From Nautilus pompilius (taxonomy: Eukaryota; Mollusca; Cephalopoda; Nautilida; Nautilidae), in NCBI GenBank assembly GCA_018389105.1, contig JACATO010000095.1, forward strand, positions 1,051,501 to 1,115,500: 64,000 bases of DNA, written 5' to 3'. Below the pieces are notes generated by a model, which saw only the letters and a program-made list of their open reading frames with translations, had not been told where the DNA came from and made no database searches. The first letter of the stretch is position 1. Every line of letters starts with the position of its first letter. Both the position numbers and the translations under genes were made by a program. Shown in pieces: positions 1 through 64,000 of this stretch.

Positions 1-689
1 ATCCAATGGTTCAGGATTTATTATTACCTAATCCAGAAATATTCACATCTGATAGAAATGCATATGCCCTGAACTCAGATTATTTACTACTCCAATGCCA
101 TGAGTTAAAAAAAATCATCCAACAGTTTAAATGTACCACTACTTAAGAAATGATTATGAACAGCAATAAGTAGAAGTCCATGTTTGGCATCCTTACTGAA
201 TAAATAATAAGTACAGAAGGGTCTACCAGGTCTGTGATTCATTAAACTTCAACATAAATATTCAAACTATGACATTTTCCTTTAGGTTTGTTGGTTAATT
301 TTCAATGATATTAAAATCATGATTTAATAAAGCCTAAACTTTAATCTCTATATTAACTACTTTAAAATTCAAACTATTAACAAAATTTTCATGTTTACGT
401 TAAATATTGACACTGCATTGAAATTCAAATATAACGAAGGTTTAAGAAAAATCTGGATTTTATTTAGAAGGATGCGCACACACGGAACAGGTAGTATCAG
501 TGTACATCAGCAGCTATGTAACTCTATAGAAAGCTAGTGATGATGCCTGGAACGTCCTTTGAAAACTATCATGGCATCTCTGCAGCTGACAGATAGTATA
601 GTACTTCACTTCAGTACATGGCATAGACAAGATTTAGCAACACAGTAGGATGTTTGTACAAGATTAAAGGGCCCATATAACATAACTTA
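1..689. other. unassigned AT-rich DNA
   Basis: No open frame longer than about 60 codons and no repeat I can name. The sequence is AT-rich with short A and T runs. I see nothing in it that supports a gene. Confidence 0.6.
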
Positions 690-945
690 GCAGTGAACAT
701 TGGGCTCAGTTATTAGACTACTACTGAGATAATCAAGGATGGGGGGCATAGTTTAATTCCCAGTCAGGGCTCATTAGTCATCATGTAGATTTTCCCAACA
801 TCTAAATCTGAAAAGAGTTGTATAGGAAATATCCTTGCCAAAGTTGGAAATCCCAGGCCCATCATGTTGCAGGATAGACAATGCTTTCTAGTGGCTAGCC
901 ATGACAGTACATTCACTTGCCAAGATTGTCTCCAATGTAGAAAGA
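690..945 (+). repeat. tRNA-derived SINE, family A, copy 1
   Basis: The left part (about 693-770) looks like a degenerate tRNA head: a TGGGCTCAGTTATTAGAC stretch stands in the A-box position and TTTAATTCCCAGTC in the B-box position. The body shares landmarks with about nine other copies in the window: a 'CCAAAGTTGGAAAT' block (839-852), a 'CTAGTGG' block near 890 and a 'TGTCTCC-ATGTAG' end near 928. Strand is set by the tRNA-like head being 5'. The body is diverged, so the copy is old. A non-SINE tRNA-like repeat is possible, but the shared body makes a SINE the better call. Confidence 0.6.
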
Positions 946-2904
946 TTACATGCATCAATTGTAGAAGCTGGTATCTGACATAACAAAGTATCTCAGCTCC
1001 ACTGAACAAGTAAAATTACATTTAAGAACAAACAAAAAACAGCAGTTAAAAAAAAGATACTTGAAATAAATTAGTAACAATCAAATCAGACTGTTTATTA
1101 TCAACCAAAAACTATATTCATAGTAAAAGAACCATAACTCTACAATGAAGAACATCACCTGATAAATAGTGAGTCTGAAATCTGTTTACAATTTACTTTC
1201 ACTTCAATCAAATTAAAAGATTTTTAACTGAAGGCAATTAATAGAAACCTGGAAAAACATGTGTAACTGTCTATTTTATTCATTTATTCCACATGCACCA
1301 CAGCAAATAGAGGTTGAACAACACATCAGCCAGACATATGACTACCAGTGGAAAATCCATGTAGGAACTTCATGCATGATGCAGTTATATTCTTTAAAGG
1401 ACACAGGAGTCTGCCACTATGTACACTATCACAAAACCAATTCTTAATTGTAGAATCTACCTGTAAATATCAAAGAAACTTAATCTTATTGGCAAGCATA
1501 AATGACAGATGACTGCTCCAACTAACAGACATCAGCCATGATAGTAATGAAATGCCAAGCATACTGAACAGTTTTGTCCCCAATGATGACAAGGTGTATA
1601 ATATTAAATTAATGATAGCAGTTGTATGTATAGTATGCTGCAATTAATTAGAAAATGTAATGTTTCCTCAAAGATTCACACAGAGTTTTTAAGTTTTAGG
1701 AAACTAAAAATAACAAATTATACTAAAATTATTATTATTGTTGCATGAAAATGAAATATAAGTGAAAAATACATGCTTTAATTTTGGCATTTATTGCGTA
1801 CCTGCATGTAAATAAACAGTTTCCATTAGTTTGCTTGTTTTCTGACAGCTGATGTCATTAAATAATCTATCTACACAAGTATATGAACTTTGTGACGATT
1901 AAGATAATTTAGATTTCAACTAGACCATGATGTCTCTATGTTTACTACACAAAGCTTTCCATATTTCATTAACTGCATCATCAACATTAATATCTCATTA
2001 CTTTTTCATTATTTCAGTAACTACAGTCATAAAGGATCACTGGGCTAGCCAATAAAATTACAGTTGTCAAACAGATGATTTATCATCCAGAGCCCATCAA
2101 ATCAATTGCAGGCATCAAACTTTATCCCACCTTTTCTTTTCACATAATCCAGCTATTGCTCGACAACTAAAGTCGCACTAAACTGACAAGTGTAATCACC
2201 ATGGAGATTTTCCTAATGGCACAAATCAACAGAAATGGATACGACTCCAAATCCTTCCCGCAGTGCCAGAAACTTTGATGTGGAAGAGAAACTGACAGAA
2301 ATGTGAAAATACTGCAAATGTGTTTGTGGAAATAAAACATTAGATAGGACAAACATCCCTGACTTGCATCTGAAATCTGAATAATTTAAAGTAACACATC
2401 AACCCACATATGGATTCTACTATATTTTCATTTTTTAAACTCTAGAAACAACTGCTTGAGAAAAAAGCTGCTAATCTTTTACCTATGAGTGCAGAAGAAA
2501 AACAAAAAATTAACCAGGTGAACCTAGATACTACAATATTGGAGTGTGTGATTTATTCAGTAAGAAAGGCTGAGCCAGAGAAAGTTACTAGAAAAATTAT
2601 TTCTTTTTAGATTTCAGTTTCCGTACTAATTTGATATGCTGAATAAAATTTCAAAAAATAGGCAAATATTGTTATCTGAAAGGCCATGAAGTTTTATCTA
2701 TGGTCTCTTGTAATCATCTTAGATACATGTTTTAAATATATGAAAAAAGTTTTATTTAACTTGGATTAAATCAAAAAGGTAAAACTAAACAACTAATTGC
2801 ATATTATATTTGTTATGGCTAACTAAAGAATTTTAGAATATTAACCAACTTCAATACTTATATCTGCCATCACTGCAATTCTCTAAATAATAATATCAAA
2901 AGAA
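946..2904. other. unassigned AT-rich DNA
   Basis: Only chance-length frames occur (for example 62 codons at 1259-1447 on the plus strand and 61 codons at 2167-2352 on the minus strand). Neither resembles a known protein. No repeat boundaries recognised. Confidence 0.55.
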
Positions 2905-2906
2905 TA

Positions 2907-3789
2907 CAGTGGTCCTTTGTCTATCACGGGGGTTAGGTTCCAGAACCCCCCGCGATAGGCAAAAATCCATGAAGTAGCGACCTTATATTTATTTTATTAT
3001 TTATAGATATTTTTAAGGCTTCATAAACCCTCCCCACACTCTTATAAACCTTTCCCACACTCATATAAACACTTCCTATGCTCTTAAACACTCCATCCTC
3101 ACAATGGCTTTATTGCGGGAAGTTACCACCCTCTTCGCAGTTTGTTAAAAGACACTGTTGCCGTCGTCCTTATATTCTTTTCATCCTTCTTTATGTAGTG
3201 AACCGAAGATTCATTGATCCCGTAATGGTGGCCTACAGCCGCGTAGCTTCTCCCTTCCTCTAGCATGTCGAGGAGTTCCACCTTTTCTGCAATGGTAAGC
3301 ATCTTCCTCTGGCGCTTGGGTTCGGTGCCAGAAGCCTTAGAAGGCGCAGAATGTTTGGGCAACATCATAGGACACAGTGCTCTGGTTGGTCGCCTCCCAT
3401 CCATCAGCCAATAGTGTGCTGTGTACGATCTCACGTGGGCAAACTAGCTCAAGCAGAAGCAGCCGTAGCTGCGTTTTCCATACGTGCGAGTCTTTGTCTA
3501 CTCATCTGCTGTATGCTACGTATTTTATTTCGATTTAATATTCTTTTAATATGTTTTAATTAATATTTTTATATTTTTTAAATATTGTTTTCAATTTTTT
3601 TAGGCTATACAATGCTTATTTTACACAAAAAATAATTAAAATAATAAATATATAAAATTACCCATATACCACAAAATCCCGCTAATATAGCGAAAAATCC
3701 ACGATACAAAATTAGATATATACAATTTAAAAAATCTGCGATACAGTGATACCGTGAAAAGTGAACTGCGATATGGCGAGGGACGACTG
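2907..3789 (-). mobile_element. Tigger/pogo-like DNA transposon, deletion derivative
   Basis: The ends are inverted repeats beginning CAGTGGTCC on the left and, read on the other strand, CAGTCGTCCC on the right. TA dinucleotides flank both ends (2905-2906 and 3790-3791), the expected Tc1/mariner-superfamily target duplication. The left end carries the GC-rich 'ACGGGGGTTAGGTTCCAGAA' style sequence typical of Tigger elements, and it can fold back on itself. At 883 bp it is much shorter than autonomous Tigger elements (usually over 2 kb). The interior holds only the N-terminal part of a transposase, on the minus strand. I judge it a non-autonomous copy made by internal deletion. Confidence 0.85.
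3123..3434 (-). pseudogene. Tigger-type transposase, N-terminal DNA-binding part only
   Basis: A 103-codon uninterrupted minus-strand frame. Residues about 40-88 match the CENP-B-type N-terminal helix-turn-helix of pogo/Tigger transposases. Visible motifs include KRQRKMLTIAEKVELLDML, then RSYAAVGHHYGINESSVHYI, then a KKDEKNIR stretch, in the usual order. In the family this domain binds the element's terminal repeats; the following second HTH and DDE catalytic domain are absent because the frame runs into the truncated end of the element. The protein could at most bind DNA, not transpose. The first ~35 residues look like element leader sequence rather than conserved protein, so the true start may be an internal methionine near residue 45. 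Transcription is not shown by the sequence. Confidence 0.8.
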
Positions 3790-3791
3790 TA

Positions 3792-5610
3792 TTCATCTTC
3801 TGTGGCTAAATACTACTTTTCTTTTCTGAACTAGCTAGTCACTTTTCATACCTTACCATCAAATACCAATATATTAATTTTAGCATCAACAGAAACATGA
3901 GAGTTACAGCCAACTAAGTGAAACCACACAAAAAATTCTTGTAGCCTTCTATGAATTATGCAAGCAAACTTGACAAAACAAAACAACCTTAAAGTTAAAG
4001 CTTTTTTTATTTAGATTTTTTACTTATAAAATTACCTTCATAAAAATATATATATATATATCTATACAAGTAATAAACTATGTGGTACTAGCAAACAAAC
4101 ACTATCTTTTAACATTTATATATTCAGCCAAACTACAAGTTTAAAGGTTATTGAAACAAAGTTTTTTGTTTTGTTTTTTTTATAGGGGAAGTAACCAAGT
4201 TTAATTTTTTGGACTACAAGTGCTGCCAGTCAGATACTGGTAAATAATTTCTGGAAATATCTTCTCTCTTTTTATTGCATACAGACCATTTAGTAACTGC
4301 ATATTTTGTAGTAAATGAATCATCTATCAGAGCAGTTAAATATCACAGAGCATATCTTTAAGAATTAAAATTTGATTCAATATTTTTTATAATTATGCAC
4401 ATGGCATTTACTTAATGTGAAAATACATTGCATTTAATTTTTAAAAAATCAAATTTAATTTAATAAAAAGAACAATAGTATGCAACAGTGAAATAAGTTT
4501 TTTTTTTAATTACAAAAAAAATTAACTATTAATGTTTTGTAATTCTGTTTTTGATTAAAAGCACTAAAGGTGAACTTGTTATTTGGTGGAGGGGATTTAC
4601 AATATTCTACAGAAAATTTGCATTACATAAAAAAATCATATGATTTGAATATTTTGAAATACTAATTGTGTTGGCTGGAAAATTGTGTTGTTTTTCTTAA
4701 TTAATAGATACAATCAAAATTTGAACTGCACACTTTTACTAAGTCATGCTTCACTGCATTTGGCCTTTATGCTTGCTGTTCTTGAAGAAAACCAATGTAT
4801 AGCTGGTTTATTTGCACGTAATGAAACAGACACAATATACTGGCTGGTTGGCCAAATTTTGAAAGATAATAACCAGATACATGAGAGCTAAGTAAAGAAC
4901 TATATTCTTACAATGTCTCCAATATAGATTTTCACACCAGCACATACTAGACCTAATCTTAGAGTATCTAATTTGGAATTCATCCCACGTAGACTTTTAA
5001 GAGAAATACCATCATCATGTATTCCACTCACAGGTGATACATTATAGCTATGTTAGAAATGCAAAAATGCTAAATTTTTCTGTGTGCAATTTGGGACTTG
5101 TTCTGATTGTCTTGATAAATTATATTTAGCAGATCAACACTTGTTCTCTGAAAGTAATAAAAGCCAAAAATGTCATTACAATATTATGGTGACGTGCAAG
5201 CAATAGACGCAAGCCTCATTAGTTAAGCAAACTTTGGTAAGAATAGCTGCAAAATTTCAGGAAATCAGCCATTAAGAGCCTTTGTTTTAGAAACTTCATA
5301 ACTAAGATTTGTACAAAAATAGCAGCTAATGAGCAGCATGAAAAAAATCACACATGAAAAATATTGTGCTTTAAGATATTTTTTTTTTAAATTTTCAAAA
5401 GTAACAGTTTTCTAACATGAGCATAATTCACAAATATTTTTGTAAAATTGTTATATATGCAAGGTTAGCAACGATTTTATATTAACTAATTTAATGCAAA
5501 CATTCTAATATTTAGTGATTGGTCATTTACACAATATGCTAAAATTTAAACAGTCACCTGAATACCATCCAAGTGAATATTTGTTCTGCTTACGAACTAG
5601 GACTGCATTG
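3792..5610. other. unassigned AT-rich DNA with a TA run
   Basis: Contains a (TA)n run at about 4044-4065 and several A or T homopolymers. A 68-codon plus-strand frame at 4685-4891 has a plausible amino-acid mix but no family I recognise and no supporting splice context beyond a weak TTAATAG just upstream. I do not call it a gene. Confidence 0.5.
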
Positions 5611-5885
5611 GGCAGCCAGTGATTACTCTAGTGGACTGCCAAGACAGAGCCCCAAAGTTCAATTTCCTGTTGGGTTCGTTCTGATTTGACGTTCCTTCTT
5701 GGCACAGTTTCTTCTTACTCTTCTTCACTAGTCATATTTATTTCCACCCACATCTTAAAATGTAGACTTCTGGCAAGAATTTCCCCTCCAAAGCTGGAAA
5801 TTCACACAGGATGAGCAATGCTCTCTAGCAGACAATTGCAAAACTATGCTTCCTTAGCAGAGATGTGTCTAATGTAGAGTGGTAC
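5611..5885 (+). repeat. tRNA-derived SINE, family A, copy 2
   Basis: The head at about 5611-5680 has a tRNA-like layout: GCAGCCAGTGATTACTCTAG in the A-box region and AGTTCAATTTCCTG in the B-box region. The body follows the family order: 'CCACCCACATCTTAAAAT' near 5747, 'CCAAAGCTGGAAATT' near 5788, 'CTCTCTAGCAGACAATTG' near 5820 and 'GTGTCTAATGTAG' at the end. It is one of the more complete plus-strand copies. Confidence 0.7.
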
Positions 5886-6085
5886 TCTGACATTAATAAA
5901 TCTAATGCTATTTGCACTTAAACTTTATCAATGTGAATTCACTGAAACAAAATGAAAAATTAAATAATCTAAAACAAAAGAAAATATTTTAATAGCAGCT
6001 TGAATGGTTAACTTCACAAACTAAACCACTCCATAAAAGGGAATAATCCAGTGCACAGTTTCTTTTTTTAAAAAAAATACTTTTA

Positions 6086-7154
6086 TTAGGTTGTTACAAA
6101 AGTTTTGTCATGTTTTTTTACCACAACAATGAGACTTCACATCGTTGCTGAAAAGTTTATTAACCAAAGTAAGTTCCATTACAATCAATACACTTCTGCC
6201 AACGAATTACCAGCACATTTATACCAATTTTAAAAAAATCTGGATTTCTGGAGTCGATAAACTGTTGGAAGACAGTTTCAATTGCTGCTTGGTTGGAGAA
6301 GGATTTCATATGGAGGAAGCTGTTGAGGTGTTTGAAAAGGTGGTAGTCTATTGGAGAAATGTTTGGTGAATAGACTGGTTGAGGGAGAACTTCGTATCCA
6401 ACACGTTCAGTTTCTGAAGAGTCATGAGGATGAGCATTGTCATGGAGCAAGATTGAGCCTCTTCGATTCACCAATGCTGGCTGTTGTTGGGAGAGCTTCT
6501 GATGAACAATGTTTAATTCACAACAGTACCTTTCAACTGTGATGGTTTCACCAGGTTTTGTTTCTTATGACAAGTGAAGAGCAGATCTCCAATCGATGAT
6601 TTTGCTGTTGTTCATTCAACTCATGAGGTACCCACTTGTCAAGCTGTTTCACCTTGCCTATTGTGTAAAGGTACAAGGAAACAGTTAGTGCTTACATCAA
6701 GCTCTCCATAAATTTCTTGCACTATTTTTCTTGGACTGGCTTCAACTGAGGCTTTCAGACGGTCGTCATCACAGCTGGAAGGACATCCACTATATTCCTT
6801 ATCTTCGAGACTCACATCTCCTGATCAAAAATTTGCAAACCATCCTTGTACTGTGTGCTCCTTTGCTGTGTCCTCACTCCATGCTGGCTTAATGTTATGA
6901 GTTGCTTGGCCTGGTTTGAACTCATGAAGCAAAATGGCACAAAAAACTTTTCTATCCGTGCTTCACTCGGAATGCTGAAACAAATATCCATTTTATGATT
7001 TTTAAAAATGTAGGTTTTTTTTTCCATAATGTGTGCCGAAGCAAATGCTACAAAACAATATTTAAGTTATCTACATACACCTTCACAAGCATGCAAAAAA
7101 TGAACCCCAAATTAACATAATATAAAAACCGATAAAACTTTTGTAATGATCTAA
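6086..7154 (-). mobile_element. mariner-like element, inactive
   Basis: Inverted ends match well: TTAGGTTGTTACAAAAGTTT on the left and TTAGATCATTACAAAAGTTT on the right read in reverse. TA duplications flank both ends (6084-6085 and 7155-7156). The length, 1,069 bp, is about 200 bp short of a typical 1.3 kb mariner, so the copy has internal deletions. The transposase lies on the minus strand and is broken. Both ends remain intact, so the element could once have been mobilised in trans. Confidence 0.93.
6160..6990 (-). pseudogene. mariner transposase, broken
   Basis: The C-terminal third is still open (6160-6474, 104 codons). It shows the mariner catalytic motifs: LLHDNAHPH, then YSPNISPIDYHLF, then a W-KCID-G-YF ending. 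The spacing from the Asp of HDNA to the Asp of PIDYHLF is 30 residues instead of the 34 usual for D,D34D mariners, so four codons are lost between these catalytic residues. Upstream, remnants of the N-terminal HTH part (CAILLHEFK-like and TVQGWF-like stretches, about 6840-6950) are readable only across frames with stops. The family cuts and pastes DNA at TA sites in the nucleus; this copy cannot make an active enzyme. Confidence 0.9.
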
Positions 7155-7156
7155 TA

Positions 7157-9424
7157 CTTATGAACCTTAATATTTCAAGGACCATTTTACTTTAAGAAAA
7201 CATAAACAAAACCTGAATGTTATAAAAAAGGATAACTTAATTGACATCAAATAATTTAAATGTGTTTAGTTTTTAAAAAAACTATACTCTACTGACAAAA
7301 TGGAACAAGCAGACACAAAAGTTTTATTATATTGCACTTTTAAAAGCAGAAAGAAAGAATGGAATAGCCTGGTGTTAGAGCATAACTACCTTCTATTTAA
7401 TTTTATAGGATTTCTAAGTAGGGTAACAGTTTAGTTTTTTGGTTAGGATGAAGATGTGGTACTGTTGGCACTGGGACCAATCAAGTACCAGCTCAATCTT
7501 GGTGGATGTTGATGAGGCAGCTAAGAACTCTATCAGAAATCTTCTCTTAAAGCAGCAAGGTGTGTGGTAAGCTTGCCTGTTCCTGACTATCTCACCCATC
7601 AGATTGCATTAGGAAGACCCTGGCAGGCCTAACAGGGAGAAAATACAGAGCTTTAGCAACCCTACCTAATCCCACTCTTCTGAGCTCAAACACACATACA
7701 CCATACCTACCTTTTTCAAACCCACTAGTTTTCCTTAGAATTACCATAAACTATCGCTTAGCAACTCATAATTTAAAGATAGTACGTTTTATTTATTTTT
7801 TCTTAAAATAGGCTTCACCATGAGCCTGTGGTTGTATTTGAAATATTTTCTTTCAATCAAAACTTTATAAATTCCACAGCCCTATTACCTTAGAGAAAAT
7901 TCACCGGGACTTTGACATATTATTATAAAGAGGCCAAAATAATCTTGATATATATATTTTTTAAAGTGCATTTATACCCTGACTAATACATTACCTAAGC
8001 ATTTTATTTTTGATTTATCATGAAGGTTTTTCTTTCTCAAAATAATATTCTTTGGTTTAAATATTGCATGATGGGCATTTATTGAAGTTCAGTTTTATTT
8101 CAGTCGGGTGATTACTAGAAAAGCCCCATAGTATTAAAACAATGCCAAGTTATTGTGTTAAAAATGCATTTTTAAATATTAGTGTTTCGTTAAAGAAAGG
8201 AGTAATGCAGTAATGTAGAGTGCCAATGTACAACAACAAACAAGTTTATTTAGCTCCTTTGTTAAAGTGAATGAGTTGCTTAAATGCCAGTCGTAACTCA
8301 TTAGAGGTGAAAATGACTCCTCTGCACATCTAGTGTCCTTTATTGGGGTGAATCCAGGAACTGACAGAAAAATCAAATAAGAATGAAGCTAGCCAACAAA
8401 AACCACTATTTTCTTTTTCCCGTACTGACATTACCCAATTCCAAAGATTCAAGTAATACTGAATTAAATATGACAAATTTTTATTAAAATTACAGTAGCT
8501 CAAGTTTTTATTAATTTGTCAATAAGAATTTTATAAGAGAGAAAACAAAACAAATCAAATCAGAAGAAAAGAAACTTTAAAAAAAATTTTCAATAAATTT
8601 TGCATCTTTTACCAAGCTATCACTTTAGTTTTGCATCTTCTTCATAAAGCAATAATTATAAATTTTATCTCAGGTAATAAAGTTAAAATACTATTCTCCC
8701 TACACTTTGACTACCCCTCAATTAGTGATAGAGCACCATACAGCTCTCAATAAAGCAAGGAATCATTATTTTTTGTTATTATTATTTTAGTGTTATAAAT
8801 GCATCATTACACAGTAACAAATCAGAGTGTAATAACCTGAAATATGGAAGTTATTAACACTACAGTGCTGGGATATGAAAAATAAAGAAAATCAAAGCCA
8901 ACATTGATAGAGTGGATTTTAATAAGATTGCATTTACTCAAGTCATTATACTACAGTTTATTTTAGCATTTGTGCTGGTTTGTGTGTGTGTGTGTGTGGT
9001 GTGTTGTTTTTTTTTAAAAACCAAATTAACCAACTCAGCATCTCTCTTGGAAATTCTTTAGATGAAAGTATAAATAATACTCATATATATATATTTATTT
9101 TTTTAATCAGTAGTTTTCCCAATGAGCATTTACTTTTGAGGCTTTTGAAACAAGGTGTCAGAAGATAGATTTCCGTGTTTAGCATCAGTTCACACATGAT
9201 TGCATTTGAATTATCTCTCTGAGGTGGGTGTTGAAGGCAGCAGAAATAATGTTTGATAAAATAATTAGTTTGCATGCTTTAATTCAAATGATCAGCATGC
9301 CCTGAGAAACATAAATTCTAAAATAAAGAATGGTTCACACATGCACGTATGTATGCTTTTCTTAATAAGCATTCTTACCACTGAAATCAGAAAGGGGTAT
9401 AGATCAAGTCTTCTATGGTCGCTT
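7157..9424. other. unassigned DNA with a TG microsatellite
   Basis: No supported gene. The part from about 7410 to 7640 is richer in G+C than its surroundings and may be an old repeat, but I cannot match it. The rest is AT-rich with homopolymers. Confidence 0.5.
8980..8998. repeat. (TG)n microsatellite
   Basis: About nine uninterrupted TG units, followed closely by a T run. Likely length-polymorphic. Confidence 0.95.
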
Positions 9425-9600
9425 AATCCAGATTAGAAGGTGGGACTTCCTCAACAGAAAGAACTCCGCTAAAACCTTTGTTTTTAAATGTGTGAAGAAA
9501 CCAAAGTGCCCTGAGCCAACCTGCATTTATATGAGAACCTTCAGAAAACTGATTATTCCATAGCAATTGTAAAACTCTAATGAATCTGATCATTCTCTTC
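9425..9600 (-). repeat. possible SINE family A fragment
   Basis: The stretch 'TTTTTAAATGTGTGAAGAAACCAAAGTGCC' split across 9480-9510 resembles the body of minus-strand copies, for example the 'TTTTTAGATGTGGGAGGAAACC' block near 26838. No tRNA-like head is visible. Weak call. Confidence 0.3.
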
Positions 9601-12600
9601 AGCATATTAATGCAGCTACAATAAGCTTGATTCTGACAGATTTGTCAGTCTGAAATGTTCTGGCTACAAACAACCATGTATAAGTCCTAATGGCTTCCTG
9701 CATTGTAGATACCAAATAGAAACAAATTGTCCATCCTCTTTTCAACAAACAAACAAATTCTACAGAGTTATGCCCACCTTTACAAAAATCACCATTAATC
9801 CTATTTTCTTATAAAAATATCTCATGTTACATTAGCTTCCCTGGACAGCAAAACCTCTTCAGTATCCCTGTATTAACCTCTATTACTGTATAAACTACAT
9901 AATGTAGGTAACTTGAAAACCCTAACCCTCTGATTAATGAAAATCATCAATATTTTTTTCAAAAAAATCTGGAGACGTTAAAACTATACACCATTCTCGC
10001 TAAGATATTGCTTCAGTTGGTTACTGGCCCTCAATCATTTTCAAATAAATATCAGAGTACACTAAAGTTTTAAGTTAACCAAAAAAAAAAAAAACAACCT
10101 CCAAGATAGCCCAAAAATTCTATAAACCATATTTATTTCCTAGTAAAATAAAAGCAAAATTTACATATATAATATTTCTATACTACTTTATTATAAAAAC
10201 AAATGGCTAAAATTTTTTTTTTAAAATAACTTAATTATTATTATTATTAAAGTAATGGTATATTTGTTATTCATAGTTAATTCCTTTCTACAACTGCATT
10301 ATGTCATAGCAGCAGCAGCAGCATCTATATTACAAAAAGAATTCATTGTAACAATCTTACATAATAGGTATTTAACCTATTCATAAAAACCTAAAATCAA
10401 CAAATAGATTATTTTCTGTAAATAATTGTTTTTTATTATGTAGATATAATAAATATAGATCTCTACCAACATTGGAAAATATATTTTTCATAACTTATTT
10501 TTTCATTGATACCTTTTTAAATTCAGATTTTGAAAAATTATCCAGAGATTTTACAGATGTCAAAAACCCAGAAGCCTGCCACTAAATTCACAAAGGCCGA
10601 CAGCAAGATATAGCCAATGAAACTTGAGAGTCAGATGCTAAAAATGAAGGCTTCAGAGAACATTAACAAGAGCAAGGCTCAGGTTTAAAAAAATGGATTC
10701 AATGAATATTAGGGTACAAATAGGAAGAGATCTGGACTTCAATGTCAAAACTAGAGTTTAATGAGAAGAATTATGAATGTGAATTCAATATCCAAAACAC
10801 AAAAAGATTATTCCAAAGACATAAGCGCTTTCAGTACAAAAGACATAAGTTTGTATTTTTTTTAACAGATGGAAACAGACATAAACCACAATCGAGTAAA
10901 CCTGGTGGCAGATCAAAACTAAATCTTTTCAGAATCTTTAATTTAAACATTTTACACAAAATCAACAAAAATACACAACCTGTAAAAGATAATGAAATAT
11001 TTCTTACTTAAAATTAGAAAATGCATTTTATATACTCCATTCAAAGACAGTAATGTCATGCCAGAATACAAGAGCATTTTCTAACACATTGGCAATAATC
11101 AATAACCAATTTCTTTCTTTTAAAAGGATGTCAATATTAGGTCTCCCCTAGTATATATATATTTTGTAGACTATGCTTCCTTTTGCCTACCAGGTTATAA
11201 TAAATTGTGCTTCCTCAAATATTTCCCCTAGGTTTCCAAACACTGCTTGCTTATACAGTATATATATATAAATATCAAGGGAATTATTCATTATTTTGAT
11301 AATTACCTACACTGAGAAGCTGATTCTCCTGGTTCCATTTCTTTTGAAGCAAACCTCTGCCAACTTGTGCTAACCTAAGAATTTAAAAAATGAAATAAAA
11401 CATATAGTTTGTTATCAGATTTATATATATACAGATCTGGAATTTCCAGAGGTATTTGTTTCATATGCCAACATTCTGCCAAGATGAAACAGAATGAATT
11501 ATATATTCGGTCTTTATTGTCATGGTTAATAAGAATCTAATGTAGCAGGGGCTGTCTAGAACTGTATAAAAATTCTACCAACAAAAAATGGTGGTTAAGG
11601 ATCACCTAGGATGCATCATATTTGTTTTATGCTTAGATGCTAAATACTAGTCACATTTTATTTTAAAAAATAGAAATTTATACATATATAATAAAGGGAT
11701 GTCTTACTAAGTAGTAAGTCAAGTCATCAGAAAAACCACTTGTCAGAAAAGTACTTTCACATTTGTACTCCATCAGTGATATTAAGTGAATAAGTAATTG
11801 TTTCACAGGGAAATCTCTTAAGTAGATGACAAAATTTCCAGGTAATTGTTGCCAGATGGAAAAAATTTAAAAAAGATTTTCTTAAAGACTAAGGAGAGAG
11901 ATTTCAATAAAAATAAAAGCTCCAATCCTACAGATCCTAATAGCCTTAATAAGAGTGATAGAGTATTTTTTTTTTTTTAAATTTTAATTTGGAGACGTTT
12001 TGACAGTACAACACAAGAAAGAATTTAATGGGAGTTGCAGGTAGTTCTGAGTTATCTACTTAAGTCGATTTATCGTTTTCAGTTCTACACTTGCTGGCCT
12101 TTTATTGACAATGAAAGAAGAATGGTCCATAAAGGAGATTTTGATCTCATTAGATGATTTTCATATCTTTTATCCTTGATCTGTTGCACAGATAACAGCA
12201 GCAATGCACTAAAAGACATGGATTGATGTAGAGAATTTAATGATGATTGAGTAAAAAGAGAGAGAGAGTAATACCTGTAATTATGGCCTGCTGTTTGAAG
12301 GACACAGGACACCAGTAAGTTTAATGAAGTCTGGGTGGGGCACAGAGACAATCAAAAACATCAGGTATAATCACTGTGAAAAGGCCTGCTGGTTAAGTAG
12401 GGACAGTACATACAATAATCCTGTCATTGTCTGTGTCCAGAAAAAGGTAAAAGAAAAAATCTATACACTATTACAAGGCTTGATAATGAAGGCCATTTAA
12501 GCAATAAAAACTCAATTTTGTTTATCTGGCAAATGATATATATGTAATGTATATCCTCTCACTAATATAAAAGTTATTGAGAAATTGTGATAAAATATTT

Positions 12601-14029
12601 AATCTTTTTAGGATGAAAAATATCCAAAATAAAACCTAATTGTTTATCTAATACAGATCTTCAATCATTTGAACATTTGTTTGGTACTCTTTCATAACCA
12701 AAATGTAGCACCTGGAGGCCCCAAATTTTTAGTGTAGACATTTCAGAATCTGGGCATAGTTTCAAGCTACTGCACATTGGCCTTGCATACTGTTTTAAAG
12801 CCACCAAAGGCCACTTTTCAAAAACCTTATAGATTACACTTAGTTCACTAAACTCATTCAAAATAGTCTACCTAGCAGCCTCAAATTATGAAGAAGGTAC
12901 TCAGGATCAAAGACAGGATCCAAGGGTACCAAAGCCTGACCTCAAAGGCTGCCTTTCAAGGTTCAGAGTTACTACAGCTTCACAATACTCATTCAACTCA
13001 GAAGTGGCCACAAATTTCAATTTTTCAACAGTCAACCATGAAGACCATTTGGAAAGTGATAAACAGCAGGTTTTGATATCATGCACAGTATAACTATGCA
13101 AACTAAGAATAAAAATTCATTTAGTAGTTTGCTACAGGTTTGTCATCATCTTATAAGATGTACCCCCTACTGGTAAGGTACTTTTTCCGATTCCTAAATT
13201 GGTCACCTGAAACAACCATTATGCAATTTTAAAAAGCCTGTGTTTTCTCATGATTTCTCTTTTCAAGATAAAAATAAACTGGGCTCTTATGGAACAAAGT
13301 TAAATTTAAGTGTACAGCTTATGCAATGCTAAGAAATATATCATTAGCATCATTTTAATGTTTATTCAAACTTTTTCATTGTATATTAAAACAAACAAAA
13401 TTTCTGTTTCAAAATGATATAAAAACTTTTTTATAAAAGCCATTTTTTTTTTCAGAGCAGCACCAGGTAACCCAGCTACTATTAAAATAATTAAGACATC
13501 TCATTAGATTAAAAAATGTTACCACCTGGACATGAAATAAGGATATATAAATTTCACTTAATAATTTATAGGATTATAATTTACCCTTTTTTTTACCCAA
13601 TTAAAATTTCCCGTAGCTTAAAACTGCTAGCTAATAATATTATTATAATCAAAGATTGATGTATTCATGAAGAGCTGTCACTCTTGCAGTGTCTGCATAA
13701 AAGCAGATGTATGCATGCAAAGATATGTCATGAATAATTTCCTCTCCTCAACAAAAGATACATTTATCTTGCTAAATTATAGGAATATTGTTTTCAACCA
13801 AAGGACCACTTGAGATCAACCCTGAGTTTAGCAAGTGTATAGTATTAGTATGCAGCAAATTCACTACTGTCTCAGCTGTGCTCACTTTCTGTGCAGCAGT
13901 ATTGTCAACCAACTACATTTTGACTGCAGGCTAAGCATAACATTAACAAGCTGTTTTAACCTTCCATGTACTATCTGGAGGTACATTTACACCCCATTTC
14001 TCAGCACAAGTTTTTACTTATATGGCATG
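9601..14029. other. unassigned AT-rich DNA
   Basis: About 4.4 kb without a nameable feature. It includes a (AGC)5 run at 10309-10323, a TTATTATTATTATTA run near 10235 and several A/T homopolymers. Short frames (89 codons plus at 10742; 88 codons minus at 12085; 66 codons minus at 12661) do not resemble known proteins and are within chance for this base composition. Confidence 0.5.
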
Positions 14030-14133
14030 TGATCTACAGTACCTTCCTCATTTACATAACCCTTGTATAATTTTAACCCTAGGGTTGCCCAATGAGTAAG
14101 GTAAAAACTGACATGGTATATGGAGGGCTAAGA
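14030..14133 (+). repeat. interspersed repeat B, fragment 1
   Basis: Matches the left-middle part ('CAGTACCTTCCTCATTTACA', about 14037) and the right end ('GGTATATGGAGGGCTA', about 14117) of a repeat seen at least five more times in the window. The middle is missing. The family is not one I can name. Confidence 0.5.
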
Positions 14134-15429
14134 CGACAAAGATTCTCTGTGGTCTAAGTCCAGCAGTTCACCTCAAAGAACCACTAGAGAGAAATGATCT
14201 TTGTTTTGTTGCATCAAAACTGCACTGTTGTCTTATGATTGCTTAAAAGACAGAGATTCATTCAAAAAGTACCTTGCCTCTTTTTATTTTTTCAAAAAGT
14301 ATGTGCCTCAAATAAAAAGTAAAATTATTTTCTATTAATGGTCTAATTTAAATAGTTTTTCCTTTGCACAAAATTTTTAAAACACCCTGTAGCCGAAGGC
14401 TCTACTTGTTAAGGCTTCCACTGCCAAGCTACAAATACATTTATTTATGGAAACAAAGTTTGCTGAAAAGAAATTAATTTTGTTTCTTACATCAACAAAA
14501 ATAATACATGTATAAACAATGGAAAGATAAACTTCCTTCATCAGTCTCAATAAAATCTAATTATCATGCACAGTTGTAACTCTCATGCTGTTAATAATAT
14601 CCTACAGGTTTTTAATTAGATTTTTATGGATTATTTTTCCTGAAAACCTGTTAGATTTTTTTTTAAAAAAAAATAAATGTTAAGTCTTTCAAATACAATC
14701 TGTTTAAGTTGATATTAATAAAGTGAATATACAGTGCCCATGCAATACTATGCCCATCTGTTGTTATTGCAATCTGTCAGTTTGCTTCAGAAAGTGCAAA
14801 TAAAGACAAGAAATAAATTGAAATTCTTTATGTTATTGCTCATTTGGCATTGAATCAATTAGATTTTGTGTCACAGTCTGATCCGGATTCCTGCATATCC
14901 ATCATATTGGTAGAATATGGGCAGGTTGCTATCAGCTGATGATACAGTAACTTCCACAGTTAGGCTAAAGACAGTGAATTAGGGTTCTACTGAAAGTTTA
15001 ACAAAAATCAAAGAAAATCGAGATACCAATGATTTCAAAAAGAGCAGCATGATATTAGGGAATCTGACAATGAAGTGGCTGTCTTGACCATCTCCCAGGT
15101 AATTCTACAGTGACAACATTTGTAGAAAACCTCCAATTGCAAGCAGATGACAACAGACTGAACCCATAGACATGAGCAATGTGTTGTAAAGATATGCTAC
15201 AGTGTAGCCCAATTCACAGTAACCTTTAATAGCTTTTAATTCACACAGATCTCTTTCTCAGTGTAATGAACAAAAAATTCCACTTGCAATGGTACCTAGA
15301 GCATTGTAATTTGTGTAATTCAACAAATTACATTTCACCCTATTTGCAACAGATAGAAGGATGTTGGATGACACAGACATTTTGAAGGTCTGAATACCTT
15401 ACGCGCACGCACATATCATTCCAATAGTG
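14134..15429. other. unassigned DNA, may include decayed Tc1 sequence
   Basis: No readable gene. Since the Tc1 relic starting near 15430 lacks its N-terminal half, part of 14900-15430 may be its unrecognisable upstream portion. The rest is AT-rich with nothing I can support. Confidence 0.4.
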
Positions 15430-15893
15430 CAGGTTGCTGGAGGTTAATCCATGGTCTCAGACATGTTTAGCAGGCATGGTTTGATATCCAAATTCTGTTG
15501 CAGGCTGGGTGATATAACATTAATACCTTAGCATTGTGACAGGAGTTTACCTTGCAATGATGATTTTGTATATGAATGGGCATGAAATATTCTAGACTAC
15601 CACCATTCTATCAGACCAATATTGTATAGGACTAAATTACAGAATATAAATATTACTTCGAACATCATACCTGGTCAGCCCAATCCCATAATTCAATCTC
15701 ATTTAGCATCTGTTGGATATCTCAGAAGCATATTAGAGCCTATCAACTGCTACATTTTTCTTTGAACTATCTATGCACAGTGCTTCTAGATAAATGATCA
15801 CAAAAATCACATGATATCTTACAACATATAGTGGAATCTATACCATGTGCTGCTGGAGCTAGCAATCAGGTCAAAAGTGCCCATACCAACTAT
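15430..15893 (+). pseudogene. Tc1-like transposase, C-terminal relic
   Basis: Two blocks survive. At 15672-15718 the reading WSAQSHNSISFSICWI corresponds to the Tc1 motif WPAQSPDLNPIEHLWD. At 15812-15893 the reading DILQHIVESIP followed by Q-K-AHTNY corresponds to the C-terminal DILQ-LV-SMPRR...GGHTRY block of the family. They lie in the expected order and spacing (about 95 nt apart against roughly 100 in intact elements). The first catalytic Asp, the DNA-binding domains and the terminal repeats are not recognisable. Tc1 transposases cut and paste at TA sites; this is a long-dead copy. The upstream limit is approximate. Confidence 0.75.
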
Positions 15894-17054
15894 TTATTCA
15901 ATTTTGGCTATGAAGTATATGCACTTGTACATTAAGAAATTGATAAAAAATAAATCTAGAAGTTAGTTCTAGGGGGAAAAAAGATTAAAATTTGATTTTT
16001 ATTTTTACTTCTTTCTCACTTTCTTTTTTTTTTTTTTTGTTTGTTTGTTTAACCATTTTAATGAACCACAGATCTGGAGAATGTTGAAAATATATAATAT
16101 ACACAGTACAGTGCTATTGTTATTGCATGATTCTATCACATTATCTTTTCATTATTAGCATGCACCATTTTCATTAAAATATTGCATTGCTATTTTATAC
16201 TAATGCATTGTTGTCCCTTTTGGGGGGGATTTACTCACTTTTTGAAAAAATAAAATGAAGTAAACATATGGCTACAAATTTCTGCATTATCTATAAAATA
16301 TGAAAAGCATTTCATGCATTTAATACTCACAGTAGATCTTATACATATATAAGTTATTTATTTCAAACTCATTAGTGATTTGTATTAAAAGATGGAAGAT
16401 TTCAAAGTATTGTATATTAAACAATAAAAAAAAGTTAAAAAAACCTTGTTAGATTGATCTTATGACTGACTAAGTGCTTCCCCATCAGTGTATCATTAAG
16501 TTAGTTGTTAATGACCAGTCTAGAAACAAGAGAGGGCAAGTCAACTAGGATAATAAGGTAAGGATTTCACAATTCAGTTTTCAACTTCATCAGAGTACAA
16601 AACAAGAGAGTCAGGGTACCATCATTCTAATTCTGCAGCAGCCACTATCTGCAGTATGCCTGATTTTCTACATATAGCAGCTGTAGTTGATTAAATATAC
16701 CACGTGACAGCCAGTAACCTTTATTCTTATGGCTCCATCATCCAACAGTTGTCTGCCATCACATAAATATCAGCTAAAATTTCTTCACCACCAAAAGAAA
16801 CTCAATTTTTTTTTAAAAAAATAAAAGTGAAATAGTCAACAGATAAGTTAATTAGTATAACAAATATTCCATGTTTAATTGTAACACTTAAATCCATCTC
16901 ATAATAAATCTGATAATTAATGATAAATGTAGCTAAAAATCTTAGACTGAATCCTTGCTTTTGCTTCTTCATTTAATTGAATTAATTTATCTAAGATGTC
17001 CAGCTGCTTGTATTAAATTAACTATACAATACATACCACATCAGTTTTTATCTT
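15894..17054. other. unassigned AT-rich DNA
   Basis: Contains a T run near 16024 and many short A/T runs. No gene or repeat boundary that I can support. Confidence 0.5.
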
Positions 17055-17160
17055 ACTCATACCACCTGGGATGTATCTGCACCCCAGCCTAGAACCACTA
17101 GTATTTGTCTTGAACTGGCTGTGTATTTAGTCAACACCCTCATAATGCTAATGCCTATGA
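17055..17160 (-). repeat. interspersed repeat B, copy 2
   Basis: In reverse orientation it shows the repeat B middle and right end: 'ACCACTAGTATTTGTCTTGA', 'TATTTAGTCAACACCCTCAT' and 'GGGATGTATCTGCACCCCAG', the complement of landmarks in the plus-strand copies. A second, partial right-end piece with 'CACCCCAGGTGGTATACAG' follows at about 17241-17259 in the plus sense. Confidence 0.65.
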
Positions 17161-17929
17161 TCGAACCTACATGGATTTATCATTACAAAAAGTTATTTCA
17201 ATGAAAAAACTACTGTCACAACCCCAGTATGGTACAAACGCACCCCAGGTGGTATACAGTAGATACAAGTCTTTTTTTTTAAATCTAAAATGTTTGGTGT
17301 TTTTTTAAACCTATTTCATTATTTTTCATCTATCATTTGTAAAGCAGCACAATATTTACTTACAGGTGTATAGTGTATCATGATAGTTACCTGTTCCTTT
17401 CAAATGTAACTGCATTTGTTTGCTGGTATTTAGACTAAAAAAAAAAATATTTCTTTTTAAATCAGATACAGCTACTGATGCTTCGTACTTCCCAAAATTT
17501 CATCATTTAGGATTTTCCTATGTTTCTAGTAACTAGATCCTATAAGAAATGGCAGGTGATAAATGCCTAAATTAAATAAATAGCATAATCTTCGATCGTA
17601 AAACTATATATTTTTTGACCAAATGTATTCTCAACTTTATTCTAACCCCCCAGACTTTTTAGTGCTTTCAAAAATGGCTGTGCACATGAACAATGATTTT
17701 TTTCAAACAATATGTAAAAATATATTTATAATTATTAATAAATATTATAGTAAACCAATTTTTTTTTCAGAGAAAGTAGGAAATAACTCTGAAATCTACC
17801 AATTAACCCCAAAACTAAAATAAGATTAGAGTTGTGGTAGAAATAAAACATTTTCTCCCTTTTATTGTTAATTAGAGGGCATTATTTGACTCTCTACACT
17901 ACCCCTCAAATCTGTATGGGAAATAGACT
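17161..17929. other. unassigned AT-rich DNA
   Basis: Short T and A runs; no readable gene. A 66-codon plus frame at 17623 is low-complexity and has no recognisable domain. Confidence 0.5.
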
Positions 17930-18075
17930 GCTAGGCTAAGATTCCTCCATCTAAAACTGAAGACTTCTAATAAGGCTTTCCCCGCTGATGTCAAAACTAC
18001 AGGCCCTCATGGCTCACAACACAGTCTCTAGTAGCAAATAAACATGACAATATGCTTCTCCAACACACCTAGAAT
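17930..18075 (+). repeat. SINE family A, body fragment (copy 3)
   Basis: Carries the body order 'CCTCCATCTAAAACT' (17944), 'CTTCTAATAAGGCTTTCCC' (17965), 'AGTCTCTAGTAG' (18022) and 'ATGCTTCTCCAACA' (18052) with the usual spacing. The tRNA-like head is not recognisable. Confidence 0.5.
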
Positions 18076-18109
18076 TAGCTCCATTGTAATGATTGGTGAT
18101 TAAACAAAA

Positions 18110-18320
18110 AAAACCATATTACTCAGCACAAGTTGATCCATAGTGACTATGACCAGTACCCTCCTCATTATTGTAACCCTATATAATGACATTTATACTA
18201 CTCTAACCCCTTGTGATTTTCATTATGAGTGTGGTGACTAAATATACAGCCAGCTCAATACATGAGCTGGTCACCTCAAGTGGTATATGGTAATAACTAA
18301 CTTGGTGTATGGAGAGTTAA
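18110..18320 (+). repeat. interspersed repeat B, copy 3
   Basis: A fairly complete copy. It begins near 'ATTACTCAGCACAAGTTGAT' (18118), passes 'CCCTCCTCATTATTGTAACC' and 'CATTATGAGTGTGGTGACTA' (18222), then 'AATATACAGCCAGCTCAATA' (18241), and ends near 'GGTGTATGGAGAGTTA'. Running A follows the end, as in retroposed sequences. Confidence 0.75.
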
Positions 18321-21300
18321 AAAAAAAAAAAAAACTTTGCCCACACACTAAGTAGGAAAGAGAGAAAACAAACAATTAAAGTTTAAGAAAGGGGTAGAAA
18401 TTCTTTACTGCAGCTGCATTGACTCAACGAATCCATGTCTCAGGCCCTGGTAACCATTCACAAAGTACGTGGAGCACAGAATGCCTGATTTTAACACTGC
18501 CAAGGTCTTTTTTTGTGTGTTACACTAGCTATACCCCATATTTCCACTGAATATACTTAGAAGTTCTGCACTATAACTTTTAGATCTTTGTATTATTTCA
18601 TCTATAAGCAGATCCTTTATTATTAACTACTGTATAACCACTAAAACAAAAAAAAATTAGTAACAGATTTTAAACCCATCAAAACAATCACCTGTTGCTT
18701 CTGTTGGTCAGCATGTGCTTTTATTTATCTGTTTTGGTTTCTTGGAGAAATGGAATAACATCCAAAATAGCTGCCTGCAAAATTGAAGCATTTTCAATTG
18801 TGCTAATTCCTCTATTGTCTGCCTACCTGTCTGTGTTTTACCAACAAAGACAGTGTCTGTTTCCAGAAATTTTGGGAGATAATAGTCAAGAATCCTACAC
18901 TTCTGCACCACAAAATTGTGTGTCCATCTTTGACTGACCAGGAAGAGCACAGATGAGTGAGTAAAGAGCAAGTCAATGCAGAGAGAAAGGCACCAGACTG
19001 ACAAAAGAAATCAGCATTTAAGAAGACTAATGTCAAACTGAATTAAGTCAATGAACTTCTGGAAAATAGGAACTGTTCAACATACATCAAACAGATACTT
19101 GATACCTTTCATTTAAGTATGAAAGATCAGTCAAATTACACTTGAAAATCAAGGACTCAGTCCTGCTGTGCCAGGAACTGATAGCATACCTACAATGACA
19201 GCCTGATGGATGTTTGCTGATAGAAGATAGCCATAAAAGTGATGGAGCAAGAATCATTGCTTAACACCAAAATCCACAACAGCATCCATTTCACTTGCTG
19301 CCAAATTATGGATCATACACCTTGTGGCTTTAGTGTGAAATAAGCCGAAAGGACAGTGCTTGTGTGTTATGACCCAAAGAAAAGCAAAAAGAATGTCAAT
19401 AAAATTTCAAAACGAAACATTTAAAGACAGCAATAGAATTATTCATCTTGAAAGTTTTAACCTCTTCACATGCTGTTGATCACTCAACATTATAGTACCA
19501 GGCAACCAGAGATTTTGTGGTCGGGAAAGTCCAATCATCTGAAAAATCTCATTCAAGCTGAGGAAACAGACCACTATGACTTTGATGGAGAGATATCTGT
19601 AGGCCACCCAACACAAGATCAATCAATACCAACACTGGAAGAGCTTACTTAATTAACCCTAACATATCCAAAATATATTAACAAAACAGAAGGGAGCTAA
19701 TGAAATTAAAATGTTGATTTTCATTAATTGAATATTCAGATATCTGCTAATGGATGAGAAATTATACTACTATTCATATCTTTGGAAGAGAGGTAACAAA
19801 ATCTTATATTTATCAGCTTTACATACTATATACCAATGTAACCAGATTACTACATCATTATGTCATTTTGTTCTTCACAGTATTTATTACAGTAAATCTT
19901 TTAATAATTTCTGCATCAAAGACAAGGGCTATTCTGTTTACCAATTTACACAAAATGCTTTTTGTGTCAATATGTTTAGCTACTGTCTCCATTGTTTGGC
20001 AAATCTTGTCCATTGTATGAACTGTTCCATCTAGGAGAGACTCTAGAAAACTGAGACCCTAAGTCATTAACAGCACAGCTTATTATATAAAAAAGAACAC
20101 TTAATAGTCCATTAGTCTACACAAAACTTTCCACTTTGTTATTAAGATTCAAATTTAAAATAATATAAGTAACAAATATTACTTTTAAAAATTCAGCAGA
20201 AACATGAAAAGGAAAAGAAAAAAAATACATATGATATCTCCAGCTGGGTAGCAGGCTTATTTTACCAGGTACTGAGGCACTTTACTATTATTTATTTCTA
20301 TGGTATTAATCATGTCAATGTAGCTTAAAAATCAATGACCAGGTTGTAAACAGCCACACTTTGTGGTTTTATAGCAAATGGAATTCAAAATCGACACAGC
20401 ACTCATGAGATATAAATACAAAAAATGATAAGTTTTCTTTTTTCTTCATTAATAATTTTAAAACAGTAAATAAATAAGTAAATAAAAACAAATTAAACAA
20501 GTTTAAATTTGTGAAAAAAAAAAGATATGTTCAATTATGCACATTTGGAATTGTTTAAATCATGCAGTCAATCAACAACAAAAAATATGGTTGCCTAATC
20601 AAAATTTTAAAATGCTTTTATACTCTAAAAAAAAAAAAAAAAGATTTTAATTAAACTCTTGTTTATCAGTATGGTATCTTTCACCCTCAACAGGTTAAAT
20701 ATTCAAAGTTAAAGTATATCAGCCAGATTTAGTTGATTGTTTTTTTAAGAGCAAGTGAACTCTTATCATTTGTTTTTTTACTCGACTCAACTGAAATTTC
20801 CAATAGGTTATCTTCCCTTTGTCATTTAAAGTTTGCTTTGATTTGAATTTTTTAACAAAATGGTAAATTTAATTGCCATTTCAGAAAAATTATAAAACAA
20901 CATATATTACTAATCTGAAAAAAAAAATTAGTTATACATACTTTTGTACATGTATTTCTCACAGCTAACACCAAAGCTGCTAATTTTCTCAATGGCTACA
21001 GAACTGGCTGCTTCACAATCTACAAATGTTGCTGTCTTATCCAATCATTGGAGCTACAATCAATGACTAAATCTAAACCAATCAGGCAAGGTCCACCTCC
21101 AAAGCCCTTATTCAAATATAGGGGAAAGTAGGGTTACAGCCTATACAGAAAGATGGCAGAAACAGACCGAGATAATCATTGCTGAAATAAAAGCAATATT
21201 TTTGTAGAACAAACTGTTTCTGTTTGCATTCACAAAGTATTGCCTCAGACCAAAAAATTATCTGAGTCTCTGTAACTGTGGGAGCTAATTTCTGGCTTCG

Positions 21301-22041
21301 TCTGCCTTTAAACAAGTTCATCTCAAACAATGGCATTTTGTGGCAAAGTTAAAAATACTTAAATTTATAACAAGCCAAAGAATTATGCTGCTAAAACTTT
21401 ACAAACATTTTTTTTTCCCTTCTTTTTGCTTGTGCAGGTTAAAAGCAGAGGTTTATCATGTGTCAAGAACAAGCACTTTCAAAATATGACAAGTGTTTCA
21501 CTAAATATATAAAATGCTAGAAAATAAAAACAAATTTATATATATGTATAAACAACAAAAAACGTTCAGACAAAATCAATGTAGATTGAAATAAAGTATG
21601 TAAATTATTCTTTAGAAAGTCAACTGCTAAAACCAAAACCTGACATTTGATTTATTTATACGAGCATTGAAAAAAATTAGTAGCTATAATTGTCTGTGTA
21701 AACTTTCTTTTTTTTGGGGGGGTGGGTAAACTTAGCATTGCAAAAGCAATAAGTAAGTAAATATGACGCCAAAGGAAGTGAAAGTGTCTTGTAAACCAAG
21801 TTTAAGGCCCTCATATCACATATCATTGGCACCATGTTACTGGATCCTTATACTTAAGTGATTTAAAAAAAGGGGGGGACAGACAGCTAGCCAATTATTA
21901 AAAGTCGCTCTTTGAGCTATGAACAAAACAACATTTCAGCAGACAACTTCTTCTGTTATCAATACAACCAAGAAATCTAAAACATTGAATTGCCAACACC
22001 TTAGCAACTTCTACCTACATCCATCTATGTATTTTTCTCTC

Positions 22042-22045
<4 letters not shown>
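18321..22045. other. unassigned DNA with a few weak open frames
   Basis: No supported gene. Overlapping frames on both strands at 18695-19036 reflect local stop depletion. A frame at 19754-20020 (88 codons, plus) is hydrophobic and loosely resembles two adjacent membrane helices; it is treated as a low-confidence observation. No named repeat was found in the rest. Confidence 0.45.

Positions 22046-22071
<26 letters not shown>
22046..22071. repeat. poly(T) run preceded by (CT)n
   Basis: Twenty-six T bases directly after about four CT units. It could be the reverse-strand tail of a retroposon, but I see no recognisable body beside it. Confidence 0.9.
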
Positions 22072-22073
<2 letters not shown>

Positions 22074-25010
22074 GGAAAGACTTATTCAATAAATGGCTAC
22101 CTGAATTCAGTAATTATTTACCAACTATTTCTTGTGTTGAGATACTCCAAAAATTTGAATCTGATATAAATCAATCAAATTTATTTTTGTTTAGTTGTTA
22201 AATCCATCATAATGTTGTTTTTTTTTATTTATTTATTTTTGCTTGTTTTAAATCTGGATGTAGATGAAAAAAATGCATATGTATCCACTCGTGTACACAT
22301 GCACAAGCAGGATTTCCAAGGTGCTCAAAATATATCTACATTTACTTCACTGTTTTCATATGAATTGTACTGAATGGAAATATCATCAAAAATCCACATT
22401 TCCAGCAGTTGATGTTATGCAGTACAGTGATGAATAAAGCGGGAAATCTTTCAGTGTTTTTTTTCCTTTTATACAATTTTAAAAACAACAAAAAAATCAT
22501 TAAAGTTGCCACTAGTTTCAGTAAAATAGTGTTATTCGTGTTATAGCTTATTTTTCTTTGCTGGGATATTTTACTGTGAGAATAGACATTTCAAATGACA
22601 TCTTAATTCAGATCTACATGTCCACCAAAATATAGCCAACAGCAGGTTAAGAAAAACAGGACAAAAGACGACAACTTGATTTTTTCAACATAATTCACAT
22701 TTAAGCGACATTAAAGCCAGTTTGTTTTTCGGCATCCAATTTTTGCCGACATTACATTGCAAAGAAAATTAAATGTAAATAAGATGAGCAAAGAAACAAA
22801 CAAACAAAAAATAAAGGTCAAATAAATTGTTTGCAAGTTTAAACCAGTATAAAAAGAAAAACCCATCAAGAAGAGTTAATTGGACAGAGGCGGGATCAAA
22901 AAGCATTGCAGACAAATCTATATTCTGCACCTTTTTATAACGTTTCTTCTCAGCACAAAAGGCAAGAAGTCATAATCACTTAAGAATTGATTTCTCTTCA
23001 GGACTTGCTGTTTTCATTTGCTTTACATTCATATTTTTTCCAAGCTTGCTGAGATTGACTACATGCCTAATCTTTCCAAAAGCATTGTTCAGGCCTTGAG
23101 TCATGGAAGAGAATTAAGGAAACATCGCAAAAATTAAGTCCAATTCGAAGACAATATTTGTGGAACTACTTATACTCCACCCTCTTTTTTTATACAAACG
23201 AGCAAACTCGATTACACAAGTGATTTTAGGATGTAATTTGTAAAATATTCATTAGACAGAATAGGCTATGCACTTTGGTTAGAGAAAACTTCATTTACAC
23301 AACAAGATACAATCACACGCTTTGATTTGACAGTCTGCTAGAATTCCCATCTTATTTAGAAAATAGTTTTGCAAAAGCATTTAACCCATGCAGTACCACT
23401 TCCAGCTCAGAGAGAAAAAGCAAGGATAAAAAATTTACACAAAAATTTTTTAATCAGACTTCATAATTTTTTTTTTTTTTTTTTTACTTTTTAAAAATGT
23501 TGATTCTGCAAGAAATTTTATAAGAAATTAAAATGAAACAGTTAAAATTCACATTTTTTTTTTTTTTTGTTTATTGCTGTGTATTCTAATTTTAGAAAGA
23601 GTTGCTGCTTTTATTGGTCTTTTGCATCCTTTCTACAAAAAAACAGCATTTTATAATATAATCAATCTTCCAAAATTCCCTTTTAAAATATATGCTGAGG
23701 TACATTTATCGTTGTTTTATAAAAATTGAGGGCATTTAAAAGAACTGTACCCATTAATGGTGCTTAAATGATGAATGCTTTCACAAAATAAATACTTTCC
23801 TATCTCAGGTGAGTAGAAAACCTAACACTCCATGTTAAACCACACACATGCTATATCAATTAGCTTCAAATGTGAATGCTAGGGTCAGCAAGCATAGCAA
23901 ACAGTAACTAACTCTCAGATTACCTACCAGTTTAATAAGGAAAAATGCTACTCTAGACTGTGACAGAAGAAACAGTCATCATCATCATCATCCCAGAATC
24001 AGCACCATGTTTCCTTCTCTTGAAGATGCTTATTACTTTTTAATACTTTGAAGACAAAAAAAAAATGTGCTGCACAAATTCTTTTCAGGATTGAAATCAC
24101 CTCTCTCTCTCTCTCTCTTCCCAGCCTATCATAAATCATAAAAGATTACCAAATATGCTTAATTTTGTTTTTCTTAAATAGAATCATTCGACACATCTAA
24201 ACAATGATCAAGAATTTTTAGAAAAATTCATTATCGCACAGAATTATCTACTTTTTTTAAAACCAGTTCCACCTTTTTTGACACATTTAAAGAGAGATTT
24301 TTCTGGACCAAATTGGCAATGACCAAACTGCTATCAGCTACAGATTGATATACGTGTCTCATCAAAATGTACATTGAACAGAATACTGTGCATGTAGTCA
24401 GAAAATTAAAAAAAAAGAGGGGGTTGAGTGTCTACAGTATCTGGGAAAAGTTTGAAGTGTTCAGAGCACTGAGGTAAATACGTAAATAAATCTCCTGCGC
24501 TGAAAGCGATGATTTACTTACAAGATCTCTGCATGGAGGCACCTCATCACCTATTTGCCAATGAAGCAATGAATTTAATCTCATATCTTTAGAAACATAA
24601 ATGAAAAAGCCAAATAAGAAGGTAAATAGCAGAAAGCATGCTGAGCAGAGAGGGAGAAAAATCAAGTAGTGATAAACGGAGCTTTAATACATCTTATATT
24701 AATCTCTATTCAACCAAAACTGTTCAATGATGAAACTCAGCCAGCTGACTGTGTCTGCAACACAAGTTTAGTTAACAGCCAGATATCTCTATCAAGGCAT
24801 TACTGGTCACACCAAAAGTATTTCACATACACTACCAGTTTTTATGTTTAGCCATTTAATTTTCAGGGTAAATATGTAATAAAAATAAATAAATAAATAA
24901 AGGAATAAAAAGTGAAGTAACAGTGCAGTAATAAGTGTATATTTTATGGAAAAGAGAGACAACAAACCATATGAGTGACAATGTTGTGATGGTGTTGTGT
25001 TGTACATAAA
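22072..25010. other. unassigned AT-rich DNA lacking SINEs
   Basis: About 2.9 kb without any of the interspersed repeats seen elsewhere, but with long T runs (23467-23485 and near 23554), (CAT)5 at 23976-23992 and (CT)10 at 24100-24119. No coding frame I can support; a 77-codon minus frame at 24432 has no recognised domain. Confidence 0.5.
24100..24119. repeat. (CT)n microsatellite
   Basis: About ten perfect CT units. A second short tract, (CAT)5, lies 110 bp upstream. Confidence 0.95.
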
Positions 25011-25326
25011 TGCCTACAAGGGAGGCAAGCAATGCTAAAGCAGCATAGTGTCAGGGACATCTACTAGGAAGTGTTGCCCATTCTGTGCCATTGGGGTTCT
25101 GAATATCCAACTTTGACAGGAAAATCCCTATTAAATAAATTTTTTTTAAATTTAAAAGAAACCGAAGCACCCAGAAAAAACCTGCATAGCCGGCTAGTGA
25201 ATAAGAAAAAAAAAAAAAATACTAGAAAGGTACACTAATCCAACCCGCCCCAACTGGGATTCAGATTCAGGCCCTCAACCTCAGTGGTCCAGTGGCAGAC
25301 TTCTGGATCAATGCACCACCCACCAG
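25011..25326 (-). repeat. tRNA-derived SINE, family A, copy 4
   Basis: Reads in reverse. The 3' end shows 'CCTACAAGGGAGGCAA' (25012) and 'CTACTAGGAAGTGTTGCCCA' (25061), then 'TATCCAACTTTGACAGG' (25102). The tRNA-like head at 25245-25326 in complement has the layout GGTGGTGCATTGATCCAGAA (A-box region) and CTGAATCTGAATCCC (B-box region). Nearly full length at about 315 bp, with an internal A run near 25208. Confidence 0.75.
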
Positions 25327-26704
25327 TTATGTCATGTCAGCTCAAGCAGAAAGAATCATGTTCTGTAAATTAATAAAATGATCGAGAGGTTTTTAGTTAT
25401 TTTGTTACAATAAATACAAATCCTTCTACAAGGTCACATCAGGCATAAGACTATGAATGTACCAATGGATGATTTGATCTTCTCTGACAATGTCACACAT
25501 CAGATGCCCTGGCTTGATTTGGTACTCTGGTATATTCTTCTCACTTTCAACTCAAGGGATGTCACATGATCTCTACTATTGGTATTTCTCCTCTACTGGT
25601 TTTCTGAAAGTTGCATTTTTTTTTTTTTCAAATTCATATATGTATTAAATGTTGTAATCCACCTCTATGAAACTCTTACATAACATGAAAACACTATTAC
25701 CATATTTCATAAAATTAAATGTAATATATCACTAATAAAAATACACAGGCATTTTTCACCTAATCCAAGAAAACTGAAGGATTTACTTACAAATTAAACC
25801 AAAATGAACTCCATTAAACATAGTAGTTTGAGTGATTAAACAAACAGCAAAACATTTTTTTGTAATAACAGAATAAATAAGTTTAAGACCTAGTGGCCGT
25901 AAAAGCTATAATGGCTCCCTTACGCCCACTATGCAAGAACACGAGTATATTAAATGAATTAAGTGAAGTTTCTGACAATGTTCATAAAAGATAACTCATC
26001 AAAGTAGTGAAGGACATATAAAGGAAGTAAATGAGTGTCTTGGAAACAGGCTTTCACATCAGTGCATCAACATATATAAAACAAACATGTGAACACACTC
26101 ACACACACTCACACACAATATTCCACAACTCAGTCAAGAACAGTAACAGCTTTTTAAAGTTTTTTTTTCATTTATCTAGTATTCCTGAAACTTCTAGTCA
26201 AGATGTACTATGCCATTATATACTAAATCAATGTACACCTGGATAATCAGAGTTGATCAATTAGCACTCAAACAGTTGATGCACAGGCATTCAATGTCCA
26301 GACAATTTGTCTTCAGTCAATTGGCGCCAGACCCTGATTAAGCTTCCATTTCGTTTCAGCTATATTTAGCACCTCCAAGTGCTGCCTCTTTTAGAGTGAC
26401 TATAAAACAACTTCACAGCGTGCCCATTATAGGGAAGAAAGCAATGACGCAGCTTTCCATAATTTCTACCCCTTCATCACCACTAAGCGCTTTTACTTGT
26501 CACCTCTCACTGATGATTTCACAACAAACAGCAAATAAACCATGAGGTCTGCCAGTCCAATGTAGGTAACAGTTCCAAAGACATGTGGAAACACTTGAAT
26601 CTACATAAAAACTTCTGATATTGTGCAATAATAAGGTTAAAGCAGCATGCAAATGCACAACCCAATAAAAATGAGAAAATTCCACCATATTTTCTTTTAC
26701 ACTA
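25327..26704. other. unassigned AT-rich DNA
   Basis: Includes a T run near 25617 and a short CACACA-rich patch near 26096-26116. No supported gene. Confidence 0.5.
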
Positions 26705-26980
26705 ATGCCTACAAGGGAGATAACGTTGGTGAGGGAGAGTAATGCCACAGTTGAGTTGTCCACTAGGAGACATTACCAATCCTGCACCACGTAAGGCCTC
26801 AGCACTTCCAACTTTGGCAGAGAAATCCATATTCAATTTTTAGATGTGGGAGGAAACCAAAATGCCAGAGAAAAAAACCCACAGAGCTGGCTGGTAATGA
26901 GAGAGAGAAAACCATGCCAGGAAGGTATGCCAGCACCCTGAAGGAACTGAACTCAAACCCATTACCACTACATCATCATT
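26705..26980 (-). repeat. tRNA-derived SINE, family A, copy 5
   Basis: The 3' end 'GCCTACAAGGGAGATAACG' (26706) and body blocks 'GTCCACTAGGAGACATT' (26757), 'CTTCCAACTTTGGCAGAGAA' (26805) and 'TTTTAGATGTGGGAGGAAAC' (26838) give the clearest body of the family. The head end near 26945 keeps an 'ACTGAACTCAAACCC' stretch at the B-box position but the A-box part is gone. Confidence 0.75.
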
Positions 26981-29879
26981 TTACTTATCCAATGAATACA
27001 AAGATTTATCCTCAACGGTATTTTTTTTTCGTTTATTCAGTTATCACAACCACGACCACTGAAAGTTACTCCTCTCATCTTTCATTTTATCTGCCATTAT
27101 GGAAAAAAGAGTGTGTGAAACTTCAAAATAAGTTCTCTCATAAAATTTTTGTCAAGTTATCTGCTCTTGGGCAATTCAAATCAGAACAAATATACATTGT
27201 TTACATAAATGCAAGGAAAATAACATGTTAAGAAGAGATTTTGCTTGCTTGCATACACACAACAAAATTTAAAACTAATTTTAGATATGAGAAGGAAATG
27301 TTATATACAACTAGATAGACATTAATTTTGTCATGTATAACATACAACTATGGCATCTACCATCTAACAATATGAAAGGCCAAGATTGGGTAAATAGTTA
27401 TGGTTGCTGCTGCTTCACTTGTCAGGTGTTGTGGTGTAATTCCATTCACTCCCAATCATTTTTCTGATCTCTAATATTGTAATAGTAGTTTTTTTTTGCT
27501 CCCAGCATCAATAATCATCTCAAATGCCTCTCTAAGAGCAACAACAGGTGGCACTTATAATCATTATAGTTTTTCTCTTAGGATTATTTCACAAGTGATC
27601 CAAAAAATTCTTAAATGATTAAATTAAGGATGACTAGCAATAGAATGGGAATGATAATCTCAATTCTCAGGTGAGAGTGCTGTATCATAGATACAGAAAA
27701 TCCATTTGATTACACAAATTATACATATATGAAAAATTCCATACTTTTAGTCTCTTTTTTTTTTTCTCCTATTTTCTTCACAAAAGTTTGTTGCTGACTC
27801 AGAAGCTCATGCTATTACTTTATACAAACACTATACATGTATAATAAATTGTGGTATTTTTTAAAACCCTTAGGCTGCAATGAACATAAATTTATGCAAG
27901 CATAGGGAACTGGATGTACATATATATATATATGCAGTATTATTCCTGCCATTACTCTAGTTTCCTGCAAGGGGAGCATCACCTGTGGGAATCAGGTGGC
28001 TAAGCAGAACACATGACCACCCATGCAGGCCTCTGTATCTTAGTCATGTCTGACCCACTATGGATACTCCATGTCCCTCAACCTCTCACAGCAAACCAAG
28101 GTGTAAACTATGAGAAAATTTGACCTCCTAGAGAGTAATGAAAAAAACTTATAGAACCGAGTGATGAAAGAGCTGAAGAAGTAGGGTTGCAGTTCATGAT
28201 TGTAATACGCTCAGGAAAACAAACAGGAACAGAACATGACGACCCTAGTGCACACTCACCCATATCCCACACCCAAGCCTCTGTCAGTCTCGACATGAAC
28301 TTTCACACTTCACCAAGCAGACAAAAGGGTAGATATCTGATTTCGTTTTACATTTTCCCTATTTCTGCATGCATATCTTTAATTTTGTAAAAAAAAAAAT
28401 TTTTCAATTTGTTTTCATTGCACATATGGTGAGTATTGGAGATTACAATCAATTCAGCTTAAGGATTAATAAATAAAGACGGCTAATTAACATACAGATT
28501 ATTTTGTCATCTTTCCTACACAAGCCGACTGATATATGGATATAAAAAGAGTTAATCTGATGAGGTTCATTTAGTACATTTTTTCCACATATTGCATTAT
28601 CTGTACTTTAAAAAACCAAGAAAACTAAACAAAAATTACTTGAGATTTAGATTAATTATGCTTATCCTTAATAACAGAAAACGGTGATTAAACTATCAAG
28701 TTTGGTTTCCATGTACTAACCAATTCCTTACTCTGGAAAAACAGTAGGGAGCCAATTAGTTTTGACATCACTTTTTTTTTAGTATCACTGTATAACATTA
28801 AGTAAAAACATTTCTAAAAATATTTAACTGCATATATTTAAAAAATAGTGTCTTATCTTGCAAAAAAAATAGCATTACATTTTTATTCTTTATTAAGAGT
28901 TTTGATTTAATTTTGCTTTGTTTTTTTTTAAAGAATGTTGGGCAGGTGAAAAAAAAAACAAAAAAGCTCCAACTTGATTGGCACTATGGCAACCAGGCGA
29001 AATTCTCAAGCCACAATGGCGTGATGACTTAAGTTCTGTCATATTAATCGAAAAGACCTCACATCAGGATTTTTTTTTTTTTTTTTTTAAAATATTCACT
29101 AACAGTCTGCTTGGTTAACTGATTCACCAATTAACACTTCTGCATGTGTGTTGCAGTCTGAGGAGACAAACAAACAAGTGGATTGTAATTTTGATGACTA
29201 CAGTAGCCATTTTCCTCTGTTTCAAGAGCATACAGAAAAAGAGAAAAACTGAACAAAAGTTAACTCAGAAACACTTGAATCCATATTTGTAATGCAATCA
29301 CATGAGTTTATTTAATTGGAAGTAAATGTTGCCAGGAAGATAACTTCTACTTAGTCAAGAAAAGCCCCAACATGCTTCCTTCAGAAACAGAAAGCATGTT
29401 CCTATATCAAGTGACAGAAGATTTAAATTAACTTGCTAAACTAACAATATGGTAAACCCAGCATGACTAATCCATCATGTGATTGCAGGCAAACAACCAT
29501 AGAAGATTGATTCAACACTGCTTGACTTACTGTAAATGTTCAAAAAAAAAACTATACATCACTTTCCTATCCAATGTCTGCAAGCAAATGATAGTTAGTG
29601 AAACTGCAGCCACTGTGTTAATATGCTGCTGCCTTATCTTCAGTGTACCATCGCTGATACCAGCACCACCATGTAATAGCTATCTAGATAATCAGCCCAT
29701 TTTTAAACATATGGTTGCCACCACAAAAATGTGTGTATGCATACATCTCAATCACACACACATCTCCTTAATATCACTTTTGCATAATTAAAAATGCACA
29801 AAGATAAAGCAAAAGTACACAGCCTATTCATCTTATTTAAAAAGAAGTAATATATTTACCATTATTTATTTATTCTTTC
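26981..29879. other. unassigned AT-rich DNA
   Basis: About 2.9 kb. Contains a (TA)n run at 27919-27933 and T runs near 27757 and at 29070-29088. A patch at about 27960-28110 is richer in G+C and has a tRNA-like 'CAGGTGGCTAAGCAGAAC' stretch, which could be another SINE head, but no body is visible. No gene supported. Confidence 0.45.
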
Positions 29880-30520
29880 AGATCTGTATTACTCAGCACA
29901 AGTTGAACAATAGGAACTTTATGTAGCAAATAGTATGTTTATAAGTTTCTTATTTTGCTATGAACCATCATGGACAACAAAAGGATATGAATAATCTCAG
30001 CAATGTGTCTTGGGTTAAGAATAATTCCCAGTGGATGCCATGGTCTCTTCAAGACAGATTTTGGACTTTAAGTGTTACCAAAAGTTTCTGCTACCAAACA
30101 AACCCACAAAGATCCCTAAAAGAACTCTTCTTTTTTAGATATAGGGAAAAAAACTTGAGTGCAAAGATGAAACTCACGAGGCCAGCTGATGAAGAAGAGT
30201 GAAAAGAAACTACTATGCCCAACTGAGTCAATCCAAATTTGGATTCAACTGGGACCCTGAGTCTTAACAATTCAATAGCATAACCACTGGGCCACCAACT
30301 TCCCTGACACACAGTACCTTTCTCATTAACATAACACTTTATAATGGCAAATCTATATCACTCCAGCCCATGTTTTTTACATTATGAGTGTGTCAACTAA
30401 ATTACAAGCAGTTAAATACAAATACTAGAGCTTCTAGGCTGGATCCAGGACTATTCACCACAACCAGATTGTCACAAAGCCAGTTCATTGCAGGGGTTAC
30501 TATGCATGGTACATATAGTG
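29880..30520 (+). repeat. interspersed repeat B, copy 4, split by a SINE
   Basis: The left end ('ATCTGTATTACTCAGCACAA', 29882) and the middle and right parts ('CAGTACCTTTCTCATTAACA' at 30311, 'CATTATGAGTGTGTCAACTA' at 30381, then 'GCTTCTAGGCTGG' at 30430) occur in the right order but about 400 bp apart, where other copies have them about 35 bp apart. A SINE in the opposite orientation fills the gap. The repeat was therefore present before the SINE landed. Confidence 0.7.
29990..30304 (-). repeat. tRNA-derived SINE, family A, copy 6, nested
   Basis: In complement the head (30225-30304) reads GGTGGCCCAGTGGTTATGCT and then CCCAGTTGAATCCAAATTTG, the best-kept tRNA-like A- and B-box pair in the window. 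The body 'GGCCAGCTGATGAAGAAGAG' (30180) matches the family. It sits inside a repeat B copy. Confidence 0.75.
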
Positions 30521-30819
30521 TGCCAGTGCCTAATGATGCTTCTGGAATCACTTTAAAAATAGAAAAAATATATTTGAGTTTAAATAAATAAAATGGATTT
30601 CAGAATGACAGAATTTATTTTATTTTAAAATTAATTTTACGCAAATTTAAGTCACTAATGTTACCCCATACTGTACTTGTTTGATAATCCTCAAAGATGT
30701 ATTATGTTCCTTCTATTATAATCTGCAGTAATTTTAAATATGCACTCATTTGTGTCACAATATTTTTTTCCGATTTTTGTGGTGGGTTTGACCTGCCACT
30801 AATTGTTCATAATATATAT

Positions 30820-31500
30820 ATATTGCCCATGATGTACTTTACAGAGGCTGTCGATGACTTTCTAGATTGCTGGATGTAGCATTCCCAATTCTGCCTGACT
30901 TGATGCAATACCTCTGTGTGGTTGCTGGTCCTGTCCTCTTTGTTGAGGACCCTTTTGTACAATGACCACATTTCCAAGAGAAACATTGTTGAATGTCTTC
31001 CATTTCCTTGGCGAGCTGGTTGGCCTACAAAATAATCTTCAAACCAAGCAGTGGCTGCAGTTCTTCTGGGAGCTCCATCACCATTGTGTCTATGGCCTTG
31101 TCCAAGTCTGTGATAGGTACAAATACGAGTGCAGTGATCATTTTTCAACATCGTTGTTATACCTGCGGGACAGTTGCAATTCACTGTTGTGTTTTTTTGT
31201 ATATTTTGATTAAAGTGAAAAAAAAAAAATCCATTTTTACGCACATCAGGAAAGGTAATCCTTACCACCATGAATATTTTAGTTTCAAAATCACACGAAA
31301 CAGATTCTGGAGAAACTTCAGGTTCAGCTGGTTTAATAAGTTGGAAGACTCCTTCATATGTATTCCTTTGCTTGTTAGGGAGCAAAGCATCAAATACTGG
31401 ATGAAAACACCATTGAATCTTTCTGCAGTATCACGTATAGTTACAAAAATAATACTGGCATGAGTCCAAATGTCCCCACAACATATCAGTTATCAATGCC
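30820..31500 (-). pseudogene. MULE-type (MuDR) transposase, decayed
   Basis: A 192-codon open minus-strand frame (30807-31385) holds most of it. Motifs in order: ALLPNKQRNTYEGVFQLI spanning the frame start, PEVSPESVSCDFE, HFNQNIQKN (family FHL-QN-QK), WFEDYFVGQPARQG, and EMWSLYKRVLNKEDRTSNH. After this the frame shifts, and the closing block reads HPAI-stop-KVIDSL, where the family has HPTIWKFIDGL, so a Trp codon has become TAG. Proteins of this type in invertebrates often carry FLYWCH zinc fingers N-terminally; none is visible here. The family is a DDE-type nuclear transposase. The central part between QK and WFED is scrambled. I see no terminal repeats. It lies about 300 bp from the nested repeat B/SINE. 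Confidence 0.85.
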
Positions 31501-31844
31501 ACGTGGTGGCTTTTTCATGTTAAGAAAAAGAAAAATGCTTTTTATATTGCTTCATTTTTTAAAAAAAAAAAAAATAGAATATAACTTAAACACTTTTAAA
31601 CAAAACTCTTAATAAAATCTCACTAAATTCCAGAATAAAATCAACATGTGCAGCATATAGACAAACTTGTTCTTGTTTTGTTTCAGAGTTCCATCCTCAT
31701 GTCAATACATTTAATTGTTTACTGAGGCTCGATTTGTTTGTTTTTTAGTCATCAATAAAGGGTCATTTCATCAGCAGTCTGTCCGGACTCACTCTTACCA
31801 TTGCCTGTATCAGACTTCCACAAATAACCCTAACTACACATCTG

Positions 31845-32030
31845 ATAAGGCTCTGTGACTGCTGCTAAAAAGTGTTGCCCACCATTGCTGTGCCAGGCAA
31901 TGGACAGATGCTACAAACACTTTTCTGTTTAGCTGTGGAAGGAAGCCAGAAAAACAACCAATATTGATAACTGATGCAAAAGGTGAGAAGAAACTATAAT
32001 AGAACTAAATCCTTGCAAATCCAACTTTAT
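31845..32030 (-). repeat. SINE family A, copy 7, diverged
   Basis: Body blocks 'AAAGTGTTGCCCACCATTGC' (31869) and 'AGCTGTGGAAGGAAGCCAG' (31931), followed by 'GGTGAGAAGAAACTATAATA' (31982), follow the family order on the minus strand. The head is eroded. Confidence 0.5.
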
Positions 32031-35000
32031 CTACTGTGAATAACAAAAACCAATATCCAGCCCTGAACACATTTGCAATACCAGAAAAATGTTCTGCCCT
32101 CTCAAAGTTTGTTAATCTCAATGACCGTTTATAATTTTCTTTTTTTTTCCTCCCTAGAAATTGAGTTACATTCATTTGAGAAAAAGAATCTGCTGAGAGA
32201 AAAAGAAAAGTGTGGTACAAGAATCCCTAGAAGCAACACTGATAATGTAGCACAGATTAGATTGTTTCCAAGGTCTTCAAAATCTAATTTAAAATCCAAT
32301 TTGAAGATTTTAAATGTGATAATTGTGTTTCACAACATCTGTGTATTCCTAGTCTCTCTTCAATAGACTGAAGTCTTAAAGGCAAAGATCTAATGAACGA
32401 GGACATTGTAGAATTTTTTTAATAAATAAAACAGAATAATTAAAGACAACAGAAATTATGCAATAACTTTGTAATTCTCTCCACCACCAAAAAAAAAATG
32501 ACTTATTAGATAAGTCAGGTAGATGAATGTCAATAATGTCAATAATGGTACAGCCAGAATTATCTTTAAAATAATTCTTTTTAAGTTACATGTAGAATTC
32601 ATCTCAGAACCAAATCAATTTAGGACCCAGCTGTATCTCACTCTCTCTGTTTGTCTGTAAAGGCTATTATTTTTAATACTTTATTTATGAATCGCCAAAG
32701 GGTCTCTCAATTCACTGTATCTAAGCTTTTCCACCAAATATAATTGTAGTGGAAGAAAGGCCATTTGATCACTCACATAATTCTGAACAGTTCAGTTTAA
32801 TTTTCTATCAAGTAATTTCACCGTAAGTAAATATAATAAATAAATAATTTAATGAAGTACCTAAACATCCTGGAAAAAAATAAATCCAAATTCTTTCTTT
32901 TCTTTTTTATTTTGGTTAAGTTTTTCTTATTTTACAGGTACTGGGGACATTCAAATTCTATTTCAGCTAGGTTTCATTCGAATGTCTCAAATATATAATT
33001 ACAATATAACCAGCTGATTTTGTTTTGGATTTTTAAAGAAAGTCTCTAAAGTTTCAAGAAGTAAAAGCAACACTAAAATCTTAGATTGTATAGCGGTACA
33101 CTTACATTTTTATAAACCCATGGGCTTGTATGAGGAATTCCAGGGATCTCCACAGACATTTTTTTTTTTTTTTTTAAGTTAACTATGTTTTGAAATATTC
33201 TAAAACATTCAATGCCATTTTGTGACTGCCTATGGGACTAACACCACCAACAGAAAACAAAACTAATAATACAAAATGCGTCAATAACTAGGAAAAAAAT
33301 AGAGTAGACCAAATATTAGTGGAACAAAAAGGCAAGCCAATGCTACTTCTAGTATATTTATTATTGTAGACTTTGGTCAATCAATTAGTTATTTCTTTAA
33401 TTAGAAAGCTCTATCAAAGGGTGGAAAAGGTCAGTTAAAACATCAAATGATTTACCCATTACTTATATTAATATTTCTTTTCATTACTTGGAAAATGTCA
33501 ATGAAAATAATGATAATAGGTTTGAATTTACTTAACCGTCCTTGTCAGTCACTGAGCTATTACCACCAGCCTCTTGTAATCGAGTTTTTGTGAGCTAATT
33601 ACATGAAAGGTAATCTAAAAACAATTCATTTTAGATTTGCTTCACAATAACTACAATTAGCAAGCTACAATTTTTAAATCTTTTTTAACAAAAATAAACT
33701 GAGGAAACAAATCTGGTGTAAAGTTTCTCCAGTTAAGTGTATTTGTTTAACTTGCAGTATTCAAGCAGAGAGAGAGAGAGAGTAACTCAGCTTTTCTATA
33801 CATATGTCAGTTGTATGGATTGCTCTGAATTAAAGCTCTATCTAGAAATGGAAGGATGTTATTAATTACCTTTTTTATTTAAAAAGAGTTGCAGCACAAC
33901 ACAGATACATGGGTGCATAAGCAAAATGTTTTAAAACACTTTCATCCAGTAACCAGAAAAAAAAAAGTATGCTAAAATTATTCCATTCCACACTATTTAG
34001 CAAGGCTTTTTCAGAAAAGAAAACCTGACCAGTAAAGAAATAGTTTTTAGTAAAAAGAACATGTACAAGCTCAATTTTATATGGAGAAAGTAAAGGTTTA
34101 TATATCACACACACTTTACATAGAAAGTCTTACTACTATTTCAAAGTTAAGGTTAACAGACATAACTGCCAAATTTGGGGTGCACAAAATCCACACGAGA
34201 AGCTCTGTTACATTTAATATCTTGTGTACTCCTACCAGAGATAACATTTATGGACAATTTTTTTGAAAAGAATACTGTAACTAGTGACTCAAACCTGAAG
34301 ATCCTGGTGGCCCCATTATATGGACTCCCCCAATCATCTAACCTGACAACTGTAAACTGTTTTCCTTTTGGAAAAATCAAAATCCAATGTGCACTCCAAC
34401 AAGCCGCATAATTTGGAGGTTAAGGGGAGAATTCAATATAACTGTGCCTCATGAACTAGTGGATGTTCTCATGGTTTTTAAAACAGGCTTCAAAGTTATA
34501 CAGATAATGATGAAAGAAGCATAGAAATTTAGACATTTTTATCATTATTCTACTTACTAATATTTCTAGAAAGTTACTGTCAATTTAATGAAAACTAATC
34601 CCTTGGAGAAAACATTTAAATCAATCAAAATAAGGCCTTGAAATTCATAGCTAATCAAGAGGATGTATGTTGATCTCCATACACAGCTGATCAATGATTC
34701 CAAATAACCACCAATATAGAAATTTTGGATAGTTTCCTGTAAAGGTTCAGAGCCCTGAGTCAAAATTACATACACATTACTGTGTGATGAAATACTGTAT
34801 ACTGACCATTCAATTTACAATACAAATAATCAACTTTAAAATGTCCTTTACAATTTTATCCCCTTAATAACAGTAAAGGAATAGAAATAAATAGCAGACT
34901 TTTTTTTTTTTTTGGACTATTAAGTTTCATGCCTCAAATTAAGTCTAGAGTTGAAATGAGCAACAAGAACAGAAAGCCGATGATATAAAGGGCCTTTATG

Positions 35001-35604
35001 TCTGCAAACTCACACCAAGATAATTACTGTTAATTGTCTGCTCCCAAAGAAAGCAGTCGAATTCAAATGAAATATTTTCTGAACCACTGCAGCTCTGATT
35101 CATATAACTCATTATTTATGACTAACAAACATAAATTACAACAACGATGAGGTGAATTAAAGAATATGGTAGCAACAATCACAGAATAAATACCAAAGCA
35201 AAATAAACAAAACAGTCCGTTCTCAAACACAATACCCAACAGGTGGCTCTGATGTAACGGGTTCAAGAAATTTAAGTCATAAACACTAATTACACTCCAT
35301 CAGTTTAAATAGATTTTGTTAATAACACCAGATAAATATGTTTTAAAGCAAAGTACTCCACAAACAGCTTAAGTAATATCACTATAGATTTTATTAGAAA
35401 TTCTATGAAAATATTACCTTTCCTTTTTAGTGCTTAAATGTTTCTGATTTATTTCAAGACAAAATTAACTGCTATCAAAAACAATTCCCTTACTGGCAAA
35501 TAGCCAGTAGTTTGGGTACAAAAAGCCAATCAGAACCTACTGCAACATACAAGGGAAAGTAATACTGCAGATTTATGAAAAATTTAAGAATACTAGCTGC
35601 TAGC
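32031..35604. other. unassigned AT-rich DNA
   Basis: About 3.6 kb. Contains (AG)8 at 33767-33782 and T runs near 33161 and 34901. Overlapping frames on both strands at 34153-34411 have no recognised domain. No gene supported. Confidence 0.5.
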
Positions 35605-35800
35605 AAGGGCAACCTGTGATCTGGTGGTTACATTGCTGGACTGTCATGGGTGAGGGCTCAAATTTGAATCCTCTAAAACAGCTTGGTATGATGCACCTCC
35701 TTGGCATGGGTTTCTTCCAGACATACAAAAGAAGAATTCTAGTAGGGACTTTTATTAGGTCTGCTTGATAGCAAAAAGTGCTAGTGACACCAATCAAATC
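35605..35800 (+). repeat. tRNA-derived SINE, probably family A, copy 8
   Basis: The head has GCAACCTGTGATCTGGTGGT then GGGCTCAAATTTGAATCCTC, a good tRNA-like A/B-box arrangement. The body is only loosely like family A ('TTGGCATGGGTTTCTTCCAG' near 35700). Ends before a GTA-repeat patch near 35950. Confidence 0.55.
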
Positions 35801-36379
35801 ACCATATTGGAAGGACTGAGTACTATCTCAGCTCAAGATGCAATCAGAAGTCAGTAGTATCCATTTGTCATCCCTGACAATTTGCAGTGGGTTGTGCAAG
35901 TTACAGGTAAGAAGGACGGAAACTGATAGCATAGTAGCACTTAGCAGTGGTAGTAGTAGTAGAGAACTCACTCATAACCACTCTAATGTTTCAACATGTT
36001 TACAGAAAACTTCCATTTAATAAGATGTACTAATTTTAAGATTTACCTAGATTTACGTATCCCAGGATAAATTTTTCAATGCATTTAGAAATATAAAAAC
36101 AAATCTTTGCAACCAAAGTTTTCTACTGGATGCGTTTTAAGTATCCACTGTATACCTTTAGACTGGTAGTATAATTACTTTGCTAAATACAAAACCTACT
36201 GTTCATTTTTACAGATAAGCAATATCTGAATTTTCAAAAGAATAGCTTTTCTAAAAAAAAAAAAAAATTTTTTTTAAGAATAAGAACCAAACAAAAAAAT
36301 GAGAAGACAACTATGTACTACCAGCACAAAATCATGTGCAGCAGAATTCTAGATAATGGCAATTCCGATGTACATCGAT

Positions 36380-36665
36380 GTCTACAAGGGAGACAACTCT
36401 GGTGAGGAAACATAGTACTGCAGTTGTCCACCAGGAAGTATTTATTGCTAAGCCTGGTTCAGCATTTCCAACTTTGGCAGAAAAGGCCTTTTTAAAACTA
36501 TTCAGTTTTAGATGCAGGAAATCCAGAAAGTTGGCTGGTGAAGAGAAGCAAAAAGAAAACCTACCTTCTAGAGAGGTATGCCAAACCAAGTCATTAACTT
36601 GCAAGAATTGAACTTGGGTCCTTTTACCTAAGCAGTCCAATCATTTAACTGGATCATCTCTCCAC
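36380..36665 (-). repeat. tRNA-derived SINE, family A, copy 9
   Basis: Clear 3' end 'TCTACAAGGGAGACAACTCT' (36381), then 'GTTGTCCACCAGGAAGTATT' (36424) and 'CATTTCCAACTTTGGCAGAA' (36464). The head in complement (36600-36665) has 'AAGTTCAATTCTTGC' at the B-box position. Together with copies 5 and 6 it is a good template for a consensus. Confidence 0.75.
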
Positions 36666-37344
36666 ACAAGGAAAGTTATTGGTGAGGTAATTTACAGAAA
36701 GCAGAGGATTACCAGGCATTTCTCATCATTTTATTATAGTAACAAAATAAGCCTATATTCTAGTTATCTTTCCCAATTGTCATCATCAGAGTTTAGTCGT
36801 GAAAAAACTACTTTGAGATAAAATGTTGTTATTTTCCAATAAATTTTTTTTTTTTTTTACCAGTGGGCATCAGATTAAAGATATGAATTTCTAAAATGTA
36901 GGTTCATTAGCACTGCTACGACTACTACTAAGGTCATAGGAAATACCTGAAATAACCTTTTACTTTTAGGGAAATTATAATGCTTAACAGATTTTGGGGT
37001 TTTTTTTTTTTCAAATATTTGCCTGTTTATTAAAAATAAATTCATTTTTAAACAAAACAACCTATTTCATCTATTTCTCTAAAATGTCAATTTGAACTAC
37101 AATGAAGTAATTTGATGATACGTTTAAAACCCTTTTCACATTTCAGAAAGTTCATTTATACCTGTGGATTGTTTATATTAGCCTAAATAAAAGGCACTAA
37201 ATGTCTTCAATATCTCTGAAAATAAACAAACAAACATAACTTTAAACATTTTATTTACAAATCAAACTCTTTAATGACTTTATGAGAAAGAAATTACCTG
37301 GAGTTCTGCTTTTATTAATTAGTGCCCTTCAACTGCTTAGCAAG
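36666..37344. other. unassigned AT-rich DNA
   Basis: T runs near 36847 and 37000. No gene or repeat recognised. Confidence 0.5.
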
Positions 37345-37346
37345 TA

Positions 37347-37897
37347 CAGTTGTCCCCCGGTATTCACGGGGGTTACGTTCCTAGAGCACACACAAAGAGT
37401 GAAAAACCGCGAATATTGGACATGGTCCACACTATAAATGTCAAAATATAACATAAAATATAAAAAAATATAAGTAAATATATAATAATAATTTAATAAA
37501 AAATACAGCACTCAGCGAAACACTTGAGATAGCTACACACGGTAAACTGGGATGATGCGGGGCTGCTGGGCTGCATCTGCCTGAGACAGCGCCTCGTGGG
37601 CAGCAGCAGGGAGAAATGAATAACGCTATCGGATTGGCTACTTTCAACCTCTTTGCTGAATTTATGTTAGTATTTATATTACAAAATTAGTAAATTATAT
37701 TTTTATTAATAATGTAGCATTAAAAAGTGTGAAAAAATATATATTGCCACAAAAAATCCATTAAAAATCGCAAAGATATTTGCGATTCCGCGAATATGCG
37801 GGGGTTTCCACGAACAATTATTAGTTAGGTTCTGAGGAAAATTCCGCGAATAACCAGGGCCACGAATGCTGAACCGCGATTACGCAGGGGTCGACCG
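37347..37897. mobile_element. Tigger-type MITE, non-coding
   Basis: The ends are imperfect inverted repeats: CAGTTGTCCCC on the left and CGGTCGACCCC on the right read in reverse. Each is followed by sequence of the 'ATTCACGGGGGTTACGTTCC' and 'CGCGAATA' kind. TA dinucleotides flank it at 37345-37346 and 37898-37899. At 551 bp it has no transposase; a 68-codon minus frame inside is not protein-like. The left end resembles that of the element at 2907-3789, so both belong to the pogo/Tigger branch, but the interiors differ. Confidence 0.8.
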
Positions 37898-37899
37898 TA

Positions 37900-39827
37900 T
37901 ACATTACTTGAATAACTCCTATTGTAGGTTCATGCACACAAAAACAAATAACCAAAAGTTAAAACACTTTAGAAAAGTCTGCAGTGCCAGTATCTTTAAA
38001 CTTCAGTTCTTTTTTCTCCCCATAGCACTGAACTCAGAAACAGCCAAAACCCTTCATCCCATCATGCCACACATGAGTATTTCCATGTATACTTGCAGAT
38101 TGTTACTGATTAATAAATAGTAATGGAGTTTGGTTGAGTTCATACTAAACTGAGTGCAACTTAGCAATCAGGTGCAAGAAGGCAAAGCATACACACAGTA
38201 AAGACCTTAAAATGAATGAAATCAACTGCTAATGATTCATATGCTGGATTACAAATATCTTAAGCATAACTATTATAAACTGGAGAAGTAAACACTTGAA
38301 ATACCTAGAGATTTAAAGAAAACAAAACCACCAAGATAGCACTTTTTAACAACAAAATCCCCACCATTATAAAGTACCTTTATCCTATCATCTAATTATA
38401 AGCTACAACATAAACTCACTCGGAAGATAACAACCTCACAACAAGGATTATTATTATTTACAACTATAAGATTTTTCCAGGAATTTGGCAGTTTTCAATT
38501 TTATTACAGATTTTAACAACTTTTCCTTACAACATTAAATCACATGATGGATCATAGAAACAACACAATTTTATTTATATTATACAATCACAAGAAAAGT
38601 ATTGCCAAGTCCCAAGTACTATAATTTAAACCATTAAATTCTAATAAAAATTGAATAAATTAGTAGATCTGTATAAAATCTAATAAATTCCCCAACTGTC
38701 AGTCTTAGTGCACAGATAATTTTTTCTTTTACTTATTATTCAACAATTTCAAAAATTTTAGTTTTAAAAAAAGGATAAGACTATAAAACTCAATGGAAAA
38801 GTTTGCACAAAAAGCTATCAACAACATTCCACTTAGAACAGACTAAACCCACCAAAAAATAGTTATTTTTAAACAGCCTTAACCAAAGAATGATTCACTT
38901 GATCTGTTTCCATGCAAAAAATACCTTCTTTTTTTTAATTTTTGCAAAGCAATAACTGCTTTAGTCTACTTCAAAATTCTTCCTGGAAACAGTTCCCTGC
39001 TTTTTAAAACTGGCTATTCATAAATCAAAAGGTTTTTGTTCAGATGCACCAAGAAAGAAAAAAAAGTTGTCAACTCTTCGAATAAAGAATGGGCATAAAA
39101 ACTGAATTTAAAATGTTGTTTTTTCCATGCAAGAAGACCTAGATGATATTGCACTAGCAAAGTTCAAATGATATCTGGCTAACAAATTGTATTAATCTGG
39201 CTTTCATTGCTCAAAAATATCAAAAACTGACTCCCACCTCATATCTTTGGCAAGCACAACTCGAAAAAGAGTCTAAATTTACATTATGAAACCATCCTAA
39301 ACAAACAAATAAACAACAAAAAACAATGCTAACAATCAGAATTTTATATCATATCATATCTAAAAAAAAAACCAATCTAGTGCTAACAAAATCAGAGTGA
39401 TGGTGATTTTAATTTTTAAATGTTCTAAAAACTACTGGTTTAACCAAAAGACTGTTTCCTAATTAGGCTTAGCTTATGTTTTCTATGCAGAATAGTTATG
39501 ACTTGATATACTCTGAATATTAATATATATATGCAATTTCAGTTTCAATTTTCCAAAATCAAATTTCACTGCAGAAAAATGTGAGCAATAAGGATTAACC
39601 AGATTTTATCCAATCAAAACAAAAAATCTCTCTAATTAACTTAAATTATGACTTATTGCAGTTTCTCTAGATCCCATTTGCATTCACTCTACAGTAAGTA
39701 CTTGTCTTTAAAGCAGCAAAAGTGAAAGTTAAGGTGCATACAAAATAAAAATGACAGCGAATATAATTTTCCAACTTTAACCCATTACATATAATATCAG
39801 TTTGTTTGTTTTTTTTACTTTACTTAT
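37900..39827. other. unassigned AT-rich DNA
   Basis: About 1.9 kb with no open frame above 84 codons and no named repeat. Confidence 0.5.
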
Positions 39828-39970
39828 GCCACTCCAGCCTACAAGCACTAATTAATTTTTTTTTTAAGTAGGTACATTAGTTAACACACTCATTCAGCAC
39901 AAGTTGAGCCATAAAGAGTTAAAGGGTAATGAGTTGCAAATGCATCCAAAATGGTATACAGAGGGTTAAA
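39828..39970 (+). repeat. interspersed repeat B, copy 5, rearranged
   Basis: The right end is clear ('TGCAAATGCATCCAAAATGG', 39936, then 'GTATACAGAGGGTTA'). The left-end motif 'TCAGCACAAGTTGAGCCATA' (39894) is also present, but the 'TATGCCACTCCAGCC' middle piece lies upstream of it, so the parts are out of order or two fragments overlap. Confidence 0.6.
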
Positions 39971-41639
39971 AATTATAACATAATACAATAAACATGTAAA
40001 TTATGATTGTTCCCATGCAGTATAGCGAGATTAATTGTCCTGTCAATATTAAAAATCAAGGCCTACTATGGCCATGTCACAACTATTCACACAAACTACA
40101 GGTTTGTTAGAACGGAGAAATCCTTGTTGGAAGCTTCTGGTCAGCCCACAAAACTGAAATGGTAAAACACTCAAACTGGACTATGCCTAATGATTTCCCT
40201 TAAATCACATGAACAAAACAAATGAAATTATAAGATTATCAGGTTTAGAATATTTTCAAGTTTTTTTCTAAGTGAGTTATATGTATTTCGCAGGTTTTGT
40301 GAGGTTTCTTTTCCTACTTATATATTTCATTTATAAATTAGCAAAATATTTCTACACAAAATACTTGTGTGTACCTCCCAAACATACATACAGAAATAAG
40401 ACAGAATATCCATTCTAAAGAGAATCATGTACATTTTAATGTTTGATAATGCATAGTGTTAATAAGCAGCTAATTGCAATCACCAGATGCTTAGAGTAAT
40501 TCCACAGTTTTTATTACTTGATGTTTCCAATGAAAGTGTCTTACTCATTTTTCAAAAGAACGATAATAAATCAAACTTCAACAATCATTAGTGTGTCCTA
40601 AAACATCCATAGCCATTTTGCTAGCCTATTTTAATAGCATGCAATGTAGGTACCATTCACCTTTATTGCCGTTAATTTGAAACCAAATTGAAAAATTGTA
40701 GTATTTAAGTCAATTAGTCATCTGTATTGATCCTATTATTTTGTCTTCCTGACATCACAACATTAACAAAAGGTTACATGCAAAACTGCATAGGCACGCA
40801 CATGTACACACAGACAGAAGTTACTATAAGTATCTGAATAAGAAGCCAGATAAATATCTTTATTTCTTTTTTACAAAAGAGGCAGCTGCTGTATTCTTTG
40901 CAGATTAAAATTCAGAATTCTATGACTGATCTTTTCCTGGTGCTATACCAAGCTGCCTTAACACATCATCTCAAAAAATAACTACAGCATCCATTATACT
41001 GTATTAGAGCAGAACACTGCATCTTCCAAAAAAAAGAGAGAGAGAGAGAGTAGAATCACCAGTTGTCCCAAAAATCTTCTATCAGATTGTCCAAGTGGTT
41101 CTGCAGGAAATATACTGGACCAATATGATGCTAAGGCTTTGTTTTATTTATCTAACATGCTTTCCCAGTTGCCAATTTACCAATCAGAAAGTTTCCATCT
41201 TTACATTTTCTTTTTTAAAGGACTTCAAAAGACAAAAGTAAGGAAATTTTATAATAACAGATGTTTGTTTGGTAAAAGATACTGTGTCTGGTTAAATGAA
41301 TTAAACATACAGTTAGAAACAAACAAGTTAATTATAATGTTTGTTATGACTTACAAATTTAAAAGTAATAAATTTTAAACTATATAAATTCTAATGATAA
41401 AAATATCTTATTTTGTTATATCTTAACACAAAGAATCAAAGAGTACCTTTTTCTGTAAAATTTAAAATTTTCTAGCCCTTAAAAGAACTATTTATGAACG
41501 TAGATCTACACCAACTGGTCTGTTTATTTGGACATATTTAACCTATTAGACTTGGGCCTAACCAGAGCTGCAGATGCACAAGGAAAAAATTAAAGAAAAT
41601 GTCTTCCATGAGGGGAAATTATGGCTGTAAACAATGACA
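39971..41639. other. unassigned AT-rich DNA
   Basis: Contains (AG)8 at 41035-41050. A 79-codon plus frame at 41139-41378 is lysine- and asparagine-rich, without a recognised domain. Confidence 0.5.
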
Positions 41640-42362
41640 GAAGACAGACAGACAGAACAGTAAAGACCAACTGACAGAGACATTCAATACAGGGCATTCA
41701 AACTGTACCTCAAGAAGAAAAATGGAACAAATGAACTATGACTGCAGTAGGACACTTTTGCTTTAACCAGTGATCACAGTTACCAAGATGAAAAGATACT
41801 TCATGTGGTGTAAGGAGCATAGGCATTGGACTAAGGAAGATGGCGAAAAGTTAATGTGATCTAACAAGTCATGTTTCACCCTTCTTTGCACACACAGAAG
41901 AATACAGATTTGAAGAAAGTCACATGAAGCACTTGACCTCCATCCCCTGTGTGGTCACAAATTCAAAGGCTTCTGGTGGTGAATTCAAGATTGGTGTATG
42001 TTCTTTTGGGATGCCCTAAGCTCCTCGGTTCTTTTAGAAGGCAGAAAGAACACCAAAACTTATCTAAGAATCATTTCTGATCCAGCACTCTCAGCCACCA
42101 TGCCTACATTGTGTTCATGATTTTAGGAACATGGCAGAGATTTCAAGCATCTCTCATCACCAGCACAATCCCAGAATCTCAACACAATTGAATGCATTCA
42201 CTATTACAATCCTCTACCTAGCTCACTGCCTACAATGCACATAATATTAGTGACTGAATAGGGAAATATACCTCAGGATTCCTTCCAGCACCATGTAGAT
42301 TTTATGCCACATGTCATGGCTATTATTTGAACAAAACGTGGTCTAACCCATTATTACACATA
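41640..42362 (+). pseudogene. Tc1-like transposase relic lacking the second catalytic box
   Basis: Motifs in family order: CKEHRHWTKEDGEKLM then SNKSCFTLL (family W..V.WSDES.F.L), from about 41808; FFWDALSSSVLLEGRKNTKT at about 42010; then EHGRDF followed by PAQSQNLNTIE (family PAQSPDLNPIE); and finally IPQDSFQHHVDFMP and T-RGLTHYY at 42270-42360. The residue matching the first catalytic Asp (WSDES) is Asn here. The block with the second Asp (QDNAPxH) is missing: the sequence passes from the PTLCS region straight to EHG. Two Trp codons are now TGA. The HTH region upstream of 41790 is not readable, and no terminal repeats are recognised. Dead copy. Confidence 0.85.
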
Positions 42363-45300
42363 CATCTTAATTAAGTAGCCAACAAGTACATATACATGAC
42401 TGTAACACTAAACATAAATTACTTTAGAAGACTTTGCAAATGATAAGTATCTCAGGTCATTTTCCTTATCTAGAGCATTATTTGTCCTTACCCTCTTTCC
42501 AGTGTGCAATTCTTTTGTTGTCAAAATCTGTTTTTGTACCATTTTAAACACTTTTCTGTTATGTTATATTTCATCATTCCATGTGGAAATATTGCTCAAA
42601 GTATCACAGCCACTAAAGTACTCATTTAGTCATGTCTAACCCCTGGAAGATTTTTCCCTACACTATGAACAGAATATTAATGATCGTGTGATTAAATCAT
42701 TTTATACAAAAAAAATCTAGGATAACCATATCATTAGTAAACTTAATAAATGAGTTAAACTGTCTGTCTTTCTGAGAGTGTCAGCGGTAACCATATCATT
42801 TCTCTAATTATTCTTTCCAAAAAAACTTTCTGGAAATATGAAGTAAAAGAAAATCTTTTTTTTTTTGATGAGTCCATTACTATAGTTGGCCTAACGTGTT
42901 TTTTTTTTTTTTATTTCTGAATCTAAATTAAAATCAAAGCAACTACCAAAATATCCAACAACTGAACCACTCTCCTCAAAGTAACTTTCTCCAGAATAAT
43001 CATAGTATCAGCCATTGTGATGAGTAAACACTATCAGTGAAAGTACTACAACAAATTTTCCCACAAAAAAGAACCATCATAGTGGCTACACAGAGTAGAA
43101 AGTTGTCGACTTAAACTTAAGAATTGTGTTCCAAACGGTTTATCATATTTTCAGAACTCAGATATTTGACCAAAAGAAAATTTTAATATCAATTCAAAAG
43201 ATGTCTCCAGGTGTAATGTAGAATTCAGTACTTCTATGCAATAATTTCCTGAGGCAATACATAGGACAAGATAGTATTAGTTTGCAATGTATGTAGTCAG
43301 CACATATACCTAAAGGTTTGAGAGCAGATTTAACTGACAGTTTCCATTAATTCCAGATCAGTTTTCTTATGGATTATTCTAAAATTTACATCAGTCAACA
43401 CCAGGTTGTTGGAATAATTTAACAAAAATATAATTACATAATCGCTGAAACATAATTGCATTTGATTTAACAGAAACTGCATCTCTTGCTTCTTTTCAGT
43501 CATATTTACAAACAATAGGGCTATTCCCTGTAGCCTTAAGGCTCTGATAATTTTAATCTAGTTGAAGGATTTTCCTTCCAGACCTCCTAAATTTTCATCT
43601 AAATGCATGAATAAAAGAAACACCAGTTTGCAAAACAGCATTCCTCTTCTCAATTTTTGCTACTGTACCATCAGGAAAGAGGGCAGCACTAGCAAGCCAG
43701 CCTTTGTTTACCTATACCAGAATATTCTTCTCTTTGATGTTTTTTCACAGATTGCTGAATGCCATACAGGTGTTTTTGGAGAAATACTTCATCCCCGGAT
43801 GTGCATGCTGCTCTGGACAGTTGTACTACTGCAGCAGAAATGCTTGGCTGGAAACCAACTACCTGTCACATAGGTGCAATCAGGTATTGAACTTGTGACT
43901 TTTGTAGACAGTACTTCAAGGGTTGACTTACCTGTTCACTACCAACTGTTATTACAATACTTATTGTGGTACAGAGCTGACAAGCAAGAGATTTTAACCA
44001 TTTTTAAGCTAGCTTGGGATGAAAATTTAAATGACTTCCCTTCTTCACAAACAAACAAAATGTGTGGATTTCTAGTGGTTAAGAGACAAACATTTTCCCA
44101 GTTTTAAAAAAATCATTGTTTTAATTACTGTTTTCTGGGGGGGGGTGCTTCACAGTTTACATTTTCATGACTTTTCAAATTTCCCCACCATTTGTCAGCT
44201 TTTTCAAACAAATCTGCTACAGCTGCTGCTGCTTCAGCTGCTCTGCAAAATGACTTCAACAAATCAACGTCATAAAAAAATTCCACTTTCTTTCTGCTCA
44301 AAAGAAAACCCACACTAGCCATTAATTTCTGTTAAAGCTAAGTTTTTTGTGTTGTTTTCTTTTAAAAAAAAAATAAATTTTTATTTCAAAATTTAAACTA
44401 TAATATATTTCACCAATGCCCGCTGATACAAGCTTGTTTTTCTGTACAAAAACACTTTCCTTATTCTGATTGACGGGGCATTTTTTACAAACCACTAATC
44501 AATACTTATAATATCCAAATTTAGTTTATTAATAAAGGGAAGTAAATAGTTGTTGTTTTCCCATCTTTTTAACAAATATTATGAAAATACTTGCTGTTTT
44601 TATCAGTAAATGAAACTATTTTACTGTAGTTCAGTTGTCTACATTCTAATCTCTTTTTCCACACTATAAATCTTTGTATTTTGATTAACTGCAACAAAAT
44701 GCAAGCAAACAAAGATGTCTGTTAGTAGTAGTATTCTTCCTCTTAACAGACAACAAATGAGAAACCTCTAATTTGGTAAAATTTTGCATATGTGCAATGA
44801 ACAGTATGGATTGTATATTTTTAAAAAAAACCTTTTTTTCAAGAAGAGACAAGTTGACTGTTTTTATCCAATCAACACATTGCTTTGTAAATGCTGGAAA
44901 AGGGAAACTTAGAGGGAAAGAAGAAAATCAAACAATAACCTGGCAAGTATATGGGAGAAGATTAGGAAGGATTTTAGATAATTAATCTAAAAGCCAGAGT
45001 GCTAAGGCCAAAAACATCTATACTTCCTAGAATTCACATAGAAAATATTAAAGGGGAGAAACTTCAAGGCTGAAGTAATTATTAAGATGGTTTATTTTAG
45101 AGTTAAGAAAAAAATCAAAAAGATGAGAATGGTTGGTTATTTGAAATTTAAAGTCAGATCAATGAATATTGAATGGAAAAATAATGTGAAGATAGATATA
45201 AAATAGCCTAGGAGTTGTTATTATCTAAAACAAACTGAATAACTCTACTTAGGGAGCTTTTTTTTTTTGTTAAAAGAAGAAAACAAAACAAAGAATGAAC

Positions 45301-46017
45301 TCTTTTAAAGCTTTTGCATAACATGTGTGTGTTGGCAAGAAATTCCATGTAGGACTGTTTCTGTTTAGAGAGAGCAGAACTTTTGAATTCTCCAGTCAAT
45401 GCTATGCATCAGATAGGTGTAGGTTTCAAAAATCAGTTCAAACTTAAGATCTGTATGCATTAATATACAGTTGTTTATCTTTATTTCCAAAGGTATTAAA
45501 TACAGTCTCACATAGGTGATTAGCAGAGAATGATAAGAGCTTTGGTATTGAGGGGGCCCCTCAACAAATACATCCATCATGAAAAACCACCCTATATACA
45601 TTCATTACTAGAGAAAATTTTCAAAAGTGCTATGCAATCTTGGAGAGAAACTAATCTCAGGCATCTCTGCAGGCAAATTGACACATATGACAGTTTCTAA
45701 GATTATATACAAAAGGTCAAAAGTGATATCACAGATCATAAGTGGATCTGCAAGCTCTAGAGATACATTCCCCATATCCCCATCTGCATCTACACTAATT
45801 TCTGTTAACATACATGTTGAGCTTTTAGAGCTATAAGCAACCAACTGAAGAAAATAACTTTATGGTTACCTAGTACATTGACAAATCACAAAAGTGAGAG
45901 AACAGGTGCCTGAAAGCCAATCGTGTTTTAAATATGTTAAATCACATAGAAAAAACCTAGAAATTCTTACTTCCCAGAATAAATCATCAGTAATACCTCT
46001 TTTGTAGTACATATTTC
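42363..46017. other. unassigned DNA with one weak coding candidate
   Basis: About 3.7 kb. The minus-strand frame 45844 down to 45365 is open for about 160 codons apart from one TAG at 45608-45610, long for this composition, but unrecognised. The rest has no supported gene; a G run lies near 44140. Confidence 0.45.
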
Positions 46018-46440
46018 AGCTATGGCACCCACATTATGCAAAGGATTTTGAAAACTTGGAAAAGATTAAAAGGAAATTCACTACATTGATTAACACCACC
46101 TATATTCTTATTTGTGAAGACAGACTAGAGAGACTTCAAAGGCCAAATTTAGCCTACAGACATTTTCTAAAGATAACTGAAGTTTTCAAAATTTTTCCAG
46201 CAAAGAGAGCATTGCATTAGGTAAATGTCTGATGCTAGGGGAACATCATATGCAAGATAGAAAGCATCATATTAAAAATTTTTAAGTTATGTTCAAAATC
46301 AGACAATATTGAAGGTGTTTTAGTAATTGTATTTTCTCAACTTGGATTGTTGTCAAATCAGATTGTAGAAGCAGTCAGACAACACCAATGTTTTCAGGAA
46401 CAGATTAGATGCTCATTTTCCAGAAAAGGGTTTATACAAA
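46018..46440 (+). pseudogene. non-LTR retrotransposon ORF2, C-terminal end
   Basis: The frame starting QLWHPHYAKDFENLEKIKR and running through RLERLQRPNLAYRHF to TEVFKIF is continuous for about 65 codons. It matches the region just after the reverse transcriptase domain of LINEs (family W.P...KD...LE..QR.., YEERL..L.L.TLEYRR.RGD.IEVFKI). Further on, across frame breaks, FSQ...VEAV (family FS.RVV..WN.LP..VVEA) and FRNRLDAHF (family FKNRLD) close the ORF. This suggests the CR1/L2/Jockey side of LINEs, not fixed more finely. The catalytic RT core and endonuclease lie upstream in intact elements and are absent, as expected of a 5'-truncated insertion. The 3' limit is uncertain. Confidence 0.8.
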
Positions 46441-49400
46441 TGTAAAATGCCCTGCTCTTTAGCTTTCCACATCTGCATATCTCTGTGTTTTTGTTTCAGC
46501 TGAATAAACTAACTCATGTACAGCATAAATAATGATCTTATCATTGCAGTTCAGTTATATAAGCAAGCTAGGTCTCCAACAAGTAGGTCCAACTCCAGTT
46601 TGTTTTCATGTTCTTGCAGGCAATATTGGATTTTGATTAGCGGCAGTGCAGTAAAAAAAAATTTTTTAAAAGATTTAAGCATTATAAAACAAAGAAGAAT
46701 CTCATAATTTTTCCATAAAATTAAAATATTTGTGGCACGAATGAAATGACACAATGTGTACATTTATAAAACCTAGATATGTAAAAATGACTGCTAGCAT
46801 TCCCTTAATAAATCTGAAAGCTAAAGATGCGAAAAAAAAAAAAAATATGGGCAAAAGAAACAATATGGATAAATAAAATGGTCCATTTTGGAAAAGTAGA
46901 AATTTTCTGCACAGGATTAAAATCCAGACTGACATCTTAACCTAAGCTGTTCAATAATACAAAAATGTTTTTTTTTTTTTTTAAAATTAAGGGTTGTGGT
47001 AACCCTTTAAATATATAACAATACAAACTTCTATAATAAAAACCAACTTTAGCACCACCTGACCAGCTCAAACAATTACTTGGAACATTCTGTGGAAGTA
47101 AATCAAAGAGACATTAAATAAAACCACTTTTCTTCCACACTGCTGTGCAATGACTGGAAAATATTTTCATTAAAAAAAAGGAAAATAAGGAAAAAAAAGA
47201 GGAGAAATCTGGCCATTCAAATGTAGTTGAAGCCATACCTGTTTCTTTATAACTTCTCTTATGTTTTTCATGCATCAGTAGTCTCCATCACATACCTACA
47301 TCATCCACAGATTGAATGTCTGTGTCCATATCATATTTGTGCTCCATCTAGATGATGCTGACAAACTGATGCTGTTTATGAGACAGCATCTCTGCTGCAG
47401 AAAATAATTGCAAGTTGGATATTTATGCATTTCATGGCAGTTGTGTGTTCTAATGAACAAGAAAGCCATTACAAACATTTCCATTGCAATTCACGGTTGT
47501 TTATAGTCAATGTATCCCTGTTCATTTTTCCCAAGTAAATTAATTTTTTCAAAAAAAAAAAAAAAAAAAAACACACTTCTTTACAGATTTATGAAACTGA
47601 ACAAAAATGGCAGAGTTTATATTTGTATTGATTTGACATCAGTTTTTGTTTTAAGCTTTTTCCTGTGACATCAAACTAAACAATATAGTTTATCCTTTTT
47701 TAAAATTCATATACCTTATCCATATTAAACACAACACAATTGTACTAATTTTATTCTCTTTTCCAAGTTCATCTTGGAACCTGAAAATAAAATTGAAAGT
47801 AAATAGAATATTTCAACAACTTTATTAAATAGTACTAAAAATGAAAATTTTAACACCTGCTTAGAAAAGAAAACATTTACCTACATTCATCTTTAATACT
47901 CAAAACAACAGGTGTTTACAAGTCTCCAATAGTTGTTGTTCATTTTGTCTTTTTAATCCATTATATATGGAAACCTTTACATGTTTGTCTTTTAAAACTA
48001 AAGTGAACACTATTTCCACAAATTCTTTTATAATCAAACACATTTACTTGACTGAGTTTCTGAAGAGACATCTGCTACTTCCATTTTATTTTTTTTAAAT
48101 ATCCACTTGTTAGGTTAGTTTTTAAATTGTCACTTCTGGCAGACAACTAAAGGCAAAGTGCACATTCAAAATTGTCCCAGTGTGACATTTTCTGCACAAA
48201 GTAGATTTAGGTCTTTGATCGCCAACTTGCTTCAATAGACAGGACTTAACAACTTCCCACTGAAGCAGGCATACTCCAGAAATAAACGTTTTACTAAGGA
48301 AAAAAGTCAAGTTCAAAATAAATTACAACAAACCAGTGATTCTGCATCCAGAATGATGAGTTTAAAGTATTAATACTAAAAATATCAATGACTCTACTAA
48401 TAATAGTAAATATACATTTAATAAACAAAAATCATTTGAAAAGCTAATCTTTGCAAATGTGATCAGATCACATGCAATCAATCAAGAATGAACACAGCAA
48501 GTATTTTATTTGACTAAGTGCAGTATGAAATAGCATCTTAATTTTCCTTCCATTTTACTTTTTTTCAGCTCTAAGAAATGGGTGTTGCTGTGAAAAATGT
48601 CAATAAGCTGTCCATTTCAATTGTTGTAACACACATGGCACCTAGACTTTGGTTCACACCAAGAACACATCTTATCTTTAACAAATAAATAAATGAAGTG
48701 CTTCATCATTGTATCTCAACCACTGATGCCAGACTGTTTGTAATACATTGTTCTGAATTGAATATTCAAAGTCTAGTACAGCCTTCTTCTTGATCAATTC
48801 ACTCAAATATAATTTACCTTATTTTTTAGGTGAAACTTGCAGCTTAAATATTATTCAAATTAACAAACTATAAACAATAAAGCAGCTGCCTTAAAATTTT
48901 CTTTTCAATTTTAAAATGCTTCCCAGCAGTTTCTTCTGCATAATTTATTCTGAAGAAAATTTTCCAATGATTTTATTAACACACACAGTGCAGTCACACC
49001 ATTACTGTACAATAAGTAAAAACACATTAACCTTTGCACACATTTGAAATATCATCAAATACAATTTAACGAAGTTCCTCTTTATCAAATAAACAAAAAA
49101 GATCTCTTTCTTTTGTATAAAAGGAACAAGAAATAATCATGACATTGCCTTCTGCCATGTTTTACTTTTCTTACCCCCAGGTTCTCAGAACGTCTAAGCA
49201 AAGTATACAACCCCGACCCATCCAAATTCCTATATCCTACAATATTTAAATCCATTTTAAACCAAGGATAAGAAACCAGCAGTGACAAGAGCATCTTTAC
49301 TCAACTGATACAGACTGTTTATCTTGTTTGCAAATAAATATTCAAATTGCCAGAAAATTTCATGTTTGATACAGGCTGTTGATTATTTCTTTGGTCACAC

Positions 49401-52400
49401 AGATCTATATTGCTTTACTGCTTCCGAGCCAGTTTTAGCAGAACCACCTTCTTATGTCAGTCACAGCTTATAAATTTCTAATGTTCTGAACGGACTAATA
49501 GCAGTCAAAGGGCACGAAATTTTCCAACTTGCACGAAGCTCCACAAAGATACCCACCATTTCTTCATCATGTTACCCAATGTATTGGATGTTATGAACAA
49601 CCACAGCAAACATATTGAGTACTTATTCTCTACAGTAAAGAATGACACTAATAAAGGTCTAAATTATGACTCCCTGACATCATTAAAAATAAACAAACAA
49701 AATATGTTACGCTTGCCTACCCATTCCTTGTTTGTGTTTCAATTAGAACCTACTTAAGATTCAAATATGCAACACTACAAAATTTACAGAATCTAATATA
49801 CTGTACTTTAAATAAATATGTAAACATTACAGCCATTACTAGTTACTGTGCCATCAGCTGGTAGTTAGTCATAGTAGTAGCAAACTACAAACAAGTAAGT
49901 AATGATTCTTGTCACAGGATTTACTTATTTCATTTTTCCTAATGAGTGCAGATACCAGTTTCTTCACCAACTTCCCGATTTACATTCCTCTTGGAACCTC
50001 CATTCAAAATATGTCATCAGTGTATTAGCTTAATGCATAAAACAATTTCCTTTTTTATTTCCATTGTGAAGACAAGATAACTGGCAGTTAAGATGGTTTA
50101 TTCACCTAGAAAATATCAGATTAGGTAATGCCATTAATAGCATTAAAAAAAAAACAAAATGGACAGATAAACAGCTGTTACTGCGAACAGAAATTGGCTT
50201 TACCAAGATAAACAATTAAGTGTTCTGATGATGGTAAACTTGTTCTTTAATGCAAATACCTTTTTAATTAAATCCTCTAAAAAAAAAAAAAAGTTGCCTG
50301 ACAGAGTGAAAAAAAAAAAAAAATGAAAAGTTATATTTTCAAGTTGCTTATTCCACGGAGCATAGATTAGGTTAGCCAGGAACAAATAGTTTTTAGCTTG
50401 AAATTACACGTCTGCTTTTGAATACTTTTGATTCATGAGATATAGTATCAAGCTATATAAACACTATTTAAGAACAGATTTTGTTATTGCAGATCTAGGC
50501 TTATGCAAAGATTTTGGCCAGGCTATACACAAATGCAGAAACATAAACATGGCTATTTAAAAAAACAAACAAATAATGACCATGCTATTTTCAATAAAAC
50601 AAAAGGCTATAATGCTGAAAACAAATATGTTTATTTTTAAATTTCAATGATAAAAATTGGTGCCAAAATTTGTAGTATGGCAAGTAAAATTAAAACATTT
50701 CAGGAAAACAGATCATTCTACTTCTGGTACCCTTTTCTAAATAACTTCTGGAGATTAAGGACAAGAGACTTTTGCCAGACACATCAAGCTACTCACCACA
50801 TATTGTTGTCATTACAACACCACGTACTTCCCTTCCAAGTGATCAGTGCATCTAACTTCATGCAATAACCCTGGTACCCACTGTTATCTTCTCTTTTAAA
50901 TACAATTCTAACATGCTGGGTTATCCAGGTTTTCATTTGCCAACAAACCTACTAACATTTGTTTTTGGCACATGCTATCTCCGCTTTTCCTATTTTGTTT
51001 TCCTAATAATTTGAACCAAGCCAATTTTACTTTGGAAGTGCACATACTGTTTGATGTAAAAGAATTCTGCTGACAGACAGATTTAACCTGCCACATAGCT
51101 AAACCTGTTCTTTCTGGGACATCAGGAAGCCTGGATTTTCAGTACTTACAAAAATATGGACCATGGCACAGTTCTCCTGTCAAGAAGTCACAAACAACTA
51201 GCTCTGCATCACATTCATATACTCTAATCTACTGTCAACAAGAGAGCTCACAAGTGACAATATGGCACTCTCTAAAATAGCTATATGAGAATATCTAATT
51301 TTTTTCTTTCTTAGGAGCATCTGATAATTGCTCTACTCTTTTTTTTTATTTTTTTCTCCTGAAGATTTACCTGTATTTTTTATTATTTAATATACTACGT
51401 ATTTTTCAAGTAAATCCTGGGGGGGGGCAAAGCTTAAAGCCTCAAATTAAGTTACTTATATGTAGCTTACAACATTCTTTCCAGTGATATTCACTTCATT
51501 CATCACCTGTCTTTCTCCTACCTGAAACTATCCACCCGTTTACTGACCACAACAATCTAACAAATTTAACCACTGCAAACAGGCAACATGGCTTCAATGA
51601 CCAAAGTGCAATGATGGCCAAAATGACTGCATCACCTAAACAAAATTTTTTTATTGTTACCTAAGCATAATTATGCCATATGCCACTTGCAATGTTTACT
51701 GTTTCTGATTAAGCATCTAAATATTTTTTTTTGTTAAATTAATATTCCATAGTCAAACAATATTTCAAAATGTCCATTCATTGAAATTCCCTACTTTCAC
51801 TCTACAGGGCATCTATAAAATTACCATATTAGGTACATTTTAGTAAAAGGTTTCCATGGATACCAAGCATTCTTTGCATTTGTTTAAGAACATAACATGC
51901 AATAATTTGGGCTACCAATGTATTCAAACAAAAGAGTAACAGTAGTATAAATCATAGGTGAAAAATCAACTTTTCAAATGTACAAAAATATACAAAAAAA
52001 TTTTTAAATTTTTAACTGTTTTTTGTTCTTGAATTAACTGTCATCTGACAGAATTTACTTCCCTTAAATATTCCTGCCAGATAATCCTTCTGATTCTCAG
52101 TGACACTAGGGTTAGAGCATTTCTTACAAGTTACTGGGGCAAAACTCACAATCGCTTATAATTGGAAAATTTCAGTTTGTGTTGTTTTTTCTACATTTCA
52201 CTCTGACAATCCTGCCATATGTAAGAGAGATAAAATAAGGCAACATATGCCAAGTTCTTTTACTATTTTAATACATTACAGTACAATCTACATTCATTGC
52301 TGACATATTTCTATTCTGTTCCTAACAGGAACAGTGAGCATCCATTCTACAACTCAGATGAAGATGAATAGATCAAAGATATGGGGCAAGCCAGCAGACA

Positions 52401-53756
52401 TAGACAGGGAGGAGGAGAAAACATGCCATCCACTAGGCATGTTGCTTTTTCTTCATCATTTAAATATTCTCAAACATCAACAGTAGTACGCAGTTCTTTG
52501 AAAGTAAGGAAATTAGATTTTTACAAATTTAAACCAGATGAGACCATGCTAGCAAACATAAGGCAAATTTGCCATCTATTATTTTTATTTGATATTTGAA
52601 TTCATTCAAATTTTAATATCCTTTTATTTAATATTAAAGACTGAACACTTATATAATCATAACCCTACTCAAACTGGTGTTGCTTTAGTCCGCTTTTTTT
52701 TTTCATCCAATATTAAATTTCTAACAAAAGTCACATTATTCTAATTCAAGATAGGTTCTTCTTATTCTTTATCATAGTTGTCCATTTTTTTTTTTTTTGT
52801 TCCTAACATAATGTTTTTGAAAGTTTAAGACCCAACTTGAAGGTTAAGGATCACTTTGTACATACACATACATGGTTTTTTTAAATAGTCTTGGAATTTC
52901 AAGAATGAAGATTAAATTCAAATCGTCATAGAAACTAGTATTTCCGATTGAAAGAAAACACATCTGATAATACAGCTAATCAGACTTACAATTTTCCTTT
53001 AACACAACAATGTTAGATTAAAGAGATACGACTTTGAACTGATTGAAATGACCAATCTCTCAAACCCTGCACTTTATGGATAATTAACCACTCTACTACC
53101 AGGAGGCAATATCACTGGTAGTAAAATGTAGTAATTAAATATGACAGGTGCAATGCCACAGCTGTGAAAAGGTTAACTGTCCAAGTAGAAAAACATCTGT
53201 GTTGCAATTACTGACAACAGCACCTATTGGGCTTAAGCGAATTCATAGCAAGCAGACACTTTCAGATCAACGATCCCTGTCATTATGCCACATGAGAACC
53301 AACAGTAATTAATTCGATCATCAGTTGGGGCTAAAAGGATTCCTTCTGGCATGATTAAGGAGTACAGAATGTGTTGGCGTTACATTAAAGCAAATGATTT
53401 CCGATCACATTTTATCACCATACACAAAAGAAACTGTAGCCATCAAAGAGTACAACAAGTCACTGTATTAAATCCACAGTTCATAAACCCAGTCAGATCC
53501 CGATATGCTAATTCCAAGGAGACCATTCTCTAAACAAAGGATCTTTCGAGAAAAACAGCACAAACTTCAGAAAATAAATTAATCAAAAGAAAATAACAGT
53601 TTTGACAAAAAATTTTATTCTTAAAAAAAAAATTAAAATGTACTAAGAATTAAAGATGCAAATCTTAACTCGACATTTTATTAGTATAAATTCAAGGAAG
53701 AACATAAGTTTTTTTTTTAAAGTTACCTGTGTTATATACCAAGAGATAGATAACTT
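46441..53756. other. unassigned AT-rich DNA
   Basis: The longest stretch without a nameable element (7.3 kb). It contains a 21-base A run at 47551-47571, A runs near 50279 and 50309, and a G run near 51419. The part 53220-53530 is richer in G+C and CpG than its neighbours and holds a 60-codon plus frame (53351-53533) that I do not recognise. No gene supported. Confidence 0.45.
47551..47571. repeat. poly(A) run
   Basis: Twenty-one A bases followed by CACACTT. No retroposon body recognised upstream, so it is recorded only as a homopolymer. Confidence 0.9.
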
Positions 53757-54025
53757 CTCTACAGTGAAGATAAACCTGGTAAGAAAGCATAGTTCTGTGG
53801 TTATCCCCTAGAGTGAGACAAAAAAAAAGGCTTGGTATTACCAACTTTGACAATATCTTTACTAAAACTTTCCACTTTTAGATGTGGGAGGAAGCAGCTG
53901 GTGATGAAGAGTGAGAAGAAACCATACCAGAAAGGTATGCTAAACTGGGCCAACTGGGAATCTATCTACTCCGGCCCTTAGCCTCATCAGTCCAGTAGCC
54001 TAATCACTGCATTACCGGCCACTCC
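53757..54025 (-). repeat. tRNA-derived SINE, family A, copy 10
   Basis: In complement the head at 53945-54025 reads GGCCGGTAATGCAGTGATTA then GTAGATAGATTCCCAGTTGG, and is followed by the family body through 'GAAACCATACCAGAAAGG', 'TTTTAGATGTGGGAGGAAG' (53877) and 'TACCAACTTTGACAATA' (53839). The full order of head, body and 3' end is visible, making it a good reference copy. Confidence 0.8.
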
Positions 54026-55527
54026 TTTAATTGTGCTGTAAAATTATTTCACATAATAAAATAGGCTTTTAAATTCAAACAAATTCCATTATCTTTAAAA
54101 GAACAAAAACAATGCACACAAATAGAAGAATTGGGAAAACATTGCAAAGATAATATTTAATAAAGCTTTTTAAAAGACTAAATCAAATAAACACATTCAC
54201 AGTTCAATATCTGTTTGTTTTTTTTCTTATGTAAATCGAACATCCAAATAAACTAATTTACGTAAGCAATATTCCTGCAGCTTTTCTTGATTTTTTGCCT
54301 GTTTCCATCTTTGTGATGATAATGGATTAAATCTGCATCTGAAAGCTGTGCGTAACTTATTTATTTCTTGCCCTCCCATCTTTTGCATATTTATTTTCCA
54401 AAAACTTTGGTTTCTTTTCCAGCAATTACAAAAACTTTGTTATGTAGTCATACATTTTTCAAATCAAAACTCAAACTTCTTACTCTTGATCTTTTATTGT
54501 AAGAGGCTCAATCTTATTTTTTTTTTAAATTACATATTCAACATAAAATCTGAATAAACCGATTACAGCAATAGATTTCCATTAAAACAAAGTTCTCAAT
54601 AGTTTGCCATTTACCCACTCTACATTTTAACACTTTCAAAATGCTGCTTTAGCTCATGCAAAGCTGAACCAAAATAAAAATGTCAGCACAACAAACCTAG
54701 CAGCTGCAGTGCCAGACTTCACTCAAATTAAAGATGATAAACAGGTAAAAATGCAGTAAATGTTTGGCGTCTAGTATTTACTGCAAGGAAACAAAAGTGT
54801 TTAAAACATTAGTTCTACAAACAAACACTCTAATGATCCTTTTAAAAGATGATTTGAAAGGCTAGTTAGAAAATAATAGTATAAACAATTTACTAGAGAT
54901 GCTTAAATTAATCCTGGCCAGATAATATTAGGATAATGTCATTTCAGCTAGTTTTCATTTGAGCATCCCAAGTAAATTTGAAATTGTGAACATAATTTAC
55001 TAATGATGAAATTTGAAAATCAGATTTTTTTTATTTAACCTTCTGATTTTTAATTTTTGTTTGGGAGATCCAAATTCTGTAAATTGATTTTCATAAACTA
55101 GATTGTTATTTGTTATGTCTATTAATGAACATTATGATGCAAGTCTACTTCCTACCTGCCAGACTACCTGGTACGGAAACAATATGAAAGAAAACCATTA
55201 ATTCAGGCATATTTTCCAACAGTATATTAGTAGTAGCTCAACTATTCAAGTAAAATCATCATTTCAGAAGGTACTTCCCCCACTCTCAATCAGTTTTTTT
55301 TTTTTTTTTTTTTGGACTGTGCCATTGGTCTGAGCCGATTTTCAACCTGTGCTTAACATGAAAGTATCTTTCACTGAATACTGTCCAGCATTTTTAAACA
55401 ATGCATTGTATACAATGGCAATCTTTTCTGTTTAAATAGTTTTTCAATAAATACTTTGTGCAAAAGAACAAACAAAAAACAGTTCTTGATTGCTCTAAAG
55501 AAAAGTATATATGCACCGCACTACCTT
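54026..55527. other. unassigned AT-rich DNA
   Basis: Twenty-base T run at 55294-55313. No gene or nameable repeat. Confidence 0.5.
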
Positions 55528-55715
55528 TCAAATCTGTATTATTCAGCACAGGTTGAGCCATAGGAGGCTGTACACTACTTTCCTCATTAACCCTATCTTA
55601 CCTTTTGTAACAATAAACCCATATCACTCCAACACTGTGTGTTTTGCATTACAAATATGTTGACTAAATATACAACCAGTTCAAAACAAATACAAATGCA
55701 CAGACATTGTAATGA
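55528..55715 (+). repeat. interspersed repeat B, copy 6
   Basis: The best uninterrupted left half of the family: 'AATCTGTATTATTCAGCACA' (55531), 'GGTTGAGCCATAGGAG', 'CTACTTTCCTCATTAACCC' (55575), 'CATATCACTCCAACAC' and 'TGACTAAATATACAACCAGT' (55661). The right end is lost. Confidence 0.75.
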
Positions 55716-57150
55716 ATCATAAAAAATTACTTGCTGCATACAAATTAGAATAATAAAGCAATTCAAAGATAATCAGGATTGCAAGACAAATACTATCAGA
55801 GTGCACAATGACATCATTCATATTCAGTTAAAAGCTGTTGCGGAAATATGAACAACCATTTCTCTACAATTATGATACTGACCATCTTCTGATCACTTTC
55901 AAAAATGATTTTATTTATTACGTCGTAACAAAAGCTAGCAAGTAGAGATGGAACTAATGTGTTCTTGTGATACAGTAAAGACTGCTTCATCGTTCCCTTT
56001 CATTTCCTTCTGCTTATCCTCAGTTTACTTATAAAAGGTTTAGTCATTTATTGATAATTAGTTAAGAGTGGTTAAATTAATTTCTGACTGGGCTATCTAT
56101 ATATGCAAAAGGCCTTTTAACTTAACTTTTTCTTTCTGCTTTGTTTTTTTAACATATCAAACAACTATAATTTACTGCGTGAATTAAAACATTAGGAATC
56201 CCAGTTTTCTTACCTATTCAGCAAAAGCCATTTTCTCTACTCCCAATAATGGATGCCTGAGCCTGAAGGTTCTCCAGATCTTATTTCCCAGAATCAGTGT
56301 GTGGAAAGATTCCCTCCAGCAGAAATATGAAGGAAAAACTCTCTCAACCAGCCTAGAACTGCAATACTTTAACTAAAGAGCATCTACAGATTCCAATGTA
56401 GTCAGTAATGCTACAAGGCAAGTGACATCATGTTCAACATGAGCTCAATAAGATTTGGATCTGAGGATAGAGCTGGCTAGTTTGAGATGGCAATTTTTTG
56501 CATTGTGATTCTGATGTCCAAGTGCTAATGAAGTACAAAACCAACGTAATACTGAGGACTGTATTAAACTAATGACCAGATTTCTCTCTCTTCAAGTTCA
56601 ATAAATAAAAACAGATAAGAAAATATTTAAAATACATAAAGGTTTTAAACATATAGAATATACTGACCATCTAAAACAACAACAATAAAAATCAGATTTA
56701 CCCTAATTTTGGTTGCAATTAAGTGGATATTTAACATTATTTCTTAATGCTTTTTTGTGCATCCTTAAAATGTTTGTTTATTTTTATGTCATAGGAAGGT
56801 AGGCATGAGCGGATGCATGGGAGCTAGCTTATAAAGTTTGACCAATAAGATTATCAAGACCAACTAATCATAGCTGCCATTATATTTTTTTACTAAGAAC
56901 ATAGAGATAAAAAGTATTTGTGTGTGTGTGTGTGTCTAACAGTGATTAGACCATTGTTTGACACTAGATATTTCTAGATACCTGTGACTAGTGTTGTTGT
57001 AGAGATCTGCTCATCATTTGGCTTGTTCACTGAGAGACTTAAATGTGATGCTGGGATCATAAGAATGTCTTATAGATTTGGAAGCTCTATCTTATGGGTA
57101 GTACCTTCTAATATTGTTCTTATATTTACCATGAATGCACAAATTTCTGA
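55716..57150. other. unassigned AT-rich DNA with a TG microsatellite
   Basis: (TG)8 at 56919-56935. No supported gene; a 72-codon plus frame at 56984-57202 runs across the left boundary of the next element and is not protein-like. Confidence 0.5.
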
Positions 57151-57153
57151 TAA

Positions 57154-57273
57154 CACTGGTCAACAAGTATTTTTCATCAAGCATATGTCAAGGTGTACTT
57201 AGTGTAGTTTTTAATGCTGATTTCAAATATACAATTAGTTTTTTGACATCACGTACAGTTTTCAAGATGAGAA
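57154..57273 (+). repeat. left terminal inverted repeat
   Basis: Pairs with the right repeat at 58591-58721. The outer 13 bases are identical; inner similarity is patchy with small insertions. Confidence 0.75.
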
Positions 57274-57399
57274 AGTTTTTTGGTTGTAGCTCATGCATTA
57301 TATAGAAATTCCAATTAATGACGCGTATACATGTATTTCATTTATATCATGGAAACATACCTTTAAAATAAACTACATTATTCATTGCTGCATAGTTCA

Positions 57400-57517
57400 G
57401 ATGCAATATTTCGTCATCTTAAATTAACCAATCAAGTTTTGTCTGATGAAATAGGTATTCAACATCTCAAATTGTCCAGTCATAATTGGTCTGATGAAAT
57501 ATTTCATCATCTCAAAT
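57400..57517 (+). promoter_or_regulatory. three tandem ~45-bp motifs upstream of the element's start codon
   Basis: Three degenerate units start at 57400, 57444 and 57492. They share GATGAAATA...TCATCTCAAATT; the third holds the perfect 14-bp palindrome ATGAAATATTTCAT (57494-57507). They end about 55 bp before the ATG at 57574. Possible roles are binding sites for the element's own protein or promoter sites; neither is shown by the sequence. Confidence 0.5.
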
Positions 57518-57573
57518 TCAATATAAGTACAACTGTTTGTATCTATTTCCTTACTTGTTTTACAGTGTTAACA

Positions 57574-58416
57574 ATGTCAAGACAGTGTAGAAATCCTCCT
57601 GATGTGTTTTGTTATGTCTGACTTTCACTTCATGCCATTGCCTATGAAAGATACTCATGGAAAATATATAGAGATTTAAAAGTCATTGGAATGTTAATGG
57701 GAATGCAGTCAGGTTTCACTAAATACTGTTGTTTCTTGTGTCTATGGGATAGTCGGGCAACTGACAGACATTATTCGGAATCAAACTGGCAGACAAGAAC
57801 ATCATACCAGCCAGGACTGTCTAGCGTCAAGAATACACCTCTTGTAGATCCATGTAATGTCCTATTGCCTCCTTTGCACATAAAGCTTGGACTGATGAAA
57901 CAGTTTGTAAAGACACTAGGGAAGAGAAATGCCAGAGGGTTTGAGTATATTGTAGAAAAGTTTCCCAAAATCACACAGGTGAAGTTGAAAGAGGGTATCT
58001 TTGTCGAACCCCAAATTAGAGAAGTACTCAAAGATGTCAACTTCAAGACAACACTGGATGAACTGGAACTGCCTGCCTGGAATGCTTTCAATTGGATCTG
58101 TGAGAATTTCTTGGGCAACAAGAAGGCAATGGACTACAAGGATGGCATCAAGAATCTTCTGAAATGTTACTCAGCAATGGGTTGTCGCATGTCACTGAAA
58201 GTTCACTTCTTGGACTCCCATCTGGATTTCTTCGCAGATAACCTTGGAGCAGTGTCTGATGAACATGGTGAAAGATTTCACCAGGACATTAGTGCTGTGG
58301 AGAAACGGTACCAAGGCTTCTGGAATGACAGTATGCTGGCTGACTACTGCTGGACACTTTACCGTGATCAACCAGATCAGGAACACCGCAGGAAATCCGA
58401 ATCACAATGTTTCTAA
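57574..58416 (+). pseudogene. uncharacterised transposon-linked protein, internally deleted
   Basis: From the ATG at 57574 the frame reads MSRQCRNPPDVFCYV, then TGA at 57619-57621, then continues open for 265 codons to the stop at 58414-58416. The N-terminal 15 residues and the C-terminal part both match, as I recall them, the start and end of a protein family found in many copies in invertebrate genomes and labelled uncharacterised. The long middle is missing, so the TGA lies at or beside a deletion junction; a single lost base in a Cys codon (YVC) would explain it. Visible motifs in the open part: KVIGMLMGMQSGFTKYCCFL then CLWDSR (Cys pairs, possible metal site), LPPLHIKLGLMKQFVK, KEGIFVEPQIREV, WICENFLGN, MGCRMSLKVHFLDSHLDFF and VSDEHGERFHQDI. 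A shorter product could start at the ATG at 57691 (241 aa). Function unknown; a transposase-derived C-terminus is my inference. Confidence 0.8.
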
Positions 58417-58503
58417 CTCTGTTGTTCTAACTTTGTCTGTTTTGTCTGACCCATTTTTTTGTGTATTCACTCTTTGTAGAATGATAGTGATGATTTTTAA
58501 CTC

Positions 58504-58509
58504 AATAAA
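58504..58509 (+). terminator. polyadenylation signal AATAAA
   Basis: Canonical hexamer 88 bases after the stop codon of the element's open frame and inside the element. Its position fits a transcript ending inside the right terminal part. Chance occurrence in AT-rich DNA is possible. Confidence 0.4.
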
Positions 58510-58590
58510 CTCATTTACTTTCTAAAAATAAATATGTCCTTATTTATTACGTTAATGATTTCATATATACAAATATGTAAATATTTGCAT

Positions 58591-58721
58591 GTATCTACTG
58601 AAAAACTGATACGTGCTGCATACAAATGGAGTGAAATTTTGAAATCAGCATGAAAAATTTGTCTAAAAAAGTTGGTTTGTATTCATAATGAGTATAATAC
58701 ATTTAATTTTGTTGACCAGTG
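58591..58721 (+). repeat. right terminal inverted repeat
   Basis: Reverse-complement partner of 57154-57273, ending TTGTTGACCAGTG. It is slightly longer than the left arm because of small insertions. Confidence 0.75.
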
Positions 58722-58724
58722 TAA

Positions 58725-60194
58725 TAAAATGAATGAATAAATGAAATAAAACTGGCATTGCTTACCAGTAGTAATAATGTAAATCAATTCAAAAATCATA
58801 TCAATAGTGTTTTCTTTCATAGGCACTATGTATAATTCATAAACAATGAACTAGTTAAATGGTATTTATTTTATTCTCATTGTTGACCATTTGGGACCAT
58901 AACAATTATTTGAGGTATGCTCCAAGTTAATATATTAAAATTTTACAAATAAAATAAACAAACAAGATTTCCATTATAACAGCTGAAATTTACCAACAGG
59001 TGACCACAAGGGTTTCTACTGAAAGCGATAATCCCATAATACCTCAAGTAAAGAAAAAACAACAAAACATCCTTTGAATCCATGCATCCACACGTTTGTC
59101 GCTAGGTGTCACATAACTTGGTAACGTGCCTGAACATAGCTTGGTCTTCAATGTCACTACTGCCCTGTAAAGACTACCATTGCATACATATAACTGACCC
59201 TATACTCAGTTCTCTACTGTATAACAACTCTTCCACTATTACTGGAAGATTCCATTTGTAAAGGCTACTATGCTGTCAACTGCAGAGTAACAACGAATGA
59301 TATTACTGATGTTAATGGTAGAACCAACATTATGTTTAGTGTAAATAAAATCAGAGGTTTGACCAATTAACATTTTTCCAATAATTAAGGTTCATTAATT
59401 TCATTATGACTCAAATAATATAACAATTTTTTTTTTAATTCTGGCTTTTTAGGAACCCCAATAATTTCAAATTTTATATTTTATTTGAATATTTTTTTCA
59501 TTCAACATGGACTTTTGTTTAGCTACAATGGTGAGGAAGCTAAAGGTAAATAAAATAAGGACATGAGAGCAGGCACATGGTGAAGGAATTATTTTATTAG
59601 AAAGCAACCAGTGGTACATTTTTCTGAAGGCTAGAAGCTATACCTATAATTTTGTATTTCATTTTCTTTTTTCTCCTTGCCTCCTGTGGATTAAACTGTA
59701 CCAAATTAAATCTCATCTTTAGCATGCAGGTAAATATACAAAGTTCAGGTTTATATATATATATATGTTAACATGAGACTTTATCTATTTTTAAGAGCAA
59801 ATTGTTTGATGAATTGTGAAAATATCTGAATATGTATATGAACTCATAACAGAGGGAGGATTCATGAGTGGCATAAACAGTTTATTGTAAAGAACCAACA
59901 GTTAAAGTATAAAATCTGGAGCTGGAAAAAAAACTCAGTGCTTAATGTAATGCATTGCAAGCAGCTCGTGCCAGACTGCTGATAGAAACAACTTGGAAGG
60001 TAGTAATCCGGAAGGCTGCCTGCCATCTGCCCCAATCAAATTTTCAGATGCCACCCATTCTATCCTTCTAGGCTGCTTCTCATAGTTGCAGTGGTGAGCT
60101 GACTTCATCACTTATATTATCTCTGCACTCCACCTAGCTGCTGATGGCACACCATATTATCCTAACACAGAGACATATGCATGATATACATACA
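58725..60194. other. unassigned AT-rich DNA
   Basis: (TA)n run at about 59752-59766. The part 59950-60180 is richer in G+C and may be an old repeat I cannot name. No gene supported. Confidence 0.5.
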
Positions 60195-60196
60195 TA

Positions 60197-61521
60197 CGAG
60201 GTCTGTCCAAAAAGAAACTGAACTTTTTAAAAAAAAAACAAATTTATTGCTTTACTTGCAATTTAATCAGACTTGTCTCCCCCAAAATAGTTTCCTCCAC
60301 TGTTGATACACTGCTCCCAACATTTTTATTCCAGTTTTGGAACACGTCCTGGAATGCGTTTTCAGGGATAGTGCGCAGTTCTCATAGCAAATTTTCTTCG
60401 ATCTCTTCTATTGCCTGAAATCAGTGACCTTTCAGATTGGATTTCAACTTTGGGAACAAAAAAAGATCTGCAGGGTTCAAATCCGGAGAGTAGGGCGGCT
60501 GGGGGATGAGAGTCATCTTGTGCTATGCCAAAAAGCCACGGATAAGGAGTGACGCTGAGCAGGTGCGTTGTCGTGGTGCAGCATCCAGGTTTTGTTTTTC
60601 CATGCCTCAGGCCTCCTTCACACTGCCTCTCTCAACCGCCTCAAGACATCCAAGTAAAACTCTTTATTGATCATCTGACCATGTGGAACAAACTCATGAT
60701 GATCAACACCATTCCAATCAAAAAAGACGATCAACATCACCTTCACATATGACTCTGACGTGCTTTTTTTGGTTGTGGCAATGATGATCCCACCCACTGT
60801 GACGACTGCCTTTTTGTTTCAACATCGTAGCCATAAACCCACGTTTCATCACCTGTTATGACACTTTTCAGAAAGCTTTCATAAGCATTGGAACGATCAA
60901 AGATCTCCTGACTATGACTATGACTCGGTTCTCTCTCTGTTCATCTGTCAGCAGACATGGCACAAGTTTTGCGGCTACACAATGCATGTTCAATTTTTCT
61001 TTTAAAATCATGTGGCACGAACTTTTACAGATGTCTACTTCTCCGGAAACTTCTCAGACAGTCAGGCGACGATTTCCATGGATCAGAGCACGCATTTTCT
61101 CAATGTGATCTTCATCTGTTGTCGTGGAAGGTCATCCAGATTTGGTATTATCTTTGGTGGATGTTCTTCCCAATTTGAAATGCTGGTACCACTCGTGACA
61201 TTACATACGGCTCAAACAATCCTACCCATAGGCCTGTTGCAACATTAGAAGTGTCTCCTTAATGGTTTTTCCAATTTGAAACAGAATTTCACACAAACAC
61301 GTTGCTCTTCAAGATCCTTCATTGTTTGACTTGCAACAAATCTCCAGGTGCACTAAACGTACATTCACTCTAGTGCATGTAGATTGATGACTAACTGACA
61401 GGGCGTGATGCGGCTATTATTAGACTGAAGGTCAAGGTCACCGATACACAGCACTGCAGTCACAAGCACGCTGCGCTGGCATGCTGTTTTAACAGTTCGG
61501 TTTCCTTTTGGACAGACCTAA
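60197..61521 (-). mobile_element. Mos1-like mariner element, inactive
   Basis: Inverted ends match closely: AGGTCTGTCCAAAAAGAAAC on the left and AGGTCTGTCCAAAAGGAAAC on the right read in reverse. TA flanks both sides (60195-60196 and 61522-61523). At 1,325 bp it is near the usual full length for mariner (about 1.3 kb), so unlike the copy at 6086 it decayed mainly by point changes and small indels. The transposase reads on the minus strand. Confidence 0.93.
60245..61322 (-). pseudogene. Mos1/GVQW3-type mariner transposase, broken
   Basis: The start ATG (61320-61322) opens MKDLEEQRVCVKFCFKLEK, the HTH-containing N-terminus. Later blocks, across several frames, read ENRVIVIVRRSLIVPM-like residues, then VITGDETWVYGYDVETKRQS and QWVGSSLPQPKKARQS (first catalytic Asp present in GDETW), FFDWNGVDHHEFVPHGQM, WMLHHDNAPA (second Asp) and PQPPYSPDLNPADLFLFPK (third Asp). 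From the second to the third Asp codon is 104 nt; restoring one lost base gives the 35-codon step of D,D34D mariners. The whole catalytic triad is therefore still legible, but stops and frameshifts prevent any product. The family is abundant in invertebrate genomes, where copies are often labelled GVQW3-like. Confidence 0.9.
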
Positions 61522-61523
61522 TA

Positions 61524-64000
61524 TATGTGTATATTTCAGTGTGTAATTAGTTGTTGTTCTGAACTCTGTTTTTGCTTTGTACTGCTCCCTTCCCAACCCC
61601 TCAGTCCTCTCCATTTTAACCACTGGAAAGATTCTCCTTAGTAGTGATTTTCTTAGCTGGAGAAAAGCAGTCTCCCTGCTCACTTTAACTTCACTGACTT
61701 TAGAAACAGCATGAGAACTCTGGCCGTGTGTGTAAAATAAATCATCAAGTGATTTATCTGAATTTCATGCATTTTCTTTTGTTATCAGTAGTACTTTATT
61801 TTTAATTATATCATCACAATGAAAAACATCAAAATAGAGATAACAATAAATAAATTCCATTTTCTTTAAATACAGAAAAATAGTTTTAAACTTCTCACAA
61901 ACACATTTACTAAAGGTATTAACCTCGTTATCACAATTTATTTTCTGCGCAGAAAACTAGAGGGAAAATTATTTGCGATGTGGGAAGACTTGTCTGCAAT
62001 TTAAATTATGAAAATGGGAAAACCTGTAATTATTTCTCCCTTTTCATTGCACTAAGCAAAGTTCAACACATGATTATTTCTTCCGTAGTAGCAACAAACT
62101 ATTTTAAAAGAACAAGCTTAGGTAATGATTGGACCATTATCCAGTACTTAGACTTCCTGCCTAAGTGATTTTTCCAGTCATGTAAACACTACTGGACACT
62201 GGTTCAGAATCTGTTAAATGGTATTGCCTCATCTACACATCAAGCCTGACAGCACTACACCGAATATGATGATATGGTGCTATTGGAATGCTTTGTGTAC
62301 AACACGGCAGGAATCTAAAACTTTCTACCATAACAATCTTGGAATTGGAGAAAACATGGTTTTGTGACATTCATTGGTTTTTCCACGATGCAAAAAACAT
62401 GTTCTGTAATAGTTGGCAAAGCAGAGCCTTTTCATGGCAATCGATAAGTCAACAGCAGTGGGAATACTAACCATAGACGCTATATTACGGTGACACGGCT
62501 AAGTGACAGTTTAAAAGATATTTTGTTACACTATTCCCCTGGCACCAGAATAAAGGGAAACATGGGGCAATTCAAGAGGGAGACTTCATTAGAACCCCTA
62601 CATTCCCACTAAAGGCAATCAAAGTATTGATTCATGTGGTGATAAAAAAAACAGACAGAGCAGCAGACTCACTGGAAGGTTCTGACATAAAAGTTAACAG
62701 CTTGTACACAGATTGTTATCTGCTGAATCACAATAATATAACAGTGTTATTTTAATATCTTAATTTCCAGGAGAAAACGCAAAACAACAACAGACTTCTT
62801 TATGCAAAAAAAAAAGACACTTAATAAATAAAAATAAACCTTGTAAGCATGAGAAATAGCTCATTTTGATAATATGTGGGTTGTTTGTGAGAAGCCATTG
62901 TTTAAAAGTAAAATCAAGTGCTGCATTATCAAATAAAAGAAGAACTATTGTTGTTGTTTGTTTTTTTTCATTGCTATCCTCTTTTTCTATGACAATGGGT
63001 AGAAAGAGAAAACTCGGAAACTGAAAATTTGGCATTTTGGTGAAGTTTTGTCTGGTTCAGGTATTTCCTCAACAAAAAAAAAAAAAAAAAAAAGGGGTGT
63101 GTCAAAGTTGTACCATAACAATAAAACAGTATGAGCATTTTGGCACTATTTCTTTCTGTATCACCAGTCAGGACTGCGCCAAAACAACCATAATTGAGTG
63201 TTTCCAGAATAAATTTTTACTATTATTTAAACTCCAATGTTTGATACAACAAATTTCTTCAAAAAAAAAATATTTACTATAAATAATTTTTAAGCAATTC
63301 AGTTAAAGTTTAGCATCTCTTGAAATTTTATTAAGTGATTTAACTGAATATTTTTAATATTAAAATTCTATTCACTGAAATAAAAAAAAAAATAGTCATA
63401 ATGAAACAAATTTTATTCTTAAATAACATAATTCTTCTAAAGTAGGAACAATGCAGACAAAAAAAGAGAAAAAAACAAGTTTTCTTAGAAGCCAAAAGAT
63501 TTCTCCATTTTTTCTAGTAACCATTAATAATTTTTAATTCATTTCTACAAATTTAGCACATATCTTAGACAAACAACAAAGCTAAATCAAACTGAAATCT
63601 GGAAATTCAAACGAGCAAAGTAGAACAGAATTTATCGACAACCTTTTCCAAACCACCAAAAGTTGTCTGGTATACGCCATTTTCAGGATTCATGGTTGTA
63701 AAACATTATTTGAGAATAAATTTTATATTTCCCCAATTTTTGCTTCTCCATTTAATGTCAGATACAGCCATACTCCAAAAAGACATTAAAGTGGATCTGC
63801 TCAATATCTCCACTAAAACATTTATGACCTTCAGAGTTGTGCGCGCTTTGTGCCTCAAGAAATAAACTGTAGAACTGTGCTTTATGATTCTGATGGCTTT
63901 CGGAAGAAAATGAAACAACATTTAGCTGCTTTTCGTTTGATTTTTTTTTTTAAATATTATCAACACAATCTTCTCTTTTAGAAAACATTAAACTTTGAAA
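61524..64000. other. unassigned AT-rich DNA
   Basis: Contains a 20-base A run at 63074-63093 followed by GGGGTGTGT. A 71-codon minus frame at 63706-63921 has a balanced residue mix but no recognised domain. No gene supported. Confidence 0.5.

Follow-up and report, generated by a model that had tools for sequence, protein, structure and literature searches.

What is the 1568-bp unit that lies in a 64,000-nucleotide stretch of the Nautilus pompilius genome (assembly GCA_018389105.1, contig JACATO010000095.1, positions 1,051,501 to 1,115,500; hereafter the window, with positions counted from its first letter), and what is the protein, P0001, encoded between its inverted ends? A preliminary description had proposed that the protein is the transposase, or a dedicated cargo, of an under-described group of DNA transposons. 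Our analysis suggests that the unit is a decayed cut-and-paste DNA transposon of the Chapaev3 type (CMC/CMCT), non-autonomous and with an internal deletion, a reading to which we give a probability of roughly 0.87, and that P0001 is most likely the transposase of this element and not a cargo. The boundaries of the unit are given by the following features:

57154-58721 (1568 bp): whole element, with perfect inverted termini, paired inner ends and TAA flanks
57154..57166, plus strand: left outer terminal inverted repeat CACTGGTCAACAA, 13 nt, from an exact-match search of the window
58709..58721, minus strand: right outer terminal inverted repeat, 13 nt, from the same search
57154..57268, plus strand: left end, pairing with the right end in inverted orientation with gaps, from alignment of the two ends
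58593..58721, minus strand: right end, inverted counterpart of the left end in the same gapped alignment
57151..57153: left putative target-site duplication TAA, preceded by A, in flanking sequence
58722..58724: right putative target-site duplication TAA, followed by T, in flanking sequence

The terminal sequences, CACTGGTCAACAA on the left and TTGTTGACCAGTG on the right, form inverted termini of the CAC..GTG kind, as in Chapaev3. Their outer 13 nt agree perfectly with each other, and an exact CACTGGTCAACAA is found in the window at two places only, 57154-57166 on the plus strand and 58709-58721 on the minus strand; where up to three mismatches are allowed there are 24 matches in the window, against a mean of 24.16 by chance. 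The window has a GC content of 33% and holds 310 perfect inverted 13-mer pairs no more than 3 kb apart, mostly consisting of A and T only (overlapping pairs counted separately). The outer 13-mer pair is therefore not rare by itself in such AT-rich sequence, and the case is the sum of ends, flanks and content. When the two ends were aligned, 86 identities were found in 131 columns, with 18 gap columns and a local score of 72, whereas 2000 mononucleotide-shuffled versions of the right end scored at most 41; leaving off the outer 13 nt lowers the score to 58, which again no shuffle in 2000 equalled (maximum 43). Ends of 170 nt score 73, compared with no more than 53 in 2000 random placements at 1568-bp spacing in this window, draws less than 1.6 kb from the element being left out, and the inner arms at 57199-57255 and 58610-58666 rank first among the 103 inverted pairs found in the window. 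The long inverted ends of the preliminary description are thus borne out, with perfect 13-nt termini and an inner pairing beyond chance.

Immediately outside these ends the sequence reads GATAA-element-TAATA, which confirms the TAA repeat noted earlier and places a 3-bp TWA triplet between A and T (A-TAA/TAA-T). The arrangement A-TWA/TWA-T with identical triplets at the same spacing occurs at 17 of 62,423 window positions, the element's own site counted. In the single copy examined, the TAA repeat is apparently a target duplication; no second copy of the element was found within the window.

Searches with the terminal sequences outside the window yielded no relative. In the viral_contigs collection a stricter terminal pattern had no match and a looser one matched seven contigs, four of which have one common sequence around the match and two another; we judged all seven unrelated, P0001 giving only tblastn matches of E 5.1 and 6.0. 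In the literature one or other of the two terminal strings occurs in 303 papers, and none of the 20 listed deals with a transposon by its title; the strings together with transposon and inverted-repeat terms gave no match.

Between the ends lie the following parts:

57410..57518, plus strand: about 2.4 copies of a 45-48-nt tandem repeat, spaced by 48 and 45 nt, inward of the left end and ahead of the ATG
57574..57618, plus strand: probable remnant of the transposase start, MSRQCRNPPDVFCYV, its ATG in frame with the long open reading frame
57622..58416, plus strand: open reading frame of 264 codons plus stop, encoding P0001, the predicted C-terminal half of a Chapaev3-type transposase
58504..58509, plus strand: polyadenylation signal AATAAA, downstream of the frame, with another at 58527

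The tandem motifs and the polyadenylation signal had both been reported before and are present. Within the tandem repeats, at 57492-57509, there is a perfect 18-nt palindrome, TGATGAAATATTTCATCA; our guess is that the repeats are possibly promoter sequences or transposase-binding sites. The frame has 264 codons, whereas the longest in 20 sequences simulated from the window with a first-order Markov model has 163. A start codon and an open frame had also been described: the ATG at 57574 is indeed in the frame of the long open reading frame, but a TGA at 57619-57621 follows after 15 codons, and P0001 starts at the next codon, its first internal methionine being residue 24. The 15-residue remnant before the stop ends in CYV, which, in the little that is left, would fit the beginning of a zinc-finger region; a 'Chapa' zinc finger is attributed to Chapaev3 (PMC4411706).

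The protein itself carries short motifs from which a transposase may be recognised:

57673..57675, plus strand: candidate second catalytic Asp, D18 in DLKV, probable from its position ahead of C(2)C
57730..57741, plus strand: C(2)C motif CFLC, residues 37-40, the sole C(2)C in P0001
57874..57879, plus strand: LH motif (PPLH), residues 85-86, the probable choice, another LH at residues 3-4 standing before C(2)C
58204..58221, plus strand: H(4)H motif HFLDSH, residues 195-200, the probable choice, a second H(4)H, HGERFH, standing at 215-220
58261..58272, plus strand: candidate final catalytic Glu, E214 or E217 in DEHGER, placed after H(4)H

C(2)C, LH and H(4)H, the three motifs described for Chapaev transposases, stand in order between the candidate Asp and the candidate Glu. 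These motifs are short, and LH and H(4)H are each found twice in P0001; in shuffled versions of the protein the pattern recurred in 28 of 20,000 under a strict definition and in 49 of another 20,000 under a looser one, the spacing limits of both having been chosen after the protein had been seen. As regards the DDE triad, P0001 has a candidate second D and a candidate final E, whereas this copy lacks the region in which the first D would be expected. Frame and motifs agree with the earlier view that the protein is a fragment, which we take to be the C-terminal half.

Profile and database searches were silent on this identity. Against Pfam, P0001 has no match listed at E up to 10, in searches where the HMMER filters drop most weak matches and a divergent transposase, for instance of the CACTA type, could escape notice; against NCBIfam it matched only FtsA, at E 0.04 and 13 bits compared with a cut-off of 409, which is not credible; and against PDB sequences there were three matches at E 0.11-0.68, all unrelated molecules. 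A single-sequence structure prediction was uninformative (mean pLDDT 33.3). Homologues were sought with peptide patterns, two to six short ones in each scan and hence weak tests, which selected 0 and then 54 stretches in viral_contigs and 12 and 39 stretches in the prokaryotic genome_contigs, none being confirmed by tblastn. P0001 had no tblastn match in phages, degenerate DNA patterns for two of its motifs had none in viral_contigs, and its motif strings had none in the literature. An animal element is not expected in viral, prokaryotic or phage collections, so a missing homologue there weighs little. Relatives of P0001 presumably appear in the annotations of many invertebrates as uncharacterised proteins, and one presumed homologue has 55% identity with P0001 over nearly its full length, which we do not count as evidence.

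Identity was judged from descriptions in print. The ends of Chapaev elements are CAC..GTG and the motifs of their transposase are C(2)C, LH and H(4)H, while every Chapaev3 element examined in PMC4079192 has a TWA duplication between A and T, empty sites confirming TWA. Because its CAC..GTG ends, A-TWA-T duplication and motif set all match what that paper reports of Chapaev3 (Merrow, Garfield and Conan), the element is most likely to belong there, an assignment made from published descriptions. It follows that the group need not be called under-described, since ends, duplication, context and motifs are those already printed for Chapaev3 (PMC4079192). The name goes back to Repbase Reports 2008, as cited by PMC4411706, which adopts an alternative classification and places Chapaev and Chapaev3 within a Transib superfamily. 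Chapaev overall is given duplications of 3-4 bp (PMC4079192) and CMCT of 2-5 bp (PMC12730594), wider ranges than the 3 bp, TAA, seen here.

The element differs from the named Chapaev3 families, with which it was compared by description, in that little remains of the N-terminal half of its transposase and an in-frame stop is present. Internal-deletion derivatives are in print for the families Garfield and Conan (PMC4079192), and Garfield_BM, a Chapaev3 consensus of 2,289 bp, encodes a 556-aa transposase in two exons (PMC4079192). Were a 556-aa parent assumed, the 15 + 264 residues that are left here would imply that about 277 codons (about 0.83 kb) are gone from what is now 1.57 kb. The element appears to have arisen by internal deletion from a parent of about 2.4 kb, an estimate that takes the Garfield_BM transposase size as its reference and ignores introns. 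That parent size fits Chapaev3 (PMC4079192). In the history that we propose, the transposase of the parent would bind the CAC..GTG ends and excise the element with a DDE active site, and insertion at an A-TWA-T target would duplicate TWA; a Chapaev3 transposase presumably made the insertion seen here, and this copy would have lost the middle of the gene, presumably including the first catalytic Asp. Since a TGA follows after 15 codons and most of the N-terminal half is missing, this copy is predicted to be incapable of transposing by its own means.

The alternative that survives best, which we nonetheless consider unlikely, is that the element belongs to some other CMC lineage, whether EnSpm/CACTA, Mirage or a sister group of Chapaev3 that has no name yet. 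The CMCT group shares C(2)C and H(3-4)H in the interval from second D to last E, so that Chapaev proper, Mirage, EnSpm/CACTA and Transib/RAG1 all resemble P0001 in this respect; CMCT ends are mostly of the CA..TG type, like those of the element, and some fungal EnSpm families combine CAC..GTG ends with 3-bp duplications (all PMC12730594). However, it is for Chapaev3 and Chapaev that the A-TWA-T duplication and the set of C(2)C, LH and H(4)H have been printed (PMC4079192). A more particular and rather improbable form of this idea is that the family is a separate animal CMC lineage, sister to Chapaev3, which annotation pipelines list as uncharacterised genes, and some truncated copies of which might yield a C-terminal fragment acting as a repressor of the complete transposase; the truncated copy here has its own promoter-like repeats and polyadenylation signal.

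A captured gene fragment carried as cargo, with the transposase encoded elsewhere, is very improbable and is not an equally good alternative to the transposase reading that the preliminary description had set beside it. A partial frame in a short unit would suit it, but P0001 has transposase-type motifs in order, and start codon, frame end and polyadenylation signal are placed as in a whole gene minus its middle. Of the two preliminary proposals it is therefore the transposase that the motifs support. We give next to no weight to a PHIS (PIF/Harbinger) element, to which the 3-bp TAA duplication might point because Harbinger-type elements also prefer TWA 3-bp targets; the CAC..GTG ends and the CMC motif set of P0001 speak against it, and no Pfam model was matched. 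Equally little weight goes to the idea that the two ends pair by chance in this AT-rich sequence, as the abundance of inverted 13-mers might suggest, given that the inner ends match too (0 of 2000 shuffles), that few positions offer such a target context (17 of 62,423) and that a transposase-like frame is bracketed by the ends.

Under the Chapaev3-type reading, the gain is a likely name for a protein that Pfam and NCBIfam did not recognise here; because proteins of the P0001 type go unrecognised, animal genomes may have copies of them that are mistaken for genes of the host. Apart from better repeat annotation little changes, since the transposon group, the rule for its targets and the derivatives formed by deletion have all been published (PMC4079192).

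The surroundings hold other repeats. In the region from 54 to 64 kb no host genes were recognised by Pfam on six read-through frames, which gave mariner remains near 60.2-61.5 kb and sub-cut-off matches. Two such weak matches in the window were rejected as chance: one to a viral matrix protein, in a read-through frame of 10 kb (E 0.0033; 17.4 bits, cut-off 25), and one to DUF3256, in another open reading frame (E 0.0096; 15.9 bits, cut-off 25). A decayed mariner-type element at 60184-61534 has 48-nt inverted ends at 83%, and matches HTH_48 and Transposase_1 above the Pfam cut-offs in two different minus-strand frames. A second, probable mariner-type element at 6084-7156, likewise decayed, has 33-nt inverted ends at 79%, with HTH_48 just above the cut-off and Transposase_1 below it in another frame; a 134-codon minus-strand open reading frame there has no Pfam match when taken alone, and the mariner frame near 6.2 kb is, we presume, reminiscent of cephalopod copies. 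At 30807-31463 there are overlapping open frames of 207 codons on the minus strand and 156 on the plus strand, without a Pfam match at E 0.01, flanked by an inverted pair at 28895-28937 and 31553-31595 that is rich in A/T runs. Finally, at 17046-17268, a 38-nt inverted pair, 71% complementary and with its arms 147 nt apart, has the common core CCACCTGGG.
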